Of a stretch of DNA of 64,000 nt, positions 1 through 64,000 are shown in pieces. The notes below the pieces were generated by a model that was not told the origin of the DNA, searched no databases, and worked only from the letters and a program-made list of their open reading frames with translations. Source of the DNA: Clostridia bacterium (GTDB lineage Bacteria; Bacillota; Clostridia; Oscillospirales; Acutalibacteraceae); NCBI GenBank assembly GCA_017537365.1, contig JAFYKZ010000026.1, positions 62,001-126,000 on the forward strand, given 5' to 3'. Positions within the stretch are counted from its first letter, which is position 1. The number at the start of each line of letters is the position of its first letter. The position numbers and the translations under genes were made by a program.

Positions 1-363
1 TTCGGCACTTTTAAGAGATTTAAGAACACCGATATTTTAGTCCTTTCTATTGATGTTGGTAATAAAACTCATGATGAGATTTATGATGCTGTTCAAAATA
101 TAAAGCTTCACAGAGAAGAGTATCATTATAATTACAGAGGCTTATTTTTAGCAACTTTCAGGTTTTGTATTAAAAATGAAAAGCATTATTATTGTTCTGA
201 GTTTATAAGGGATATTTTACAGGAATTTGATATTGACGGAAGCAAAAATATGCCTGATATTGTTAAACCTATTGATTTTTTAAAAATACCTGCTGAGGTT
301 ATTTACGAGGGCAAACTTAAAAACTATAAAATAAAAAATTCAGAATTTTCACATAAAAGTTAA
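1..363 (+). CDS. C-terminal part of a YiiX-like permuted papain-fold hydrolase (5' truncated by window)
   Basis: The frame is open from base 1 to a TAA at 363, giving 120 residues with no start inside the window. The stretch YYCSEFIRDIL, about residues 62-72, resembles the Cys-Ser-Glu-Phe nucleophile motif of YiiX/YebB-type permuted NlpC/P60 cysteine hydrolases, in which the catalytic Cys lies near the C-terminus. An upstream His would be expected outside the window. The remaining C-terminal tail (PIDFLKIPAEVIYEGKL) fits such proteins. A strong terminator follows immediately, so this gene is not co-transcribed with spoIIGA. The family call rests on one motif and is moderate. The specific substrate cannot be told. 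Confidence 0.55.
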   Translation, partial: FGTFKRFKNTDILVLSIDVGNKTHDEIYDAVQNIKLHREEYHYNYRGLFLATFRFCIKNEKHYYCSEFIRDILQEFDIDGSKNMPDIVKPIDFLKIPAEVIYEGKLKNYKIKNSEFSHKS

Positions 364-408
364 GAGCATTTTTCGATTTTAATTTCGAATAAATGCTCTT
401 TTTTTTAC
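362..408 (+). terminator. Rho-independent terminator
   Basis: AAGAGCATT (362-370) pairs with AATGCTCTT (391-399), followed by a run of T. It closes the upstream hydrolase gene. The spoIIG promoter starts 8 bp later. Confidence 0.85.
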
Positions 409-415
409 TCTCTTT

Positions 416-448
416 TTGACATTTTTTTATTACTTTAAGTATTATAAT
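416..448 (+). promoter_or_regulatory. spoIIG promoter with 21-bp spacer
   Basis: Perfect TTGACA (416-421) and perfect TATAAT (443-448) are separated by 21 bp rather than the usual 17. The B. subtilis spoIIG promoter is known for a similarly over-long spacer and needs phosphorylated Spo0A. The -35 overlaps TTTTTGACA, close to the reverse complement of a 0A box core. Spo0A control is therefore inferred. Confidence 0.7.
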
Positions 449-472
449 TAAAATGTATAAAGGATGATTTGT

Positions 473-1288
473 GTGGTAATTTATGTTGATATTTTGATAA
501 TTATAAATTTAATAGTTAATTATTTTTTGCTTAAAGCATCAGAAAAAATACTTAAAAAGAAAGTTAAATTTTCGAGGATACTTTTATCTGCTTTTATTGG
601 TGCCATATCTTCGCTATACATATTTTTACCGATAAATAATTTGTTTTTTGATTTGACTTATAAAATGTTTTTATGTTTGATTATGACCGCTGTTGCATTT
701 GGTATACCTAATATTAAAGGTTTTATAAAATCGGCGTTTATGCTGTTTTTAGTTACATTTTTATTTGCAGGGGCAATGATGGCTATATGGCAAATTTTTA
801 AGCCTTACGGAATGTATGCCGAAAAATTTGTTGTTTATTTCAATGTTTCTCCATTGGTTTTAGTTTTTTTAACGGTTACTTTTTATTTGTGTTTAAGTAT
901 ATGTGTAAAGTTATTTGGAAAAATAGCGCCTTATTCGAAAAGATGCAGGGTTGATGTTTTTTATGATGATAAAAGTATATCGCTTAATGCATTAATAGAT
1001 ACCGGAAATTCTTTAAGCGATGTTTTTGGCACTTGTGAAATAATAATTGTTGATAAAGGTTATGTTGAAAAATTTTTAATTGGAATTGAAGAAATGAATA
1101 ACCGATTTAGAGTAATACCTTTTAAATCGGTTTCGGGTGAAGATTTGCTTGATGGTTACAGAATGGATAGGGCAAAGGTTTTTAATAACAACAAAAGTAT
1201 CGAACTAAAATCACCAATAATTGCATTATCTAAAACCAAAATAGAAGACGATTTTAATGCAATAATTAATCCGCAAATTTTTGATTAG
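473..1288 (+). CDS. spoIIGA: SpoIIGA, sigma-E processing protease
   Basis: Membrane-embedded aspartic protease that removes the pro-peptide of sigma-E in the mother cell during sporulation. About five hydrophobic segments fill the N-terminal half, with the first reading [15 protein letters not shown]. The C-terminal cytoplasmic half carries the catalytic motif ALIDTGNSL, whose Asp is typical of the family. About 271 residues is a normal length. I prefer the GTG at 473, because AAAGGATGA lies at good distance before it and the resulting N-terminus ([13 protein letters not shown]) looks like other SpoIIGA proteins. The ATG at 464 is itself inside the ribosome-binding site. sigE follows after 10 bp, the classic spoIIG operon. 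Confidence 0.95.
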
Positions 1289-1298
1289 GAGAATTTTT

Positions 1299-1991
1299 AT
1301 GAGATTAAAAAAGTTTTTAGAAAAATTATATTTTAAAATATTCAAACCAAATCCGGTTTTTTACATAAACGGTCCTGAAACCTTACCGGAACCGCTAAGT
1401 GCCGATACAGAACAGGAATTGCTTAAAGAAAACACCGAAAGAAGCCGCGATTTGCTTATTATCCATAATTTGCGGCTAGTGGTTTATATAGCCAAAAAGT
1501 TTGATACCAGTACGGTAGGTATTGAGGATTTGATTTCTATCGGAACAATAGGTCTTATAAAAGCAGTGAACACTTTTTGTGCCGATAGAAATATAAAGCT
1601 TGCAACCTATGCTTCAAGATGTATAGAAAACGAAATACTTATGTATTTAAGAAAAACATCTTCTCATAAAAATGAAATTTCAATCGACGAGCCGCTAAAT
1701 ATTGATTGGGATGGAAATGAGCTTTTGCTTTCAGATGTTTTAGGAAGCGATGGGGATGAAATTGGTAGGGAAATAGAGCTGGAAGATGAACGATTTCAGC
1801 TAAATTCTTTTGTTGATTTACTTCCTGTCAGAGAAAAGCAGATTATGGAAATGCGGTTTGGTATGAACGGTTATAGCGAGTATACCCAAAAGCAAGTTGC
1901 AGACACCTTAGGCATTTCTCAGTCATACATTTCAAGGCTTGAAAAAAGGATAATTAATAAGCTAAAAAAACAGATTGAAAAAGCGGTTTAA
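1299..1991 (+). CDS. sigE: RNA polymerase sporulation sigma factor sigma-E
   Basis: Early mother-cell sigma factor, made as an inactive membrane-associated pro-protein and cleaved by SpoIIGA. The ATG at 1299 follows TAGGAGAATTTTT. The first ~25 residues are basic and hydrophobic ([15 protein letters not shown]), as expected of the pro-sequence. Region 2 includes [12 protein letters not shown] and [16 protein letters not shown]. Region 4 ends with the helix-turn-helix [19 protein letters not shown]. At 230 residues it is family length. sigG, which follows in B. subtilis, is absent here and is replaced by a DUF1294 gene. Confidence 0.95.
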
Positions 1992-2050
1992 ATATGGTAT
2001 AATAATTAAAATTTATTATAAAAATCGCATCCTCAAATTATATTAAATAG

Positions 2051-2329
2051 ATGGTGATTATTATTTTATATTTAGGCATATATTTGATTTGCATTAATAT
2101 TTTAGCCATAACATTATGTGTTTACGATAAATTAATGGCTAAAATGAGAAAAATGAGAGTTAAAGAATTGAGCTTGATGTTGGTCTCAGCAATTGGTGGA
2201 AGCTTTGGAATGTTAATGGCTATGCAAATTGTTCATCATAAAACTCGCAAGCCGTTATTTAGATATGGTGTTCCTGGTCTTTTAATTTTGCATATTGCAA
2301 TTTTTATATTATTACATAAATATTTATAA
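2051..2329 (+). CDS. DUF1294 family small membrane protein
   Basis: A 92-residue integral membrane protein. It matches the DUF1294 pattern: a first hydrophobic helix, YDKLMAKMRKMRVKE, a GG-containing second helix (SAIGGSFGMLMAMQ), the basic HHKTRKPLFRYG motif, and a final helix. The function of the family is unknown. No strong ribosome-binding site precedes the ATG, so the start is not certain. It lies 59 bp after sigE and 12 bp before the cyclophilin gene, so it may be read through from either side. I see no sporulation-specific signal. Confidence 0.8.
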   Translation: MVIIILYLGIYLICINILAITLCVYDKLMAKMRKMRVKELSLMLVSAIGGSFGMLMAMQIVHHKTRKPLFRYGVPGLLILHIAIFILLHKYL

Positions 2330-2341
2330 GGAGTTTTTAAA

Positions 2342-2938
2342 ATGGCAGATTTTCAACTTTCAGCAGTGGCCGCAGGCGATACTGTTGCAACCTTTAAAAC
2401 TAATATGGGCGATATTAAGGTTAAATTATTTCCTCAAGTTGCTCCCAAGACCGTAGAAAACTTTTCAACTCATGCTAAAAACGGTTATTATAATGGTTTG
2501 ATTTTTCATAGAGTTATCAAAGATTTTATGATTCAAGGCGGCGACCCAACAGGGACCGGTATGGGCGGTGAATCTATTTGGGGACCTAAATTTGAAGATG
2601 AATTTTCTCCAAAGCTTCATAACTATTGCGGTGCTCTTTCAATGGCTAATGCAGGTCCTAACACTAATGGTAGTCAGTTCTTTATTGTTGAGGCAACAAG
2701 CGTTCCTGAGCACTTATTAGCTCAGATGAAAGATATGCCGGAGGCATTTCCTGAGTCTTGTGTAGAGGCTTATGAAAAGCTTGGAGGAACTCCGTGGCTA
2801 GATTTCCGTCATACTGTGTTCGGTCAAGTATTCGAGGGTATGGAAGTTGTTCATAATATTGCTTCTGTTAAGGTGGGCTCTGCTGATAAACCCCTTGATG
2901 ATGTTATTATCGAAACAATAATAATTGAAGAAATTTAA
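2342..2938 (+). CDS. ppiB: Cyclophilin-type peptidyl-prolyl cis-trans isomerase
   Basis: Cytoplasmic prolyl isomerase of 198 residues that assists protein folding. Signature elements in order: [38 protein letters not shown] with the catalytic Arg in [23 protein letters not shown], and the late [14 protein letters not shown]. No signal peptide is seen, so it is cytosolic. A family-typical insertion sits between GSQFFIVEA and [23 protein letters not shown] precedes the ATG well. Its terminator forms the leader of spoVAC immediately downstream. Confidence 0.93.
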
Positions 2939-2945
2939 AATGTAT

Positions 2946-2988
2946 AAACCTCCCGTTTTTGATAAAAAATACAAGCGGGAGGTTTTTT
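2946..2988 (+). terminator. Terminator hairpin whose 3' arm contains the spoVAC ribosome-binding site
   Basis: AAACCTCCCG (2946-2955) pairs perfectly with CGGGAGGTTT (2976-2985), followed by T residues. It lies directly behind ppiB. The GGGAGG of the 3' arm (2977-2982) is also the only good Shine-Dalgarno for the ATG at 2991. Confidence 0.85.
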
Positions 2989-2990
2989 AT

Positions 2991-3434
2991 ATGAAAACTA
3001 AAAAGGAAGAATATTCAAAGCTGGTTAAAAAAGCTTCACCGCCATCTACTAAGATTAAGGATTTCATTTGGGCTTTTATGGTTGGTGGATTGATTTGCGT
3101 TATTGGAGAACTTTTATTTGAGTTATACTTATATTTGGGACTTTTCGAAAAACAGGTGAAAATGGCAGTTCCTGTAACTTTAATTTTTATTGCCGCGCTT
3201 TTAACAGGACTTAAAATTTTTGATAAAATCGCAAAGCATGCGGGTGCGGGAACATTAGTGCCTATAACAGGCTTTGCCAATGCGGTTGTTTCACCAGCAA
3301 TAGAATTTAAAAAAGAGGGCTGGGTGTTAGGACTTGGTGCTAAAATGTTTACAATAGCAGGTCCTGTAATTGTGTACGGTACGGTGGCAAGTGTTATTTA
3401 CGGTATAGTATATTATGTAACAAAATTATTTTAA
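2991..3434 (+). CDS. spoVAC: Stage V sporulation protein AC (dipicolinate channel component)
   Basis: SpoVAC is an inner-membrane protein of the spore that takes part in uptake and release of Ca-dipicolinic acid. The 147-residue product has the family pattern: a charged N-terminus (YSKLVKKASPPS), the first membrane segment AFMVGGLICVIGELLF, ALLTGLKIFDKIAKHAGAGT, VPITGFANAVVSPAIEFKKEG, and a last membrane helix. I start at 2991, because the longer frame would translate the preceding terminator. The spoVAD and spoVAE genes that usually follow are missing here, so this copy stands alone in the window. Confidence 0.93.
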   Translation: MKTKKEEYSKLVKKASPPSTKIKDFIWAFMVGGLICVIGELLFELYLYLGLFEKQVKMAVPVTLIFIAALLTGLKIFDKIAKHAGAGTLVPITGFANAVVSPAIEFKKEGWVLGLGAKMFTIAGPVIVYGTVASVIYGIVYYVTKLF

Positions 3435-3438
3435 GAAA

Positions 3439-3465
3439 AAGGCTTGACCGAACTGGTCGAGCCTT
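3439..3465 (+). terminator. Hairpin terminator after spoVAC
   Basis: AAGGCTTGACC (3439-3449) pairs with GGTCGAGCCTT (3455-3465), with one G-U pair. Only a modest T-run follows. Confidence 0.65.
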
Positions 3466-3516
3466 GATTTGTTGTAAACTTTTTTTGAATTTTCATTGTT
3501 ATTAAACCTTATAAAC

Positions 3517-3545
3517 TTGACAAAAAATAGAATAAATAATATAAT
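3517..3545 (+). promoter_or_regulatory. Sigma-A-like promoter
   Basis: Perfect TTGACA (3517-3522), 17-bp spacer, perfect TATAAT (3540-3545). It lies 45 bp before the start of the two-gene LTA-synthase-like operon. Confidence 0.85.
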
Positions 3546-3589
3546 TAATTGTCTAATTATTTAATTTATTTGAATAGAGGAGTTTAAAA

Positions 3590-3916
3590 ATGATAGAATT
3601 TATTTGTCTCTTTTTTCCTGCATTAATTTCTTTATTGCTTTTTCAAAAGTTGATTAGAAAAGAACAGTCTTTTAAAAAATCTATTTCTGTTTATGCGCTT
3701 TTTAATTTAAGTGTAAATGGAATGGTGTTTTTAATAAAAACTTATGTTTTAGGCACGGGAAACGCATCTTTAATTTATGGTAATGATATGACTCCATCAA
3801 TCGCTTTGAATTATTTAATTATAGCTATTCCTTTATGTTTATTTTTTGCCGTAATATTTGCTTTAATACATAAAAACATTGATTTAAAAATCGAAAGGGA
3901 TGAGAAAAATCAATGA
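3590..3916 (+). CDS. Small membrane protein of unknown function, partner of sulfatase-fold enzyme
   Basis: A 108-residue protein with about three membrane segments: residues ~3-18, ~38-57 and ~78-97. It ends in a charged cytoplasmic tail, DLKIERDEKNQ. I do not recognise the family. Its stop overlaps the start of the next gene by 4 bp (ATGA at 3913), so translation is probably coupled. The partner is an LTA-synthase-like phosphoglycerol transferase, so a role in wall or membrane polymer synthesis is possible. GAGGAG precedes the ATG. Confidence 0.7.
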   Translation: MIEFICLFFPALISLLLFQKLIRKEQSFKKSISVYALFNLSVNGMVFLIKTYVLGTGNASLIYGNDMTPSIALNYLIIAIPLCLFFAVIFALIHKNIDLKIERDEKNQ

Positions 3917-5427
3917 AGAAAGCCCTTAAAGTTTTCGGCAATATACTTATTTGTATTTTAATAGTTTTTAGTTTTTTAGCTTTCAACTCTGCCGGTTGGT
4001 ATCTTCAAAAGTACGGTGATGTAGGCTTTGATGCAATATTATTTACTTTGTTTTCAAACACTGCAGGAGTTGAGCAAGGTTTAATAAGAAGTTATTTGGC
4101 TTGCACAATACCGATAACTATTCTTTTTTCTTCGATAATTATATTTTTATTGTTTTATAATGCTAAAAACAAATTGGTTTTATATATCAGAAAATTTAAA
4201 ATTTGTATATTTCCCTTTAAAAGAATTTTCTCAAAATTATTTGCAGTTATATTGAGTTTGATTATTTTACTTGTTACAGCAAATAATATAAAAGTTTTCG
4301 AATTTATTGATGGAAAAACAAATCCTTCTCTTTTTTATGAAGAAAATTATGTTGACCCTGAAAATGTAAAGATAACTTTTCCTGAAAATAAACGCAACTT
4401 AATTTATATTTTTATAGAGTCGATGGAAACAACATATTTTTCAGTTGAAGAAGGCGGAGCTATTAAAACTAATGTTGTTCCCGAATTATATAGTTTAGCA
4501 AATGAAAATATAAATTTTTCGAATAATAATGGTGTTGGCGGAGCTTATGTTTTACCTGGTGCTACATGGACTATTGCTGCAACAGTTGCTCAAACTGCTG
4601 GTATCACTTTAAATTTACCTGTTAAAGATGGAAATTCATTAGGTAAAAACAGAGAATTTATGCCAAATCTTTATGGAATTACCGATATTTTACATAATAA
4701 TGGGTATTATCAGTCGTTTATGTGCGGTTCTGATGCTGATTTTGGTAGTAGAAGACAATATTATTTGGATCACGGCGTTGATAAAATTTTTGATTATTAT
4801 ACCGCTATGGACGATGGAATTATTGCAAAAGATTTTCATGACGGATGGTGGGGAATTTCTGATTACGATTTGTATGATTATGCAAAGCAGGAATTACCTA
4901 AAATAGCTTCTAAAAATAAACCGTTTGCCTTTTTTATGTTAACTGTCGATACTCACCATTTGGAAGGAAATGTTTGTCCCAAATGCGATAATAAATATGC
5001 GGAGCAATATGAAAATGTTTTTTCCTGTGCGTCAAAACAAATGGGTGATTTTATAAATTGGGCAAAAAGCCAAGATTTTTATGTGAATACAACCTTTGTT
5101 ATAGTTGGAGATCATAATAGTATGAATATGGAATATGTTTCCAGAAATGTATATGATGGTTATGATCGAATGCTTTATAATGCTTATATAAATTCGGCGA
5201 TTTCTACTGAGTTTAGTAAAAACAGAGAATTTTCACAGGTTGATTTTTTCCCAACAACCTTAGCTGCTTTGGGTTGTGAGATTGATGGAGATGCTTTAGG
5301 TTTAGGTGTTAATCTATTTTCCGGAAAGAAAACTTTAGCTGAGGAATATGGAATTCAGTATTTCAGCGTTGAGATAATGAAGAAATCTAAACTTTATAAT
5401 AATAAATTTTTAGATATGCGTTATTAA
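3913..5427 (+). CDS. LTA-synthase-like membrane sulfatase (phosphoglycerol transferase family)
   Basis: 504 residues. About three N-terminal membrane helices are followed by an extracellular alkaline-phosphatase/sulfatase-fold domain from about residue 155. IFIESMETTYFS carries the metal-binding Glu, GATWTIAATVAQTAGI the likely catalytic Thr, and IVGDHNSMN the Asp-His metal ligands. Enzymes of this type transfer phosphoglycerol from phosphatidylglycerol to lipoteichoic acid or glycans, or modify surface polymers. The N-terminus is shorter than the five helices of canonical LtaS, so a phosphoglycerol transferase I-like role is equally likely. It is the second gene of a two-gene operon. Confidence 0.85.
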   Translation: MKKALKVFGNILICILIVFSFLAFNSAGWYLQKYGDVGFDAILFTLFSNTAGVEQGLIRSYLACTIPITILFSSIIIFLLFYNAKNKLVLYIRKFKICIFPFKRIFSKLFAVILSLIILLVTANNIKVFEFIDGKTNPSLFYEENYVDPENVKITFPENKRNLIYIFIESMETTYFSVEEGGAIKTNVVPELYSLANENINFSNNNGVGGAYVLPGATWTIAATVAQTAGITLNLPVKDGNSLGKNREFMPNLYGITDILHNNGYYQSFMCGSDADFGSRRQYYLDHGVDKIFDYYTAMDDGIIAKDFHDGWWGISDYDLYDYAKQELPKIASKNKPFAFFMLTVDTHHLEGNVCPKCDNKYAEQYENVFSCASKQMGDFINWAKSQDFYVNTTFVIVGDHNSMNMEYVSRNVYDGYDRMLYNAYINSAISTEFSKNREFSQVDFFPTTLAALGCEIDGDALGLGVNLFSGKKTLAEEYGIQYFSVEIMKKSKLYNNKFLDMRY

Positions 5428-5429
5428 AT

Positions 5430-5467
5430 AATTTCAACCCCCAAGCAAATGCTTGGGGGTTGAAATT
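5430..5467. terminator. Bidirectional terminator between convergent genes
   Basis: An 18-bp perfect inverted repeat (5430-5447 and 5450-5467) with a CCCCC/GGGGG core and only a 2-nt gap. It serves the LTA-synthase-like gene on the + strand and the EF-G paralogue on the - strand. Confidence 0.9.
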
Positions 5468-7499
5468 ATTTATTTGCATCAATTATCTTTTGAGCTATGT
5501 TTTGAGGAACTTCTTCATAGCGAGTAGGCTCTAATGTAAATGTTGCAGTGCCCTGAGTTATTGAACGCATAGCAGTTGCAAAATCAGACATTTCCGCAAT
5601 TGGAACTTCACCGATAACCTCCTGCATTTTGTTTTCGGCGGGGTTCATACCGATAATTCTGCCGCGACGTTTATTTATATCACCAATAACGTCTCCTAGC
5701 ATTTCATCGGGAACTAATACCTTTAATGTACCGATTGGCTCTAAAAGAACAGGTGCGGTTTGAGGTATACCTTCTTTGAAAGCTATTGTAGCAGCCATTT
5801 TAAAGGACATTTCAGAGGAGTCTACCGGATGGTATGAGCCATCATAAAGAACTGCTTTAACGCCAACTACGGGGTATCCTGCGAGAACTCCCTTTGAAGT
5901 GCATTCGCGAAGACCTTTTTCAACAGCAGGGAAGAAGTTCTTAGGAACTGCACCGCCGAATACTTCATCCTCAAATACAAGTTCTTCGCTATCGCAAGGC
6001 TCAAATCTAATCCAAACATCACCAAACTGACCATGACCGCCTGATTGTTTCTTATGTCTGCCTTGAACCTGAACAGATTTACGAATGGTTTCGCGGTATG
6101 CAATTTTAGGTTGTTTAAGCTCAACATCTGCGCCGAATTTTGATTTTAATCTTGAAATTATAACATCAATATGCTGCTCACCCAAGGCTTCTAAAATTTG
6201 CTCGTGGGTTTCAGTGTTCATATAAACTTTTATTGTTCGGTCTTCTTCCATTATTCTGTTTAAAGCAGAGGTTATTTTTTCTTCATCGCCCTTAGATTTC
6301 GGATAAACTGCAACAGTGAGGTTAGGAGCAGGGAAGTCAATAGCCTTTGCAACAACATCGCCCTTAGCAGATAGTGTATCACCGGTTGCAACACCGCCAA
6401 GCTTTGCAACTGCGCCGATATCACCCGCAGAAATCACATCAGCATCCTCTTGTTTGCCGCCTTTTAGCCAAACAACTTTTGAAAGGCGTTCTTCTTCGCC
6501 TGTGCGGTTGTTTATAAGACGAGTATCATTTTTGATTTTACCGCCTAGAACCTTAAAGTATGATAACTTTCCAACAAATGGGTCGGCTATGGTTTTGAAA
6601 ATAAGCAAAGCATTGTCTGCATCGGCAGAGTAATCTTTTTCTGCACCGTCTGCGGTTATATATTTACTGTCAGCAACGCTTGGCATAATTTTAAGAATGT
6701 TATCAACCATAAGCGGAACGGCATCACCGGTTTGCTGAACACCGCAATAAACAGGACAGATTTCACCAGAAACAACACCTTTTGCAAGACCTGAAATCAA
6801 CTCATCAGTAGTAAATTCTTCGCCTGAGAAGTATTTATCCATTAACTCCTCATCAACTGAAGCTACTGCTTCTAATAACATATTGCGCATATCGTCAAGC
6901 TCGGTGCTGACAGGCATACGCATTTCTTTAAGCTCAATTCCTTCGCATGCATAAGCTTTATTCTCGATTAAGTTTATGTAAGACTTAACTTCGTCATTTT
7001 CGATATATGGAACAACAACAGGGCAGATAACTGCGCCGTAATTACCTGCAAGAGCGGATAAAACCCTATAAAAATGAGCGTGGGTTGAATCGAGTTTACC
7101 GATAAAGAAACCAACTGATTTATTCAAAGCACGAGCTTTTTCAAAGCTTTGTTTTGCGCCAACTGTTAAACCTGATTTACCCGAAATAGTAATAATTGCG
7201 CTATCTGCTGCGGCAAGCGCTTCGCAAACACCGCTTGCAAAATCAAAAAGACCTGGAGCATCTATAAGATTTAATTTATTTTCACCGATTTCAGCGGCAT
7301 AAACTGCGGTTGAAACCGAAACTTTACGCTTTTTTTCTTCAGGATCAAAGTCCATAACAGTTGTGCTATCGCCGGTTTTACCTATGCGGTCGGTTATACC
7401 GGCATAGTAAAGTATAGCATCAGCCAAGGTTGTTTTACCCGAACTGCCATGTCCCAACAAGGCAATATTGCGGATAAATTTTTCAGAATATTGTTTCAT
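5466..7499 (-). CDS. Elongation factor G-like GTPase (EF-G paralogue)
   Basis: A 677-residue translational GTPase with the full EF-G domain order. The G1 loop is GHGSSGKTT near residue 17, G3 is DAPG (LIDAPGLFDF), and domains II to V end in PTRYEEVPQNIAQKI. The G4 element reads GKLD where canonical EF-G has NKxD, so guanine recognition may be altered. This looks like the second, EF-G-like form common in Firmicutes rather than the main fusA, which sits with rpsL/rpsG. The ATG at 7499 has AAGGAG nine bases upstream. A longer TTG start would abut the Shine-Dalgarno. The exact role in translocation, recycling or stress is unknown. Confidence 0.88.
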   Translation of the reverse strand: MKQYSEKFIRNIALLGHGSSGKTTLADAILYYAGITDRIGKTGDSTTVMDFDPEEKKRKVSVSTAVYAAEIGENKLNLIDAPGLFDFASGVCEALAAADSAIITISGKSGLTVGAKQSFEKARALNKSVGFFIGKLDSTHAHFYRVLSALAGNYGAVICPVVVPYIENDEVKSYINLIENKAYACEGIELKEMRMPVSTELDDMRNMLLEAVASVDEELMDKYFSGEEFTTDELISGLAKGVVSGEICPVYCGVQQTGDAVPLMVDNILKIMPSVADSKYITADGAEKDYSADADNALLIFKTIADPFVGKLSYFKVLGGKIKNDTRLINNRTGEEERLSKVVWLKGGKQEDADVISAGDIGAVAKLGGVATGDTLSAKGDVVAKAIDFPAPNLTVAVYPKSKGDEEKITSALNRIMEEDRTIKVYMNTETHEQILEALGEQHIDVIISRLKSKFGADVELKQPKIAYRETIRKSVQVQGRHKKQSGGHGQFGDVWIRFEPCDSEELVFEDEVFGGAVPKNFFPAVEKGLRECTSKGVLAGYPVVGVKAVLYDGSYHPVDSSEMSFKMAATIAFKEGIPQTAPVLLEPIGTLKVLVPDEMLGDVIGDINKRRGRIIGMNPAENKMQEVIGEVPIAEMSDFATAMRSITQGTATFTLEPTRYEEVPQNIAQKIIDANK

Positions 7500-7536
7500 A
7501 ATATACAACTCCTTAGGGGAATAAGTTTACATATCG

Positions 7537-7565
7537 ATTATAACACATAACGTTAGTAAATACAA
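7537..7565 (-). promoter_or_regulatory. Extended -10 promoter for the EF-G-like gene
   Basis: Read on the minus strand, TGTTATAAT gives an extended -10 with TATAAT at 7542-7537. A weak TTGTAT lies 17 bp upstream. Confidence 0.6.
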
Positions 7566-7655
7566 CCAATTTTTTTCAAAACTTTATAAAATTTTTATTA
7601 AAATGTCATAAATAATAAATATATGTCGTAAACAGAGGGATATTTTACTAAAAAA

Positions 7656-7670
7656 ATTACATTTTGTAAT
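7656..7670. promoter_or_regulatory. ATTACA-TTT-TGTAAT palindrome, possible operator
   Basis: A perfect 6-bp dyad in the 294-bp divergent spacer between the EF-G-like gene and the secreted-protein gene. ATTACATTTT recurs near 7698, followed at a distance by TTTGTAAC, so the half-site is repeated. A regulator binding here is only inferred. The rest of the spacer is AT-rich, with a TATAAT at 7757-7762 serving the + strand gene. Confidence 0.4.
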
Positions 7671-7793
7671 AAAAAATCGGTTTACATAATATAAAAATTA
7701 CATTTTTGAAACGATTTGTAACTAAATTGTTTCTGCTATTTTTTTATATTTTAGTGTATAATAAACTAAGAAAATTTGAAAGGAGAAAATATT

Positions 7794-8417
7794 ATGAAAT
7801 TTCGCGTTTTAAAAACAGTTGCTCTTGTGCTTTGCGTTGTTTTGTTATGCAGTTTTAGTTTACCTTTTTCTCCTGAAAAAAATATCGTTTTAGCAGAAGA
7901 AAAAGAGCAGGGAATAGCTCTTTTGGATAATTCTCCTGAAATGGATGTTAATATGGTTTATGCTTCCCGTTTTCTTAATATGTTAAATCATAATTTTGTT
8001 TACGGTAGCGATTTTCTGGAAGTTGAAAATGTTATAAATTCTTCAATGCCTGCATTAGTTAAATATTTAAATCCTGAGCTTGAAAATTATATTGAAGAAA
8101 CCTATGTTGCGGATTATATTTTTAATATGTATGGTATTGATTTTGTTGATTTTAAAAATATTAATACCGATTTTGAGCAGCTTGATGGTTTTGTATATAT
8201 GATACCTCGCGGTTATTCGGTTTATAAACACAATATAGTTTCAATCGCTGAGAATGAGGACGGAAGTTTTTCAGTTTTAACCTCTGTTGAAATTTCTTCT
8301 CACGATGGCGAAACAGTTAACGATATTTGTGAGACCTTGTTCGTTAGAAATGAGCAATCTCCGTTCGGTTTTGCAATAATCAGTTCTGAAATCGGTGCGG
8401 AAGCATTAAGTATTTAA
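7794..8417 (+). CDS. Secreted protein of unknown function
   Basis: A 207-residue protein. It has a clear signal peptide (KFRVLKTVALVLCVVLLCSF, residues 2-21) and a probable cleavage site near VLAEE. The mature part is acidic. Two stretches look like beta-strand repeats: FVYMIPRGYSVYKHNIVSIA and GSFSVLTSVEISSHDGE. I recognise no family. A weak resemblance to small exported inhibitor or NTF2-like folds cannot be settled by eye. The start at 7794 follows GAAAGGAGAAAATATT. It stands alone between its own promoter and terminator. Confidence 0.75.
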   Translation: MKFRVLKTVALVLCVVLLCSFSLPFSPEKNIVLAEEKEQGIALLDNSPEMDVNMVYASRFLNMLNHNFVYGSDFLEVENVINSSMPALVKYLNPELENYIEETYVADYIFNMYGIDFVDFKNINTDFEQLDGFVYMIPRGYSVYKHNIVSIAENEDGSFSVLTSVEISSHDGETVNDICETLFVRNEQSPFGFAIISSEIGAEALSI

Positions 8418-8426
8418 TTTAAGTTT

Positions 8427-8468
8427 AAAGGCTGTCTTGCAGTAATTTGTAAGACGGCTTTATTTTTT
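8427..8468 (+). terminator. Rho-independent terminator
   Basis: AAAGGCTGTCTTGC (8427-8440) pairs with GTAAGACGGCTTT (8449-8461), with G-U pairs, then TATTTTTT. Confidence 0.8.
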
Positions 8469-8488
8469 AAAATTTTATCAAAAAAGAC

Positions 8489-8517
8489 TTGATTTTATTT
8501 GTCTTATATAGTATAAT
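8489..8517 (+). promoter_or_regulatory. Promoter of tRNA-Leu(CAA)
   Basis: TTGATT (8489-8494), 17-bp spacer, TATAAT (8512-8517). The mature tRNA starts 28 bp further on. Confidence 0.8.
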
Positions 8518-8544
8518 TATAAGGTCAACCACATATCAATATAT

Positions 8545-8631
8545 GCCGGTGTGATGGAATTGGCAGACGTAGTGGACTCAAAATCCACCGGTAGCGATAC
8601 CGTGCCGGTTCGAGTCCGGCCACCGGCACCA
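8545..8631 (+). tRNA. tRNA-Leu (anticodon CAA)
   Basis: An 87-nt class II tRNA with encoded CCA. The acceptor stem is GCCGGTG/CACCGGC. The anticodon stem GTGGA/TCCAC encloses CTCAAAA, so the anticodon is CAA and reads UUG. A long variable arm is present, and the T-loop is GGTTCGAGTCC. It marks the upstream edge of accessory locus 1. Confidence 0.97.
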
Positions 8632-8634
8632 AAG

Positions 8635-8665
8635 AATCCTGAATGCGTCAGCGTTCAGGATTTTT
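8635..8665 (+). terminator. Terminator of tRNA-Leu(CAA)
   Basis: AATCCTGAATGC (8635-8646), loop GTCA, GCGTTCAGGATT (8651-8662), then T. The 5' arm also has a perfect inverted copy, GCATTCAGGATT, at 8703-8714. Confidence 0.85.
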
Positions 8666-8758
8666 ACTTATTACCTCTTACTTCTTCACTCTTACCTAAA
8701 TTGCATTCAGGATTTTTTGGAACGTAAGAAGTAATAGGTAAGAAGTAATAAGTATTTT
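8666..8758. repeat. Array A: two opposed blocks of 7-bp repeats (GTAAGAA/GTAATAR)
   Basis: On the + strand, 8724-8758 reads as consecutive heptamers: GTAAGAA, GTAATAG, GTAAGAA, GTAATAA, GTATTTT. On the - strand, 8697-8666 reads GTAAGAG, TGAAGAA, GTAAGAG, GTAATAA, GTAA. The two blocks face each other around a second copy of the tRNA-terminator arm (GCATTCAGGATTTTTT, 8703-8718). The array lies between tRNA-Leu and the four-helix-bundle gene. Confidence 0.85.
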
Positions 8759-8759
8759 T

Positions 8760-8801
8760 GCAAGGCTTTGCCTTGCTCTTTTTATTTTGTAGTGGTATAA
8801 T
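8760..8801 (+). promoter_or_regulatory. Hairpin plus extended -10 promoter for the four-helix-bundle gene
   Basis: GCAAGGC-TTT-GCCTTGC (8760-8776) is a perfect hairpin followed by TCTTTTT, so it could also terminate transcription. TTGCTC (8773-8778) begins in its 3' arm and sits 17 bp before TATAAT (8796-8801), which is preceded by TGG. The same layout is found before the locus 2 paralogue. Confidence 0.65.
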
Positions 8802-8825
8802 GATAATAAGAAAGGCGGTAACATT

Positions 8826-9176
8826 ATGGCAGATAGTCCGTTGATTATAAAATCTAAAGAATTTGCTTTGCAGATAATTAAAGTTTGCAATTATGTAAAA
8901 CAAACTAAAAAGGAAAGCGTGTTAACTAATCAACTTATTCGCAGCGGAACAAGTATTGGCGCAAATATTCGAGAAGCATTTTATGGACACGGAACTGCCG
9001 ATTTTATTGCCAAACTTCAAATTGCGCTGAAAGAATGCTCTGAAAGCGAATATTGGCTTGAACTTTTAATTGAAAGCGGATATTATGATAACAACGAAAT
9101 TTTAGAAAAGTGCATTGAAGTTAAAAAGCTGTTGGTTACTTCAATAAATACTGCTAAAAGTAAGTTGAAGAAATAA
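8826..9176 (+). CDS. Four-helix-bundle protein (23S rRNA intervening-sequence / S23, Avd-like family), copy 1
   Basis: A 116-residue all-alpha protein of the TIGR02436/S23 four-helix-bundle family. The conserved core runs NQLIRSGTSIGANIREAF, then ADFIAKLQIALKECSESEYW, and the end is TAKSKLKK. Relatives were first named from intervening sequences in 23S rRNA. The accessory protein Avd of diversity-generating retroelements has the same fold and binds nucleic acid. The ATG follows AAAGGCGGTAACATT. It sits behind repeat array A and starts a two-gene unit with a membrane protein. A paralogue about half identical in the core is at 44646-45011. Its function here is unknown; nucleic-acid binding is inferred from the fold and neighbourhood. 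Confidence 0.9.
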   Translation: MADSPLIIKSKEFALQIIKVCNYVKQTKKESVLTNQLIRSGTSIGANIREAFYGHGTADFIAKLQIALKECSESEYWLELLIESGYYDNNEILEKCIEVKKLLVTSINTAKSKLKK

Positions 9177-9193
9177 CCCAAGGCGGTGATGAT

Positions 9194-9628
9194 TTGAAAA
9201 GATTTAAAGAATTTATAATAATGTTTATTCCTTTTTTAGTGCTAAGTATTTTATCTGTTTTATGGTTTGTTTTTAACACATCAGGTGATTTTTTTGGTGG
9301 TGCGTATCTTCTTAAACTTATGCTTTCACCATATTTAATAATTGCGTTATTTAATACTTTTGTTTTGGCAGGAGTTCCTTCGCTTTTGCTTACGGGTGTT
9401 TTTGCTTTTTTAATTAGAAAAAAGAAAAGTAGCATAGGTAGACAAAAATATTATACATATTTATTTTTAATTTCGCTTATTGCTCCTGTTGTTATTGTTT
9501 TGATTTTAACACGGACATTTGATATTGTTAATAATACTATTTATTCATTACAAATTGGACTTCTTGTGGTGTTTATTCATTGGGTTATCGAATGGATAAT
9601 TGACAAGTGTAAAAACGGAAAGAATTAA
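9194..9628 (+). CDS. Four-helix membrane protein, cargo of accessory locus 1
   Basis: A 144-residue protein with about four membrane segments: residues ~8-26, ~38-75 as a hairpin pair, ~87-105, and ~117-136. It ends in a basic tail, DKCKNGKN. It starts with TTG at 9194 after AAGGCGGTGATGAT, 17 bp behind the four-helix-bundle gene, so the two are probably co-translated. I recognise no family and see no catalytic motif. Its place corresponds to the helical protein and nuclease of locus 2, so I treat it as variable cargo. Confidence 0.65.
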   Translation: MKRFKEFIIMFIPFLVLSILSVLWFVFNTSGDFFGGAYLLKLMLSPYLIIALFNTFVLAGVPSLLLTGVFAFLIRKKKSSIGRQKYYTYLFLISLIAPVVIVLILTRTFDIVNNTIYSLQIGLLVVFIHWVIEWIIDKCKNGKN

Positions 9629-9700
9629 GAAAAAATATAAAGAAAATAACGGTTTTCAGGCACATTTTATTCGTGTCATTAAGTTAGAAACACCAAAAAA

Positions 9701-9730
9701 AATTCCAAGTCTTCGGGCTTGAAATTTTTT
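9701..9730 (+). terminator. Terminator of accessory locus 1 genes
   Basis: AATTCCAAGTC (9701-9711), TTCG loop, GGCTTGAAATT (9716-9726), then T residues. It immediately precedes hairpin array B. Confidence 0.8.
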
Positions 9731-9732
9731 AT

Positions 9733-9811
9733 CCATTGCGAAAGCAAAGGCATATCATCACGCGTCAGCGTGTATATCATCAAAGGCGGCAAGCCGCCTT
9801 TGTATCTCATC
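9733..9811. repeat. Array B: three hairpins separated by TATATCAT-type linkers
   Basis: Order on the + strand: hairpin TTGC-GAAA-GCAA (9736-9747); linker CATATCAT (9751-9758); hairpin CACGC-GTCA-GCGTG (9759-9772); linker TATATCAT (9773-9780); a hairpin with a 10-bp stem (9781-9790 with 9793-9802, AA between); linker TATCTCAT (9803-9810). The linker is the same as in array C, 34 kb away, while the hairpins differ. Confidence 0.85.
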
Positions 9812-9826
9812 TTAGAGGTGAAAATA

Positions 9827-10216
9827 ATGGTTGAAAAAATTGCTGAAGATATATATATAAAATCAATTCATTTCAAAATATATAACACCAAAAACTTATT
9901 TTTCAAAAAGAATCGATTATTATTGAAAAAAGAACTTTTAGAAACTCAAGAACTAGTTAGAAAGCTTATAATAAACTTGCATAGTGATTTGAATTATTCA
10001 AATGAATATTTAAAGATAGCATTGTTTATGGATAAATCACTTTCTGACTGTATCATAATTTTAACTTCAAAAAGTAAAAATTATAGAGAAACTGTCAGAA
10101 GATATATTTGGGGATTTCATAATCTTCCCAGAGCTTTTTTGAAATCAGATAGCGGATTTAAAATATCGCCAAACAAGGCATTGGAATATTATAAGCCATA
10201 TTTAAAATTAGACTGA
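9827..10216 (+). CDS. Unrecognised helical protein downstream of array B
   Basis: A 129-residue, mostly alpha-helical, basic protein with no membrane segment. Visible features are a helix rich in Lys and Leu (KNRLLLKKELLETQELVRKL) and a C-terminal motif (RRYIWGFHNLPRAF, then ALEYYKPYLKLD). The 36 residues that an upstream start would add are translated hairpin array, so I start at 9827. TTAGAGGTGAAAATA precedes this ATG, and the Shine-Dalgarno follows the last array linker directly. Its own terminator follows at 10244. It may be a further cargo gene of locus 1. I make no functional assignment. Confidence 0.6.
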   Translation: MVEKIAEDIYIKSIHFKIYNTKNLFFKKNRLLLKKELLETQELVRKLIINLHSDLNYSNEYLKIALFMDKSLSDCIIILTSKSKNYRETVRRYIWGFHNLPRAFLKSDSGFKISPNKALEYYKPYLKLD

Positions 10217-10243
10217 TTCTATTATAAAAAATTAAATAATTTT

Positions 10244-10272
10244 CCCGAACTCTAACGCGTTCGGGATTTTTT
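10244..10272 (+). terminator. Rho-independent terminator
   Basis: CCCGAAC (10244-10250) pairs with GTTCGGG (10259-10265), followed by ATTTTTTT. Confidence 0.85.
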
Positions 10273-10926
10273 TATTTACAAATATAATTAAATAGGTAAT
10301 ATTGTTAAAAAAATAACAATAGGGTATATTAAGAAGTTTCTAATTGCTAATTTTAGCTTTATTATTTAAATGCGGCTTTATATAAGAAATAATAGAGCAG
10401 ATGCTGTTTCGCATATTTTTAATATTTAATATCAATTTGAGCAAAATTATAAATTATTAAATAATATTAAATTTTAAGCTGATTTATTTGAAATATTTTA
10501 ATTTGTTAAAAAATCGCATCGAATAGAAATTTTTAAAATGATATAAGTATTGATAGAAAAAAACTGAGAGGATGAAATTTTCGGGAAAAATCAGAATTTC
10601 AGTTTATAAGAGCTAAAATTAAAAATTTTCATTGAAAGAAATAAAATTTTAAAAAGTTTCGTAAGAATAAAAATATAGTTAAACGGAAAATAAATTATAA
10701 TAACACAATATAATTAAAAAAATTAATCTGAGCTTTAAGATTTAAAGAAGTAATATTTAATAATATATAGTGGTATGGTAGCCTAAAAGGTGTAATTTAA
10801 TAATATAGGCTTAAATTCAATAAATTTTCATTAAATAACTTCCCTCAATTATACAAAATATTAATTTTATATAATTGGATATAATATTTTATGGAGCGTA
10901 CCCTTTTTAAAATTTTTGTAAAAGTT
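10273..10926. other. 650-bp gene-free AT-rich stretch
   Basis: No open frame worth calling on either strand, and no tRNA or known riboswitch recognised. The base composition is even more AT-rich than the flanks. One possible stem, AGCCTA/TAGGCT, lies near 10780-10810. It could be decayed accessory DNA at the right edge of locus 1, or an unrecognised non-coding RNA region. Confidence 0.5.
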
Positions 10927-10958
10927 ATGGGTGTTTTCGCGGATTTGAAAACACCCAT
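10927..10958 (-). terminator. Terminator of the P-type ATPase gene
   Basis: A 12-bp perfect stem, ATGGGTGTTTTC (10927-10938) with GAAAACACCCAT (10947-10958), six bases beyond the ATPase stop. On the minus strand AACTTTTAC follows. Confidence 0.75.
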
Positions 10959-10963
10959 AAAAC

Positions 10964-13561
10964 TTATTTCACTAATTTATTAATAACAAGCTTTAAAATC
11001 TCACATAAAGGTATTATTGCCAGTGAGAAAATTAAACAAATAATAAATTGCCAGAATTTTAAAATGCATAAATCAAATAAGAAACCTGCAGGAGTAAAAA
11101 TTAAGAAAAGAATTATAAACATTGTTATTGCTATTGCATAATTCATAAACTTGTTTGAAAGTATTTCTTTGTTAAATACCGAACCTGTAAACTTATTATT
11201 AATGCAATGGAAAATTTGAGCAAATCCAAGCGTTGCAAATGCCATTGTAGACGCTGCTGCCCCGTCCCCTGCTTTACTTCCTATAAAATAAGAAATCAAG
11301 GTTACAAGAGCAATATAAATACTTTGAACAGCAATAAAAATCAAGGTCTTATTATCAAATATTTTTCCTATATTTGATAAAGGTTTATTCTTCATAATTG
11401 AGTTATCTGCTTTTTCCATACTAAGCGAAATAGCAGGTGCAGAGTCAACCAACAGTTTCATCCATAAAAGTTGAATGGCGGCAATTGGAAAAGCCTTAAA
11501 AAGAATAACACCGAAAAACATGGTTAGAATTTCTGAAAAATTGCAACAAAGCAGATATGATACAGATTTTCTTATATTGCTGAATAGTCCACGGCTTTCC
11601 TTAATTGCTCTTACAATCGAATTAAAACGGTTATTTTGAATTATTATTTCTGCGTTTCCCTTAGCAATATCAGCGCCAAATTTACCTATTGCGCAGCCAA
11701 CCTCTGCCTGAGCTAAAGCGTCAGCGTCCTGAATGCTGTCTCCTGTAATGGTAACAATCTTTTTATGGCTTTGCCAAGCCTTAACTATTCTTAACTTATC
11801 ACTTGGTGAAACGCGTGCAAAAACACTATATTTTTCAATGTTGGCATATAGCTCCTCGTCAGAAATTTCTGCAAGTTCTGAACCGGTGATTGCCTCTGTT
11901 CCATCTTTTAAGATGCCGATTCTTCTGGCTATTGCTTTTGCGGTAGCGATGCTATCCCCTGTTATCATTACAGTTTTAATTCCTGCAGCATCACAAGCGG
12001 CAATTTCTTCAACAACACCTTCTCGCGGAGGGTCTTGAAGACCTAAAAGACCGACAAAGGTTAAATTATTTTCGATGTCCTCTGCTTGAGGATTAGCAGG
12101 AATTTCGTCTAACAATTTCATTGCAATACAGATATTTCTGAATGCATCGTTAGCAAGATTTTCGTTAACAGCAAGTATTTCCTTTGCATCACAGTTAACA
12201 CAGTTTGGAATAACAGATTCGGGTGCACCTTTAATGATAGCAAACGGCTTATCGTTTATCATAGAAATAACCGTCATTGTTTTTCTTTCGGGGTCGAACG
12301 GAATAACAGCCAAATGCGGCAAAATATTATCAACATCAAGCTTGGACATTGAATTATAAGCCAAACAAGCCTTTTCAATGGCATTTTCGGTAGAGTCGTT
12401 GCTAAGAGTTGAACAAGCTGTTGCAATTCTGATAATTAAAGCGGTTTCTTCGTCAGCACCCTCGGTATCAAGGTCAATAAGCCGTTTTCCGTTATAAATA
12501 CGGCTTAAAACCATTTTATTATGGGTGAAAACGCCAGTTTTATCAGAGCAGATAACATCCGTTCTACCAAGTAATTCGGCGGCATCAGCATCCTTAACAA
12601 TGATTTTATCCTCTAAAATGCGGTTAATTCCTAGCGCTATAACTATTGTTGCTATTGCAGGTAAACCTTCGGGTATTGCTGCAACAGCAAGAGCAACTGA
12701 ATTTATAAGCATCTCCAATGTCATAGAAGCAAAAGGAATATCGGAATTGAAATTAAACAGAATACCTAAAACAAAAACTATAGCGCAGATAATTAAAATG
12801 GCATAGTTTGCTATTTTACCAATATTATCAAGTTCGTTTTGCAAAGGAAGTCTATTCTCGCCCGTTTGCTCTAAAATTGATGCAGTTTTGCCGATTTCGG
12901 TATCAATACCTGTTGCAACAACAACGGCTTTTGCGTTACCATGAGCAACACTACAACCTGAGAAAATCATATTTGCGCGTTTTTCAAGCGAAGTTATATC
13001 CTCGAAAATATAATTTTCATTTTTTTCAACAGGAATTTCAACTCCTGTTAATAAACTTTCATTGCAACGAAATTCGTTTGATTCTATAATTCTTGCATCA
13101 GCAGGGATATAATCGCCTTCTTCAAGCAAAATAATATCTCCGGGTACTAACATAGTTGAATTGATAGACTTAATAACACCTTCGCGTAAAACAGAAACAG
13201 TCGGGTTGGTTATCAATTTAATTTTTTCGAGCATATTACCGCTATTATATATGTAATATGCGCTTATAAGCGCGTTTATTGCAACAATAGCAATGATTAA
13301 AAGCGGTGAATAAAAACTCACTTCATGGTACATTAAGGCAACAATAAAAGATAAAACTGCAATAATAATCAGCGCAATAACGGTTTTATTTTTTAGTTGA
13401 TGTTTAAAATGTTTTAAAAAAGAGGGCTTTTCTTTTTTGGAAATAACATTTTGACCATAAAGACAAAGTCTTTCATCAACAACTCCGTTAGCTAAGCCGT
13501 TTTTATCATCAACCGAAAGTTCATTTAAGACTTCGTTTGGTTTTGCATTATGCCAAATCAT
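10964..13561 (-). CDS. Divergent P-type cation-transporting ATPase (Ca2+-ATPase-like, P2 type)
   Basis: An 865-residue membrane pump with normal P2-ATPase layout: N-terminal cation-ATPase domain, two helices, A domain, M3-M4, P and N domains, and M5-M10. The phosphorylated Asp is present in CSDKTGVFTHNKM, and the M4 ion motif is intact (AAIPEGLPAI). M5 keeps Asn and Glu (CCNFSEIL). Other signatures are changed: LLTGVEIPVEK where LTGES is expected, TGDSIQDADAL where TGDGVNDAPAL is expected, and WMKLLVDSAPA in M6 where the ion-binding Asn is usual. It is full length with a good GGAGAAATTT ribosome-binding site, so it does not look like a decayed gene. Ca2+ is the usual ion, but the changes leave substrate and activity uncertain. 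Confidence 0.85.
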   Translation of the reverse strand: MIWHNAKPNEVLNELSVDDKNGLANGVVDERLCLYGQNVISKKEKPSFLKHFKHQLKNKTVIALIIIAVLSFIVALMYHEVSFYSPLLIIAIVAINALISAYYIYNSGNMLEKIKLITNPTVSVLREGVIKSINSTMLVPGDIILLEEGDYIPADARIIESNEFRCNESLLTGVEIPVEKNENYIFEDITSLEKRANMIFSGCSVAHGNAKAVVVATGIDTEIGKTASILEQTGENRLPLQNELDNIGKIANYAILIICAIVFVLGILFNFNSDIPFASMTLEMLINSVALAVAAIPEGLPAIATIVIALGINRILEDKIIVKDADAAELLGRTDVICSDKTGVFTHNKMVLSRIYNGKRLIDLDTEGADEETALIIRIATACSTLSNDSTENAIEKACLAYNSMSKLDVDNILPHLAVIPFDPERKTMTVISMINDKPFAIIKGAPESVIPNCVNCDAKEILAVNENLANDAFRNICIAMKLLDEIPANPQAEDIENNLTFVGLLGLQDPPREGVVEEIAACDAAGIKTVMITGDSIATAKAIARRIGILKDGTEAITGSELAEISDEELYANIEKYSVFARVSPSDKLRIVKAWQSHKKIVTITGDSIQDADALAQAEVGCAIGKFGADIAKGNAEIIIQNNRFNSIVRAIKESRGLFSNIRKSVSYLLCCNFSEILTMFFGVILFKAFPIAAIQLLWMKLLVDSAPAISLSMEKADNSIMKNKPLSNIGKIFDNKTLIFIAVQSIYIALVTLISYFIGSKAGDGAAASTMAFATLGFAQIFHCINNKFTGSVFNKEILSNKFMNYAIAITMFIILFLIFTPAGFLFDLCILKFWQFIICLIFSLAIIPLCEILKLVINKLVK

Positions 13562-13571
13562 AAATTTCTCC

Positions 13572-14429
13572 TCAAATTTTTGAAATCGAAGTATAATAAT
13601 CCTTCATTTGTTTTGCATCTTCCGCCTGAGTTCCTGCCGATTCGCAAATAAAGGTTGGCGAGCAACCGTATTTAATGCACAAATCCAAGCAAGGCTCGAA
13701 ATCAGGACCGTAAATATTATCCTCAAAGGTTAAATGGCGTTTTTCTCCACCTTGCGAATATTCGATTTTTGAAAAATGCGAATGAAAAACTTTAAGGCGG
13801 TCTTCACCTAATTTATCCTTAATTTCTAAAAAGATTTTTTCAAAATCAGATTTAGTTTTTAAAATTCCTAATTCTCTTGCGTTTAAATGACCGAAATCAA
13901 TGCAAGGAATTAAACTATCATCTATTTTGCAAAGCTCAATAACTTCGTTTAAAGTACCTAATTGATTAACCTTACCCATAGTTTCAGGACAAATATGAAT
14001 ATGAGAAAGTCCGTTCTCTTTTAGGGCATTTAAGGCAATTCTCATAGTATCAATAGCAAGCTCTAATGCAGTTTCGCGAGGAATTTTACCGCAAGAACCG
14101 GTATGAACAATAATTCTATCGCCACCCATATCATTAACCGCTTTAGCGGAAGCTAAAATATAGTTAACCGAATTCAAGCGTTTTTCTTCCTCAACAGAAG
14201 ACATTGAAATATAATAAGGCGCATGAAGCGAGATACCTATTCCCTGCTCTTTGGCAATCTTTCCTAATTCTTTTGCCTTGTCAGAGCCTATATTAACACC
14301 TCGACCGCATTGATACTCAAAACAATCAAGTCCTATTTTAGTTAAATATTCAGGGATTTGAAGACTGGATTTATAGCCTAATGCCTTAAAACTGTCTCCA
14401 CTTCCGGCAGGTCCGAATTTTGCAGACAT
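13572..14429 (-). CDS. nfo: Endonuclease IV family AP endonuclease
   Basis: A 285-residue TIM-barrel metalloenzyme that cleaves abasic sites in DNA base-excision repair. Metal-ligand motifs appear in order: GISLHAPYYI, RIIVHTGSCG, ICPETMGK, CIDFGHLNAR, VFHSHFSKIEY and FICESAG. The length is normal for the bacterial family. It lies 3 bp upstream of yqeG's coordinates on the other side and 10 bp before the ATPase gene, so the three may form one transcript. No unusual residues were noticed. Confidence 0.9.
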   Translation of the reverse strand: MSAKFGPAGSGDSFKALGYKSSLQIPEYLTKIGLDCFEYQCGRGVNIGSDKAKELGKIAKEQGIGISLHAPYYISMSSVEEEKRLNSVNYILASAKAVNDMGGDRIIVHTGSCGKIPRETALELAIDTMRIALNALKENGLSHIHICPETMGKVNQLGTLNEVIELCKIDDSLIPCIDFGHLNARELGILKTKSDFEKIFLEIKDKLGEDRLKVFHSHFSKIEYSQGGEKRHLTFEDNIYGPDFEPCLDLCIKYGCSPTFICESAGTQAEDAKQMKDYYTSISKI

Positions 14430-14431
14430 AA

Positions 14432-14932
14432 TTATACCTCCAAATCCTTGATTTTATAGAGCTTGTATACTATTTTTTCAATTTTGCGTTTGAATTTAAA
14501 ACCTAAACCGTCTTCAAGCTTAATGGGGGTTAATAAGATTTTTTTAACTCCAACAAAACTTCCGCCTAAAACATCGGTAAAAATTTGGTCGCCAACTATT
14601 GCGGTATTTTTTCGTTTGCTATTCAATCTTTTCACTGCTTTTAAATAGCCGAAAGGCAACGGTTTTAGACCTAAACTTAAAAAGTTTAGGTTGATTTTTT
14701 CGGCAAAAGGTTTAACTCTTTGCTCTTTAGAATTAGAAAGAATAATTAAACCGATATTTTCACTTTTCATAAGTGAAAGCCAATTCTCTAATCCATCGGT
14801 TAAAATTTGACCGTGATGTGTTGATAAGGTATTATCAACATCAAGGATAAGAGAGGTTATATTATATTTTTTAAGTAACTGAGGGGTAATATCAGTAACC
14901 CTTTTTAATTTTATATCAGGCTTTAATAGCAT
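14432..14932 (-). CDS. yqeG: YqeG family HAD-IIIA phosphatase
   Basis: A 166-residue HAD-superfamily hydrolase. Motif I is LILDVDNTLSTHHG, with both catalytic Asp. Motif II is LIILSNSKEQR. Lys and motif III follow in AIVGDQIFTDVLGG. Members of this family are conserved in Firmicutes, where yqeG sits beside other ribosome and replication genes; the natural substrate is not firmly known. I start at the ATG at 14932, which has GGAGAAAACT ahead. The TTG 12 bp upstream overlaps the Shine-Dalgarno. Confidence 0.88.
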   Translation of the reverse strand: MLLKPDIKLKRVTDITPQLLKKYNITSLILDVDNTLSTHHGQILTDGLENWLSLMKSENIGLIILSNSKEQRVKPFAEKINLNFLSLGLKPLPFGYLKAVKRLNSKRKNTAIVGDQIFTDVLGGSFVGVKKILLTPIKLEDGLGFKFKRKIEKIVYKLYKIKDLEV

Positions 14933-14949
14933 AGTTTTCTCCAAAAATA

Positions 14950-14976
14950 AAAAGCGGTTAAATATAACCGCTTTTT
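14950..14976 (-). terminator. Terminator after rpsU
   Basis: AAAAGCGGTTA pairs with TAACCGCTTTT. On the minus strand it ends in a T-run, 13 bases after the rpsU stop. Confidence 0.85.
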
Positions 14977-14988
14977 AATACTTTTTAA

Positions 14989-15165
14989 TTAGCGGAACTT
15001 TCTTTTACGAGCAGCTTCCGACTTCTTCTTACGCTTTACAGAGGGCTTTTCATAGTGCTCTCTCTTGCGAACTTCTTGAATAACACCGTCTTTTGCGGTC
15101 TGTCTCTTAAAACGACGCAAAGCGTTATCAAGTGATTCATTTTCTTTAATTCTAACTTGACTCAT
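14989..15165 (-). CDS. rpsU: 30S ribosomal protein S21
   Basis: A 58-residue, very basic protein read from 15165 to a TAA at 14989. It begins [20 protein letters not shown] and ends in the Arg/Lys-rich tail [13 protein letters not shown], the full S21 pattern. S21 binds the platform of the small subunit and helps mRNA selection. AGGGAGGGAATATAA gives a strong ribosome-binding site. It has its own terminator and sits between secG and yqeG. Confidence 0.95.
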
Positions 15166-15243
15166 TTATATTCCCTCCCTCCGCAAAATAGCAGGGGTTA
15201 TTTTTTAAGGTATACACCTTTTAAGGATAGACCGATTAAGGTA

Positions 15244-15492
15244 CTAACCCCTTAAAGCAATTATATTAGCTACAATTGCAAGTACAAAGAAAAGTATTGC
15301 AACATACTTTGTCCAACGAGCTAAAAAAGCATCAAAATCCCTTGCCTTGTTTTTGGAAAGGAATGTATCAGCACCGCCGGAAATAACGCCGTTAATACCA
15401 GCTCGACGGCCGGGTTGCAATAGTATTGCAACTATAATTACAAGCGAAACGAGTATCACTAAAATACCTAAAATGATTTCAACTGCGCCCAC
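15244..15492 (-). CDS. secG: Preprotein translocase subunit SecG
   Basis: A small membrane subunit of the SecYEG channel. Two hydrophobic helices (ILGILVILVSLVIIVAILLQ and YVAILFFVLAIVANII) flank the conserved GGADTFLSKNKARDFDAFL loop. I prefer the GTG at 15492, which lies eight bases after GGAGG and yields about 82 residues. The ATG five codons upstream is part of that ribosome-binding site. It lies downstream of leuS on the same strand. Confidence 0.92.
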   Translation of the reverse strand: MGAVEIILGILVILVSLVIIVAILLQPGRRAGINGVISGGADTFLSKNKARDFDAFLARWTKYVAILFFVLAIVANIIALRG

Positions 15493-15596
15493 CTGTTTCA
15501 CCTCCATATATCTGTATAACCAATAACTTCTATTATAATATCACAAGATACAACAATTTGCAAGAACTTTTTTATAAAATAATAATATTTTTGTAA

Positions 15597-18008
15597 TTAT
15601 TTTACTACTATGTTAACGAGCTTTTTAGGAACATATAGTTCTTTTATTATATTTTTGCCGTCTATTTCGTTTTTAACATTATCGTTATCTTTTGCAAGTA
15701 AGATTGCATCAGCAGAAGAAATATCGGCAGGAACATTTAATCTTGCTCTGATTTTACCGTTGATTTGAACTACTATCTCAACATTTTTATCAACGCACTT
15801 AGCTTCGTCAAACTTAGGCCAAGCGGTTTCATTGAGCATACCATCAAAGCCGCAGATTTCCCATAATTCTTCTGTAATGTGCGGTGCAAACGGATTTAAT
15901 AAGGTTATAAATATTTTATATTCAGCCTTAGTGATTTTACCTGTTGCAGAAATTGTATTAAGTAAAGACATTAAAGCTGCAATAGCTGTATTCATCTTTA
16001 AGCCTTCAATATCTTCAGTTACCTTTTTAATTGTACGGTGGAATTCTGCCTCGATTTCAGGACGGATTATATCCTCATCAGTCATAGTATCAGCTAAGCT
16101 CCAAACCTTATCTAAGAAACGCTTACTTCCCTTAATAGAGGATTGACTCCAAGGAGCAGCTTTTTCAAAGTCGCCTATGAACATTTCATAAACACGCATA
16201 GTATCTGCGCCGTAGTTTTCGATAATCTCATCGGGATTAACAACATTTCCGCGCGATTTAGACATCTTTTCACCGTTCTCACCTAATATCATACCGTGGC
16301 TTGTACGCTTAGCATAAGGTTCAGGTGAAGTAACAGCGCCAATATCATAAAGGAATTTATGCCAGAAACGGCTGTAAAGCAAGTGGAGAGTAGTATGCTC
16401 CATACCGCCGTTATACCAGTCAATAGGACACCAATATTCAAGAGCCTCTTTTGAAGCTAATTCCTTATCATTATGTGGGTCGCAATATCTAAGGAAATAC
16501 CAAGAAGAACCTGCCCATTGAGGCATGGTATCGGTTTCTCTTTTAGCGGGTGCACCGCAATGAGGACAAGTAGTGTTAACCCAGTCGGTCATTTTAGCAA
16601 GCGGTGATTCGCCGTTATCGGTAGGCTCATAAGAATCAACATTAGGAAGAACAAGCGGTAATTCGCTCTCATCAAGTGGAACATAACCGCACTTCTCACA
16701 ATAAACCATAGGAATTGGTTCTCCCCAATATCTTTGGCGAGAGAATACCCAGTCGCGAAGTTTATAGTTGGTTTTAACCGAGCCTATTCCCTTTTCGGTT
16801 AACCATTCTTGAATTTTAACCTTTGCATCTTCAACAGATAAACCATTTAAGAAATCGGAGTTAACAAGAACGCCTGTTGCACAGTCGGTAAATGCCTGTT
16901 TTTGAACATCTTCGCCGCCTGCAACAACTTCAATAATCGGCAAATTAAACTTTTTAGCAAAATCCCAGTCGCGAGTATCGTGAGCAGGAACTGCCATAAT
17001 AGCACCTGTGCCGTAAGAAATAAGTACATAATCCGAAATAAAAATCGGAATTTCAGTATTATTAACAGGATTAATTGCTAGAACTCCCTCTAACTTAACA
17101 CCTGTTTTATCCTTTGCAAGCTCGGTGCGTTCAAAGTCAGACTTTTTAGCGGCGGTTTCCTGATATGCCTTAACCTCATCTAAATTACCTATTTTATCTG
17201 CCCATTTTTCAAGCAAAGGATGCTCGGGAGACATAACCATATAAGTAGCACCAAATAAAGTATCAGCACGGGTGGTAAATATTTCGATGTTATCACCGAT
17301 AGTTGTGCCAAAGGTAACCTGAGTACCGTATGAACGGCCAATCCAGTTTCTTTGCTGAGTTTTAACACGGTCAATAAAATCAACATTATCAAGACCGTCT
17401 AAAAGTTTTTCAGCATAGTCGGTGATTTTAAGCATCCATTGGCTTTTTTCTTTATGAACAACCTCGCTTCCGCAACGCTCGCAAACTCCGTTAACAACCT
17501 CTTCGTTAGCAAGCACGCATTTACAGGAAGTACACCAGTTAACATTCATTTTGGATTTATATGCTAAACCTTTTTTATAAAGCTGCAAGAAAATCCATTG
17601 AGTCCATTTATAATATGAAGGGTCGGTTGTATTAACTTCCCTGCTCCAATCAAAAGAAAAACCTAAGGCTTTTAACTGTCTTTTAAAGTTAGCGATATTA
17701 TTCTCGGTAACGATTGAGGGATGAATATGATTTTTTATTGCAAAGTTTTCGGTAGGCAGACCGAAAGCATCCCAACCCATAGGATATAAAACATTATAGC
17801 CTTCGAGTCTTTTCTTGCGGCTAACAATGTCAATCGCAGTGTAAGAACGAGGATGACCTACATGCAAGCCTTGACCTGAGGGATAAGGAAATTCAACCAA
17901 GCCATAAAATTTAGGTAATGTATAATCATTTTTGGCAGCAAAAGTTTGTTTTTCGTCCCAAATGTCCTGCCATTTTTTTTCGATTTTACTGTAATTATAA
18001 TCTTGCAT
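15597..18008 (-). CDS. leuS: Leucyl-tRNA synthetase
   Basis: An 803-residue class I aminoacyl-tRNA synthetase. The HIGH-type motif lies in [15 protein letters not shown] near residue 40. A zinc-binding [21 protein letters not shown] stretch and the CP1 editing domain (including [17 protein letters not shown]) follow. KMSKS is present as [14 protein letters not shown], and the C-terminal anticodon domain ends in [13 protein letters not shown]. It charges the Leu tRNAs, two of which are in this window. It heads into secG and is immediately preceded by rsfS, with adjacent stop and start. Confidence 0.97.
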
Positions 18009-18377
18009 TTAATTTTCCTCCGCGTCGTTAGTTAAAATTTCGGTCATATCTATCATTTTTCCGTCGCTCCACATTTTATCAAGTCCATAATACTCGCGTT
18101 CTGTTTTGCCGAAAATATGAATAATAATATTACCATAATCAAGCGCTATCCAACCGGTAGCTTTACCTTCAATATGGTGAGGTTTGACACCGTTTTTTTC
18201 TAAAACATCCTCAACTTCATCGCATAAGGCTCTGACATGGGTTGAAGAGTTTGCGGTGCAGATTAAAAACATATCTGCTAAAACGGTTAAATCAGCTATT
18301 TCAACGCCAATAATGTCTAATGCTTTCTTTTCATTTAGAGCATTAGCGGCGATTTTTAAAATTTCATAAGTTTCCAT
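18009..18377 (-). CDS. rsfS: Ribosomal silencing factor RsfS
   Basis: A 122-residue RsfS/DUF143 protein that binds L14 and blocks 50S-30S joining when nutrients run low. Key patterns are the start of the fold, KKALDIIGVEIADLTVLADMF, then GWIALDYGNIIIHIF and REYYGLDKMW. It lies between leuS (0 bp) and yqeK (1-bp overlap), the common clostridial order nadD-yqeK-rsfS-leuS. GGAGAAAATTTA precedes the ATG. Confidence 0.95.
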   Translation of the reverse strand: METYEILKIAANALNEKKALDIIGVEIADLTVLADMFLICTANSSTHVRALCDEVEDVLEKNGVKPHHIEGKATGWIALDYGNIIIHIFGKTEREYYGLDKMWSDGKMIDMTEILTNDAEEN

Positions 18378-18958
18378 TAAATTTTCTCCTTCCCGGATAC
18401 TATTTCATTAAAAGCATCAACGGTATCAGGGTGAATAGCCCTGGATTGTCTAACTAAATCTATAATTGAATATTCGAGAGCGTATTTAATCGCGCCATTT
18501 AAGGATTTATCAGCTAAATCTCTAATAACTTGAACATCCTCATAATCGCGGTCGCGCGAGGTGAAATCAGCAAGATATAAGATTTTAGCAGTTAGCGACA
18601 TATTTTGTTTTGCGGTTGTATGGTATCTGATTGCATCTAAAATTTCAATATCATCAATACCTAATACATACTTTAAATAAGCTTCGCCTGATATTGCATG
18701 CCATAGTTTTTTTGCATTTTTTTCAATATCATTTAGCATTATACCAAAGGTATCGAATAATTTCAAGTGTTCCTCATCTGATGCATTTTTTGTAATATCG
18801 TGAAGCAAGCCCGCAGTATAACATTTTTCGGGATTGCCACCATATTTTTCGGCTAATCTCTTAGCTTCATCAGCAACGCAACAGGAATGAAAAAACCTTT
18901 TTTCGTTTAATTTTGATTTTAAAATTTTGATATAATTTTCATAATCGGCATTATTCAC
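18377..18958 (-). CDS. yqeK: YqeK, HD-domain diadenosine tetraphosphatase
   Basis: A 193-residue HD-superfamily phosphohydrolase. Proteins of this family split Ap4A symmetrically into two ADP. Metal-binding residues are visible in RFFHSCCVADEAKRLAE, AGLLHDITKN and WHAISGEAYLKYVLG. The last conserved patch is IRYHTTAKQNMSLTAKILYLAD. A GTG start at 18958 is supported by AGGAGGGTTTACG. It overlaps the end of nadD by 8 bp. Confidence 0.93.
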   Translation of the reverse strand: MNNADYENYIKILKSKLNEKRFFHSCCVADEAKRLAEKYGGNPEKCYTAGLLHDITKNASDEEHLKLFDTFGIMLNDIEKNAKKLWHAISGEAYLKYVLGIDDIEILDAIRYHTTAKQNMSLTAKILYLADFTSRDRDYEDVQVIRDLADKSLNGAIKYALEYSIIDLVRQSRAIHPDTVDAFNEIVSGKEKI

Positions 18959-19544
18959 CGTAAACCCTCCTGGATTTCAAGAAATTATAAATCTTTTCAT
19001 TTAAAAGCGGTTTTGAATTTGAAAAGTCGTTTCTGATTTTAGTTGAAGAAACATCAGGAATTTTATCTTCTATAACTTCGATTTTCATACCCATTTTTCT
19101 ATAACGGTTTACGCAGTTGAAAAACTCAGCTTCATCTGTATCAGTTCGCAAAAAAGCGGTAAAAGATATGAGTTTCATTAATTCTTCATATTTATACCAT
19201 TTATCAAAGAAAACCAGCATATCACCGCCTAGAACAAATGTGAAATCAGTATCGGGATATTTGTGTTTAAGTTCCTTAACGGTATCAACAGAGTAACTTC
19301 TTCCCTCTCGTTTGAATTCAATTAAACAAACTTCAGTTTTATCGAAATCTGCCGCCGCTAATTTACACATTTCTATGCGTTCTTCATCACTCGCAAGAAC
19401 ATCGCAAACCTTATGTGGCGGAATTTTATCTGGCATAAGAAGGATTTTTTCAATGTCATTATTATTTTGAAGGGTTTCGAGAATTTTATAATGACCTATA
19501 TGAAAAGGGTTAAAAGTACCGCCGAAAATAGCAGTTTTTGGCAT
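18951..19544 (-). CDS. nadD: Nicotinate-nucleotide adenylyltransferase
   Basis: A 197-residue nucleotidyltransferase of NAD synthesis that joins ATP and nicotinate mononucleotide. The signature GGTFNPFHIGHYKILE is at the N-terminus, with DKIPPHK further on. The ISSTKIR-type motif reads DVSSTKIRNDF. It overlaps both yhbY upstream and yqeK downstream, so translation is coupled along this operon. Confidence 0.95.
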   Translation of the reverse strand: MPKTAIFGGTFNPFHIGHYKILETLQNNNDIEKILLMPDKIPPHKVCDVLASDEERIEMCKLAAADFDKTEVCLIEFKREGRSYSVDTVKELKHKYPDTDFTFVLGGDMLVFFDKWYKYEELMKLISFTAFLRTDTDEAEFFNCVNRYRKMGMKIEVIEDKIPDVSSTKIRNDFSNSKPLLNEKIYNFLKSRRVYGE

Positions 19545-19837
19545 TATTTCACCAACTTAATTGTCTTATTATTTTTGCTTTCTTTGTATAGAATAAATTT
19601 GGAACCAATAACCTGAACAACATCACTGTCGGTTTTTTCTGCTAAGGTATCGGCAGTTTCTCGAACGGAAGTTGGGCAGGTTTCTAAAATTCTTAATTTA
19701 ATAAGTTCTCTGGCCTCCAAGGCGTCAACAACCTGTTTTACAGTATTATCGCTAATACCACCCTTGCCTACTTGAAGTATTGTTTCAAAATCGTTTGCCA
19801 TGCCACGAAGCTGGGCACGCTGTCTGCTGTTTAACAT
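19544..19837 (-). CDS. yhbY: YhbY family CRM-domain RNA-binding protein
   Basis: A 97-residue single CRM domain, associated with pre-50S ribosomal particles. The pattern starts LNSRQRAQLRGMANDFE, continues ILQVGKGGISDNTVKQVVDA, and ends with VVQVIGSKFILYKES. The length is typical. It shares one base with the nadD start and lies 13 bp after an isomerase-like gene. Confidence 0.93.
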   Translation of the reverse strand: MLNSRQRAQLRGMANDFETILQVGKGGISDNTVKQVVDALEARELIKLRILETCPTSVRETADTLAEKTDSDVVQVIGSKFILYKESKNNKTIKLVK

Positions 19838-19850
19838 AAGTTCTCCTTTA

Positions 19851-20693
19851 TTAACCCCAAAAGCCTAAATTTTCAATTCTTTTGCCTATCGGGGTAGGTG
19901 TTTTATCATTTAAAATTTCAAATGCGTTATTATATAAATCATCATATTTTAAAACGCGTCTTACTATTGTTTTTGGCGGATTCAATCCAAGTTCATATAA
20001 CCAAACACCGTTATAATTAATCTCTTTTAAAGCATTTGATAATTGGAGCCAATCAATATCTCCCTCGCCGGGAAGCCAATGGCGTTCGTTAACAAAATCA
20101 TAATCGGAAATATGAGTAGAGATTATTTTATTGCCGACATTTTTAATGAAATCGGTTGTTTTTTCATTTAATAAATGATTAGTATCAAAACAAGCTCTTA
20201 ATTTATCGTTTGCCGATAATAAATAATTTATTTCTTTGGAATTTTTTCCGATGCATGTTCTTGGCAAATCCTCAATAGCAACTACTATTCCAAATTTATG
20301 AGCAATTTCCGCTAAATCACTAAAAAACTCAGCTGCGGTTTTTAATCTTTCATCTCTTTCCTCATCAGGAATAGGTTCGCAACTTGAATGAGCGATAACC
20401 TTGTCGATACCTATTTTAGAAGCCTTTTCTATAATACCAACAAATAAATCAAAAGTGAAATTTCTTTTTTTCTCATCTAATGAAGAAGGGTCTAGCTTTT
20501 CAAAAGGCAAAAACGGTAAATGCAAAGACCATAACTCTATTCCGTATTTATCGGATAACATTTTAGCATTTTCAAAATCGAAATTATCATAATCATCAAA
20601 ACAAATTTCAATAACCTCAATGCCTGAAGATTTTATATCCGAAAAAAGCTTATCATTCAGTTCAACCGAGATGGAAGCACCAATTTTATACAT
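19851..20693 (-). CDS. Sugar phosphate isomerase/epimerase family TIM-barrel protein
   Basis: A 280-residue member of the xylose isomerase-like / AP-endonuclease-2 superfamily. Likely metal ligands occur in ELWSLHLPFLPFE, DKVIAHSSCEP, VVAIEDLPRT, ACFDTNHLL, STHISDYD and HWLPGEGDIDW. The order and the final HWxPGEG pattern fit sugar isomerases or epimerases better than endonuclease IV. The substrate cannot be told. It overlaps rdgB by 8 bp and lies inside a housekeeping operon. Confidence 0.8.
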   Translation of the reverse strand: MYKIGASISVELNDKLFSDIKSSGIEVIEICFDDYDNFDFENAKMLSDKYGIELWSLHLPFLPFEKLDPSSLDEKKRNFTFDLFVGIIEKASKIGIDKVIAHSSCEPIPDEERDERLKTAAEFFSDLAEIAHKFGIVVAIEDLPRTCIGKNSKEINYLLSANDKLRACFDTNHLLNEKTTDFIKNVGNKIISTHISDYDFVNERHWLPGEGDIDWLQLSNALKEINYNGVWLYELGLNPPKTIVRRVLKYDDLYNNAFEILNDKTPTPIGKRIENLGFWG

Positions 20694-21285
20694 TGCTTTT
20701 CACCTCTATATATTTTTCCAGTTCCTCTTTGAAGAGTCTTAAAGCTTTACCTCTGTGGCTTATACTATCTTTTTCTTCGCTAGAAAGAAGACCGAAGCAA
20801 CCTTTTTCGCTTATAAACATCGGGTCATAACCAAAACCGCAGTTTCCGTTTTCGGTTTCTGAAATATGACCATAGCATTTGCCTTCAACAGTGAACTTTC
20901 TTCCATCAGGAAAAACGCAAGCAATAGCGGCGGTATAATGAGCGGTACGCTTTTCATAAGGCACGCCCTCAAGTTCTTTTAAAAGCTTTTTATTATTGTC
21001 GTCATCCGAGCCGCCTGAATATCTGGCAGAATAAATACCTGGTGCGCCGTTTAAATAATCAACGCAAATGCCTGAATCGTCAGCAACGGTTATATAGCCT
21101 GTCCTTCTAAGACCTGCTTCGGCTTTTAAAATAGCGTTTTCGCAGAAAGTGCTGCCGGTCTCTTCAATTTCTTCTAAGGGGGAATCAAGGTCTTTTTCAG
21201 ATAAAACCTCGAAACCCATTGGCGATAAAATTCTGTCTAATTCTTTTAGTTTTTTTTGATTTTTTGTTGCAATAAATATTTTCAT
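20686..21285 (-). CDS. rdgB: XTP/dITP diphosphatase (RdgB/HAM1)
   Basis: A 199-residue house-cleaning pyrophosphatase that removes deaminated purine nucleotides. The opening FIATKNQKKLKELDRIL and the motif ADDSGICVDYLNGAPGIYSARY are diagnostic. GFGYDPMFI and SHRGKALRLFKE follow. It lies directly between ftsY (3 bp) and the isomerase-like gene. Confidence 0.95.
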   Translation of the reverse strand: MKIFIATKNQKKLKELDRILSPMGFEVLSEKDLDSPLEEIEETGSTFCENAILKAEAGLRRTGYITVADDSGICVDYLNGAPGIYSARYSGGSDDDNNKKLLKELEGVPYEKRTAHYTAAIACVFPDGRKFTVEGKCYGHISETENGNCGFGYDPMFISEKGCFGLLSSEEKDSISHRGKALRLFKEELEKYIEVKSNV

Positions 21286-21288
21286 AGT

Positions 21289-22200
21289 TTATTCTCCATC
21301 AAAAATACCATCTGCAAATTCTTTTGCATTGAAGGGTTGTAAATCATCAATACCTTCGCCTACACCAATGAATTTTACAGGAATACTCAGTTCATTATGA
21401 ATAGGAATAACGATACCGCCCTTTGCAGTTCCGTCAAGCTTCGTTAAGATAATACCGGTAATATCGGTAACATTATTAAATTCTTTTGCCTGATTAACTG
21501 CATTTTGACCTGTTGCGGAATCTAATACTAAAAGGCTTTCAACCGATGCATCGGGTAATTCTCTTGCAATAACGCGGTTAATTTTAGCAAGCTCATCCAT
21601 AAGATTTTTTTTGTTGTGAAGTCTGCCCGCAGTATCACAAATGATAACATCAGCATTATGCGCTTTTGCAGAGGCAATGGTATCGAAAACAACTGCCGCA
21701 GGGTCGCTTCCCTCAACACTTTTAACCATAGTAACTCCTGCTCTCTCGGCCCATACTCCAAGCTGTTCAATAGCAGCGGCGCGGAATGTATCGGCAGCTC
21801 CCAAAACAACATTTTTGCCCTGAGCCTTTAACTGAGCAGCAATTTTTCCGATAGAGGTGGTTTTGCCAACTCCGTTAACACCAATAACTAAAATCACCGA
21901 GGGTTTAGTATCAAGCTTTAAGCCCTCTGCCTCACCTAACATTTCGGTTATAATGGCTTTTAACATTTCTTTAATGGCATTGGGGTCTTTTTCGCCTGTT
22001 TCTTTGATTTTTTTACGCAATAAATCGCAAATCTCAGCGGAGGTATTAACCCCTATGTCAGACATAACAAGTATTTCTTCAAGCTCTTCGAATAAATCTT
22101 CATCAATTTTTGTGAAATTATTCAAAATGCCATTAACATTGTCTGCAATAGAATTTCGGGTTTTTTTAAGACCCTCTTTAATTTTACTAAAAAATCCCAT
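21289..22200 (-). CDS. ftsY: Signal recognition particle receptor FtsY
   Basis: A 303-residue SRP-receptor GTPase that docks ribosome-SRP complexes at the membrane. It has a short N domain and lacks the long acidic region of E. coli FtsY, as usual in Firmicutes. G motifs: GVNGVGKTTSIGKIAAQ, GAADTFRAAAIEQL, DTAGRLHNKKNLMDEL, TKLDGTAKGG and GVGEGIDDLQPF. It is 20 bp downstream of smc, the standard clostridial arrangement. Confidence 0.96.
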   Translation of the reverse strand: MGFFSKIKEGLKKTRNSIADNVNGILNNFTKIDEDLFEELEEILVMSDIGVNTSAEICDLLRKKIKETGEKDPNAIKEMLKAIITEMLGEAEGLKLDTKPSVILVIGVNGVGKTTSIGKIAAQLKAQGKNVVLGAADTFRAAAIEQLGVWAERAGVTMVKSVEGSDPAAVVFDTIASAKAHNADVIICDTAGRLHNKKNLMDELAKINRVIARELPDASVESLLVLDSATGQNAVNQAKEFNNVTDITGIILTKLDGTAKGGIVIPIHNELSIPVKFIGVGEGIDDLQPFNAKEFADGIFDGE

Positions 22201-22220
22201 AAGAACTCCTAAAATAAGAT

Positions 22221-25200
22221 TTATGCACCAGCATTACCTTGCAAAAGCTTGTTTTCAAGCTCAGCAACATTAAGCTCTAAGAGTTTGGTTATTCCCTTTT
22301 CTTGCATTGTAACACCATAGAGCATATCAGCGGCTTCCATAGTACCTCTGCGGTGTGTAACGCAGATAAATTGGGTTGCAAACTCCGATTTCTTCATATA
22401 ATTAGCAAAGCGGTCAACATTTATATCGTCAAGAGCGGTGTCAACCTCGTCTAAGAAGCAGAAGGGAGGCGCATTAACGCGCATAATCGCAAAGTAAATT
22501 GATAAGGCGATAAGAGCTTTTTCTCCGCCCGACAGACCGTCCAGACTAGGAACATTTTTACCCGGTAATTTAACATTAATGTCAATACCGCTTTCTAAAA
22601 TGTTATCGGGGTCAGATAACGATAGCGAAGCTTCGCCACCTCCAAACAATTCAGAGAAGGTTTTCGAGAAGTTTTGACTGATTTTGGTGAATCCCTCGGT
22701 GAAAATATCCTTCATTTGAACTGTTAACTGATTAATTAATTTGAATAATTGAGCGCGAGTATTTTCAACATCCTCAATTTGAGCAGAAAGGAAATCGTAT
22801 CGTTCCTTAACTTCTTTATATTCCTCAATAGCTGAAACATTAACATTACCGAGATTTCGGATTTTGCTTTTAATTTCGGCAAGGTTTCGTTTAGCTTCGG
22901 CAGGATTTTCTGGCTCGGAAGCCACCTTTTCTGCCTCGGAACGTGTTAGCTCATATTCATCATAAAGCTTACGAATAACCTCATCATACTCTTTAAGCAT
23001 AACCTCTTTGCGTTCGCAAAGGCGGGCAAGCTCACCACTTATCTGTTCGCGTTTTAAGGTCTTTTCGCGCTCAGAATTTCTAAGCTCAACACCAGCTTTT
23101 TCGGTAAGGTTACGCTCATTTAACATATTTTGAATATTTTGCTCGCATTCAGCAATTTTTAACCTTAAAGCAGAAATTTGCTCGTTTATGCTATTTATAG
23201 TTTGGCTTAAAGCATCACTATTAGCAGAAATTACGCCGATTTCTTTGTTAATTTCTTCGCCTCTTAATTCTCTGGAAGAAATAAGTTCAGATAAATTCAA
23301 GGCAGATAATTTTAATTGTTCAATATCTTTATCATTCTCAATGATAGATAATTTAATATTTGTGATAGAAGCAGTTATGTTTTCCCTAGTTTCGTTTAAA
23401 GAATCTCTGCCACCTGTCATACTATCAATATCTGCTTGAATTTTTGATTTTTCACCGTCTATTTCAGCGATTTTTTCTGCCGCTTTTAAAGATTGTTCTT
23501 TTAAAACTATAAGTTTTTCGGCGGAAGCAGATTGTTCGTCAGTTAAAGCATTAAGAGAAGAAACGATATTTGCGCGCAAATCATCAATTCTTTTAAGTTC
23601 AGCTAAGGCTCTGATTTTATCCTCATTAGCGGTTATAAGCTCTGCCTTTGCGGCGGTTATATCTGCATCAACCTTTGCGACTTCCTCTTGAGCTCGGTTC
23701 AGTTTTTCTGATAATTCTTTGCTTTTTTCTTCTAGCTTTTTAATATCAGTTTCATATTTTTCAATATCAGAGGTACGGCTCAACAAGCCTGCATTTTTAA
23801 TAAGCGAGCCGCCGGTTAAAGAACCACCGGGATTAATAACCTGACCGTCAAGCGTTACAACCTTGATTCTGTAACCGTATTTTTTAGCTATTGTAACCGC
23901 GCAATCAATATCCTCGGCAACAACTGCGCCGCCAAGCAAATATTTAATGATTTCTCGGTATTTGTTATCACATTCAACCAAATCGGAAGCGATACCAACA
24001 AAACCTAACATACTTTCAAAGCCATGCTCTTTAAATTCGCGGGCTTTAATTGTTGCAATCGGTAAGAAAGTTGCTCTACCGCTTGATGAAGATTTGAGAT
24101 AATTGATTGCTTTTTTAGCATCTGCTTCAGTTTCGGTTATAATATTTTGAATAGCATTTGAAAGCGCGGTTTCAACCGCAATGCTATATTCTTTATCAAC
24201 CTTGATAAGTTTAGAAACAGGACCGCATATACCCTTTAAAATACCTGTTTTGCTTTGGTTCATTATTTCTTTAACCGAATGAGCAAAACCATCCATATTA
24301 TTTTCGAGTTCTTTTAAAATTTGAACCCTGCGTTTCTTAGCATCAATATCAAGTTTAACACTGTCAAATTCCTGGCGTAAACTTTCGGCAGAGTTGACCT
24401 TTGAAACCAAACGAAGCTCATAGCCTTTTACTGCATTAGAGGTGCTGTTGATGTTTTCCTCAAAATGAGTCAGAAGCTTTTCGGTTTCGTTAAATTCTGC
24501 ATTTAATTTCTCAATTTCTAAATTATAAGAGGAAATTTGTTCTGCGTAGTTTCCTTCGCGAGAGGTGATTTCTTCGATGGCAGTATTTGCAGTTACCATC
24601 TCAACACGCATATCTGCGTTTTGTTGAGATAAAGCATTTAGAGTTCTGATTTGCGCCTCAATTTTACGAGAAATATTATCATTATCGGACAACAATTCAG
24701 AAAGTTCCATTTCAAGTGTTCTTAATTTCTCATCAAGTTCTTTTCTTAATATTTCCTTTTCAGAAACTGCTTGATTTTTAGCCTCAATTTCAGCTAAAGC
24801 ATCGGAATCTGAACGGGAAAGATTTTCGGTTTCATCTTTTAAACGGGCAATATTTTCATTATTATGCAAAATATTGTTTTCTAAAACCTGAATCTGACCT
24901 TCAAGCTTAACAATCTCTTCGTTAGAAGAAGAAATATTAAGTCTCTCCCCCTCAATATCTGAGGTGAGTTTAGCGAAATATGAGGTGTTTTCCTCAGTTT
25001 TGCGGTCAAACTCTTCTAATGATTTTTCAATTTCTTTATATGCTAATTCGCAGTTTGCAATTTTGCTTTCCTGATTGCGCAAAACTTCCTTAGAATTATT
25101 TAAAGTATAAAGCCAAAGACCGATTTCGAGACCTTTTTTCTGCTCGGCTAGCTCTAAAAACTTTTCGGCTTTTCGGCTTTGCTCTTGGAGAGGGCCAACT

Positions 25201-25802
25201 CGAGACTTTAATTCGTCTAAAATATCGTGAAGTCTAAGCAGATTTTCCTCAGCTGCATTTAATTTTCTTTCGGCTTCAATTTTTCTGTAACGGTATTTTG
25301 AAATACCTGAGGCTTCCTCGAAAATATCGCGTCTTTCCCCTGATTTTGAGCTAATAATATTGTCAATTTTACCTTGACCTATCATAGAATAACCGTCTCG
25401 GCCTAAACCGGTATCCATAAATAACTCGTGGATATCTTTTAGGCGAACAGAAACTCCGTTTATAGCATACTCACTTTCGTGAGAACGGTAGAAACGGCGG
25501 GTTATAGCAACAAAATCGTTATCGAAATTTAAAGTCCTGTCAACATTATTTATATTAAGGGTAACCTCGCAAAATCCGTGTGGGCGTCTGGTTTCGGTAC
25601 CACCGAAAATAACATCCTCCATAGACTGACCGCGAAGGCTTTTGGTAGACTGCTCACCCAGTACCCAACGAACAGCATCGGAAATATTACTTTTTCCGCT
25701 TCCGTTAGGACCAACAACCGCAGTTATACCTTTACCGAATTTTAAAACCGTTTTATCGGCAAAGGATTTAAAGCCCTGAATTTCTATTGAGCTTAAAAGC
25801 AT
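22221..25802 (-). CDS. smc: Chromosome partition protein SMC
   Basis: A 1193-residue ATPase of the condensin complex. Walker A is VGPNGSGKSNISDAVRW near residue 32. Two long coiled coils flank a hinge at about residues 510-660, including FLPIATIKAREF and VVTLDGQVINPGGSLTGGS. The C-terminal head carries the signature LDGLSGGEKALIALSIYFA and Walker B CFLDEVDTALDD. The length is typical. It overlaps the radical SAM gene's stop by one base, giving an rnc-radical SAM-smc-ftsY operon. ScpA and ScpB partners are not in the window. Confidence 0.97.
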   Translation of the reverse strand: MLLSSIEIQGFKSFADKTVLKFGKGITAVVGPNGSGKSNISDAVRWVLGEQSTKSLRGQSMEDVIFGGTETRRPHGFCEVTLNINNVDRTLNFDNDFVAITRRFYRSHESEYAINGVSVRLKDIHELFMDTGLGRDGYSMIGQGKIDNIISSKSGERRDIFEEASGISKYRYRKIEAERKLNAAEENLLRLHDILDELKSRVGPLQEQSRKAEKFLELAEQKKGLEIGLWLYTLNNSKEVLRNQESKIANCELAYKEIEKSLEEFDRKTEENTSYFAKLTSDIEGERLNISSSNEEIVKLEGQIQVLENNILHNNENIARLKDETENLSRSDSDALAEIEAKNQAVSEKEILRKELDEKLRTLEMELSELLSDNDNISRKIEAQIRTLNALSQQNADMRVEMVTANTAIEEITSREGNYAEQISSYNLEIEKLNAEFNETEKLLTHFEENINSTSNAVKGYELRLVSKVNSAESLRQEFDSVKLDIDAKKRRVQILKELENNMDGFAHSVKEIMNQSKTGILKGICGPVSKLIKVDKEYSIAVETALSNAIQNIITETEADAKKAINYLKSSSSGRATFLPIATIKAREFKEHGFESMLGFVGIASDLVECDNKYREIIKYLLGGAVVAEDIDCAVTIAKKYGYRIKVVTLDGQVINPGGSLTGGSLIKNAGLLSRTSDIEKYETDIKKLEEKSKELSEKLNRAQEEVAKVDADITAAKAELITANEDKIRALAELKRIDDLRANIVSSLNALTDEQSASAEKLIVLKEQSLKAAEKIAEIDGEKSKIQADIDSMTGGRDSLNETRENITASITNIKLSIIENDKDIEQLKLSALNLSELISSRELRGEEINKEIGVISANSDALSQTINSINEQISALRLKIAECEQNIQNMLNERNLTEKAGVELRNSEREKTLKREQISGELARLCERKEVMLKEYDEVIRKLYDEYELTRSEAEKVASEPENPAEAKRNLAEIKSKIRNLGNVNVSAIEEYKEVKERYDFLSAQIEDVENTRAQLFKLINQLTVQMKDIFTEGFTKISQNFSKTFSELFGGGEASLSLSDPDNILESGIDINVKLPGKNVPSLDGLSGGEKALIALSIYFAIMRVNAPPFCFLDEVDTALDDINVDRFANYMKKSEFATQFICVTHRRGTMEAADMLYGVTMQEKGITKLLELNVAELENKLLQGNAGA

Positions 25803-26803
25803 TAGTTATTCACTTCCCTTTTAATCCTAATTTCATTTGGTTTAATATTTTCATCAGCAAAAACCTTGCAATTAAAACCTGAATTTTCAAGTTTTATAAT
25901 ATTGCATTTTTTTTGCCCTATCATTTTTGAAACATCTGATTTATTAACAAAAATACTGTAATTGCCTTTAATTTTAAGTTGATTTAAAGCATTGTTTAGA
26001 AAAATTTCAGATTGACACAGCTCGCTAAAAGCAGGATGCCAAGGACCTGCAACAAAAGCTGTTTCGTCAATAGTATGAAGTCCCAGTCTTATAACTTTAA
26101 TATTATTTTCAGTAAATAAAGTATAAAGCTTAGAACAAATTTTCACCGCTTCTTCAATTTTTTGCGGTTCATAAACACCGCTTTCATAAAGCTCAGCTAA
26201 ACGGGTATTCTTCAAAACTATTGTTGGATAAATTCTAATTGTATCGGGTTTGATTTCAATACATTTATTTGCGGTTTTGAATAATTTTGTATCATTATCA
26301 CCATAAAGCCCTGTCATAATTTGAAGACCTAAATTAAAACCGTAAGATTTTATAAGCTTTGAGGCTGAGAAAACGACTTCTGCTTTATGACCTCGCTCGT
26401 TTAAACTTAAAACTTCATCGTCTAGCGACTGTGCACCAAGCTCAATAGCAGTAACACCGTAACTTTTAAGAAGCTTTAAAATTTCGTCATTAATTGCATC
26501 AGGTCTTGTTGAAATTCTGATGCCAGAAACTGAGTGCTCTTTAACAAATTTAAATGCAGTTTCTAAAAGCTCTAGCATATAATCGCGGTCTATTGCCGTA
26601 AAACTACCGCCAAAAAATGCTATTTCAAAGGTTTTAGGATTGTATTTTGGCGATTTTTTTGCAATTTCAACCGCATTTATAATATCCTGTGGCGTTGGAG
26701 CATTAACCTTTCCGCTAATATAATGCTGATTGCAAAAACTACACTTATTCGGGCAGCCGATATGAGGCACAAAGATAGAAATATTAGAGTGCTTTTCACT
26801 CAT
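25802..26803 (-). CDS. Radical SAM protein, Elp3-like N-terminal type
   Basis: A 333-residue iron-sulfur protein with the cluster motif GCPNKCSFCNQ near residue 16. Further radical SAM barrel motifs are AFFGGSFTAI, ISTRPDAI and VTAIELGAQSLDDEVL. It resembles the Elp3/YhcC-like group often found between rnc and smc in Clostridia. No acetyltransferase domain is attached, so it is not full Elp3. Its substrate is unknown, though the family often acts on tRNA. It overlaps rnc by 4 bp. Confidence 0.85.
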   Translation of the reverse strand: MSEKHSNISIFVPHIGCPNKCSFCNQHYISGKVNAPTPQDIINAVEIAKKSPKYNPKTFEIAFFGGSFTAIDRDYMLELLETAFKFVKEHSVSGIRISTRPDAINDEILKLLKSYGVTAIELGAQSLDDEVLSLNERGHKAEVVFSASKLIKSYGFNLGLQIMTGLYGDNDTKLFKTANKCIEIKPDTIRIYPTIVLKNTRLAELYESGVYEPQKIEEAVKICSKLYTLFTENNIKVIRLGLHTIDETAFVAGPWHPAFSELCQSEIFLNNALNQLKIKGNYSIFVNKSDVSKMIGQKKCNIIKLENSGFNCKVFADENIKPNEIRIKREVNN

Positions 26804-27480
26804 ATTTCAATACCCATCAAGGTTAGCGCCTGCTTGGCGGCCATTTGTTCTGCTCTTTTTTTAGACTTGCCTTTGCCCTCGCCAATAACATTTGAGTTTA
26901 AATGAACTTGAACTTCAAAAACTTTGTCATGGTCAGGACCAGATTCGCCTTTTAAAGTATAAGTTACCGATTCCTCGGGGTTTCTTTGGATGATTTCCTG
27001 AAGAGCGGTTTTATAATCCTTGAAAACTTCGTCGTCAGTCTGTTCTAACTCAGGAAGAATAAATCTCATGACATGGCGACGCGCTTCTTCCATACCGCCG
27101 TCAAGATAAATTGCAGCTAAAACCGCTTCAAAAGCATCGGCTAATATAGAATCACGCTCTCTGCCGCCACCTTTATCCTCGCCTTTTCCAAGTTTTAAAT
27201 ATTTTCCTAAATTAAGTTCTCTTGAAAAACCGCAAAGCGATTTTTCGCAAACCAATGAAGCTCGAAGCTTGGTAAGTTCTCCCTCAGGTATTTTTGAAAA
27301 TTCTTTAAAAATATAATCGGAAACAATAACCGATAAAACCGAATCACCCAAAAATTCTAATCTTTCGTTAGAACTAATGCCGTTTCTGGTTTCGTTTGCG
27401 TAAGAAGAGTGGGTTAAAGCATTTAATAAAAGGTTTGGATTTTTAAAAGTGTATCCTAACTTTTTCTCAAATTCTTTCAT
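26800..27480 (-). CDS. rnc: Ribonuclease III
   Basis: A 226-residue double-strand-specific RNase for rRNA processing and mRNA decay. The catalytic signature is SNERLEFLGDSVL near residue 37, with the second acidic site in ILADAFEAVLAAIYLDGG. The C-terminal double-stranded RNA-binding domain starts near residue 155 (KTALQEIIQRN) and ends GKSKKRAEQMAAKQALTLM. It follows plsX by 13 bp. Confidence 0.97.
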   Translation of the reverse strand: MKEFEKKLGYTFKNPNLLLNALTHSSYANETRNGISSNERLEFLGDSVLSVIVSDYIFKEFSKIPEGELTKLRASLVCEKSLCGFSRELNLGKYLKLGKGEDKGGGRERDSILADAFEAVLAAIYLDGGMEEARRHVMRFILPELEQTDDEVFKDYKTALQEIIQRNPEESVTYTLKGESGPDHDKVFEVQVHLNSNVIGEGKGKSKKRAEQMAAKQALTLMGIEI

Positions 27481-27493
27481 AAAAATTCCTCTA

Positions 27494-28489
27494 TTATTTT
27501 ATTTCAGCCAAAGCTGAGCTAATAGTATCAATAACACCGTTTTCAGTAAAGGTAACAGCCTGTTTAACGGCATTTTTAATAGCCTTTGCATCTGAGCTTC
27601 CGTGTGCCTTTATAACAGGTTTTCTAACTCCAAGCAAAGGCGCACCGCCAACCTCAGAGCTATCCATCATTTTCTTAATACCGTATAAATCTTTCTTTAA
27701 AACAGCAGCTGCCAATTTATTGATAAGGCTTTTATACATAACCTCTTTTATCATTTTAAAGAAGGTTATGGCAGTTCCCTCTATTAGCTTGAGCGCTATA
27801 TTTCCGGTGAAACCGTCAGTAATAACTGCATCGCAAACACCCTTTGGCATTTCTCTCGATTCAATATTTCCAACAAAGTTAATAGGAGCTTCTTTTAATA
27901 ATTTGTAGCTTTCTTTATGTAATTCTGTACCCTTTGAGTCTTCAACACCGATATTTAAGAGACCGATTTTTGGTTCCTTAATATTCTCAACTTTTTCTAA
28001 GTATGCGCTTGCCATTATACCGAATTGTTGAAGCATTTCAGGTCTGCACTCGGCATTAGCTCCCATATCCATAAGCATATAATGACCTTTTGGTGATGGT
28101 ATTAATCCTGCTAGTGCGGGACGCTTGATACCTTTAATTCGCTTAACCATTAAAGTTCCGCCAACAACGATAGCTCCTGTTGACCCTGCTGAAACAAAAG
28201 CATCTGCCCTGTCCTCAACAAGCTCGGTAAAAGCTAAGCCCATAGAAGAATTTTTATGAGCTTTTAAAAGACTTGTAGGTTCATCATGCATAGAGATAAC
28301 ATCATCGGTATCAATGATAATTAGCTCACCAAAAAACTCTAAATTGTTTTCTTTAATTATATTTTCGATGGTACCCTTATTGCCGGTCAAAGTGATTTCT
28401 ACCGATAATTCTTTTGAAGCGAGCGAAGCGCCTTTAACAATTTCTAACGGTGCATTATCTCCACCAAATGCATCAATTACAACTCTCAT
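27494..28489 (-). CDS. plsX: Phosphate acyltransferase PlsX
   Basis: A 331-residue enzyme that makes acyl-phosphate from acyl-ACP for phospholipid synthesis. It opens RVVIDAFGGDNAPLEIVKGA. Other family patterns are SMGLAFTELVEDRADAFVSA, MDMGANAECRPEMLQQFG and AVITDGFTGNIALKLIEG. acpP usually sits between plsX and rnc but is absent here; the two genes are 13 bp apart. fapR is not seen either. Confidence 0.96.
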   Translation of the reverse strand: MRVVIDAFGGDNAPLEIVKGASLASKELSVEITLTGNKGTIENIIKENNLEFFGELIIIDTDDVISMHDEPTSLLKAHKNSSMGLAFTELVEDRADAFVSAGSTGAIVVGGTLMVKRIKGIKRPALAGLIPSPKGHYMLMDMGANAECRPEMLQQFGIMASAYLEKVENIKEPKIGLLNIGVEDSKGTELHKESYKLLKEAPINFVGNIESREMPKGVCDAVITDGFTGNIALKLIEGTAITFFKMIKEVMYKSLINKLAAAVLKKDLYGIKKMMDSSEVGGAPLLGVRKPVIKAHGSSDAKAIKNAVKQAVTFTENGVIDTISSALAEIK

Positions 28490-28500
28490 TTTATAATCTC

Positions 28501-29802
28501 CTAAATTTTATTAGTATCAAACCAATTCATAGAACGTTCAGCTAATGCTTTATAGCGTTCTTTTTTATCGCGTATTTTAGTTTCAAGAGGAGGTAAAACT
28601 CCAAAATTAGCACCCATAGGCTGAAAGTTCGAAACAGTTTCATCACAGATATAATTTAATAATGCACCAATCATTGTAAACTCAGGTAAAATGGTTGGAT
28701 TTTCACCTTTTAATTTAGCGTAAGCATTTATTCCTGCTATAATTCCGCTTGCGGCAGATTCCATATAACCCTCAACACCCGAAAGCTGACCTGCAAAAAA
28801 GATATTATTGTTCTTTTTTAAGGATAAATCGCGGTTTAAAAGCCTTGGCGAGTTAATGAATGTATTCCTGTGCATAACTCCGTAGCGCATAAATTCTGCG
28901 TTTTCAAGACCTGGTATCATAGAAAAAACTCTTTTTTGTTCGCCGAATTTAAGGTTAGTTTGAAAACCAACGATATTATAAAGACTGCTGTTTGCGTTTT
29001 CTCTGCGAAGTTGAACAGCCGCCCAAGGTCTGTGTCCTGTTCTGGGATCGGTTAAACCAACAGGTTTTAGCGGACCAAAACGAATCGAATCAAGACCTCT
29101 TTTTGCCAGTATTTCTATCGGCATACAACCCTCATAAACTGTAACAGGTTTATCAAATTCGTGAACAGGGGCGGATTCGGCATTAATAAGTTCGTTATGA
29201 AAAGCCTCGTATTCTTCTTTGTTAAACGGGCAGTTGATATAATCATCGTCGCCCTTACCGTAACGTGAGGCAAAGAATGCTTTTTCCATATTGATACTGT
29301 CTGCCGTAACAATAGGAGCCGCCGCGTCATAAAAACTTAAATTTTCGCTATCGGTATATTTTTTAATATCTTCTGCAAGCAAAGAATCGGTTAAAGGACC
29401 GCTAGCTATTATAACTATTGAATCCTCAGGGATTTTTTCGATAACCTCTTCAAAAATTTCAATATTAGGATGATTTTTGATAGCGTTTGTTATATTTTCT
29501 GCAAATATATCGCGGTCAACAGCTAAGGCGCCGCCTGCTGCAACAGAACAACTATCAGCCGATTTTAAGCAAACCGAACCAAAACGACGCATTTCTTCTT
29601 TTAAAAGACCTGCAGCAGAATCAATTCTTGCAGCCTTCAAAGAATTTGAGCAAACAAGCTCAGCAAAAAAGTCAGATTTATGAGCAGGAGTTTTTTTCTT
29701 TGGCTTCATTTCATATAGCTCAACCTTAACTCCTCTGTTTGCTAATTGCATTGCCGCCTCGCAACCCGCAAGACCGGCACCGATAATTTTAACCTTTTCC
29801 AT
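28501..29802 (-). CDS. trmFO: tRNA (uracil-5-)-methyltransferase TrmFO
   Basis: A 433-residue FAD- and folate-dependent enzyme that makes ribothymidine-54 in tRNA. The FAD-binding start IIGAGLAGCEAAMQLANRGV is clear. Conserved stretches ELVCSNSLKA, RYGKGDDDYINCPFNKEEY and FFAGQLSGVEGYMESAASG follow. It is directly coupled to topA with one shared base, the usual Firmicutes order dprA-topA-trmFO. Confidence 0.96.
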   Translation of the reverse strand: MEKVKIIGAGLAGCEAAMQLANRGVKVELYEMKPKKKTPAHKSDFFAELVCSNSLKAARIDSAAGLLKEEMRRFGSVCLKSADSCSVAAGGALAVDRDIFAENITNAIKNHPNIEIFEEVIEKIPEDSIVIIASGPLTDSLLAEDIKKYTDSENLSFYDAAAPIVTADSINMEKAFFASRYGKGDDDYINCPFNKEEYEAFHNELINAESAPVHEFDKPVTVYEGCMPIEILAKRGLDSIRFGPLKPVGLTDPRTGHRPWAAVQLRRENANSSLYNIVGFQTNLKFGEQKRVFSMIPGLENAEFMRYGVMHRNTFINSPRLLNRDLSLKKNNNIFFAGQLSGVEGYMESAASGIIAGINAYAKLKGENPTILPEFTMIGALLNYICDETVSNFQPMGANFGVLPPLETKIRDKKERYKALAERSMNWFDTNKI

Positions 29803-31898
29803 TAATTTTCCTTAGAGTTAGTAGATTTTTTTGTTTTTCTGGTAACGCAATCGCCGTTCATACAGTAATTTCTGCCTCTAATACCCGAAATTATGAAACC
29901 GCCGCATTCTTTGCAGATTTCACCTGTTGGAACACCTGGAGCGGCAAAATCACATTTAGGATAATTAGAACATCCGTAGAATTTTTTACCTTTTTTTGAG
30001 GTTCTTTTGATAAGCTTTGAACCGCATTTGGGACAAGGTTGCTTAACTTCATCCTCAGGAACGGGTTTAGTATTTTTACAATCAGGATAATTTGGACAAG
30101 CTAAGAATTTTCCAAAACGACTTGATTTAACAACCATTCTGCTACCGCATTTTTCACAAATAACATCTGTTTCGGTTGCAGGCACTTTAACCCGTTTTCC
30201 GTCAAGCGAAACTTCGGCTTTTTTATAATGCTTGTCAAAATCCTCATAAAATCCTGAAATAGTATCTATCCAATCAAGCTCGCCGGCGCCGATTTTATCA
30301 AGCTGAACTTCAAGTCCCGCAGTAAACTTAACATCGAATATTTTCTTAAAGTATTCAGCAAGCAAATCAACTACAACAATACCAAGTTTTGTTGGTTTAA
30401 GCGATTTCTTTTCGCGTTCAATATAATCGCGGTTTAAAATATTTGAAATAATAGGAGCATAGGTGGATGGTCTGCCAATGCCATTTTCATCTAATGCTTT
30501 GATTAAAGTAGGCTCGGTGAAACGAGCAGGTGGTTGAGTGAAATGCTGATTGGCATCAAGACCGCGAAGTTTTAAAATATCTCCCTCGTTCATTTCGGGA
30601 AGCGAGCCTTCCTTATCTCCTTCCTCGTCTTTACCTTCTTCGTAAAGTGCAGTAAAACCGTCAAAACGAACCGAATAACCGCTTGCTTTAAATAAATAGT
30701 TATTAGCAGTTATTAAAACATTAACGGTATCCTGAACACAAACTGCCATTAATGAAGCAATAAAGCGTTCCCAGATAAGTTTGTAAAGCTTATATTGTTC
30801 AGAGGATAAAGAATCCTTAACCTTGTCAGGTGAAAGAGTGATAACGGTAGGTCTGATAGCTTCGTGAGCATCCTGAGCGCCGCTTTTTGTTTTAAAATAT
30901 CGAGGACTAGAAGGTAAATATTTGCTTCCAAAGCGCTCGGTTATATAACCGTTTGCCGCCGCTCTCGCTTCCTCAGAAATACGAAGCGAATCAGTACGCA
31001 TATAGGTTATAAGACCTGTAACACCTGTTCCTGCAATTTCAACACCTTCATAAAGCTGTTGAGCAATACGCATAGTTCTCTGACCTGTGAAACCAAGCTT
31101 TCTTGAAGCTTCTTGTTGCAAGGTTGAGGTTATGAAAGGTGGAGCAGGCTGACGGTTTCGCTTACCCTTTTTAATCTCGCTAACGGTATAGGTTGCATTT
31201 TCTAAATCGTTAACGATATTTTGAGCTTCATCACCTGTTTTTACGCTCTCAAACTTGTTGCCGTTTATATCTCCGCAAAGTTTGGCGGAAAATGATTTTC
31301 TGCCAGAGGCAAGTTTAGCATCAACAGTCCAAAACTCTTCGCTGATAAACTTTTCAATTTCACGTTCACGTTCTACAATTAGTTTAAGAGCAACAGTCTG
31401 AACTCGTCCTGCTGATAAACCGCTTTTAACCTTTTTCCAAAGGAATGGGCTTAATTTATAACCAACAATTCTGTCAAGAACGCGTCTTGCTTGCTGAGCA
31501 TCAACTAAATCCATATTAAGCCGTCTCGGTTCTTTGATACCTGCTAAAACACCTGTTTTTGTTATTTCATTAAAGGTAACACGGTTTTTATCGTTAATGT
31601 TAAGTGCTAAAAGCTGAGCTAAGTGCCAAGAAATAGCTTCTCCCTCTCTATCAGGGTCGGTAGCTAAATATACTTCATCGCACTCTGCCGCCGCTTCCTT
31701 TAAGGATTTAATTAAATCTTTTTTATCAGGCATATTTATATATTGCGGTTTAAAATTATTATCTATATCAACACCGAGCTTTGATTTAGGTAAATCTCTG
31801 ATATGACCCATAGAAGCCATTACCTTGTAATCCCCGCCCAGATACTTCTTTATGCTTTTCACCTTGGTAGGCGACTCAACTATCAAAAGCTTAGACAT
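29802..31898 (-). CDS. topA: DNA topoisomerase I
   Basis: A 698-residue type IA topoisomerase that relaxes negative supercoils. The Toprim domain opens LLIVESPTKVKSIKKYLG, with ATDPDREGEAISWHLAQLL. The active-site Tyr is in GLITYMRTDSLRISEEA. Three C-terminal zinc fingers are visible: CEKCGSR...CPNYPDC, CPKCGSK...CSNYPKC, and a shorter CKECGG...C form. It lies 16 bp after dprA. Confidence 0.97.
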   Translation of the reverse strand: MSKLLIVESPTKVKSIKKYLGGDYKVMASMGHIRDLPKSKLGVDIDNNFKPQYINMPDKKDLIKSLKEAAAECDEVYLATDPDREGEAISWHLAQLLALNINDKNRVTFNEITKTGVLAGIKEPRRLNMDLVDAQQARRVLDRIVGYKLSPFLWKKVKSGLSAGRVQTVALKLIVEREREIEKFISEEFWTVDAKLASGRKSFSAKLCGDINGNKFESVKTGDEAQNIVNDLENATYTVSEIKKGKRNRQPAPPFITSTLQQEASRKLGFTGQRTMRIAQQLYEGVEIAGTGVTGLITYMRTDSLRISEEARAAANGYITERFGSKYLPSSPRYFKTKSGAQDAHEAIRPTVITLSPDKVKDSLSSEQYKLYKLIWERFIASLMAVCVQDTVNVLITANNYLFKASGYSVRFDGFTALYEEGKDEEGDKEGSLPEMNEGDILKLRGLDANQHFTQPPARFTEPTLIKALDENGIGRPSTYAPIISNILNRDYIEREKKSLKPTKLGIVVVDLLAEYFKKIFDVKFTAGLEVQLDKIGAGELDWIDTISGFYEDFDKHYKKAEVSLDGKRVKVPATETDVICEKCGSRMVVKSSRFGKFLACPNYPDCKNTKPVPEDEVKQPCPKCGSKLIKRTSKKGKKFYGCSNYPKCDFAAPGVPTGEICKECGGFIISGIRGRNYCMNGDCVTRKTKKSTNSKEN

Positions 31899-31914
31899 AT
31901 TTTTCCTCCTGATT

Positions 31915-33069
31915 TTATATTATCTCAAAATATCCACCCGGTAAGGCTTTAATAACTAATTCCATTTCAAGCTCGCCTAATGCAGAAAGCAGTTCACTTG
32001 GAGATAAATTAGTGCCACAAATTTCTTCGGGTAAGAATTTTTGCTTATCTAAACAATTATACACTATTTTTGCCTCTTTGGAAAGAGTTTCTAAACAATT
32101 TTTTTGATTATTTTCTTCTTTTTTGTTATTTTTATTGTTTTCACTTTTTAAATCACCTAAAATCTTATCGTTATAAGCCTTTTCAATATTGATTTTATCA
32201 GGAAAACGCATAATATATTCATTAAAAATATCAGATGCATCAATTAATGGTTTAGCACCGTCTCTCAAAAGCTCGTTTGAACCTGAAAATTCTTTTTCTT
32301 CAGGAGAACGAGGAATAACAAATACATCTCTTCCCTGTTCCGCCGCATGTCTTGCAGTTATAAGAGCTCCGCTTTTAGCACCCGCTTCAACAACAACTGT
32401 ACCTAAAGAGAGCGCAGAAACGATACGGTTTCTAACAGGAAAAGTATATCTTGAAGCAGGAAAATCGGGCGGATATTCGGTAATTAACGCGCCGTTATTC
32501 GAGACAGCTTCACGAAGCTTTTCATTTTCCATTAAATAATCGTATAAAATACCGCAACCTAAAATTAGAGCAGTAGTTCCACCTGCTTTAAGCGCGCCTG
32601 CATGAGCGTAAGTATCACACCCTATTGCACCGCCGCTTACAACAATCATACCTGATTTTGCTAGCCGAAAACTTAAAGAATAAGCCGCTCTTTTGCCAAA
32701 ATCGCTAACCTTTCTGGGTCCAACGATGGAGATAGATGGCATTGCATCAAAATTTGGTAAATCACCCTTGATATATAGCACCAAAGGAGGATTTTCTATA
32801 ACCGAAAGGCAAAACGGATAGTTTTCACTGCCTAAAACAATAATTTTAATATCATTTTCGCGGCATTTATTTAAAATATCTTCTGCTGTTTTTAAGTTTT
32901 TATCTGATAATTTGTTTAATTCGTTTGCTGTAAAAAGTCTGCTCTTTTTAAGAACATTTAAATCAGAATTATAAATGTTTACTGCATTAGAAAAATAATC
33001 TAATATTTCTTTAACCTTTCTGTTTGCAGGACCTAAAATATTTTGAAGCCATATATAATATTTTATCAT
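31915..33069 (-). CDS. dprA: DNA processing protein DprA
   Basis: A 384-residue Rossmann-fold protein that loads RecA onto incoming single-stranded DNA in transformation. Signature motifs are ISIVGPRKVSDFGKRAAY, VSGGAIGCDTYAHAGAL, ALILGCGILYDY, and VVVEAGAKSGALITARHA. A C-terminal winged helix follows (LPEEICGTNLSPSELLSAL). I start at the ATG at 33069, whose ATGA overlaps the methyltransferase stop. An upstream TTG is less likely. No other competence genes are in the window. Confidence 0.93.
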   Translation of the reverse strand: MIKYYIWLQNILGPANRKVKEILDYFSNAVNIYNSDLNVLKKSRLFTANELNKLSDKNLKTAEDILNKCRENDIKIIVLGSENYPFCLSVIENPPLVLYIKGDLPNFDAMPSISIVGPRKVSDFGKRAAYSLSFRLAKSGMIVVSGGAIGCDTYAHAGALKAGGTTALILGCGILYDYLMENEKLREAVSNNGALITEYPPDFPASRYTFPVRNRIVSALSLGTVVVEAGAKSGALITARHAAEQGRDVFVIPRSPEEKEFSGSNELLRDGAKPLIDASDIFNEYIMRFPDKINIEKAYNDKILGDLKSENNKNNKKEENNQKNCLETLSKEAKIVYNCLDKQKFLPEEICGTNLSPSELLSALGELEMELVIKALPGGYFEII

Positions 33070-33848
33070 TTCATCATTTCCCAAATAGCAATAGCCGCTG
33101 CTGCTGCCGCGTTTAGTGATTCCGCTTTCCCGGTCATCTTTATAGTAATCTTAGAATCAGAAACTGCTATTGTTTCGTCAGTTATACCGTTTGCCTCATT
33201 TCCAATTATAACGATAGACCCATCATTAAACTCAGTTTCTTTTATAGATTTTGCATCTTTATCAACAACACAAGCGTATTTTTTCAGCGGAAGCTTTGCT
33301 AAATCTTTTGCAAAATCATCCAAAATATAAAGCGGCATTCTGAGCATTGTTCCCATAGATGCGCGCAAAACCTTCGGTGAATAAGGGTCGCATCCGTCAT
33401 TAGATAAAATAATACCCGAAACTCCAAGCGCCTCACAGGTTCTTGCAACCGCACCTAAATTAGATGGGTCGGAAACATTTTCAAAGGCTAAATATCTGCC
33501 GTTTATATCAATTTTCTCGGCATTGATTTCTTTCATTTTGCAAACTGCTAAAATGCCTTGCGGTGATTTTGTATCACTTAGTTTTTCGAAAATATAATCG
33601 GGTATTTCAATACACTCTTTGGCATTTTCTGATAAAATATCAATATCTTCGCTTAATTTTTCAAGGGCGGATTTTGAGATAATTAGCTTATCAAACACAG
33701 TTCCTGTATCTAATGCATCTTTGCATATTCTAAGACCCTCAAGCACAAAAAGACCGTTTTCATAACGGCATTTTTTTGAGGTTTGAAGCTTGGAAATAAG
33801 CTTGATAAGAGAATTATCTTTGCTGGAAATCTGTTTAAAATCTTTCAA
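33066..33848 (-). CDS. SpoU/TrmH family RNA 2'-O-methyltransferase
   Basis: About 260 residues. An N-terminal substrate-binding domain (FVLEGLRICKDALDTG) is followed by the trefoil-knot SPOUT domain. Motif 1 is LGAVARTCEALGVSGIIL, motif 2 VIIGNEANGITDE, and motif 3 IKMTGKAESLNAAAAAAI. It probably methylates a ribose in 23S rRNA; the position cannot be told. TTG at 33848 lies eight bases after AAAAGGA. The ATG at 33857 overlaps that Shine-Dalgarno but remains possible. It is coupled to dprA. Confidence 0.88.
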   Translation of the reverse strand: MKDFKQISSKDNSLIKLISKLQTSKKCRYENGLFVLEGLRICKDALDTGTVFDKLIISKSALEKLSEDIDILSENAKECIEIPDYIFEKLSDTKSPQGILAVCKMKEINAEKIDINGRYLAFENVSDPSNLGAVARTCEALGVSGIILSNDGCDPYSPKVLRASMGTMLRMPLYILDDFAKDLAKLPLKKYACVVDKDAKSIKETEFNDGSIVIIGNEANGITDETIAVSDSKITIKMTGKAESLNAAAAAAIAIWEMMK

Positions 33849-33884
33849 AATAAGCATCCTTTTCTAACTTATAAAAATGAAAAG

Positions 33885-33908
33885 TCGCCCGAAGGTTAAT
33901 TCGGGCGA
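33885..33908 (-). terminator. Terminator after rplT
   Basis: TCGCCCGAA (33885-33893) pairs with TTCGGGCGA (33900-33908). On the minus strand it is followed by ACTTTTCATTTTT. Confidence 0.8.
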
Positions 33909-33915
33909 AATATAA

Positions 33916-34275
33916 TTATTTATCTAATGCTTTTTTAGCAGCCTTAACTAAGGTTGCGAAACCATTAGGATCGTTAACAGCTAAATCAGCCAACATCTTA
34001 CGGTTAACAGCAATACCAGCCTTGTTTAAACCGTTGATGAAAGATGAATAGTTTATACCGTTGAGTTTGCAAGCAGCAGATATACGGGTAATCCAAAGAC
34101 GACGGAAATCGCGCTTCTTTTGTTTACGACCAATATATGCATAGTTGCCTGATTTCATAACCGCTTCTTTCGCGGTCTTAAAAAGCTTGGACTTAGCGCC
34201 AAAATAGCCTTTAGCAAGCTTTAAAATCTTTTTTCTTCTTTTGCGTGTTGCTAACGCACCTTTAATACGTGCCAT
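33916..34275 (-). CDS. rplT: 50S ribosomal protein L20
   Basis: A 119-residue basic protein that binds 23S rRNA early in 50S assembly and, in Firmicutes, represses its own operon at the leader. It starts [20 protein letters not shown]. Conserved parts are [38 protein letters not shown] and [20 protein letters not shown]. It is the last gene of infC-rpmI-rplT. Confidence 0.97.
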
Positions 34276-34301
34276 TTCAATTTACCTCCACTTTCAGCTT
34301 C

Positions 34302-34499
34302 TTATTTGTAAGGAATCATTTTCTTAACCTTAGCTACATTTGTTACATCAGCAGTAACGGTCTTGCGAAGGTTTCTCTTACGCTTGGTAGTTTTCTTGTT
34401 AAGGATGTGAGACTTGAAAGCGTGTGCTCTTTTTACCTTACCGGTTTTAGTGAGCTTAAAGCGTTTTTTTGCACCGCTATGGGTTTTAATCTTAGGCAT
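34302..34499 (-). CDS. rpmI: 50S ribosomal protein L35
   Basis: A 65-residue protein beginning [20 protein letters not shown], with the typical [17 protein letters not shown] and a VKKMIPY end. The start at 34499 follows AAGGAGGATTTACA. The longer frame would add noncoding leader. Second gene of infC-rpmI-rplT. Confidence 0.97.
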
Positions 34500-34530
34500 T
34501 GTAAATCCTCCTTGAATTTTGTTACTAAGT

Positions 34531-35052
34531 TTACTTGCTTGATTTAGGTGCAAGGAACATAATCATATTACGACCTTCCATCTTAGCAGCTTTTTCAACA
34601 GTTGATTTTTCTGCACAGAATTCAGCAAATCTAGCCATAGTTTCTAAACCAATTTCAGGATGACCTAATTCTCTTCCTCTGAAACGGATAGAAACCTTAA
34701 CCTTGTTACCGTCCTGCAAGAAACGCATGGCATGTCTGCCCTTGGTTTCAAAATCATGAACATCGATACTGAGTCCTAAACGAATTTCTTTAACTTCCAT
34801 AACCTTTTGGTTTTTCTTGGCTTCCTTTTCACGCTTGGCTTGCTCAAAACGATACTTACCGTAATCCATTATTTTGCAAACAGGCGGTTGAGCATTGGGA
34901 GAAATACAAACCAAATCTAAATCTTTGGCATAAGCTTCCTCTATTGCTTTTTGAATGGGAAGAATACCAAGCTGAGAACCATCTTCGCCTGAAATAACGC
35001 GAACTTCTTTGAACTTAATATCTTCATTTACTGCGATTTCTTTGATGCTGAT
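34531..35052 (-). CDS. infC: Translation initiation factor IF-3 with non-AUG start
   Basis: A 173-residue IF-3 that keeps ribosomal subunits apart and proofreads the initiator tRNA. From the start it reads [20 protein letters not shown], and the C-domain contains [17 protein letters not shown] and [16 protein letters not shown]. No ATG, GTG or TTG exists near the N-terminus. ATC at 35052 lies nine bases after GGAGG, and an ATT at 35058 lies only three bases after it. Non-AUG starts are a known infC trait that lets IF-3 control its own synthesis. The shorter frame beginning at 34914 would lose most of the N-domain. Confidence 0.93.
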
Positions 35053-35066
35053 AAGAATGCACCTCC

Positions 35067-35199
35067 AAGATTAATAAAAAATGCGTGGACGCAAAACATC
35101 CACGCATAAGAATAGCATTAGTAAAAAAGCAATCTTATTGACCCTTTCAATAAATCTTTTAGGGTGAGGACGCATCGCGTTCTACTTCATTTGAATACT
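35067..35199 (-). promoter_or_regulatory. L20-type leader with attenuator upstream of infC
   Basis: The ~130-nt leader ends in a strong terminator: TGCGTGGATG pairs with CGTCCACGCA, then TTTTTT, just 10 bases before the infC ribosome-binding site. An upstream GATGCGTCC could pair with the 5' arm as anti-terminator, using G-U pairs. L20-dependent attenuation is the known control of this operon in Firmicutes. The class is inferred from position and structure. Confidence 0.75.
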
Positions 35200-35227
35200 A
35201 TTTTACCATAAAAAAGAATTTTGTCAA
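35200..35227 (-). promoter_or_regulatory. Promoter of infC-rpmI-rplT
   Basis: On the minus strand, TTGACA (35227-35222), 16-bp spacer, TAAAAT (35205-35200), preceded by TGG as an extended -10. Confidence 0.85.
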
Positions 35228-35236
35228 GTAAAACTT

Positions 35237-37078
35237 TTAATTTTCTTGATATTTTTTATTTGTAATTAGTTTTATAACAAACAATGTGCCAATCATAAGA
35301 GCTAATGCGATTGGTAAAGAAATATACCAAACAGGAATAAATCCTGCTATAATATAACTTACAAACGAAACGGCTGCAACGGTAAGTGCATAAGGCATTT
35401 GAGTTGAAACATGGTTAATATGGTCGCACTGCGCACCTGCGGAAGCCATAATTGTTGTATCAGAAATTGGTGAACAGTGGTCGCCGCAAACCGCACCTGC
35501 CATACAAGCAGAAATAGCAACGATTGTGATATTTCCATTTTCTGCACCGAACACACTGAGAACAATCGGAATAAGAATACCAAAAGTACCCCAAGAAGTA
35601 CCGGTTGCAAAAGAAAGACCAACAGCAATAAGGAAGATTATTGCGGGCAAGAAGGACATAAATCCGCTAGCGCTTCCCTCAACTAATTGAGCAATAAATA
35701 TTTTAGCACCGAGACTATCAGTCATAGCTTTAAGGGTCCAAGCGCAAACGAGAATCATAATAGCCGGAACCATTGCTTTAAATCCTTCGGGAATACATTC
35801 CATAATAGTTTTGAAAGAAATAGTTCTTCTGATAAGGAAATATACAGCCGAGAAAATTAAAGCGATAAATGAACCATATACCAAACCAACCGAAGCATTA
35901 CTGCCTGAGAATGAAGATATGAAGTTCATATATGATGAAGAATCAGAAGCAAAGAAACCGCCTGAATAAATCATACCGAATACGCAAGCAATAATAAGAA
36001 CAACAACGGGAATTATAAGGTCAAACACTTTGCCTTTATTATTTTCAGTAAGTTGTTCGGCTGCTTCTTGCATTTTAGAGGTGAAAATATCGCCGTTTTT
36101 AGCATTTTCTTCATGCTTTCTCATCGGACCGTAATCAAATTTAGCGAGTGCTAAGAAAATCATCATAGCAATGGTTAAAAGCGCATAGAAGTTAAAAGGA
36201 ATCGCATTAATGAAAAGCGACATACCATCTTGCGCGCCTGAGCCCTTTGCAAATCCCACAACCGCAGCAGCCCAAGAAGAAATAGGAGCGATAATACAAA
36301 TTGGAGCGGCAGTAGCATCAATTAAATAAGAAAGCTTTGCGCGAGAAACCTTTGCCTTATCGGTTACAGGACGCATAACAGAGCCAACTGTTAAGCAGTT
36401 GAAATAGTCGTCAACGAAAATCAAAACGCCGAGTAAAATTGTTGCAAGCTGAGCACCAACTCTGCTCTTTATGTGCTTCGAAGTCCATCTGCCGAATGCG
36501 GCAGAACCGCCCGATTTATTCATCATAGCAACGATTGCTCCAAGCAATACTAGGAATATTAAAATACCAACATTATATGAATCAGCAACACTGCTTACAA
36601 AGCCGTCGCTAAATACATGAGTCATTGTGGTTTCAAGATTAAATCCTGAATAAATCAAACCACCGGTTAAAATACCGAGGAATAATGAAGAATAAACTTC
36701 TTTTGTTATTAATGCTAAAACAATAGCCATGACTGCGGGCAATAAAGACCAAATTGTAGCATAAGATTTAGTAGTTTCACGAACTAATCCTAATGCTTCT
36801 TTTTGATGCTCTTTAAAATCAGGGTCATAAGTGATATTATTCTCATAATCATTCACATAATCCTGAGCAGTACCGGCTTCTTCATTTTCATCGTAGAAAT
36901 TGTAAACAACATCTTCGGGGTCGTTCTCACCGTCATCAATATGTACTGTAAATTCGGGAGACTCTTTTACTTTGGTTGCTTTGTCAGAAGTTGCTGCAAC
37001 ATTAAAAACAAAAGCTGAAGTTATGCAAAGCAAAGCAGCCAACATAATGACTAAAAGTGGTTTTCTAAGTCTTTTCAT
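35237..37078 (-). CDS. NhaC-family Na+/H+ antiporter-type transporter, probable lysine transporter
   Basis: A 613-residue membrane protein. It begins with a signal-like segment (KPLLVIMLAALLCITSAF) and an exported acidic region of about 100 residues. About 11-12 helices of the NhaC/ArsB-NhaD fold follow, with GVLIFVDDYFNCLTVG, DATAAPICIIAPISSW and AVCGDHCSPISDTTIMAS. NhaC proteins behind lysine riboswitches are regarded as lysine importers, and this one has such a riboswitch directly upstream. Hence a lysine role is more likely than pH homeostasis. The start at 37078 is preceded by AAAAAGGAGTTTTAAA; an upstream extension would be riboswitch sequence. Confidence 0.88.
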   Translation of the reverse strand: MKRLRKPLLVIMLAALLCITSAFVFNVAATSDKATKVKESPEFTVHIDDGENDPEDVVYNFYDENEEAGTAQDYVNDYENNITYDPDFKEHQKEALGLVRETTKSYATIWSLLPAVMAIVLALITKEVYSSLFLGILTGGLIYSGFNLETTMTHVFSDGFVSSVADSYNVGILIFLVLLGAIVAMMNKSGGSAAFGRWTSKHIKSRVGAQLATILLGVLIFVDDYFNCLTVGSVMRPVTDKAKVSRAKLSYLIDATAAPICIIAPISSWAAAVVGFAKGSGAQDGMSLFINAIPFNFYALLTIAMMIFLALAKFDYGPMRKHEENAKNGDIFTSKMQEAAEQLTENNKGKVFDLIIPVVVLIIACVFGMIYSGGFFASDSSSYMNFISSFSGSNASVGLVYGSFIALIFSAVYFLIRRTISFKTIMECIPEGFKAMVPAIMILVCAWTLKAMTDSLGAKIFIAQLVEGSASGFMSFLPAIIFLIAVGLSFATGTSWGTFGILIPIVLSVFGAENGNITIVAISACMAGAVCGDHCSPISDTTIMASAGAQCDHINHVSTQMPYALTVAAVSFVSYIIAGFIPVWYISLPIALALMIGTLFVIKLITNKKYQEN

Positions 37079-37106
37079 TTTAAAACTCCTTTTTAAAAAT
37101 ATAAAA

Positions 37107-37134
37107 ACCGTGAATGCAATAGAGCAATCACGGT
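37107..37134 (-). terminator. Expression-platform terminator of the lysine riboswitch
   Basis: On the minus strand, ACCGTGATTGC pairs with GCATTCACGGT, with one mismatch and a 6-nt loop, followed by TTTTT. It lies between the aptamer and the NhaC start. Confidence 0.85.
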
Positions 37135-37147
37135 AATTTAAAAAATT

Positions 37148-37308
37148 CCGATAGCGCTCCACTGAAAGTGACAGTCTGCAACATATTCTGGTGCAAACCA
37201 ACAATAAATCCTGAACAGAAAATTTATTATTTCGGCAGTTGTCCCTTTCTTTCGCAGACCTGTCCGTCTAAAAAGCGAAATACTAATGGCAAACTGCACC
37301 TCTATCGT
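37148..37308 (-). promoter_or_regulatory. Lysine riboswitch (L box)
   Basis: The minus strand opens with GATAGAGGTGC, then AGTA in an internal loop, and GGGACAACTGCCGAAA in the middle. It closes with GTGGAGCGCTATC, which re-forms P1. These are the conserved L-box blocks in order, at normal ~160-nt spacing. Lysine binding should favour the terminator at 37107-37134 and switch off the transporter. Confidence 0.92.
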
Positions 37309-37312
37309 GCAA

Positions 37313-37341
37313 ATAATAACACATTAGTGTAATAAAGTCAA
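37313..37341 (-). promoter_or_regulatory. Promoter of the riboswitch-NhaC transcript
   Basis: Minus strand TTGACT (37341-37336), 17-bp spacer, TATTAT (37318-37313), directly before the riboswitch. Confidence 0.75.
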
Positions 37342-37348
37342 TAAAAAG

Positions 37349-39181
37349 TTAAGTTTTGTTGAAGAATGTAAAAATTCGGTTAGCGGTATCTAAATTTATA
37401 CCATCCGCTTCACACAGTTGTTCAACAGTTGCCTCTTTTATCTTTTTAATACTTTTAAAATGTTTAATAAGAGCTTCTGCCCTCTTTTTGCCAATACCGT
37501 CTATCTCTAAAAGCTCTGATTTTAAAAGATTTTTAGTTTGGAGCTTCTTATGATAACCAATGGCAAATCTATGCACTTCATCCTGAATGTTAGTAACAAG
37601 TGTAAAAGCTTTTCGGTTTGATTTTATAGCAATATCTCCGCCTGTTGTGGCTATTGCTCTGGTGCGGTGTTTAGAGTCTTTAACCATACCAAAAACTGAA
37701 ACATTAATATTATGTTTTTTCAAAATAGGTAAAACGGCTGAAATCTGACCTTTGGCTCCGTCTAATAAAATTAGGTCGGGCAAGGTTTTAAAATGCTCGT
37801 CCTCCCCTGTTTCGTATTCGTTAAAACGGCGGTCTAAAACCTCTGCCATAGAACGATAATCGTCCTGACCGGAAAAACCTTTGATTTTGAAGCGTTTGTA
37901 TCCCGCTTTATACGGTCTACCATCTTTAAAAACTATCATACCTGCAACATTTTCGCTACCGGCGGTATTAGAAATATCATATGCTTCTATAATTCTGGGA
38001 GGATTTTCAAGTCCTAAAAGCTTTGCGAGTTCATTCAAGGCAGACATTTCTCTGCCTGTTCTTTCGGTTTTTTCGGACAAGTTTTCAGCGGCGTTATTTA
38101 AACACATTTCTAGAATTTTAAGCTGTTCGCCTTGTTTTGGATTAATTAAATTCACCTTTTTATCTGCTTTTTTAGACAACCATTCTTCAATAGTTTTAAA
38201 ATCAGTTACTTCATAATCTAACAAAATTCTAGACGGAATATCTGTTTTATTAGAATAAAATCCTGTAAGAAATTCGTTATATAATGCTTCTTTGTTAGAA
38301 AAGCCATCAATAAAAAAATGTTGTTTATCGGTTAATTTAAAGTTTCTGAAGATTAAAATTTCAACGCAAGCAGTTTCTCCTATAAACGCAGACGCAATAA
38401 CGTCCTGAGATTTATAAGAAATACTAACAACTCTTTGCTTTTCTCTGATTTTCTTTATAGCATTTATTCGGTCTCTGAGCTTTGCGGCGGTTTCAAATTG
38501 CAGATTTTCAGAGGCTTCAAACATTTTTTCGGTCAGTTTTTCAATAGATACTGCCTCACTATCGCCATTTTTTATAAATTCTTTTGCATTTTCGATATTT
38601 TCAAGGTAATCTTTAAGTGAAATATTACCTTTGCAAGGTGCTTCACAAAGACCAATATGAAAATTTAAGCAAGGTTTTGATGGTTTATCAAAATCACGGT
38701 TGCAATCTGGCAATTTAAAGATTTTTTTAGCCTCTGCTACAGTTTCCTTAACTATATAACCCGAATTAAACGGACCTATAAACTCACAGTTTTTATCAAT
38801 CATTTTTGCCGATTCGATTTTTTTCCATTTATCGTTCGTTATTTTAATATAAGAATAGCCTTTATCGTCTTTTAAAAGAATATTATATTTTGGCTGATTT
38901 TGTTTTATTAAGGAATTTTCAAGTATTAATGCTTCGAATTCACTTGTGCAAACGATATATTCGAAATCGAAAACATTAGAAACCATTTTTCTAACCTTTT
39001 CGGTGTGCTGATTTCCTGCACCAAAATACTGCGTTACGCGGTTTTTGAGGGCTTTTGCTTTGCCGATATATATAATCTTGCCATCTTTATCTTTCATAAT
39101 ATATACGCCTGGATTTAAAGGCAAACGGTTAGCTTTTTGTTTAAGTTCTTTTTGTTTTTCAAAAGCGGTGTTAATATTCAA
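37349..39181 (-). CDS. uvrC: Excinuclease ABC subunit C
   Basis: A 610-residue dual-incision nuclease of nucleotide-excision repair. The GIY-YIG domain is near residues 22-105 (PGVYIMKDKDGKIIYIGKAK). A UVR motif follows (AAKLRDRINAIKKIREKQ). The RNase H-like domain contains RIIEAYDISNTAGSENVAGM and PDLILLDGAKGQISAV. It ends in helix-hairpin-helix motifs (LLEIDGIGKKRAEALIKHF). The length is typical. Transcribed divergently from tcdA. Confidence 0.97.
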   Translation of the reverse strand: MNINTAFEKQKELKQKANRLPLNPGVYIMKDKDGKIIYIGKAKALKNRVTQYFGAGNQHTEKVRKMVSNVFDFEYIVCTSEFEALILENSLIKQNQPKYNILLKDDKGYSYIKITNDKWKKIESAKMIDKNCEFIGPFNSGYIVKETVAEAKKIFKLPDCNRDFDKPSKPCLNFHIGLCEAPCKGNISLKDYLENIENAKEFIKNGDSEAVSIEKLTEKMFEASENLQFETAAKLRDRINAIKKIREKQRVVSISYKSQDVIASAFIGETACVEILIFRNFKLTDKQHFFIDGFSNKEALYNEFLTGFYSNKTDIPSRILLDYEVTDFKTIEEWLSKKADKKVNLINPKQGEQLKILEMCLNNAAENLSEKTERTGREMSALNELAKLLGLENPPRIIEAYDISNTAGSENVAGMIVFKDGRPYKAGYKRFKIKGFSGQDDYRSMAEVLDRRFNEYETGEDEHFKTLPDLILLDGAKGQISAVLPILKKHNINVSVFGMVKDSKHRTRAIATTGGDIAIKSNRKAFTLVTNIQDEVHRFAIGYHKKLQTKNLLKSELLEIDGIGKKRAEALIKHFKSIKKIKEATVEQLCEADGINLDTANRIFTFFNKT

Positions 39182-39210
39182 GCAAATCCCTCCTTTTTTA
39201 AAGTATTTTT

Positions 39211-39239
39211 AGTATAACAAAAATTTATTAAAAGGTCAA
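39211..39239 (-). promoter_or_regulatory. Promoter of uvrC
   Basis: Minus strand TTGACC (39239-39234), 17-bp spacer, TATACT (39216-39211). Confidence 0.8.
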
Positions 39240-39250
39240 TAACGCTTGGC

Positions 39251-39279
39251 TTGACAAATGACATTTAAAAGTTTAAAAT
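39251..39279 (+). promoter_or_regulatory. Promoter of tcdA
   Basis: TTGACA (39251-39256), 17-bp spacer, TAAAAT (39274-39279). It is divergent from the uvrC promoter, with the two -35 boxes 11 bp apart. Confidence 0.8.
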
Positions 39280-39305
39280 TATAAAAAATATTTAAGGAAA
39301 AAGTT

Positions 39306-40007
39306 ATGGATAATTTATTTTCAAGAACTGAAAATTTAATAGGAACCGATAATCTTTTAAAACTCAAAAATGCTCGCGTTGCAGTTTTTGGTATTGGCGG
39401 CGTTGGCGGATATGTTGTTGAGGCTCTCGTTCGCTCAGGTGTTGGCAATATTGATTTAATTGATAGTGATGATGTTGATATAACGAATATAAACCGCCAA
39501 ATTATTGCAACTCAAAATACTATTGGTATGTCTAAGGTCGATGCCGCAGAAAAACGCTGCTTAGATATAAATCCTGATGTAAAAATCACTAAACACAAAT
39601 TATTTTTCGATAAAACAACTGCTGATTGCTTTGATTTTTCAAAATATGATTATATCGTTGATGCTATTGATACTGTTACTGCTAAAATAGAGCTTATATT
39701 AAAGGCAAATTCGCAAAGCACTCCTATAATTAGTTCAATGGGAACAGGCAACAAGCTCTCCCCTAGTATGCTCGAGGTTGCTGATATTTATAAAACCTCG
39801 GTTTGCCCTTTGGCTAGGGTTATGAGATATGAGCTTAAAAAACGAGAAGTTAAAAAGTTAAAGGTTGTTTACTCAAAAGAAGAACCTATTAAACCTCAAA
39901 CAAACAATAGAGAAAACGGAAAACAAATTCCCTCCTCCTCTTCTTTTGTTCCTGCTGCCGCAGGTTTTATACTTGCCAGCGAGGTTATTAAAGATTTAAT
40001 TAAATAG
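39306..40007 (+). CDS. tcdA: tRNA threonylcarbamoyladenosine dehydratase
   Basis: A 233-residue E1-like (ThiF/MoeB) ATP-dependent enzyme that cyclises t6A37 of tRNA to ct6A. The nucleotide-binding loop is VAVFGIGGVGGYVVEALVRS. It also has DLIDSDDVDITNINRQI and DYIVDAIDTVTAKIEL. The late FVPAAAGFILASEVI patch fits TcdA/YgdL. It is a single-gene unit between its own promoter and a terminator. Confidence 0.9.
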   Translation: MDNLFSRTENLIGTDNLLKLKNARVAVFGIGGVGGYVVEALVRSGVGNIDLIDSDDVDITNINRQIIATQNTIGMSKVDAAEKRCLDINPDVKITKHKLFFDKTTADCFDFSKYDYIVDAIDTVTAKIELILKANSQSTPIISSMGTGNKLSPSMLEVADIYKTSVCPLARVMRYELKKREVKKLKVVYSKEEPIKPQTNNRENGKQIPSSSSFVPAAAGFILASEVIKDLIK

Positions 40008-40011
40008 ACAA

Positions 40012-40040
40012 AAATAGCAACTGAGTTTCAGTTGCTATTT
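40012..40040. terminator. Bidirectional terminator
   Basis: AAATAGCAACTGA (40012-40024) pairs with TCAGTTGCTATTT (40028-40040), flanked by A and T runs. It separates convergent tcdA and the deoxyinosine glycosylase gene, whose last codons it overlaps. Confidence 0.9.
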
Positions 40041-40513
40041 TTTGTTATAATATTCCATTTGCTTATTAATTTATCAAGCGAATATGTAGCATTTGCAGGC
40101 GAGGTAGACGGAAGACAAACTGCTTTAATTTTATATTTCGGCTCTAAATATTTTATATAATATTTTTCAGCAGTTTTACCGTTTACAAAAATTTTCTTAA
40201 CCTTGCTGTTATTTAATATTTCGCTTAAATCATTTACTGTTACATTTTTAATACTGATATCAGAACTACCTGAAATTTCGCAAGAAGCTAAAACATCCCA
40301 AAGAGCTAATTTATGCGATAAGATAAATTTTTGCTTTTCTTCAATGCTGGTTGGCGTTTCCTCTTTAAAAACACCTGCTAAAACACGCCAGAAACGGTTT
40401 TGGGGATGCATATAGTAAAACATTTGCTCTCGCGATTTAACCGACGGAAAACTGCCTAGGATTAAAATTTCAGAGTCTTGATTATATAAAGGTTTAATTG
40501 GATGAATAATCAT
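40028..40513 (-). CDS. DNA-deoxyinosine glycosylase (Mug/UDG superfamily)
   Basis: A 161-residue base-excision enzyme. The motif LGSFPSVKSREQMFYYMHPQ followed by NRFWRVLA is characteristic of hypoxanthine-DNA glycosylases related to Mug. WDVLASCEISGSSD and the late LPSTSPANATYSL provide the other active-site loops. It removes deaminated adenine from DNA. It overlaps the alkyltransferase gene by 4 bp, so the two form a small repair operon. Confidence 0.88.
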   Translation of the reverse strand: MIIHPIKPLYNQDSEILILGSFPSVKSREQMFYYMHPQNRFWRVLAGVFKEETPTSIEEKQKFILSHKLALWDVLASCEISGSSDISIKNVTVNDLSEILNNSKVKKIFVNGKTAEKYYIKYLEPKYKIKAVCLPSTSPANATYSLDKLISKWNIITKNSN

Positions 40514-40833
40514 TTTGTTTCACCGTTCCAACAGTATTTTTTCAAATCAATACTGCCATCATCTTCAAAAATAATTCCCTCATTTTCTAGTAAAGCCCTT
40601 TGAACGCCCTCACCACCGAAAGCAAAAGCAGGTGCAACTCTTCCCTCTCTATTTACAACTCTATGGCAAGGAATAATAAAAGGCTCGGGATTAACATGCA
40701 AAGCATACCCCACAACTCTAGCCCATCTTGGGTTTCCTGCAATAGTTGCAACTAAACCGTAGGTTGCAACCTTTCCTTTTGGTATTTGCTTAACAACGCT
40801 ATATATTTTTTCGAAAGTAGTCAATTTAAACAC
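40510..40833 (-). CDS. Methylated-DNA-protein-cysteine methyltransferase family protein (MGMT/ATL core)
   Basis: A 107-residue single C-terminal MGMT domain. The helix-turn-helix GKVATYGLVATIAG is followed by the active-site motif IIPCHRVVNREG with the acceptor Cys. The N-terminal domain of full Ogt is missing, as in many minimal MGMT-like proteins. Because the Cys is present, it could repair O6-alkylguanine directly rather than act only as an ATL-type flag. It is the first gene of a two-gene repair operon. Confidence 0.88.
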   Translation of the reverse strand: MFKLTTFEKIYSVVKQIPKGKVATYGLVATIAGNPRWARVVGYALHVNPEPFIIPCHRVVNREGRVAPAFAFGGEGVQRALLENEGIIFEDDGSIDLKKYCWNGETK

Positions 40834-40866
40834 CTCGTTTTAGTTTGTCCTCATTTGAGCAAAAAT

Positions 40867-40886
40867 AAAACACCCGAAGGTGTTTT
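40867..40886 (-). terminator. Short terminator after the DUF368 gene
   Basis: AAAACACC-CGAA-GGTGTTTT is a perfect 8-bp stem with flanking A and T, 7 bp beyond the DUF368 stop. Confidence 0.75.
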
Positions 40887-40892
40887 ATTAAA

Positions 40893-41714
40893 TTATGTTG
40901 TTTTTTTAAGCTTTTCAAGGTTACCGAATAAAATTGAAGCAATAAAACTAATTGCTAAAATAATTAAAGAAATTCCGGAAGTAGCATTTAAGCCTATTAT
41001 ACATTTTTCACTTAAAACACTTGGTATAACTGATAAAAATAAACCGAAAATAACCGAAAAGGTTGCGGTATAACATTTTTGAATAAGCTTATTAATAATT
41101 ATGGAAATTATGATAATACCTAATATTGCACCTATGCTTATAGGTAAAATCAAATTAATGTAATCAAATGGATGAGCTAAAATCTTAACCCATAATTCAT
41201 AAAAACCAAGCGCTGAAAGAACGGCTGCACTGTCAATACCCGGAACGATGTATGAAATCGCAACCGAAAATCCTAATAAACAAGATTGCAAAAAGGAAGG
41301 ATTTTCAACATTAGGAAATAAATCGCGATTAAAAAAGAAAACAAAAATGCCTAACACTAATGCGGCAAATATTAAAAGATAATATCTTTTGGAAAAGCCT
41401 TCTTTTTTAACCTCTTTAAAGAAAAGCGGTATAGTGCCTAAGATAAGACCTAAAAAGGCGAAGCGAGTGTAAACCTCAAAATTAACCAACAAAAAGTCAA
41501 CAAACTTTCCGAAAAGCACAGCACCGATACCAATGCCTAGACCTAACGGCAAGAAAAATTTTATGTTATTCCAAATATTTTTAAATCTAAACAGTTCGTT
41601 TAAGGTTGAGATAGTTTTTCGATATAACCCAAAGATTACAAGCAAAACGCTACCGCTAAGTCCTGGTGCTACTGCTCCAAGCCCTGTTGCAAACCCCTTT
41701 AAAAAATTAATCAT
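40893..41714 (-). CDS. DUF368 membrane protein, probable polyprenyl-phosphate transporter (PopT type)
   Basis: A 273-residue protein with about eight membrane helices. Two internally similar motifs, GLGAVAPGLSGSVLLVIFGL near the N-terminus and SYIVPGIDSAAVLSALGFY later, are the DUF368 hallmarks. Members of this family have been shown to recycle undecaprenyl phosphate across the membrane for wall synthesis. The length is typical. It lies just downstream of a Dabb-domain gene. Confidence 0.88.
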   Translation of the reverse strand: MINFLKGFATGLGAVAPGLSGSVLLVIFGLYRKTISTLNELFRFKNIWNNIKFFLPLGLGIGIGAVLFGKFVDFLLVNFEVYTRFAFLGLILGTIPLFFKEVKKEGFSKRYYLLIFAALVLGIFVFFFNRDLFPNVENPSFLQSCLLGFSVAISYIVPGIDSAAVLSALGFYELWVKILAHPFDYINLILPISIGAILGIIIISIIINKLIQKCYTATFSVIFGLFLSVIPSVLSEKCIIGLNATSGISLIILAISFIASILFGNLEKLKKTT

Positions 41715-41734
41715 AAAATACCTTCTATTAAAAT

Positions 41735-42031
41735 TTACTTTTGCTCAAAATCAAATACTGTTCTAACCTTGGTATAAGGTCTTACTTTTGTATCAGCTAC
41801 CTCAACATGCTTCGGGTGAACAGCGTAATTCTTTAAAGCCAGCTCATTTTCAAATTCGGAATAAAGCATAACATCAGTATTAGAGGTTGTAAAGGGATTG
41901 ATTTCAACCTTTAAGGTGATAAGTCCGTCTATTTGACCTACTAAACCTTCTAATGCCAGCTTCATATCATTTTTGATTTTATCAGTATTAAATTCTTCTT
42001 TTAGATTCCATAAAATAATGTGTTTAACCAT
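41735..42031 (-). CDS. Dabb (stress-responsive A/B barrel) domain protein
   Basis: A 98-residue ferredoxin-like barrel protein. It starts MVKHIILWNLKEEFNTDK, and the core GLVGQIDGLITLKVEINPF and DVMLYSEFENELALKNYAVHP match the Dabb family. Some members bind small molecules, but the function is usually unknown. The ATG at 42031 follows TTGGAGTTAAAA. It lies 14 bp from the LOG family gene. Confidence 0.88.
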   Translation of the reverse strand: MVKHIILWNLKEEFNTDKIKNDMKLALEGLVGQIDGLITLKVEINPFTTSNTDVMLYSEFENELALKNYAVHPKHVEVADTKVRPYTKVRTVFDFEQK

Positions 42032-42045
42032 TTTTAACTCCAAAA

Positions 42046-42627
42046 TTATCCATCTTTAAGTTCTTTAATTGTTCTACCCTTCTTAACGGGTGTTTCGATA
42101 TATTTAATTAAATCATCTAGGTTATCAGTAATAAAATATAGTTCTTTACAATTTTCTTTAATGAAATTTTTAGCCATAGCCGAAAGCATAGTTGCATTTA
42201 GTTCATTATAAAAACCGTTAATGTTATAAATTGCAATAGGTTTATTGTGCCTACAAAGTTGCTTTGAAGTTAATATCTCAAAAAACTCTTCATAAGTTCC
42301 AATGCCACCGGGGGTTACAATAAATGCATCTGCATTTTCTTCCATAATAGCTTTTCGTTCTCTCATGGTTTTGGGCTCAATGAGTTTATCACAAAAATCG
42401 CAAATGGCTTCAACACTTTCATTTCTAAAAAAGTCAGGAATAACGCCGATAATATGCGCGCCACCTTTTTTGAAACCACGCGCCGCAGCACACATAAGAC
42501 CGTTACCGCCACCGCCGAAAACTAAGTTGTGTCCCCTATTAGCCAGAGCTTCACCCATAATTTCGGTAGCTTTGATATATTCATTATCAATAGTTGGACT
42601 TGCAGAACCGTAAACACAAATTCTCAT
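42046..42627 (-). CDS. LOG family protein (TIGR00730 Rossmann fold)
   Basis: A 193-residue Rossmann-fold protein of the lysine-decarboxylase-like LOG family. Hallmarks are FGGGGNGLMCAAARG and the catalytic PGGIGTYEEFFEI, with Arg and Glu in TMRERKAIMEE. Bacterial members cleave nucleoside 5'-monophosphates to the free base and ribose 5-phosphate. The physiological substrate here is unknown. Confidence 0.88.
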   Translation of the reverse strand: MRICVYGSASPTIDNEYIKATEIMGEALANRGHNLVFGGGGNGLMCAAARGFKKGGAHIIGVIPDFFRNESVEAICDFCDKLIEPKTMRERKAIMEENADAFIVTPGGIGTYEEFFEILTSKQLCRHNKPIAIYNINGFYNELNATMLSAMAKNFIKENCKELYFITDNLDDLIKYIETPVKKGRTIKELKDG

Positions 42628-42734
42628 AAAATCATTCCTATCTAAACGATTTATTTTATTTTAACATATTTATATTATATATTCAACTTTAAATTTTTAT
42701 TATTTAAAAAGTTAGAATTTGTTTTATGCGAAAG

Positions 42735-42768
42735 AAAACAACCATTCCAATTAAAGAACGGTTGTTTT
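42735..42768 (-). terminator. Terminator after the SGNH hydrolase gene
   Basis: AAAACAACC-ATTC pairs with GAA-CGGTTGTTTT around a ~9-nt loop. On the minus strand a TTTTC tract follows. Confidence 0.8.
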
Positions 42769-42775
42769 TACTTTT

Positions 42776-43399
42776 TTATATAGGTAAGCCTAAAGAGTTA
42801 TTTTTAAATTTAGGATTTGTATTTATATCTTCAGAAACTGATGTTAAACTGTTCGCTGTTTCTTTAATTATTTTTGCAACTTGTTCGGCGCATAATTTAA
42901 TGCCGTCATTTGTAAGATGAATGGTGTCATCAGAAATATATCGATAAACATCAGTTGCAACTATACTGTGCAAATCGTTTATAATAACACCCTTTTCACA
43001 AAGTTTTGGAACAATTATTTGATTATAACGCTCTATAACCGAATTTTTATCATACGGATTTTCAGGTCTTGTAGGTGTTGTGGTTGCAAAAATAACTTTA
43101 TCGTATTTTTTAGTTAATATATCGGCTATTCTTAAAATATTTGTGATATATTCTTCTTCGCTTGAAAAAGGACCATCGCCAAAAAGATTGCAAATATCCC
43201 ATAATCCATTATTCCAATGAACGATATTTGTGCCTTCCATTTGTTTGCTCCAATCAAACAATCCGCGAAGAGTATACTTTGCAAACCTACAATTATCACT
43301 CGGCTGAAAAACCTCAAAATCGTTACCGAGAAGTTCCGGCACAACTTTGCCATAACCTATCAAACGAATAGAATCTCCGAGCAAAGCAACTTTTATCAT
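42776..43399 (-). CDS. SGNH/GDSL-family hydrolase
   Basis: A 207-residue protein with block I LLGDSIRLIGYG and the Gly/Asn blocks NIVHWNNGLWD, where an Asn is usual. The catalytic Asp-His pair is in DDTIHLTNDG. SGNH enzymes are esterases or lipases, often acting on acetylated carbohydrates; no signal peptide is seen. The ATG at 43399 lies eight bases after GGAGG. The -35 of its promoter touches the outermost hairpin of array C. Confidence 0.85.
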   Translation of the reverse strand: MIKVALLGDSIRLIGYGKVVPELLGNDFEVFQPSDNCRFAKYTLRGLFDWSKQMEGTNIVHWNNGLWDICNLFGDGPFSSEEEYITNILRIADILTKKYDKVIFATTTPTRPENPYDKNSVIERYNQIIVPKLCEKGVIINDLHSIVATDVYRYISDDTIHLTNDGIKLCAEQVAKIIKETANSLTSVSEDINTNPKFKNNSLGLPI

Positions 43400-43433
43400 A
43401 GCTGATACCTCCATGCAAAAACATTATGGTTTG

Positions 43434-43462
43434 ATTATAGCATGATAGCGGCAAAAAATCAA
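43434..43462 (-). promoter_or_regulatory. Promoter of the SGNH gene, -35 overlapping array C hairpin
   Basis: Minus strand TTGATT (43462-43457), 17-bp spacer, TATAAT (43439-43434). The first three bases of the -35 are the end of hairpin CAATGC-TTC-GCATTG. Confidence 0.7.
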
Positions 43463-43632
43463 TGCGAAGCATTGTATATCATCAATTCCTAGGGGAATTG
43501 CATATCATCAAAACTTTAGTTTTGTATATCATCAAGCCGACAACAATGCACACCTAAAGGTGTGATGATATACGCCTTCGGCGATGATATACACAACTGC
43601 GTCGTGATGATATACCAAGCCTGTCGGCTTGG
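43460..43632. repeat. Array C: hairpins separated by the 8-nt linker TATATCAT, with an inverted inner part
   Basis: Left part, + strand: CAATGC-GAA-GCATTG (43460-43474), TATATCAT, CAATTCC-TAGG-GGAATTG (43483-43500), CATATCAT, CAAAAC-TTTA-GTTTTG (43509-43524), TATATCAT, then the half hairpin CAAGCCGACA (43533-43542). Right part: CACACC-TAAA-GGTGTG (43549-43564), CGCC-TTC-GGCG (43573-43583), CACAAC-TGC-GTCGTG (43592-43606) and CCAAGCC-TGTC-GGCTTGG (43615-43632). These are separated by ATGATATA, the reverse complement of the linker. The inverted-repeat arms 43533-43542 and 43622-43631 bound the flipped part. Confidence 0.92.
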
Positions 43633-43635
43633 ATA

Positions 43636-43669
43636 AAAAAACACTCGTTCAAGAGAACGAGTGTTTTTT
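43636..43669. terminator. Strong bidirectional-looking terminator beside array C
   Basis: AAAAAACACTCGTTC (43636-43650), AAGA loop, GAACGAGTGTTTTTT (43655-43669). It lies downstream of the nuclease-like gene on the minus strand. Confidence 0.9.
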
Positions 43670-43734
43670 GGGACCGACACTCAAAACGGAACCGGTCGAA
43701 AACCTGATTTTCTTTAATTTTGCAATCATTTTGC

Positions 43735-44247
43735 CTATACACCATATGTATCAAACATATACTTTGCACGTTCTTTTGTAAATTCCCATTCATTTGGTAC
43801 TTTATCTACCGTTCCAGCCGCAAACGCTTGGGCTCCCCATTTGTGATTCTCATATAAAATTGTATCGCCACGACCATTTGCCTGATTTTTCAAAATTTCC
43901 GCAATTTCTTGCGGGGTGGCCAAATACATTCGCGGCAATTGCGTATCATCAACATTTACGAATTGGACCAAGCAGAATATGGTTTTCTTATGGTGATTTT
44001 TCAACCATTCATCAACTGCTTCATGATAAGTTCGACCTTGTTTATACTTTTGTGTCAATCCCCATCCGCCATCTTTGCTGCCTTTTACTGAAATTTTTAG
44101 TATTTTGTCATCAATTTCTGCCATTAAATCATACTCGGGTTGATTCGCTCCATATTGTACAGAAACATAATAACCGAATCGTGCAAATTGAGCGGCCGCT
44201 ATGGCTTCAGCGGCAACACCAATGTGCCAAGAACTTACTTTATCCAA
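43735..44247 (-). CDS. PD-(D/E)XK-like nuclease, cargo of accessory locus 2
   Basis: A 170-residue protein. The N-terminal helix carries GVAAEAIAAAQFARFGYYVS, followed by ANQPEYDLMAEI and then KILKISVKGSKDGG. This spacing of Glu, Asp and (I)SVK is the PD-(D/E)XK nuclease pattern, closest by eye to the small I-Ssp6803I-like endonuclease group. The last catalytic position has Ser in place of Glu/Gln, a known variation. It starts with TTG at 44247, right after the TAG of the upstream gene and GGGGGGATTTAG, so it is translationally coupled. Cleavage target unknown. Confidence 0.65.
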   Translation of the reverse strand: MDKVSSWHIGVAAEAIAAAQFARFGYYVSVQYGANQPEYDLMAEIDDKILKISVKGSKDGGWGLTQKYKQGRTYHEAVDEWLKNHHKKTIFCLVQFVNVDDTQLPRMYLATPQEIAEILKNQANGRGDTILYENHKWGAQAFAAGTVDKVPNEWEFTKERAKYMFDTYGV

Positions 44248-44631
44248 CTAAATCCCCCCTTTGCTTTCAACATAAAACGGAAAATGTTCATCTCCATATT
44301 TGTATCTAAATTCAGAGATTTCTCCGTCAAAAGTATATAAAGGGCGAACTTTCATACAAATTTCAGGCATGTTATGAATCGCATCAGCAAAATCATTGGT
44401 TTTTTCAGAATTCCCTTCGCTAATAACTTGTAATAACATTTCAATGCAATACACTAAAATATCATTATTGTTTTCACTAATATACAAATTCAATTCTTCT
44501 AAAAAAGGAGTCAAACGATCTTTAAAATATTCAAGTTTCTCCCTCTGCTCTTTTTTTGAATTTTTTCTCGCGAATGAAAGCCGTGCATAAATAAAAATAC
44601 TTTTTAATTCCCTGTAAAATTCAACATTCAT
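44248..44631 (-). CDS. Unrecognised helical protein, cargo of accessory locus 2
   Basis: A 127-residue, largely alpha-helical, charged protein. Visible stretches are a basic segment, ARLSFARKNSKKEQREKLEY, and an amphipathic helix, NNDILVYCIEMLLQVISEG. The Tyr/Phe-rich end reads FRYKYGDEHFPFYVESKGGI. I recognise no family. It sits 14 bp after the four-helix-bundle gene and abuts the nuclease-like gene, so the three are one transcript. A partner or immunity role for the nuclease is possible but unproven. Confidence 0.6.
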   Translation of the reverse strand: MNVEFYRELKSIFIYARLSFARKNSKKEQREKLEYFKDRLTPFLEELNLYISENNNDILVYCIEMLLQVISEGNSEKTNDFADAIHNMPEICMKVRPLYTFDGEISEFRYKYGDEHFPFYVESKGGI

Positions 44632-44645
44632 ATCATCACCATGAG

Positions 44646-45011
44646 TTATTTATTCAACTTGCTTTTTGCTGTTTTAATCGAAGCAATTAATAATATGCGA
44701 ATTGTCGAGCAAGTCTTATCAATAGATTTATAGGTTGCTTCATCAATATAATTAGATTTCAAAAGCATTTCAAGCCATTTCCCAGTTTCGCTTGCTTCTT
44801 TTAATGCAATCTTAAGTTTAGCAATGAAATCAGCACGGCTATGACCGTATTTACTCTCTGCAATATTAGCACAAACGCTTGTTGCGCTTCTGCCAATTTG
44901 ATTTGAAATAACAGTTTCGTGTTTTGCTTTTAATTCTTTTGTCAGTTTCAAAACATCAACAGATAACTGCATAGACAAATCAGAAAGTTTATCCTCTTTG
45001 ATTGCTATCAC
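44646..45011 (-). CDS. Four-helix-bundle protein (S23/Avd-like family), copy 2
   Basis: About 118-121 residues, paralogous to the gene at 8826. The shared core is NQIGRSATSVCANIAES, then ADFIAKLKIALKEASETGKW, and the ending TAKSKLNK. The start is odd. GTG at 45011 overlaps the AGAGAGGTGA ribosome-binding site. ATC at 45002 is at ideal distance and gives a length matching copy 1, so either ATC is used or an ATG was lost. It lies between hairpin array D and a helical protein plus nuclease gene. A nucleic-acid-binding role is inferred from the Avd fold and the arrays. Confidence 0.85.
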   Translation of the reverse strand: MIAIKEDKLSDLSMQLSVDVLKLTKELKAKHETVISNQIGRSATSVCANIAESKYGHSRADFIAKLKIALKEASETGKWLEMLLKSNYIDEATYKSIDKTCSTIRILLIASIKTAKSKLNK

Positions 45012-45027
45012 CTCTCTTATGGTATAG

Positions 45028-45056
45028 ATTATACCATAAATTTGCGCAAAGCGCAA
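45028..45056 (-). promoter_or_regulatory. Extended -10 promoter of copy 2, -35 inside array D hairpin
   Basis: Minus strand TTGCGC (45056-45051), 17-bp spacer, TATAAT (45033-45028) preceded by TGG. The -35 is the 5' arm of hairpin TTGCGC-TTT-GCGCAA. A perfect 8-bp dyad (45019-45026 with 45030-45037) spans the -10. Confidence 0.7.
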
Positions 45057-45245
45057 CATCGTTTGCACCGCAAGGTGTAACATCATTGATGCGGAGCATC
45101 ACATCGTTTTTGACGAAGTCAAAACATCGTTTATGGCGTTAGCCATAACATCATTTTGTGTCCGCTAAAGCGGAATGATGTTATCCTTCGGATAAATGAT
45201 GTTGCGAGTAAACTCGCAAACGAAGTTGTGTCCTGCGGACACAAA
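45042..45245. repeat. Array D: nine hairpins separated by the 6-nt linker CATCRT, with an inverted inner part
   Basis: Left part: hairpins at 45042-45056 (loop AAA), 45063-45080 (GCAA), 45087-45101 (GGA), 45108-45124 (GAA) and 45131-45148 (GTTA). Linkers CATCGT or CATCAT start at 45057, 45081, 45102, 45125 and 45149. Right part: TCCGC-TAAA-GCGGA (45161-45174), TTATCC-TTC-GGATAA (45181-45195), TTGCGAG-TAAA-CTCGCAA (45202-45219) and TTGTGTCC-TGC-GGACACAA (45226-45244). Its linkers read ATGATG, ATGATG and ACGAAG, that is, inverted. Arms TTTGTGTCCGC (45155-45165) and GCGGACACAAA (45235-45245) bound the flipped part. Confidence 0.93.
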
Positions 45246-45255
45246 CACAAAAAGA

Positions 45256-45279
45256 AAGACACGATTTTCATCGTGTCTT
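45256..45279 (-). terminator. Terminator of the tRNA-Thr/tRNA-Leu transcript
   Basis: AAGACACGAT (45256-45265) pairs perfectly with ATCGTGTCTT (45270-45279). On the minus strand TCTTTTT follows. Confidence 0.9.
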
Positions 45280-45285
45280 CCTTTT

Positions 45286-45372
45286 TGGTGCCGATGACCG
45301 GACTTGAACCGGTACGATATTGCTACCGAGGGATTTTAAGTCCCTTGTGTCTGCCTATTCCACCACATCGGC
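45286..45372 (-). tRNA. tRNA-Leu (anticodon TAA)
   Basis: An 87-nt class II tRNA with encoded CCA. The acceptor stem is GCCGATG/CATCGGC. The anticodon stem AGGGA/TCCCT encloses CTTAAAA, so the anticodon is UAA and reads UUA. A long variable arm is present, and the T-loop region is GGTTCAAGTCC. Co-transcribed with tRNA-Thr, and the upstream edge of accessory locus 2. Confidence 0.97.
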
Positions 45373-45401
45373 GTATCTTGCTGAAAATTCAACAAGATTA
45401 A

Positions 45402-45477
<76 letters not shown>

Positions 45478-45480
45478 ATA

Positions 45481-45527
45481 TTTATTCGCGACTTATGTAT
45501 TATAAGACAAGTCGCGAATAAAGTCAA
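45481..45527 (-). promoter_or_regulatory. tRNA operon promoter with 14-bp inverted repeat across the -10
   Basis: Minus strand TTGACT (45527-45522), 17-bp spacer, TATAAT (45504-45499). TTTATTCGCGACTT (45481-45494) is the perfect inverted copy of AAGTCGCGAATAAA (45509-45522), with the -10 centred in the 14-nt gap. The GC-containing core, TCGCGA, stands out from the AT-rich surroundings. Confidence 0.8.
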
Positions 45528-45564
45528 GCAAAATTTTAGAAATTTGCTAAATTTTTATAAGATA

Positions 45565-46782
45565 TTATCTGATTCCGTAATTTTCAATAATATAGTCCAT
45601 ATCTTTATCGCCTCTGCCTGAGAGATTGATAAGAACAGAACCATTTTTCATAGTTTTAGCAAGCTTAATTCCGTAAGCTACCGCGTGAGAGCTTTCAATA
45701 GCTGGAATAATACCCTCTAAACGAGATAACTCATAGAAAGCATCGATAGTTTCCTCGTCGTTTATAACATCATATTTAACTCTGCCTATATCTCTGAGGA
45801 AAGCGTGTTCAGGACCTGAGGACGGATAATCAAGACCGCTTGCAACCGAATAAACCGGTGCAGGCTCTCCGTTTTCGTCTTTAAGCATGATACTATTAAA
45901 GCCGTGCATAATTCCCTCGGTGCCGTATTTAAGGCTAGCGGCATGGTCTCCAAGCTTTGGACCTCTGCCTAATGGTTCAATACCGTAAATATCTACGTGG
46001 TCGTTTAAGAAGCCTGAGAAGAAGCCTGCGGCATTGGAACCACCGCCAACACAAGCAACGATAGCATCTGGTAAATGACCTGTCATATCCGTAAACTGTT
46101 CCCTAGCCTCAATTCCAACAACACTTTGGAAATCGCGAACCATCATTGGAAACGGATGAGGGCCTAAAACAGAACCGATACAATAAATAGAATCTTTATA
46201 TTCCTTAGCATAAGCGGCAAAAGCTGCGTCAACAGCTTCTTTTAAGGTTGCAAGACCTTCTTTAACTTCAACAACATTAGCGCCTAAAATCTTCATTCTG
46301 GCAACATTTGGAGCTTGCTTTTTAATATCAACACTGCCCATATAAATATCGCATTCTAAACCGAAGTATGCTGCAGCGGTAGCTAATGCTACACCATGTT
46401 GACCGGCTCCTGTTTCGGCAATAACCTTTTTTTTGCCCATATATTTAGCGAGCAAAGCCTCGCCCATACAGTGATTTAACTTGTGTGCACCTGTGTGGTT
46501 CAAATCCTCGCGTTTAACATATAACTGAACATTACCGTATTTATTAGAAAGTCTTTCAAGGTGAGAAACAGGAGTTGGTCTGCCTTGAAATTCTTTTCTT
46601 ATTCTGCGAAGCTCGTTTATAAACTTTCTGGATTGGCAAATTGAAAAATAAGCCTCGGTTATTTCTTTCATAGCATTTGCAAGCTCGGGCGAAATATAGC
46701 AACCGCCGTATTTGCCGAAATAACCGTCTTTATCGGGATAATTTTTAAAATATGTATCAAAATTTATATTATTAAATTCCAT
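45565..46782 (-). CDS. trpB: Tryptophan synthase beta chain
   Basis: A 405-residue pyridoxal-phosphate enzyme that joins indole and serine. The PLP Lys is in [16 protein letters not shown], the phosphate loop in [14 protein letters not shown], and [14 protein letters not shown] and [11 protein letters not shown] follow. No trpA or other trp gene is nearby. It is a single gene behind a Trp T-box, so it may serve indole salvage or work with a TrpA encoded elsewhere. The start at 46782 follows AAGGAGAATTATT. Confidence 0.97.
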
Positions 46783-46867
46783 AATAATTCTCCTTAAAAT
46801 TTTTAAAAATCAAGTTTTAAAAACAGCTTCGCCATCGTTTGGTTAAAATCATAAAATTTCTCCTATA

Positions 46868-47115
46868 AAAAAGTCTTGCCCCATTGGGACAAGACGAAAA
46901 TACTTGTTTAGCCACCCTTAAAGTTAACTAATTCTCACACAAAAATGCAAGCCGTTCTGATAACGGGTACGGAACCCGTCGGTTACTACTAGCAAATGCT
47001 TTCGACCGCCCTCATAAGTCCATTCACAAATCCTCAGCCACAGTATTTCCACCATCAACTGCTCTCTAAATGCCTTGATATTTGCTACTACTCTTAATCA
47101 CAGGTTTAATTTATA
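46868..47115 (-). promoter_or_regulatory. T-box leader, tryptophan specifier (TGG), upstream of trpB
   Basis: On the minus strand, AGAGAGCAG and GTGGAAA-type stem I elements appear near 47066-47040. The specifier GAA-TGG-ACT has TGG at 47022-47020. The conserved AAGGGTGG lies at 46919-46912. The terminator GTCTTGTCCC-ATT-type stem lies at 46896-46873, followed by TTTTTT. Uncharged tRNA-Trp should allow read-through into trpB. Confidence 0.9.
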
Positions 47116-47120
47116 AAAAA

Positions 47121-47149
47121 ATTATATCACCGAAAAATAAATATGTCAA
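47121..47149 (-). promoter_or_regulatory. Promoter of T-box trpB
   Basis: Minus strand TTGACA (47149-47144), 17-bp spacer, TATAAT (47126-47121), immediately upstream of the T-box. Confidence 0.88.
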
Positions 47150-47182
47150 GCATTTTATAAACTGCTTGACATATTAAAAATT

Positions 47183-48355
47183 TTATATTCTTGCAACACC
47201 GGTTTCGCGAGCAACTTTAATTACGGCTTTTGCTACAACCTCTGCAACTCTTTTATCAAGAGCATTAGCAATAATATTTTCTTCGGTTATTTCATCATCC
47301 GGTATCAAAGATGCTAGTGCATAAGAGGTTGCAACCTTCATTTCTTCGCTTATGCAATGAGCCCTACAATCAAGTGCGCCTCTAAAAATTCCAGGAAAAG
47401 CCAAAACATTATTGATTTGGTTTGGAAAATCAGAACGGCCTGTTCCTACAACGCGCGCTCCTGCTTTTTTAGCAAGATCGGGCATAATTTCAGGTGTTGG
47501 GTTAGCCATTGGGAAAAGAATTGAATCATTAGCCATACTAGCAACCATTTCCTCAGTTACAATATTAGGAGCAGAAACACCGATAAATACATCTGCACCC
47601 TTCATTGCGTCAGCAAGGTTACCCTTTTTATGTTCAAGGTTTGTGTACCTAGCAATTTCTTCTTGCGCGGAATTGTTATTTGCATCTCCCTCGCAAATAA
47701 TACCAAAACGGTCGCAAAAAGTAAGATTTTTAACACCAATATTCAGAAGATGTTTTCCTATTGCGATGCCTGCAGAACCTGCGCCATTTATAACAACCTT
47801 AATGCTTCCTATTTCTTTTTTAACAAGCTTTAAAGCGTTGATTAAAGCGGCTGCAACAACAATTGCGGTACCATGCTGGTCATCATGAAAAATCGGTATA
47901 TCGCAAATTTGTTTTAATTTTTCTTCAATTTCAAAACAGCGAGGAGCAGAAATATCTTCAAGATTTACGCCACCGAAAGAACCTGATAAAAGATAAATTG
48001 TTCTAACAATTTCATCAACATCTTTTGATTTTATACATAGCGGAAAAGCATCAACATCTGCAAAAGCTTTAAATAAAGCACATTTACCCTCCATAACCGG
48101 CATACCTGCCTCAGGACCAATATCGCCAAGACCCAAAACAGCAGTACCATCTGTTACAACGGCAACTAAATTTGAACGGCGGGTTAGTTCATAAGATTTG
48201 TTTATATCTTTATTTATTTCAAGACAAGGCTCTGCAACACCCGGTGTATAAGCCAAAGACAAATCTTCGCGCGAATTTATAGGCGCACGGGAAATAACCT
48301 CAATTTTTCCCTGCCATTCATAATGTTTATTAAGTGATTCTTTACGGATATCCAA
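47183..48355 (-). CDS. NAD(P)-dependent malic enzyme
   Basis: A 390-residue oxidative decarboxylase turning malate into pyruvate. It starts [19 protein letters not shown] and has [45 protein letters not shown] and the Rossmann loop [16 protein letters not shown] at 48355 is the best start, seven bases after GGGAGG; it lies 2 bp behind the Ldh-type gene's stop. It is the last gene of a glpP, Ldh-type, malic enzyme run on one strand. Confidence 0.93.
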
Positions 48356-48357
48356 AA

Positions 48358-49470
48358 CTATTCCTCCCAAGGAAATTTATATTGAGTTAAACCTAATTCG
48401 TCTCTGATTTGAATAATTTCTTTTTGAACCGACTCATTAATCGGCACACCGCTGGCTCTCGACAACTCGATTTCGTATTCTTTTTCGCCTGCGGTATAGA
48501 TACGCTCTGCATTAGGCATTTTCTTAGATGCGCGCATACTTCGAGTGATTTCGCCTGCTTTTTTACGAGCAATATCTTCACCCATAAAGTGATCTGTATC
48601 AATAGCTAAGAACCAATGACCTAATTGATAAGGACGGATGTTTCCGTTTTCATCTTTACCATCAAGAGCTTTACCGTAAGCACCATCCTGAAGAATAGAA
48701 GATAAAAATTCAACTGCAAGAGCAAAACCGTAACCCTTGTAACCGCCTAAATCTTCACCAATACCGCCAAGTGTGGTAAGCGCAGCAGTACCGCCTCGGA
48801 TTTTCTTCAATGCAACACCTGCATCACCTTCAACGGCAGAACCATCATCGGCAATAATAGTGCCATGGTGAACATCCTCACCTATTCTCTCATAATACTC
48901 AACTTTACCGTTTTGAGTGATAGAGGTTGCGCAGTCAAAATTAAAGTCGAAAGCTTCATCAGTAGGAACGCCTATTGTGAAAGGATTGGTACCGAACATA
49001 CCCTCAACACCAAAGGTTGGAGCAACTGAAGGGCGGGCGTTAGTACCTGTCATACCGATACAACCTGCCTTTGTTGCCATAGTTGTATAGTAACCTGCGA
49101 TACCGTAATGGCAGGAATTTCTAACTACAACCATTCCGAGACCATATTCCTTAGCTTTTTTGATAGCCATACTCATAGCGGTATGTCCAATAACTTGACC
49201 CATACCGTGATGGCCGTCAATAACAGCTGTAGTGGGAGTTTCTTTAACGATTTCAATCTCGGTAACAGGCTTTTGAATACCAGCTTTAATTCTATCCAGG
49301 TATACAGGTTTAAAGCGGTTTACACCATGCGATTCTATACCTCTTTTATCAGATGCCAAAAGAACATCTGCGCATATTTCAGCGTCTTTTCTCGGTATTC
49401 CGTAACCAACAAAAGAATCGATAACGAAATCGGTAATAGTTTTCCAGTCTACAATGTTTGTTTTGTTCAT
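48358..49470 (-). CDS. Ldh-type oxidoreductase (malate/L-lactate/ureidoglycolate dehydrogenase family)
   Basis: A 370-residue NAD(P)-dependent dehydrogenase of the LdhA-type Ldh_2 family, not the classical Rossmann malate dehydrogenase. Conserved pieces are DKRGIESHGVNRF, DGHHGMGQVIG, VRNSCHYGIAGYYTTMA, GTNARPSVAPTFG and GYKGYGFALAVEFLS. The substrate may be malate, sulfolactate, ureidoglycolate or another 2-hydroxyacid. With malic enzyme adjacent, malate/oxaloacetate chemistry is a fair guess. The ATG at 49470 follows AAGGAGAATTCTT. Confidence 0.87.
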   Translation of the reverse strand: MNKTNIVDWKTITDFVIDSFVGYGIPRKDAEICADVLLASDKRGIESHGVNRFKPVYLDRIKAGIQKPVTEIEIVKETPTTAVIDGHHGMGQVIGHTAMSMAIKKAKEYGLGMVVVRNSCHYGIAGYYTTMATKAGCIGMTGTNARPSVAPTFGVEGMFGTNPFTIGVPTDEAFDFNFDCATSITQNGKVEYYERIGEDVHHGTIIADDGSAVEGDAGVALKKIRGGTAALTTLGGIGEDLGGYKGYGFALAVEFLSSILQDGAYGKALDGKDENGNIRPYQLGHWFLAIDTDHFMGEDIARKKAGEITRSMRASKKMPNAERIYTAGEKEYEIELSRASGVPINESVQKEIIQIRDELGLTQYKFPWEE

Positions 49471-49486
49471 AAGAATTCTCCTTAAT

Positions 49487-50041
49487 TTATAATTCCCATA
49501 AATGAGTTTTTCCTGTTGAAACGGCGGTTGCACCAAGTTTTAAAGCAGTTATAACTTCATCTTTGGTTTCAATCAAACCTCCGGCGATAATATCTCCGCT
49601 GGTTTTTACAAATTCTTCAATAACCTTAGGGATAACACCTGGCATTATTTCAATAAAATCGGCAGAGCCTATAATCTCTCGAACACTGTTAAGTCCCTGA
49701 GAATCGAGAGCAAAAAAACGTTGAACAGTAAGCAAGCCTTCATCCTTTGCATTTTTAATAAGATGGCTGCGGGTGCTTATTATACCGTGAACGCCGATAT
49801 TAGCTAAAAATTTAATGCCTGTCTGGTCTTTTGCAATTCCCTCTGCTAAATCAATATGGATAAATATAATTTTACCGCTGTTTATAGCCTCAGAAACACG
49901 CTTTTTAACCGTTAAAAGATTAGCTTTAAGATAAAAAATTATTTCTGCAGACGAAGTTAGCGCGGTTTCAAAATTTTCATCGCGCACTGCGGCAATAACC
50001 GGACTTCGTTCTAAAATACAAAAGAGGTCGCTTTTTGTCAT
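49487..50041 (-). CDS. glpP: Glycerol-3-phosphate responsive antiterminator GlpP
   Basis: A 184-residue TIM-barrel-like RNA-binding regulator that, with glycerol-3-phosphate, reads through terminators before glp genes. Conserved parts are SPVIAAVRDENFETAL, IFIHIDLAEGIAKDQTGIKF, GIISTRSHLIKNAKDEGL, and FIEIMPGVIPKVIEEF plus IIAGGLIETKDEVI. No glpF, glpK or glpD lies next to it. The two genes downstream are malate-type enzymes, 16 bp away. Confidence 0.92.
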   Translation of the reverse strand: MTKSDLFCILERSPVIAAVRDENFETALTSSAEIIFYLKANLLTVKKRVSEAINSGKIIFIHIDLAEGIAKDQTGIKFLANIGVHGIISTRSHLIKNAKDEGLLTVQRFFALDSQGLNSVREIIGSADFIEIMPGVIPKVIEEFVKTSGDIIAGGLIETKDEVITALKLGATAVSTGKTHLWEL

Positions 50042-50066
50042 AATTATTCCCCTTTACAAATAAAAA

Positions 50067-50097
50067 AGATGCAATACACCCAAAGTGTTTTGCATCT
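50067..50097 (-). terminator. Terminator after maf
   Basis: AGATGCAATACAC (50067-50079) pairs with GTGTTTTGCATCT (50085-50097), with one mismatch. On the minus strand a TTTTTT tract follows. Confidence 0.85.
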
Positions 50098-50145
50098 CAA
50101 ATCTCCAAAAATATTATATATTAAAAAAATGATAATGTCAAGAAA

Positions 50146-50718
50146 TTATTTAATAAAATCAGGCGCAAAAGAGCGAATTTCCCGTTTAAGCTCCGCTATC
50201 GGAAAACCTACAACATTATTGTAATCTCCTTCAATAAACTCAACAAACAAACCGCCTTTTGATTGTATCCCGTAACCTCCTGCTTTGTCATAAGGTTCAT
50301 GAGAGTTAATATACTCAGAAATTTCAGCTTCATTTAGTTTATAAAATTTCACCTTTGTTTTAACCGAAAAGCTTTTATACTTTCCGTTATAAAACAAACT
50401 GCAACCCGTTATAACAAAATGAAAATTGCCTGATAATGAATTCAACATTTTAAAAGCATCGGTTTTATCTTTGGGTTTGCCTAAAATTTCGCCGTTTAAT
50501 AAAACAATAGTATCGGCAGAAATAACAAGACTTTGAGGATTTTCTTTTGCTATATCCTCTCCTTTTATAAAGCTTAAATATTCAGGGATTTTTTCGGCTG
50601 AAATGCTTTTCGGCAATGTTTCATCCTTTTTAGAAACTTCGATTTTAAAATCATCAAATAAAAGTTTTAAAAGTTCTTTTCTTCTTGGAGAACCTGAGGC
50701 TAAAATTACACTCTTCAT
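50146..50718 (-). CDS. maf: Maf family nucleoside triphosphate pyrophosphatase
   Basis: A 190-residue house-cleaning pyrophosphatase acting on dTTP/UTP or modified nucleotides, linked to division arrest in B. subtilis. Signature LASGSPRRKELLKLLF opens the protein. VISADTIVLLNGEILGKPKD and DKAGGYGIQSKGGLFVEFIEGDY-type motifs follow. I start at the ATG at 50718, 2 bp behind the membrane protein gene's stop. A GTG three codons upstream overlaps that gene. Confidence 0.93.
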   Translation of the reverse strand: MKSVILASGSPRRKELLKLLFDDFKIEVSKKDETLPKSISAEKIPEYLSFIKGEDIAKENPQSLVISADTIVLLNGEILGKPKDKTDAFKMLNSLSGNFHFVITGCSLFYNGKYKSFSVKTKVKFYKLNEAEISEYINSHEPYDKAGGYGIQSKGGLFVEFIEGDYNNVVGFPIAELKREIRSFAPDFIK

Positions 50719-50719
50719 A

Positions 50720-51523
50720 TTATACACCCACGCTGAAAGTTGGATAATTCTTTTCGTTTAGCTTTTCGATATGCTCGTTATATTCGGTTATTGCAAAATC
50801 TGTATGAACTGCGTATGCAGTTAAAAAGTAAGGCAAAGTAAATGGAAGCGGAAAAGCTAACAAAGATATAATAATCCAACCTATAAAACTAAAACTTAAA
50901 AAAATGAAATCAAGACTTGTTTTCTTTGAAACAACATAAGACATATAAAGTGCTTCTCTGACATCAATGTTTTCATCTGCAACAAATAAAATAGGTGCAA
51001 TATAGTACTTTAAAGAGATGAAAATAAGCAAAAAATTTGAAATTGTTCTGGAAAAAAGAATTGCATAGGTTAAATTTCTCGACCATAAAGGAATAGAAAT
51101 ATCAAACATTTCAAAAATAAAGCTTTGCGAAAGTACCCAAATAAATAAAACGGGTAAAAACAAAACAACAGCTACGGGCAGAAGCTTGAGAGTAACAATA
51201 AAAATAAGCTTTAAAACCTTAAAATATAAAGAAATATGCGAAAAATAATAAAATACGGAAATAGGTTTATCGTCTGATTCTTTGATTAATCTCCAAGAAA
51301 AACGCAAAAACCCGAAAAACAATGGTATAGTTAAAAACAAGGTGAATAAAAAAAGAAAAATTTTTGAAAGCAAAACACTGCAAAAAGCTGTAATAATGGT
51401 TGAAAGATAAACACCTATCCAAATGCAGAATAAAAACACAAGCGAGCTTATAACTGTTTTTAAAAAATTGCCTGATAAAAACGATTTTGCCGTTTGCTTG
51501 ATTGTATTTGTTCCTACGGTCAT
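50720..51523 (-). CDS. Polytopic membrane protein (DUF975-like)
   Basis: A 267-residue protein with about five to six membrane segments. After a short N-terminus (NTIKQTAKSFLSGNF), hydrophobic stretches lie near residues 25-75, 100-130, 155-175 and 205-240. The overall plan resembles DUF975/glycerophosphodiester-phosphodiesterase membrane-domain proteins, but no diagnostic motif is certain. GGAGAAAAATA precedes the ATG. It sits directly upstream of maf. Confidence 0.65.
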   Translation of the reverse strand: MTVGTNTIKQTAKSFLSGNFLKTVISSLVFLFCIWIGVYLSTIITAFCSVLLSKIFLFLFTLFLTIPLFFGFLRFSWRLIKESDDKPISVFYYFSHISLYFKVLKLIFIVTLKLLPVAVVLFLPVLFIWVLSQSFIFEMFDISIPLWSRNLTYAILFSRTISNFLLIFISLKYYIAPILFVADENIDVREALYMSYVVSKKTSLDFIFLSFSFIGWIIISLLAFPLPFTLPYFLTAYAVHTDFAITEYNEHIEKLNEKNYPTFSVGV

Positions 51524-51585
51524 TATTTTTCTCCTTTCAAAAAATTATAAAATAATTATACAATATATTTTAATAATTCTTGTTT

Positions 51586-53931
51586 CTAAAATGTTAATTT
51601 TGCGAAATTTGCCATAATTTTTTTAGTTCCAACTTTATCAAATGCGATTTCGAGCATAGTATCGTTACTCATTTTGGTAACAGATAATATAATACCTGTA
51701 CCAAAGGTTTTATGAGATACTTGCATACCTACTGTATATTCGGTTTTTTCTGCATTTGTGTTAGATTTCTGAGAACTGCTTGAGGTAAATGAATTGGTAA
51801 AACCGCTAACCTTAGTGATATAGGTTTTTTCGGTAATAGCAATCTTTTTATATGGCGAATAAGCCGAAGATGATTCAACATATTCGTCGGGTATTTCGTT
51901 TACAAAACGAGATGGCATATTTCTGGTGGTCTGACCGAAAATCATACGAGAAAAACTGTTAGTAACCGTAAGCTTTTGCTTTGCTCTTGTTATCGCAACA
52001 TAAGCCAAACGGCGTTCCTCCTCTATTTCCTCAGGACCTGAGTAAATAGACTGATTTCCGGGGAAAATACCTTCTTCCATACCAATCAAAAAAACATTTT
52101 TAAATTCTAATCCTTTTGCAGAATGAACAGTCATTAAAACAACCTTGTCCTGTTCGGTATCAAAAGAATCTATATCACTTATAAGGGATATTTGCTCTAA
52201 GAAATCAGAAAGCGATGGTTCTTCGGTTTCGAGCTCATACTGGGCAATAGTTGAGGAAAATTCCATAACATTGTCTACCCTGTCTTGTGCTTCCTCACCC
52301 TCAGCTTTTAAAGCTATTAGATAACCTGTTTTATCAAGCATTTCTTCAAAAAGCTCTGAAATAGAAAGTTCTTCTGATTTTTCTGTTAAATTCTCAATTA
52401 ACTCAATAAATTGTTTGATTTTACCGCTGGCACGCGATAAAACAGCGTATTCGTCTGCTGATTTAAAGAGTTCGAATAATGAAATATCTAATTGAGCAGA
52501 AATTTCACCTGCACGGTTTACGGTGGTATCCCCTATTCCTCGTTTTGGCTCGTTTATTATTCGTCTCAATCTTAAATCATCATTATTATTGTTTATAAGC
52601 TGCAAATAAGCCAAAACATCTTTGATTTCTTTGCGGTCATAGAATCTTGTTCCGCCGATAATTTTATAAGAAATACCACTTCTCATAAACACATTTTCAA
52701 GCGCATTAGATTGCGCATTCATTCTGTATAACACAGCATGGTCGCTAAATTTAGCGCCGTTTCTAACATTTTCAAGTATACCGTCGGCAACAAAACGGGC
52801 TTCCTCACGCTCGTCCTCAGCGGTATATAGCTTTAATTTTTCACCGTCGCCGTTATCAGTCCAAAGTGTTTTGCCTTTTCTGCCCTTGTTATTTGCAATA
52901 ACCGAGTTTGCAGCGTTTAAAATATTAGATGTTGAACGGTAATTTTGTTCAAGACGAATTGTTTTAGCGTTTCTATAATTTTCTTCGAAATTAAGGATGT
53001 TTTCGATTGTGGCTCCTCTGAAACGGTAAATACTTTGATCGTCATCACCAACAACGCAGATATTATTTTTGCCCGAAGCCAAAAGGCTTACAAGAACATA
53101 CTGAGCATGGTTAGTATCCTGATATTCGTCCACTAAAACATATCTGAATTTATTTTTATAATACTCTAAAACTTCTTCGTTTTTATCTAAAAGTTCAACA
53201 GTATTAACAATCATATCATCAAAATCCATAGCATCAGCGGATTTTAATTTTTTCTGATAAATTTTATATAAATCGGCTATAATCTTTTGGCGGTAATCGA
53301 TACCAACATTTTGAGCATATTCCTCGGGAGAAATTAATTTATCTTTTGCAGAAGAAATCGCTGAAAGCACAGATTTATAAGGCACAAATTTTTCATCAAT
53401 ATTATGTTGTTTATAAATTTCTTTCATGAGTCGGCGTTGGTCGTCTGTATCATAAATTGTAAAATGCGAGGTATAACCTAAATACTCGGCATTTCTTCTT
53501 AAAATTTTTCCGCAAATAGAATGGAAAGTACCTGCCCAGATATCGTTGGCATCATCACCTAATTTTGCAGCTATTCTTTCCTTTAATTCCCCTGCCGCCT
53601 TGTTAGTGAAGGTAATAGCAAGTATTTGCCATGGATTAGAAGGAAAAACTGAAAAGCAACCGTCAGGTATATCATCGCGAAGCCCGTTCAGATAATCCTC
53701 ACCTATTTTAATTTCATTATCGGTAAAATCAGATATGTAATTACTGTTAAATCCGTCTCCAAATTTAACAAGATTTAAAATGCGGTTTACTAAAACGGTA
53801 GTCTTACCGCTACCTGCACCTGCAAGCACAAGCAAAGGTCCGCTAACAGTTGTAACCGCTTCAAATTGTCGGTCATTCATTTGACCAAAATATTTTTTAA
53901 TAACCTTTTTTCTAAGCTCTAAATATTCCAT
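51586..53931 (-). CDS. pcrA: ATP-dependent DNA helicase PcrA (UvrD/Rep family)
   Basis: A 781-residue superfamily 1A helicase. Motif I is VLAGAGSGKTTVLVNRIL, Ia ILAITFTNKAAGELKERI, II YVLVDEYQDTNHAQY, III VVGDDDQSIYRFRGA and IV RLEQNYRSTSNIL. The late motifs are LMTVHSAKGLEF and RRLAYVAITRAKQKL. A ~60-residue insertion rich in Asp and Asn sits between motifs I and Ia (GDGFNSNYISDFTDN), common in some Clostridia. The C-terminal Tudor-like patch (VGMQVSHKTFGTGIIL) is the RNA-polymerase-binding region. ligA is not adjacent. Confidence 0.95.
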   Translation of the reverse strand: MEYLELRKKVIKKYFGQMNDRQFEAVTTVSGPLLVLAGAGSGKTTVLVNRILNLVKFGDGFNSNYISDFTDNEIKIGEDYLNGLRDDIPDGCFSVFPSNPWQILAITFTNKAAGELKERIAAKLGDDANDIWAGTFHSICGKILRRNAEYLGYTSHFTIYDTDDQRRLMKEIYKQHNIDEKFVPYKSVLSAISSAKDKLISPEEYAQNVGIDYRQKIIADLYKIYQKKLKSADAMDFDDMIVNTVELLDKNEEVLEYYKNKFRYVLVDEYQDTNHAQYVLVSLLASGKNNICVVGDDDQSIYRFRGATIENILNFEENYRNAKTIRLEQNYRSTSNILNAANSVIANNKGRKGKTLWTDNGDGEKLKLYTAEDEREEARFVADGILENVRNGAKFSDHAVLYRMNAQSNALENVFMRSGISYKIIGGTRFYDRKEIKDVLAYLQLINNNNDDLRLRRIINEPKRGIGDTTVNRAGEISAQLDISLFELFKSADEYAVLSRASGKIKQFIELIENLTEKSEELSISELFEEMLDKTGYLIALKAEGEEAQDRVDNVMEFSSTIAQYELETEEPSLSDFLEQISLISDIDSFDTEQDKVVLMTVHSAKGLEFKNVFLIGMEEGIFPGNQSIYSGPEEIEEERRLAYVAITRAKQKLTVTNSFSRMIFGQTTRNMPSRFVNEIPDEYVESSSAYSPYKKIAITEKTYITKVSGFTNSFTSSSSQKSNTNAEKTEYTVGMQVSHKTFGTGIILSVTKMSNDTMLEIAFDKVGTKKIMANFAKLTF

Positions 53932-54002
53932 AAATAACTCCAAAAATAAACTATATAAATGATACTATTTTTATCCTTAAAAGTCAATTAAATTTAAAAT
54001 AC

Positions 54003-54031
54003 TTGATTAATTAAAAATTATGTGATATTAT
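54003..54031 (+). promoter_or_regulatory. Promoter of the DivIVA-like gene
   Basis: TTGATT (54003-54008), 17-bp spacer, TATTAT (54026-54031), 32 bp before the ATG. Confidence 0.75.
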
Positions 54032-54063
54032 ATAGTTCACAATAAAAACAAAGGAAGATTAAA

Positions 54064-54612
54064 ATGTCAATAGGTTTCAGAAAAAGCCTTTTCGGTTTTA
54101 ACAGTTCAGATGTTATTGAATATATAGAAAAAGCTCACCGCAGTTTTTCAAAAAAAGAGGAAGCTTTAAGAAAAGAAATGAAAGAGCTTGAAAATACTCT
54201 TTCGGTTACTAGAAATGATATGGTAAAGCTTACTGCCGAGCGCGATGAATTAAATGTTAAGCTTGCTGAATTTACTGCAAAATCAGAAGAAATCGAGCGT
54301 TTATCGGAAAATATTGGTAAGCTGTATTTAGTTGCTCAAACAAATGCAAAAGCTATTATAGAAAACAGCGAAGCTAATGCCGAGCTTTCAAAACAAGAGG
54401 TTACTAATAATTTAACTTCAATAGACGATGCCCATGAGGCTTTAAGAGCATTAAGAGAAAGCATTATCAAAACCTCAGAAGATTTTACCAGTGAGGTTGA
54501 TAAACTTATTAAATCTCTTGATACAACAAGAGAGCAAATTGCTCAAAATGAGGATAATATAGACGCGGCAACAAAAGAATTTGAAACCGTTTTTTCTGAG
54601 ATAACTAAATAA
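54064..54612 (+). CDS. DivIVA-like coiled-coil protein
   Basis: A 182-residue cytoplasmic protein. The short N-terminal segment FRKSLFGFNSSDVIEYIEKA resembles the membrane-binding start of DivIVA/GpsB proteins. Nearly all the rest is coiled coil in two blocks, about residues 28-88 and 115-175. By analogy it may mark curved membrane or the division site. It is a single gene with its own promoter and terminator. The N-terminal match is convincing but short, so the family call is moderate. Confidence 0.7.
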   Translation: MSIGFRKSLFGFNSSDVIEYIEKAHRSFSKKEEALRKEMKELENTLSVTRNDMVKLTAERDELNVKLAEFTAKSEEIERLSENIGKLYLVAQTNAKAIIENSEANAELSKQEVTNNLTSIDDAHEALRALRESIIKTSEDFTSEVDKLIKSLDTTREQIAQNEDNIDAATKEFETVFSEITK

Positions 54613-54620
54613 AGTTTTTT

Positions 54621-54658
54621 AAGGGAGACAATTCTTAAAGAAATGTCTCCCTTTTTGT
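54621..54658 (+). terminator. Terminator after the DivIVA-like gene
   Basis: AAGGGAGACA (54621-54630) pairs with TGTCTCCCTT (54644-54653), then TTTGTTTT. Confidence 0.88.
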
Positions 54659-54659
54659 T

Positions 54660-55793
54660 TTATCCTTTAATTGCTTTCTTTATAAATTTAGCTATATCAG
54701 TATTATCAACTGTTTTATTATTAAAATATTCGCTACCCTTTCCAACCGCAAATACTTTAACATCTGCGCCTGTATGACTGGTTGCTGTAAAAAGAGTATC
54801 TAAATCTTCTTCCTCACCTGTAGGCTTCATAACTCCGCCTGTTTCATGGTCAGAAGTAACGATTAGCAAAGTATCAGGGTTTTCTTTCATAAATAAAAGT
54901 GCTGCCGCAACTGTTCTATCCAATGTGATAACACTTGCAATTTTTCCATTCATATCATTATTATGTCCGAATTTATCAGTGCCTGCACTTTCAATCATAA
55001 CGAAAAAACCGTTATCATTTTTAAGGCGTTCAAAAGCAAATTTTGAGCTTTTTGCAAGATCGTATGAAGGCAAAGGTGCATATTTTTCAATAAAGCCAAT
55101 AAACGGTTTATTAGCATCTGCTGCAGCAGATTTTTCAAATTCAGAAGACTTCAACTCGCAAATATATTCATTTTCGAGAATATCCTTTTCTTCTGTTTCA
55201 AGATTATTAAAAATATAATCATTATAATTTCCCATAAGAACATCAGGTTTAAAATGAATAAAATCGTTAATTATTTCCTTGCTCTTATTTCGTGAAAGAT
55301 TATGCACGGTAAAAGCGCTTGGAGTTGCTCCGTAGATTTCTTCATTTGTAATAATACCAACCTTTTTACCATGCTCGCGCGAATATTCAGCCATTGTCGT
55401 TAAATTTTCGCCGTATATATCCACACCGATATAACCGTTTCTTGTTTTAACACCTGTTGAAAGCGCTGTTGCAGAAGCAGCAGAATCGGTAACATCGCTA
55501 TCAAAAGATTTTGTAGTTGCAAATCCTTGATTTTTTATTTGGCTTAAAACAAGTCCAAAATCAAATTTTTCTTCGCTGTATATTTCGGTAGCTTCAATGT
55601 CATTAACACCCATACCGTCGCCAATTATTAAAATTATATTTTTAGGAGTTTTAAATTTTCCGTTTATAATTTTTCTAACATCAGATTTGGTAATAGTAAT
55701 TTGATTGTCTTCTGTCCAACCGGAATTTTCACCGCAAGCAGAAAAAGAAAACAGTATAATAACCGTTAATATTAGCGCTAATATTTTTTTCAT
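54660..55793 (-). CDS. Alkaline phosphatase, predicted lipoprotein
   Basis: A 377-residue exported enzyme. The N-terminus KKILALILTVIILFSFSAC ends in a lipobox-like Cys, so it is probably anchored outside the membrane. Metal and nucleophile motifs are IILIIGDGMGVNDIEA, DVTDSAASATALSTG with the Ser nucleophile, and IVTSDHETGGV. Another metal His is in TDKFGHNNDMNG. It releases phosphate from organic esters. I start at the ATG at 55793 after AGGTGAATTTT; longer starts would precede the signal sequence. No Pho box is evident. Confidence 0.92.
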   Translation of the reverse strand: MKKILALILTVIILFSFSACGENSGWTEDNQITITKSDVRKIINGKFKTPKNIILIIGDGMGVNDIEATEIYSEEKFDFGLVLSQIKNQGFATTKSFDSDVTDSAASATALSTGVKTRNGYIGVDIYGENLTTMAEYSREHGKKVGIITNEEIYGATPSAFTVHNLSRNKSKEIINDFIHFKPDVLMGNYNDYIFNNLETEEKDILENEYICELKSSEFEKSAAADANKPFIGFIEKYAPLPSYDLAKSSKFAFERLKNDNGFFVMIESAGTDKFGHNNDMNGKIASVITLDRTVAAALLFMKENPDTLLIVTSDHETGGVMKPTGEEEDLDTLFTATSHTGADVKVFAVGKGSEYFNNKTVDNTDIAKFIKKAIKG

Positions 55794-55825
55794 AAAATTC
55801 ACCTGTTTTAATAGTTTTATAATAT

Positions 55826-55853
55826 AAGGCACACTTTTTATAGAGTGTGCCTT
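55826..55853 (-). terminator. Terminator after the acn-icd operon
   Basis: AAGGCACACT (55826-55835) pairs with AGTGTGCCTT (55844-55853), 8 bp beyond the icd stop. Only a weak T-run follows on the minus strand. Confidence 0.75.
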
Positions 55854-55860
55854 AGTTTAA

Positions 55861-57009
55861 TTATAAGCTTTCAATAGTTTGCATTAAATAATCGCCGAAT
55901 TCAGAACAGGTTGCACCGTCGCTTCTGCCGGTGATAGTGTATTTAACATCAACCTCTGTGCAAATATGCAAAGCCTTGTTAAGTTTGTTTGCATAATCAA
56001 CAAAGCCGATATGGCGAAGCATCATTTCGGTAGCTTTAAACATACTGGTTGGATTAGCATACATACCTCTGCCCTCTTCCATCATACGAGGAGCAGAACC
56101 GTGAATAGCTTCAAACATTGAATAAACATCACCAAGGTTTGCGCTTCCGGCAGTTCCAACACCGCCCTGTAACTGAGCAGCCTCATCGGTAATAATATCA
56201 CCGTAAAGGTTAGGAAGAAGAATAACCTGGAACTTAGAGCGAACTCTGGGATTAACGAGGTTAGCGGTCATGATATCAATGTACCAATCCTCTGCCTCAA
56301 TACCTGGATAATCCTTAGCAACTTCGTGGCAGATTTCTGAGAACTTACCGTCGGTCTTTTTCATAATATTAGCCTTTGTAACAATAGCAACATTTGTTTT
56401 GCCGTTGTTCTTTGCATATTCGAAAGCGGCGCGAGCGATACGCTTTGTTCCCTCGTTGGTTGTAACCTTAAAGTCAAAAGCTAGAGTATCGGGAATTTCA
56501 ACACCGCGAGAGCCTAAAACATATTCGCCCTCGGTGTTTTCACGGAAGAAGGTCCAGTCAATATCGTCCTCAGGAACAGCAACGGGACGAACATTAGCAT
56601 AAAGGTCTAATTCGCGGCGCATAGCAACATTAGCACTTTCGAGTGTGCCACCCTTTAAGGTTGTGGTTGGAGCTTTAAGGATAACATTACAAGCTTTAAT
56701 CTCAGCCAAAACATCATCAGGAATAGCCTTGTTATGAGCTATACGGTTTTCAATAGTTAATCCCTCAATAGTTCTGAGTTCTACCTTACCAGCCGCAATT
56801 TCATCCTTTAAAATGAATTGCAAAAGTCTTTCGGATTCGGCAGAAATGATAGGACCGATACCGTCTCCACCGCAAATACCGATAATAATTTTATCGAGTT
56901 TTTTATAATCGGTATAAGCATTATCTGCTTCCATCTTTCTTTGTCTTGCAATTTGTTCTTCTAATATAGTGCGGAATTGTTCAACCGCGGCATTAACATA
57001 GTTTTCCAT
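55861..57009 (-). CDS. icd: Isocitrate/isopropylmalate dehydrogenase family protein, probable NAD-dependent isocitrate dehydrogenase
   Basis: A 382-residue beta-decarboxylating dehydrogenase. It has GICGGDGIGPIISAESERL, RRELDLYANVRP with substrate-binding Arg, and FRENTEGEYVLGSRGVE. ILLPNLYGDIITDEAAQLQGG and EAIHGSAPRMMEEGRGM follow. NTEGEY favours isocitrate or related acids, and the 2-bp spacing behind aconitase strongly supports isocitrate dehydrogenase for making 2-oxoglutarate. Homoisocitrate or tartrate enzymes are less likely alternatives. Confidence 0.88.
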   Translation of the reverse strand: MENYVNAAVEQFRTILEEQIARQRKMEADNAYTDYKKLDKIIIGICGGDGIGPIISAESERLLQFILKDEIAAGKVELRTIEGLTIENRIAHNKAIPDDVLAEIKACNVILKAPTTTLKGGTLESANVAMRRELDLYANVRPVAVPEDDIDWTFFRENTEGEYVLGSRGVEIPDTLAFDFKVTTNEGTKRIARAAFEYAKNNGKTNVAIVTKANIMKKTDGKFSEICHEVAKDYPGIEAEDWYIDIMTANLVNPRVRSKFQVILLPNLYGDIITDEAAQLQGGVGTAGSANLGDVYSMFEAIHGSAPRMMEEGRGMYANPTSMFKATEMMLRHIGFVDYANKLNKALHICTEVDVKYTITGRSDGATCSEFGDYLMQTIESL

Positions 57010-57011
57010 TA

Positions 57012-58940
57012 TTATTCTCCTTTTTTAGTATAGCTTAAAAGTCCGCCGGCTTTAAGTATTGCCTTTTGTCTCTCAGTAAAGTTACAGCAAAGAGCAAAAC
57101 TTTCGCCTGTTGTTTCATCGAGTAAAGAGATTTCGCCTTTTTCCATACCCTCGAATACATTGGTAAGGGTTAATTTATCGCCTTGATTTAGCTTATCATA
57201 ATCATCGGCATTCTTAAAGGTTAAAGGCATAATACCTGCATTTATAAGGTTAGCAACATGGATACGGGCAAAGCTCTTGGTAATAACCGCGCGAACTCCT
57301 AAATACATAGGAACTAATGCGGCATGTTCACGAGATGAGCCTTGACCGTAGTTGCTACCGCCAACAATAATACTTCTGCCAAGCGCTTTTGCCCTTTCAG
57401 GGAAAGAAGTATCGCAAACACCGAAGCAGAATTGTGATAAATGAGGAATATTAGAACGATAAGGAAGAATTTTTGCACCGGCAGGCATAATATGGTCGGT
57501 TGTAATATTATCTCCAACCTTTAATGCGAGCTCTGCTGAAAGTGTATCTTCCTGAGGAATTTCGGTTGGGAAAGGTTTAATATTAGGACCTCTTAAAACT
57601 TCTAAGCTCTCGGCTTCTTCTTCGCTTGCAGGAGAAATAACTGCGGTATCATCAATCTTAAATGCATCAGGCATTGAGATGGCAGGCATAGTGCCTAACT
57701 CGCGAGGGTCGGTAATATAACCTGTGATAGCGGCGGCAACAGCAGTTTCGGGAGAAACTAAGTACACCTGACCGTCAGCAGTACCGCTTCTACCCTCAAA
57801 GTTTCTATTAAATGTTCTAAGAGAAACACCTGCAGAATTAGGAGAGAAGCCCATACCGATACAAGGACCGCAAGCACATTCTAATAAACGAGCTCCCGAA
57901 GCTAAAATATCGGTTAAAGCCCCGCAATCAGAAAGCATAGTTAAAACTTGCTTAGAACCTGGCGAAATAGAAAGGCTAACAGATGGGTCAATAACCTTGC
58001 CTTTAAGCAAAGCGGCAACCTTTAACATATCCAAAAGCGAAGAGTTGGTACAAGAACCGATACAAACCTGGTCAACCTTAGTTCCCTTTAAGGATTCAAC
58101 CGTTACAATGTTATCAGGGCTATGAGGACAAGCAATTAAAGGCTTTAATTCAGAAAGATTAATATCAATAATCTTATCATAAACAGCATCAGGGTCGCTT
58201 GAAAGTTCAACATAATCCTCGCCTCTGCCCTCAGCTTCCAAGAAAGCTTTGGTAATTTCATCAGAGGGGAAAATTGAAGTTGTAGCACCGAGCTCAGTTC
58301 CCATATTTGTAATAGTTGCTCTTTCGGGCACAGAAAGGGTTTTAATTCCCTCGCCGCCCCATTCTATAATTGCGCCAACGCCGCCTTTAACAGACAATAT
58401 ACGCAATATTTCAAGGCTAACATCCTTAGCGGTTACAAAGTCATTCAACTTGCCTGTTAAATTAACTTTATACATCTTAGGCATAGTGATATAATATGCG
58501 CCGCCACCCATAGCAACAGCAACATCGAGACCGCCTGCGCCCATAGCAAGCATACCGATACCGCCGCCTGTTGGGGTATGGCTATCAGAGCCTATTAAAG
58601 TTTTACCGGGCTTGCCGAAGCGTTCAAGGTGAACCTGATGGCAAATACCGTTACCTGGTCTTGAAAAATATATACCATGCTTTTTGCAAACAGACTGAAT
58701 ATATCTGTGGTCGTCGGCATTTTCAAAGCCAGATTGCAAAGTGTTATGGTCTATGTAAGCAACGCTGCGTTCGGTTTTAACGCGGTCTAATCCCATAGTT
58801 TCAAATTCAAGATATGCCATAGTACCGGTGGCATCCTGAGTTAAGGTCTGGTCTATTCTAAGAGCAACCTCACTTCCTACGGTCATATCACCGCTTAGCA
58901 TATGTGCTTTAATAATTTTTTGTGCAATAGTGTAACCCAT
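57012..58940 (-). CDS. acn: Aconitate hydratase
   Basis: A 642-residue [4Fe-4S] enzyme turning citrate into isocitrate. Cluster Cys are in CIGSCTNSS and LECACGPCIGMG. The swivel domain shows VGGSNYGQGSSREHAAL and ITTDHIMPAGAKI. It is of the shorter (~640) bacterial type. It forms a two-gene operon with icd for the oxidative branch to glutamate; citrate synthase is not in the window. Confidence 0.95.
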   Translation of the reverse strand: MGYTIAQKIIKAHMLSGDMTVGSEVALRIDQTLTQDATGTMAYLEFETMGLDRVKTERSVAYIDHNTLQSGFENADDHRYIQSVCKKHGIYFSRPGNGICHQVHLERFGKPGKTLIGSDSHTPTGGGIGMLAMGAGGLDVAVAMGGGAYYITMPKMYKVNLTGKLNDFVTAKDVSLEILRILSVKGGVGAIIEWGGEGIKTLSVPERATITNMGTELGATTSIFPSDEITKAFLEAEGRGEDYVELSSDPDAVYDKIIDINLSELKPLIACPHSPDNIVTVESLKGTKVDQVCIGSCTNSSLLDMLKVAALLKGKVIDPSVSLSISPGSKQVLTMLSDCGALTDILASGARLLECACGPCIGMGFSPNSAGVSLRTFNRNFEGRSGTADGQVYLVSPETAVAAAITGYITDPRELGTMPAISMPDAFKIDDTAVISPASEEEAESLEVLRGPNIKPFPTEIPQEDTLSAELALKVGDNITTDHIMPAGAKILPYRSNIPHLSQFCFGVCDTSFPERAKALGRSIIVGGSNYGQGSSREHAALVPMYLGVRAVITKSFARIHVANLINAGIMPLTFKNADDYDKLNQGDKLTLTNVFEGMEKGEISLLDETTGESFALCCNFTERQKAILKAGGLLSYTKKGE

Positions 58941-58976
58941 AATTTTTTCCTTTCATAAGGTATTTCATAACAATTA

Positions 58977-59005
58977 ATTATACAATTTATAGATATTTTT
59001 GTCAA
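58977..59005 (-). promoter_or_regulatory. Promoter of acn-icd
   Basis: Minus strand TTGACA (59005-59000), 17-bp spacer, TATAAT (58982-58977). Confidence 0.88.
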
Positions 59006-59114
59006 CCACAACTATACAAAAATCAAGCATTTTGCAATAAAAAAGTAAAATAAAAGTATGCATTTTGACTTTAAATCATATTATTGTATTGATTTTAATT
59101 TAGAGGGCGAGAAA

Positions 59115-60638
59115 TTGAAGAAAACATTATTTATTAAAAATGCAGCAATTTTAACCGTAACATCAGTTATTTTAAGATTTATCGGTATCATTTTTAAGAT
59201 TTGGTTAGCAAAGCTTATCGGCAGCGAAGGTATTGGACTTCATCAACTCATATTTTCGGTATATATGCTTGTAACAACCTTTGCTGCAAGCGGTATTTGC
59301 ACCGCAGTTACCAGATTAGTTGCAGAGGAAATTGCGGTTGGAACTAATAAAGGTTGCTTGAAAATATTAAGGCATTCGGTTGAACTTTCATTGATAATTG
59401 CATTTGTTTCTGCAGTTGCTGTATTTTTTGGCGCAGATTTTATAGCAAATGGAATACTGGGTGATTCAAGAGCTAATATAGCATTGAAAATACTTCCTGT
59501 TTCATTGCCATTTATGGCTATTTCTTCTTGTATCAGAGGATATTTTATTGCAAGAAGAAATGTAACACCGTCTTCGATTGCTCAAATTTTTGAACAAATA
59601 GTACGAATAATTATAATAGTTGGTTTGGTTAAAGCATTTTCAGATAAAGGCTTGGCGGTTTGTTGCGCGGCGGTTATTGGCGGAGACGTTATTTCAGAAA
59701 TTTTTGGCACAGTGCTGTTATTTTTGAGTTTTGCAAGTGATAGTAAAAAACTTGAAAATTTAAAAGGCAGACCGAGACCTGATTATCCTATTGTCAGAAA
59801 AATTTTAAACATTTCGGCGCCCATAACCTCAGGAAGATACCTAAATACCTTGCTTAGAACAGCAGAGAATATTTTAGTTCCTAAAAATTTAGCAAAATAT
59901 CACCTATCAAGTGAAAATGCTTTATCGCAGTTTGGAATGATAAAGGGTATGGCATTACCTGTTCTCTTTTTTCCATCTGCATTGCTTAATTCGGTATCAA
60001 CTTTGCTTATACCAGAAATTTCGCAAGCAATAGCTAAAAATCAAAATTATCTAGTTAAATCAACAACAAGAAATATATTAAAGTTAACCCTGATAACCTC
60101 TTATATTTTTACAGCAATTTTTTTCACAAACGGTATCGAAATAGGCGAATTAATCTATAACGATAATCAGGTTGGTTTTTTGCTTAGAGCTTTATCCCCT
60201 ATTATTCCGTTTATGTATCTCGATAGCATATCAGACGGCATCTTAAAAGGATTAGACCAACAATTATTTTCGTTTAGAACGGCCATTTCCGATTCGGTTA
60301 TAAGAATAATTTTGATTTTGTTTTTCGTATCAAGAACGGGACTTAACGGTTTTATTATTATAATGTATTTTTCTAACTTTTTTACCTGTTTTTTAAATGT
60401 TAAACGCCTATTAAAATTAACAAGTAGTAAACTTAAGATTATAAACGAAATATTAATACCTTTAATTTCTGCGTTTTTTTCGGTATATATAACCGAATTT
60501 TTATTAGTTTTTATAAATTTGAAAACTCCTGTTATACATACGATTTTAATTTCTTTAATCTCATTAAGTATTTATATAGCGCTATTATTTATTTCAGGTA
60601 GCATTGAGAAAGATGATATTTTAAATTTAATACATTAA
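59115..60638 (+). CDS. SpoVB/MurJ-like polysaccharide flippase (MOP superfamily)
   Basis: A 507-residue membrane protein with about 14 helices. The N-terminus KKTLFIKNAAILTVTSVILR followed by IIFKIWLAKLIGSEGIGLHQ matches stage V sporulation protein B-type lipid flippases. These move polyprenyl-linked sugars, in spores probably for cortex or wall precursors. I start at TTG 59115 after GAGGGCGAGAAA, because the longer frame adds a non-conserved leader. A general O-antigen/teichoic flippase is the main alternative. Confidence 0.85.
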   Translation: MKKTLFIKNAAILTVTSVILRFIGIIFKIWLAKLIGSEGIGLHQLIFSVYMLVTTFAASGICTAVTRLVAEEIAVGTNKGCLKILRHSVELSLIIAFVSAVAVFFGADFIANGILGDSRANIALKILPVSLPFMAISSCIRGYFIARRNVTPSSIAQIFEQIVRIIIIVGLVKAFSDKGLAVCCAAVIGGDVISEIFGTVLLFLSFASDSKKLENLKGRPRPDYPIVRKILNISAPITSGRYLNTLLRTAENILVPKNLAKYHLSSENALSQFGMIKGMALPVLFFPSALLNSVSTLLIPEISQAIAKNQNYLVKSTTRNILKLTLITSYIFTAIFFTNGIEIGELIYNDNQVGFLLRALSPIIPFMYLDSISDGILKGLDQQLFSFRTAISDSVIRIILILFFVSRTGLNGFIIIMYFSNFFTCFLNVKRLLKLTSSKLKIINEILIPLISAFFSVYITEFLLVFINLKTPVIHTILISLISLSIYIALLFISGSIEKDDILNLIH

Positions 60639-60639
60639 A

Positions 60640-60665
60640 AATAGCCTGAAAAAATTCAGGCTATT
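60640..60665. terminator. Bidirectional terminator
   Basis: AATAGCCTGAA (60640-60650) pairs with TTCAGGCTATT (60655-60665) around AAAA. It lies between the convergent flippase and cohesin-protein genes. Confidence 0.88.
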
Positions 60666-60670
60666 AAATA

Positions 60671-62101
60671 TTATTCGATTGTTATAACATCAAAATCTTC
60701 TTCATCAGCCTTAGTTTCAGGTTTTTTTACCTTACTTCTACGAATCAACTGAATGATTAGAATTACCGATAAAGCAAGTATAGATATAATCAAAAGACCT
60801 GCCGCTAAAACGATAAGCTTAGAATTGCCAGATAAACTTTTATATCTTGCAAGGAATCCTGTTTCTTTAACAGGTGGCTCAATTTCTGCTTTTTCTGAAG
60901 CGGTTAATTCGGGATAGCGTTGCAAAATATCATCGCGGCTATCATATCTGTAAAACTCAAATTCTTCGCCCGAGAAACAATATAGATAATAAAAATCGGT
61001 TATATTAGAATTATTATCAGAATAGCCTTTAACATCCATACCGCCGATTCTAACATTAGTAGCATAGTAATTGCTAGGTAAAGATAAATCACTTGGTATA
61101 TCGGAGAAAATATAAGTTTTAGTACCTTGCTTATAGTATTTTATCTTTTCAAAAGTTTTTAATTCTTCGTTATAGGTATAAGGTTCAACCTTTTCTCCCT
61201 CGGCAGATTTCAGATAATAGAGAGAAAATTCTCCGATTTTGCTTTGAGCTACCTGAATCTGTTGACCATTATATTCAACTTGACCTATTTCAAACCCGTT
61301 AAATAACTCAATCGCCGAAATATCAGAAACTAAAACGAATGTTGCGTTTTCAATAGTAACATTTAAAGAGCCTGCGGGATTTTCCTCAATAACCTCATCG
61401 TCGGTTTCATTTCGGGTGATATTAATGGTATAAGTTTTTTGGGCACCGCTTGGGGCAGTAACTGTAACCGAACGGGTGTTTTTGCCGATTTGAAGCTTTT
61501 GAGAGCCCTGAACTGTCATAGTAGCAGCACTATCTGCTGTCGTTGCATAGATTTTACATAAAGTAACCGAATTTTTAACCGTAACATTATAAGTAGTAAC
61601 CGATGGTGAAAAAGCAGGTGATAAAATACCGTCGCTTAAAGATAATGATTTTAAATCAGCATTTGCCGACTGTGTTGCATCAGTAACAGAAATAGAAACC
61701 GAAGCGCCTGATAATGCTTTATCTTCATTTAAACCACTAAAACTAACATTTGATGCAGAAACTACAGAACTTCCTGATTTTAAAGCTTTAAAACTTATAG
61801 AATAAGAAACACTGCTCTGACCAGAGGGAGACTCAACAATCTTTAACTGACCTGCTCCACCCGAAGAAGCACCCGAAATATACTCTAAAATCGAAGCATC
61901 ATAATTTAGAATACTGCTTATAGCATACATAGCTTCGCCTGCATTAAATTTAAAAGTAACCGTAACGGTTTCGCCAACTTTTAAACTTCTTTTGTTTAAT
62001 GAAATAACAGTACCTGCGGCAGAAACATTAACTGCAAAAACAGAAGCAATTAATATGAATACTACAGATAATGTAATTAATGATTTTACCATTTTTTTCA
62101 T
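60671..62101 (-). CDS. Membrane-anchored cohesin-domain surface protein
   Basis: 476 residues. Signal peptide: residues ~1-29 (VKSLITLSVVFILIASVFAV). A cohesin-like domain spans ~30-150 (ISLNKRSLKVGETVTVTFKF, then SSILNYDASILEYISG). A cadherin-like beta-sandwich follows at ~155-240 (LKSLSLSDGILSPAFSPSVT), and a further beta-rich domain reaches ~400. One membrane helix near 425-450 is followed by an acidic tail, EDFDVITIE. Cohesins bind dockerins, and the gene 12 bp upstream on the same strand encodes a dockerin, so this protein could hold that enzyme at the cell surface. Confidence 0.85.
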   Translation of the reverse strand: MKKMVKSLITLSVVFILIASVFAVNVSAAGTVISLNKRSLKVGETVTVTFKFNAGEAMYAISSILNYDASILEYISGASSGGAGQLKIVESPSGQSSVSYSISFKALKSGSSVVSASNVSFSGLNEDKALSGASVSISVTDATQSANADLKSLSLSDGILSPAFSPSVTTYNVTVKNSVTLCKIYATTADSAATMTVQGSQKLQIGKNTRSVTVTAPSGAQKTYTINITRNETDDEVIEENPAGSLNVTIENATFVLVSDISAIELFNGFEIGQVEYNGQQIQVAQSKIGEFSLYYLKSAEGEKVEPYTYNEELKTFEKIKYYKQGTKTYIFSDIPSDLSLPSNYYATNVRIGGMDVKGYSDNNSNITDFYYLYCFSGEEFEFYRYDSRDDILQRYPELTASEKAEIEPPVKETGFLARYKSLSGNSKLIVLAAGLLIISILALSVILIIQLIRRSKVKKPETKADEEDFDVITIE

Positions 62102-62113
62102 GAATATACCTCT

Positions 62114-63904
62114 TTATTTAATAGTTTTAAGTCCTAAAAGATGAAGTCTGATATCAGCTAAATCGCGAATTGTTATACCTCCATCATCGTTAACATCTGC
62201 GGCTTTTGACTTATCACCTGAAAGTTTTTTTAGTCCTAAAAGATGAAGTCTAATATCGGCTAAATCTCGAATGGTTATCGAGCCATCACCATTAGCATCA
62301 CCTTTTTTAACGCTTACAGTCGGTGTACTTGGCGTAGATGGAGTAGAAGGTGTTGATGGAGTTACAGGTGCGTTACCTGTGCTTACAGTTAAGGTGCAAG
62401 CCTTGGTTGCGTTAACATTAACCGTATAATCCATAATATAACCTGTTGCAGATTTAACCTTTAACTTAATTACGTTATTTCCTTTGTTAAGCGAATAACT
62501 GCTAGCTCCCGCATAGGTAGCGCCGCTTACAGCTTTAACATAAACAGTTGCATTTTGAGAAACCTGCAAATTATAATTATATGTGAATTTATTAAATGTT
62601 GGGGTTAAACCATCTATCTTTATGCTTTCAAAATAATAGTTATTAAGACTGCTATTTTGAACCGGCTTTTGAGCTGCGGAAGCTGGCATATCAGTAAATA
62701 CAGGGATTTTAAAGCTTAAAGATAAATTCTTTTCGTTTTTATAAGTATCCGCCATATTAACACCCTTGTTTCGAGCATCGTGAACTGCCTGCGCAAATTG
62801 ATGAATATAGCCGTCATTAACCTTTATATCAAAATCTTGATAATAATAGGTATCCTGACCTTTAGAAATGTAGTTTTTTGCTAAGAAATTAGCACCGCCT
62901 ATAATGGATTTTTCTCTCGTATTCCAACCTTGAGCCTTAGCATAAGCAAGACCGTTTTTAATTACATCGGCATTAGTAGTTCCGCTTGCGTTAACATTGA
63001 AAAAATTATAATATCCTTCATATCCACTATAAGTTCCCGAAATCAAACTGGTATTACCGCTAGTTCCTTGTTCTTGAATAATTTTAGAAGCGATAATATA
63101 TGGATTAACTTTTGAAGCTGAAGCGGCAGACATAATAACATCAATATAGTTATGAGTTTTTCCGCTTTCGGTATAATTCCCTGCCAAGAAAGTACCCGAA
63201 ACAATTTTAGCTAAACCTTCTTTTGTTTGAAAGGTAGAATTATAGCTTTGCTCTAAAAACTGATAAATCTCGGTTGAATTTAAAAAATTTCTGGGGTCCA
63301 TATAAAAAGCAATAATCTCTCTTGAAGCATAAAACCAACTGCCGTTATTTGAAATCCACTTTCCTGAATTCCAATCATAACTACCCGGAGCCATAGTACG
63401 CCAAGAAATATATTTGCTGTCAACCTGCTTAAAAGGAGGAGATTCAAGATTAACTGCATCGGTAAAGGAATAAGCCACAGGGTCGGGCAAAAACTCCCAA
63501 TTAGGATATGCAGCATGCAAGGTTTTTAAAGCCGAATGATAACTCGAAGGAAAAGCTTTTAGCTTTTGCTCAAAAGAAGCATCTGTGTTATAAGTTACAA
63601 TTCTGATGTAATCAGAATCGTTAAAAATGTAACCCGTAATTTGTTTAGTACCGTTATGGTATGTAACTTTAAGCCAACCGTCCGACTGCTTATCTAAAAC
63701 AGTTACACTCGTATTAGAAATCTCTTCTATGATAGTAGTATTACTTTTATCGGAGGGGGTTGTTCTGACTCTAACATTAGTACCCTCAATAAATGCTGTT
63801 ACGATAGTTTCTGCATTAATATTAAAGTTAATATTAGAAAATGTACCTGTAAATATTAAAACGGAAATAATTAAAACCGATAATATTTTATAAAAATATT
63901 TCAT
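62114..63904 (-). CDS. Dockerin-bearing N-acetylglucosaminidase (peptidoglycan hydrolase)
   Basis: 596 residues, exported: signal peptide residues ~1-31. An SH3b-like domain lies at ~34-105 (FIEGTNVRVRTTPSDKSNTT). The glucosaminidase domain is at ~110-390, with the likely catalytic Glu in ASKIIQEQGTSG and YYNFFNVNASGT downstream. A cadherin-like domain follows at ~420-505, then a PSTPSTPSTPST linker. The end is a type I dockerin with two near-identical calcium loops (GDANGDGSITIRDLADIRL and VNDDGGITIRDLADIRL). It should cut glycan strands between GlcNAc and MurNAc. It is the first gene of a two-gene operon with the cohesin protein. Confidence 0.92.
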   Translation of the reverse strand: MKYFYKILSVLIISVLIFTGTFSNINFNINAETIVTAFIEGTNVRVRTTPSDKSNTTIIEEISNTSVTVLDKQSDGWLKVTYHNGTKQITGYIFNDSDYIRIVTYNTDASFEQKLKAFPSSYHSALKTLHAAYPNWEFLPDPVAYSFTDAVNLESPPFKQVDSKYISWRTMAPGSYDWNSGKWISNNGSWFYASREIIAFYMDPRNFLNSTEIYQFLEQSYNSTFQTKEGLAKIVSGTFLAGNYTESGKTHNYIDVIMSAASASKVNPYIIASKIIQEQGTSGNTSLISGTYSGYEGYYNFFNVNASGTTNADVIKNGLAYAKAQGWNTREKSIIGGANFLAKNYISKGQDTYYYQDFDIKVNDGYIHQFAQAVHDARNKGVNMADTYKNEKNLSLSFKIPVFTDMPASAAQKPVQNSSLNNYYFESIKIDGLTPTFNKFTYNYNLQVSQNATVYVKAVSGATYAGASSYSLNKGNNVIKLKVKSATGYIMDYTVNVNATKACTLTVSTGNAPVTPSTPSTPSTPSTPTVSVKKGDANGDGSITIRDLADIRLHLLGLKKLSGDKSKAADVNDDGGITIRDLADIRLHLLGLKTIK

Positions 63905-63946
63905 ATTTCATTCCTTTAATAAATTTCATATTATTTATACAAAAAC

Positions 63947-63988
63947 ATTATAACTTTTTTACTCAATTATGTCAACCAAAATTCGACA
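63947..63988 (-). promoter_or_regulatory. Promoter of the glucosaminidase-cohesin operon, with a 0A-box-like site upstream
   Basis: Minus strand TTGACA (63975-63970), 17-bp spacer, TATAAT (63952-63947). TGTCGAA, a perfect match to the Spo0A box core, lies at 63988-63982, just upstream of the -35. Regulation by Spo0A is only a possibility. Confidence 0.75.
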
Positions 63989-64000
63989 AAATATAGTAGG

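Follow-up and report, generated by a model that had tools for sequence, protein, structure and literature searches.

The 64,000-nucleotide stretch of clostridial DNA analysed here (the window) carries two members of what, judging from genome comparison, appears to be a family of small mobile gene cassettes not described before, widespread in gut bacteria. A first-pass annotation had described two cassettes with a common layout behind tRNA-Leu genes. The tRNAs, the PF05635 genes and the arrays were all confirmed, and the folding of the arrays goes far beyond that of shuffled sequences. As that annotation had noted, no recombinase or reverse transcriptase was recognised inside the two window cassettes.

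Locus 2 lies on the minus strand. The tRNA-Leu(UAA) gene (45286-45372; ARAGORN) ends in CCA, and comparison with an empty site in the sister species G060 places the insertion point of the cassette at this 3′ end. A left-end terminator hairpin (45248-45287), missing from the G060 site, begins right at the CCA and is followed by array D (45042-45247), composed of ACATCRT/AYGATGT heptads with hairpins in between. A promoter, TTGCGC-17-TATAAT (45028-45056), is seen at the end of the array; it was read by eye only, having fallen under the threshold of the motif scan. Because of this position, array D would lie mostly outside the transcript of the four-helix-bundle gene (44646-45011; PF05635/TIGR02436 by profile matches, start codon uncertain), whose coding start is thus placed near 45011 rather than at 45086. 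Downstream are two cargo genes, the first (44248-44631, 127 aa) without a family match in the profile search and the second (43735-44247, 170 aa) weakly PD-(D/E)XK/YraN-like, with an E value of 2e-4 against PDDEXK_5, under the cut-off, and 0.005 against YraN. The cassette closes with a type 2 right-end site (GAAAATCAGGTTTTCGACCGGTTCCGTTTTGAGTGTCGGTCCCA; 43669-43712), the junction being set by the G060 empty site; similar ends are present in L197, L211 and L214. Beyond it are the old tRNA terminator and array C (TATATCAT heptads; 43460-43669), and this terminator directly follows tRNA-Leu in G060. The next gene, taken as the cargo of an older cassette behind array C, is GDSL-like by a weak match (42776-43414; Lipase_GDSL_2, E 9e-4, under the cut-off of the profile search), and G060 has unrelated genes at this position. 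Locus 2 contains 10 terminator-like hairpins, with 1.7 expected.

Locus 1, on the plus strand, has the same order. The tRNA-Leu(CAA) gene (8545-8631; ARAGORN) provides the insertion point and is succeeded by a left-end terminator hairpin (8632-8665), identified by folding and the G060 comparison, and by array A (8661-8776), a tandem-heptad palindrome of the CTTACTT type with a promoter-side hairpin, GCAAGGC/GCCTTGC. The four-helix-bundle gene (8826-9176; profile matches to PF05635/TIGR02436) belongs to a protein clade within which the CTTACTT type recurs. Its cargo (9194-9628) encodes a small putative membrane protein that was assigned to no family by the profile search. The right-end site is of type 1 (GGTTTTCAGGCAC..ATTCGTGTCATTAAGTT..CACCA; 9643-9700) and scores 61 bits (E 5e-17) against model R1, this site being among the 33 sequences from which R1 was built. 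The terminator and array B of an older cassette follow (9697-9811; TATATCAT type), and array B and the gene after it are also present in G060. Arrays B and C had been taken as the distal ends of the cassettes. Both precede the next gene, and the G060 comparison identifies them as left ends of older, stacked cassettes.

Mobility, which had been suggested from the layout, is supported by G060, where both window loci are empty. In the alignment, inserts of about 1.1 and 1.6 kb fall exactly between the CCA and the old terminator. At a third site, behind tRNA-Gly, a solo array in the window genome (G000) corresponds to two tandem protein cassettes in G060, so that the sister species differ by whole cassettes at 3/3 sites compared. 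A search of 18 further genomes of the genus via the locus-2 neighbour gene gave no second orthologous tRNA-Leu site.

A preference for tRNA-Leu was rejected. A tRNA or tmRNA lies upstream in 95/157 loci of relatives, on the same strand in 95/95 and at constant spacing (2% for random positions), and the cassette left end begins at the CCA of the tRNA. Thirty tRNA/tmRNA types are used, and tRNA state changes 55 times on the protein tree compared with a shuffled mean of 69. One cassette has spread among different tRNAs: a 1.28-kb element, 96% identical in its two copies, is found behind tRNA-Ser (L145) and tRNA-Gln (L148). The array D block of the window is 79–86% identical to blocks behind tRNA-Thr, tRNA-Cys and another tRNA-Leu in other genomes, and this homology ends at the stop codon of the gene. 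Other stable-RNA targets are tmRNA and, in one case each, RNase P RNA and 5S rRNA. Sixty-two of the 157 protein genes have no nearby tRNA. In 20 such loci, an Rfam scan found Gut-1 in L031, RNase P RNA upstream of L037 and, on the opposite strand, tmRNA near L038. Some tRNA-less genes (the L001 clade and L164 of Akkermansia) are flanked by protein genes and enclosed in simple inverted repeats. Inverted repeats that pair the element ends around the gene are seen in other clades (L162, L164); the palindrome of the window elements is entirely upstream of the gene.

Across the 157 loci, PF05635/TIGR02436 genes mostly follow palindromic arrays whose units are 7-nt repeats, and hairpins often stand between the repeats. 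This is the co-occurrence for which a search of relatives had been proposed, and together with the empty sites it runs counter to a fixed, vertically inherited arrangement. At least five perfect hairpins occur upstream of 63% of 158 PF05635 genes and 3.6% of 302 control genes; a 7-mer in at least four copies is found upstream of 71% and 7%, respectively. None of 200 dinucleotide shuffles folded as well as array D (z=−9.1), A (z=−7.1) or C (z=−11.9). Array structure is conserved across cassettes, with 182 double-sided changes in the pairs compared with 54 in shuffles. What the first-pass annotation called a linker is itself the 7-nt repeat unit. Arrays A and D belong to two different families and B/C to a third, and array type goes with protein clade: heptad type changes 20 times on the protein tree, compared with a shuffled mean of 60 and a minimum of 55. 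Linked inheritance by itself would likewise produce this agreement.

Both window proteins match PF05635 (E 2e-24 and 2e-26; 87–93 bits, cut-off 33.8) and TIGR02436 (98–102 bits, cut-off 24) in the profile search, which places them in the S23/IVP family. The proposal that this protein aids the mobility of rRNA intervening sequences reportedly dates from 1993; to our knowledge, a function has never been demonstrated for the family. The AlphaFold2 model of the locus-2 protein (pLDDT 93) superposes on 2RLD with a TM score of 0.95. The structural kinship to Avd that had been proposed is also seen, with TM scores of about 0.75–0.84 against 4DWL at 10–12% sequence identity.

Right ends are formed either by a conserved end-site of approximately 55 bp or by a duplicate of the tRNA 3′ end, and the classes are mixed: end-site types 1 and 2, and tRNA 3′ copies of about 11–23 nt. 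The right end was unrecognised in 37/130 detected arrays, part of these 37 not being genuine array starts. The tRNA copies amount to about ten cases in total. Duplication of the tRNA 3′ end as a general rule was rejected, the excess over the control coming from the longest matches only (2–3/88 loci). The end-site core is present in 19/61 genomes of the genus, and the reversed pattern in none. Since RNAalifold yielded no consensus pairs in end-site 1, it was handled as a sequence site; a GGCAC/GTGYC pairing is visible in it as a candidate. Cassettes are stacked in tandem with variable cargo: tandem cassettes are bounded by a shared site, and the tandem end-site copies are spaced 0.65–2.3 kb apart. 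The variability that had been claimed for the cargo is extensive, with 76 ORFs falling into 65 clusters. Among the cargo are GNAT, NUDIX, kinase-like, TIR and regulator genes. A defence role for the cargo was considered and rejected, the PADLOC matches being scattered, with one or two proteins apiece.

We regard the following mechanism as somewhat probable, the layout and positions of the cassettes in it being directly observed. Cassettes insert in one orientation at the CCA 3′ end of a tRNA or other stable-RNA gene, ahead of the terminator of that gene. Each opens with a terminator hairpin of its own, which is followed by a palindromic array of heptads and hairpins, then by a promoter, genes and a right end. 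The genes are usually the four-helix-bundle protein, a variable passenger, or both. The right end closes either with a CCA-like end-site or with a duplicate of the final stretch of the tRNA, and so presents a new CCA-type end at which cassettes can stack. Because the array is located between the terminator and the promoter of the gene, it presumably works as DNA and not as RNA. Like its relatives of solved structure, the protein is probably pentameric; it would bind the heptad array of its own cassette and act as an adaptor joining the cassette with the tRNA end, and arrays lacking a protein gene would be non-autonomous copies. Strand exchange may be carried out in trans by a recombinase. A tyrosine recombinase of the host or of a prophage is the most plausible candidate, for the genome encodes eight of these (PF00589), none of them inside the two window cassettes, and no reverse transcriptase. 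More tentatively, and with the balance of our judgement slightly against it, these elements could represent site-specific mobile DNA of a new kind. Its sole dedicated protein, a four-helix bundle with no known catalytic activity, would read its own heptads and target stable-RNA 3′ ends generally, the 23S intervening sequences being one branch of the family; nature would then have, beside integrons, a second system for capturing gene cassettes.

An integron-like alternative is rather unlikely. Here a tyrosine recombinase in trans would move the cassettes alone, through the end-site and the tRNA CCA, and the protein would be a passenger or an autoregulator of the promoter. The eight PF00589 proteins, the tandem cassettes with a conserved end-site, and tRNA 3′ copies of 19–25 nt at some right ends, such as are left by tRNA-targeting integrases, all fit this explanation. 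So does the absence of the protein gene from many cassettes, along with the presence of end-sites in four genomes with no detected PF05635 gene (G003, G015, G023, G031). Against it stand the recurrence of the protein in cassettes whose cargo is unrelated and the match of its clade to the heptad type; the targets also have little beyond CCA in common, which is odd for a sequence-specific recombinase.

A second alternative, which we consider quite improbable, is that the arrays are Gut-1 non-coding RNAs, bound by the Avd-like protein and copied by reverse transcription. Gut-1 (RF01706), an orphan non-coding RNA candidate from the human gut, is curated as RNA (PMC2864571), and in the elements described here it corresponds to one arm of the array palindrome at the cassette left end. 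Matches of the Gut-1 model fall on halves of GTGATAT- and TATATCA-type arrays, in inverted pairs. The model exceeds the gathering threshold in 39/60 relatives, and its counts per genome follow those of PF05635 (Spearman 0.70; 0.57 within the genus), a correlation that counts in favour of the cassette mechanism preferred above. The L196 arrays score 48 and 45 bits (cut-off 50), and the window arrays, whose heptads are of other types, have no match. The fold similarity of the protein to Avd and the transcription of copies of the 23S rRNA intervening sequence (IVS; PMC4990558) could be taken to favour an RNA-level element. Against it, the model fits both strands of one palindrome, and the arrays sit past a terminator and ahead of a promoter. 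A reverse-transcriptase or DGR mechanism was rejected: RVT_1 has no match in G000, which is 98% complete, or in 32/44 protein-bearing genomes, and there is no co-occurrence.

That the arrays are fixed, vertically inherited insulators or regulatory sequences located after tRNA genes, the protein being a regulator, would suit the bidirectional terminator hairpins and the location of the arrays between terminator and promoter, but it is already contradicted by the whole-cassette differences at the three sister-species sites and by the finding of one cassette behind different tRNAs, and can hardly be maintained.

If the preferred mechanism of protein-guided insertion at CCA ends is correct, uncultured gut Firmicutes take up small genes and reshuffle them at tRNA genes in an integron-like way, without a recognisable integrase in the cassette. 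Three orphans, the S23/IVP family, the Gut-1 'RNA' and the arrays of hairpins that follow tRNA genes in gut Clostridia, would share one testable setting, and the pairing of heptad and protein makes binding directly testable.

Like integron cassettes with their attC sites, the elements are small, carry diverse passengers in one orientation, are stacked at a fixed acceptor, and have a short conserved 3′ site and structured DNA. They differ in using the ends of many tRNAs as acceptor and in having a promoter and a terminator in every cassette, and no integrase was found adjoining the cassettes. The end-site consensus (33 sequences, read by eye) contains GTTCAAA and lacks symmetrical boxes, including the attC boxes RYYYAAC/GTTRRRY. 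REP/BIME elements with RAYT likewise have intergenic palindrome arrays, copies that are non-autonomous, and a family of proteins linked to them, but the protein linked to the arrays here is not a Y1 HUH enzyme. A RAYT/Y1 link was rejected: PF01797 was not found in the array-rich genomes G039, G047 and G059, and the one Y1 match in G000 is on another contig. Diversity-generating retroelements share the four-helix-bundle fold of Avd, and are set apart by the low sequence identity and by the lack of RVT_1 in this genome. With tRNA-targeting islands the cassettes share the tRNA 3′ end as target and, at some right ends, its exact copy. In contrast to islands, they measure about 0.6–4 kb, the majority of right ends are no tRNA copies, with long tRNA 3′ copies at a minority only, and no integrase was recognised in the window cassettes.

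The 23S rRNA IVS of Coxiella and Leptospira has the PF05635 protein family in common with these cassettes, and both are tied to stable RNA genes. In the Coxiella IVS, tandem heptamer repeats are reported immediately upstream of the S23 gene (PMC4990558). The IVS is found inside 23S rRNA, whereas both window elements lie behind tRNA genes, and to the features of the IVS cassettes of the window type add their own terminator and promoter, hairpins between the heptads, passenger genes, a conserved end-site and tandem stacking.

The layout proposed in the first-pass annotation was borne out at both loci of the window: a tRNA-Leu gene is followed by an array of hairpins or heptads, a promoter, a gene of the PF05635/TIGR02436 (S23/IVP) family, cargo and a further array. 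The tRNA is tRNA-Leu(CAA) at locus 1 (8545-8631, plus strand) and tRNA-Leu(UAA) at locus 2 (45286-45372, minus strand), and in each case a terminator abuts its CCA end. Alignment with relatives had been suggested as a search for empty sites, and the sister species' genome, G060, is empty at both loci; its two flanking genes share 99% and 92% amino-acid identity with those of the window's genome, G000. Locus 1 of G060 reads ...CGGCACCA, then a terminator, a TATATCAT array and the next gene, relative to which the window has an insert of about 1.07-1.09 kb placed exactly after CCA. Locus 2 of G060 reads ...CGGCACCA AAAAACACTCG, the terminator and then the TATATCAT array. Between CCA and this shared terminator the window has a new terminator, array D, the protein gene and two cargo genes; beyond the TATATCAT array lie a GDSL-like protein in the window and unrelated genes in G060, both rejoining at the same core gene. 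The tRNA-Gly site beside the L7/L12 gene is occupied in G000 by a solitary CTTAC-type palindrome, and in G060 by two protein cassettes in tandem. A 23-nt segment identical to the tRNA 3' end precedes the second of these. Thus 3/3 sites differ by whole cassettes; these are independent and agree, within one sister metagenome-assembled genome (MAG), and nearly all the genomes used are MAGs. The distal arrays, B of locus 1 and C of locus 2, had been assigned to the same cassettes as the genes before them; the G060 comparison shows each to be the left end of an older cassette. The two types of first hairpin in the TATATCAT arrays, AAGCCGACAGGCTTGG and ATTGCGAAAGCAAAGG, have changed places between the loci when G000 is compared with G060 (window 9731-9750 and 43606-43631; G060 L167 and L168), as if array starts had been exchanged.

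In a collection of 157-158 PF05635 loci, a tRNA or tmRNA lies less than 700 nt upstream of 95 of 157 genes, always on the same strand (95/95), compared to 2% for random positions in the same loci. The usual distance to the gene is about 175-200 nt with plain heptad arrays and 245-300 nt with hairpin arrays, and the element's terminator hairpin begins 0 to a few bases past CCA in nearly all linked loci. The tRNA-Leu target first envisaged was too narrow: thirty tRNA or tmRNA states were seen, with frequent switches among protein lineages (55 changes vs. 69 shuffled). RNase P RNA lies upstream of the element at L037 and 5S rRNA sequence, read by eye, at L012.

The right end of window locus 1 is GGTTTTCAGGCACATTTTATTCGTGTCATTAAGTT..CACCA. 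Two right-end site types were recognized; the core of end-site 1 has 32 occurrences, spread over 19 of the 61 genus genomes, compared to none of the reversed core, a control pattern, in the 61. Directly after the core there is usually a terminator, then an array of any heptad type. On five contigs two end-site copies stand 0.65-2.3 kb apart, and those fully read enclose cassettes. A full tRNA precedes 68 of 130 detected arrays, end-site 1 precedes 11, end-site 2 seven and a partial tRNA 3' end seven; 37, false array calls included, are preceded by no tRNA or end-site type. The cassettes insert precisely at CCA in one orientation, stack, and exchange cargo.

A 1283-bp cassette is common to L145, behind tRNA-Ser, and L148, behind tRNA-Gln (96% identical). 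Blocks related to the window's terminator-array-gene block (79-86% identity) stand behind tRNA-Thr, tRNA-Cys and another tRNA-Leu; the homology runs from the tRNA 3' end to the stop codon. One terminator sequence is common to four loci in different genomes, behind tmRNA, tRNA-Gln and tRNA-Leu ends. Cargo is almost always distinct: 76 ORFs, some of which may be flanking core genes, form 65 clusters, 57 of them single, with low counts of GNAT, NUDIX, HTH and other families. L148 also contains, at 2500-2800, a second array that lacks a terminator at its start and adjoins an inverted segment similar to the tRNA-Gln 3' end. L104 and L106, from MAGs labelled Lentisphaeria and Clostridia, share the same cassette region, either a misbinned contig or a very recent transfer.

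Of the four PF05635 genes in G000 (1.72 Mb, 31 contigs), one is truncated; PF05635 genes are present in 44 of 60 relatives, ranging from zero to nine per genome. Most named loci retrieved with the window's own protein come from Clostridia and Oscillospiraceae MAGs of ruminant guts. At least five perfect hairpins occur within 450 nt upstream in 63% of PF05635 loci vs. 3.6% of control genes, and a 7-mer in at least four copies in 71% vs. 7%. The repeat unit is seven bases, tandem repeats exceeding background at lag 7 only (one locus at the multiple 14); in hairpin-rich arrays the heptads serve as linkers separating hairpins, with the reverse complement in the second half. Heptad types, including ACATCRT, CTTCATT, ATTTCAY, TATATCA, AATTCAT, CTTACTT and others, track the protein tree (the 105 labelled loci require 20 changes; mean 60, minimum 55 in 100 shuffles), as predicted if array and gene are inherited together. 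From this tracking we infer that the protein recognizes its array.

Some arrangements were seen besides. At L001 (1340-1960, in G000) the PF05635 gene is flanked by two direct copies, about 100 bp each, of one palindrome with TGCAAAATGCTAAAT heptads, which differs from the tRNA-linked cassettes. In an adjacent clade, L014 and L015 have the gene between, or at the end of, apparent topoisomerase subunit genes within inverted heptads, read as an operon-borne, IVS-like form. The heptad-palindrome loop at window 8632-8730 repeats part of the 3' arm of the tRNA terminator, as GCATTCAGGATTTTT; the copy in L004 is GTCGATTTT, and similar ones occur in L086, L092 and L095. Elsewhere on the window's minus strand are a Lysine riboswitch (37144-37312, 104 bits; gene 35237-37204 downstream) and a T-box leader-like match (46882-47110) of 86 bits, slightly below the gathering score of 93.

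Single-strand folding gave z-scores of -9.1 for array D, -7.1 for array A (upstream of the locus 1 gene) and -11.9 for array C. Across 18 arrays related to D, heptads hardly vary while stems differ on both sides, at 43 of 67 pairs, with 182 cells of double-sided change vs. 54 shuffled and 18-39 in slid controls. This shows that array structure is kept, whatever the route; replacing whole hairpins would give an equal signal. GTGATAT- and TATATCA-type arrays match Rfam RF01706 (Gut-1), as inverted pairs; this motif appeared in 2010 among RNA candidates from the human gut, with no function (PMC2864571). Of 60 relatives, 44 carry Gut-1, with as many as 48 occurrences in one genome. Gut-1 and PF05635 counts are correlated (Spearman 0.70; within genus 0.57, the fairer figure because shared phylogeny inflates count correlations). 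A tRNA or tmRNA accompanies 17 of the 30 best Gut-1 loci, the majority directly upstream on the same strand.

The window protein is predicted to be a four-helix bundle (pLDDT 93). Its nearest solved structures are S23-family proteins, 2RLD (TM 0.95) and 2GSC (about 0.86), and the kinship to Avd proposed earlier is also seen in the fold (4DWL, TM about 0.75-0.84, sequence identity 10-12%). A cassette model with this protein as adaptor is, in our judgment, rather probable. The protein would bind its own heptads, the array would act as DNA, because it sits between terminator and promoter, and strand exchange would be carried out in trans. G000 has eight tyrosine recombinases and no RVT_1, and some right ends bear copies of the tRNA 3' end, similar to the traces of tRNA-targeting recombinases. 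That an integron-like recombinase moves the cassettes, with the four-helix-bundle protein as a passenger, appears less likely; the tracking of heptad type with the protein tree speaks against it. A Y1 transposase partner was rejected; its distribution does not track the arrays.

Beyond Clostridia, the gene in Omnitrophota L162 lies between tRNA-Thr and tRNA-Tyr amid inverted heptads; a tRNA-Thr-like 3' end is present there a second time. In Akkermansia it lies between protein genes, within inverted hexads, and in the Coxiella 23S rRNA IVS tandem heptamers are immediately upstream of the S23 gene (PMC4990558). These three cases, short of proof, suggest one broad family. The PF05635 protein family and the Gut-1 motif were already known, separately; as far as the open-access literature shows, the joint system of tRNA 3'-end acceptor, clade-paired heptad arrays, end-site and tandem stacking had not been described. 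Integron cassettes work similarly, but the present cassettes fail their defining site test, and they likewise fail the location test of the 23S rRNA IVS; they are therefore classed as neither.
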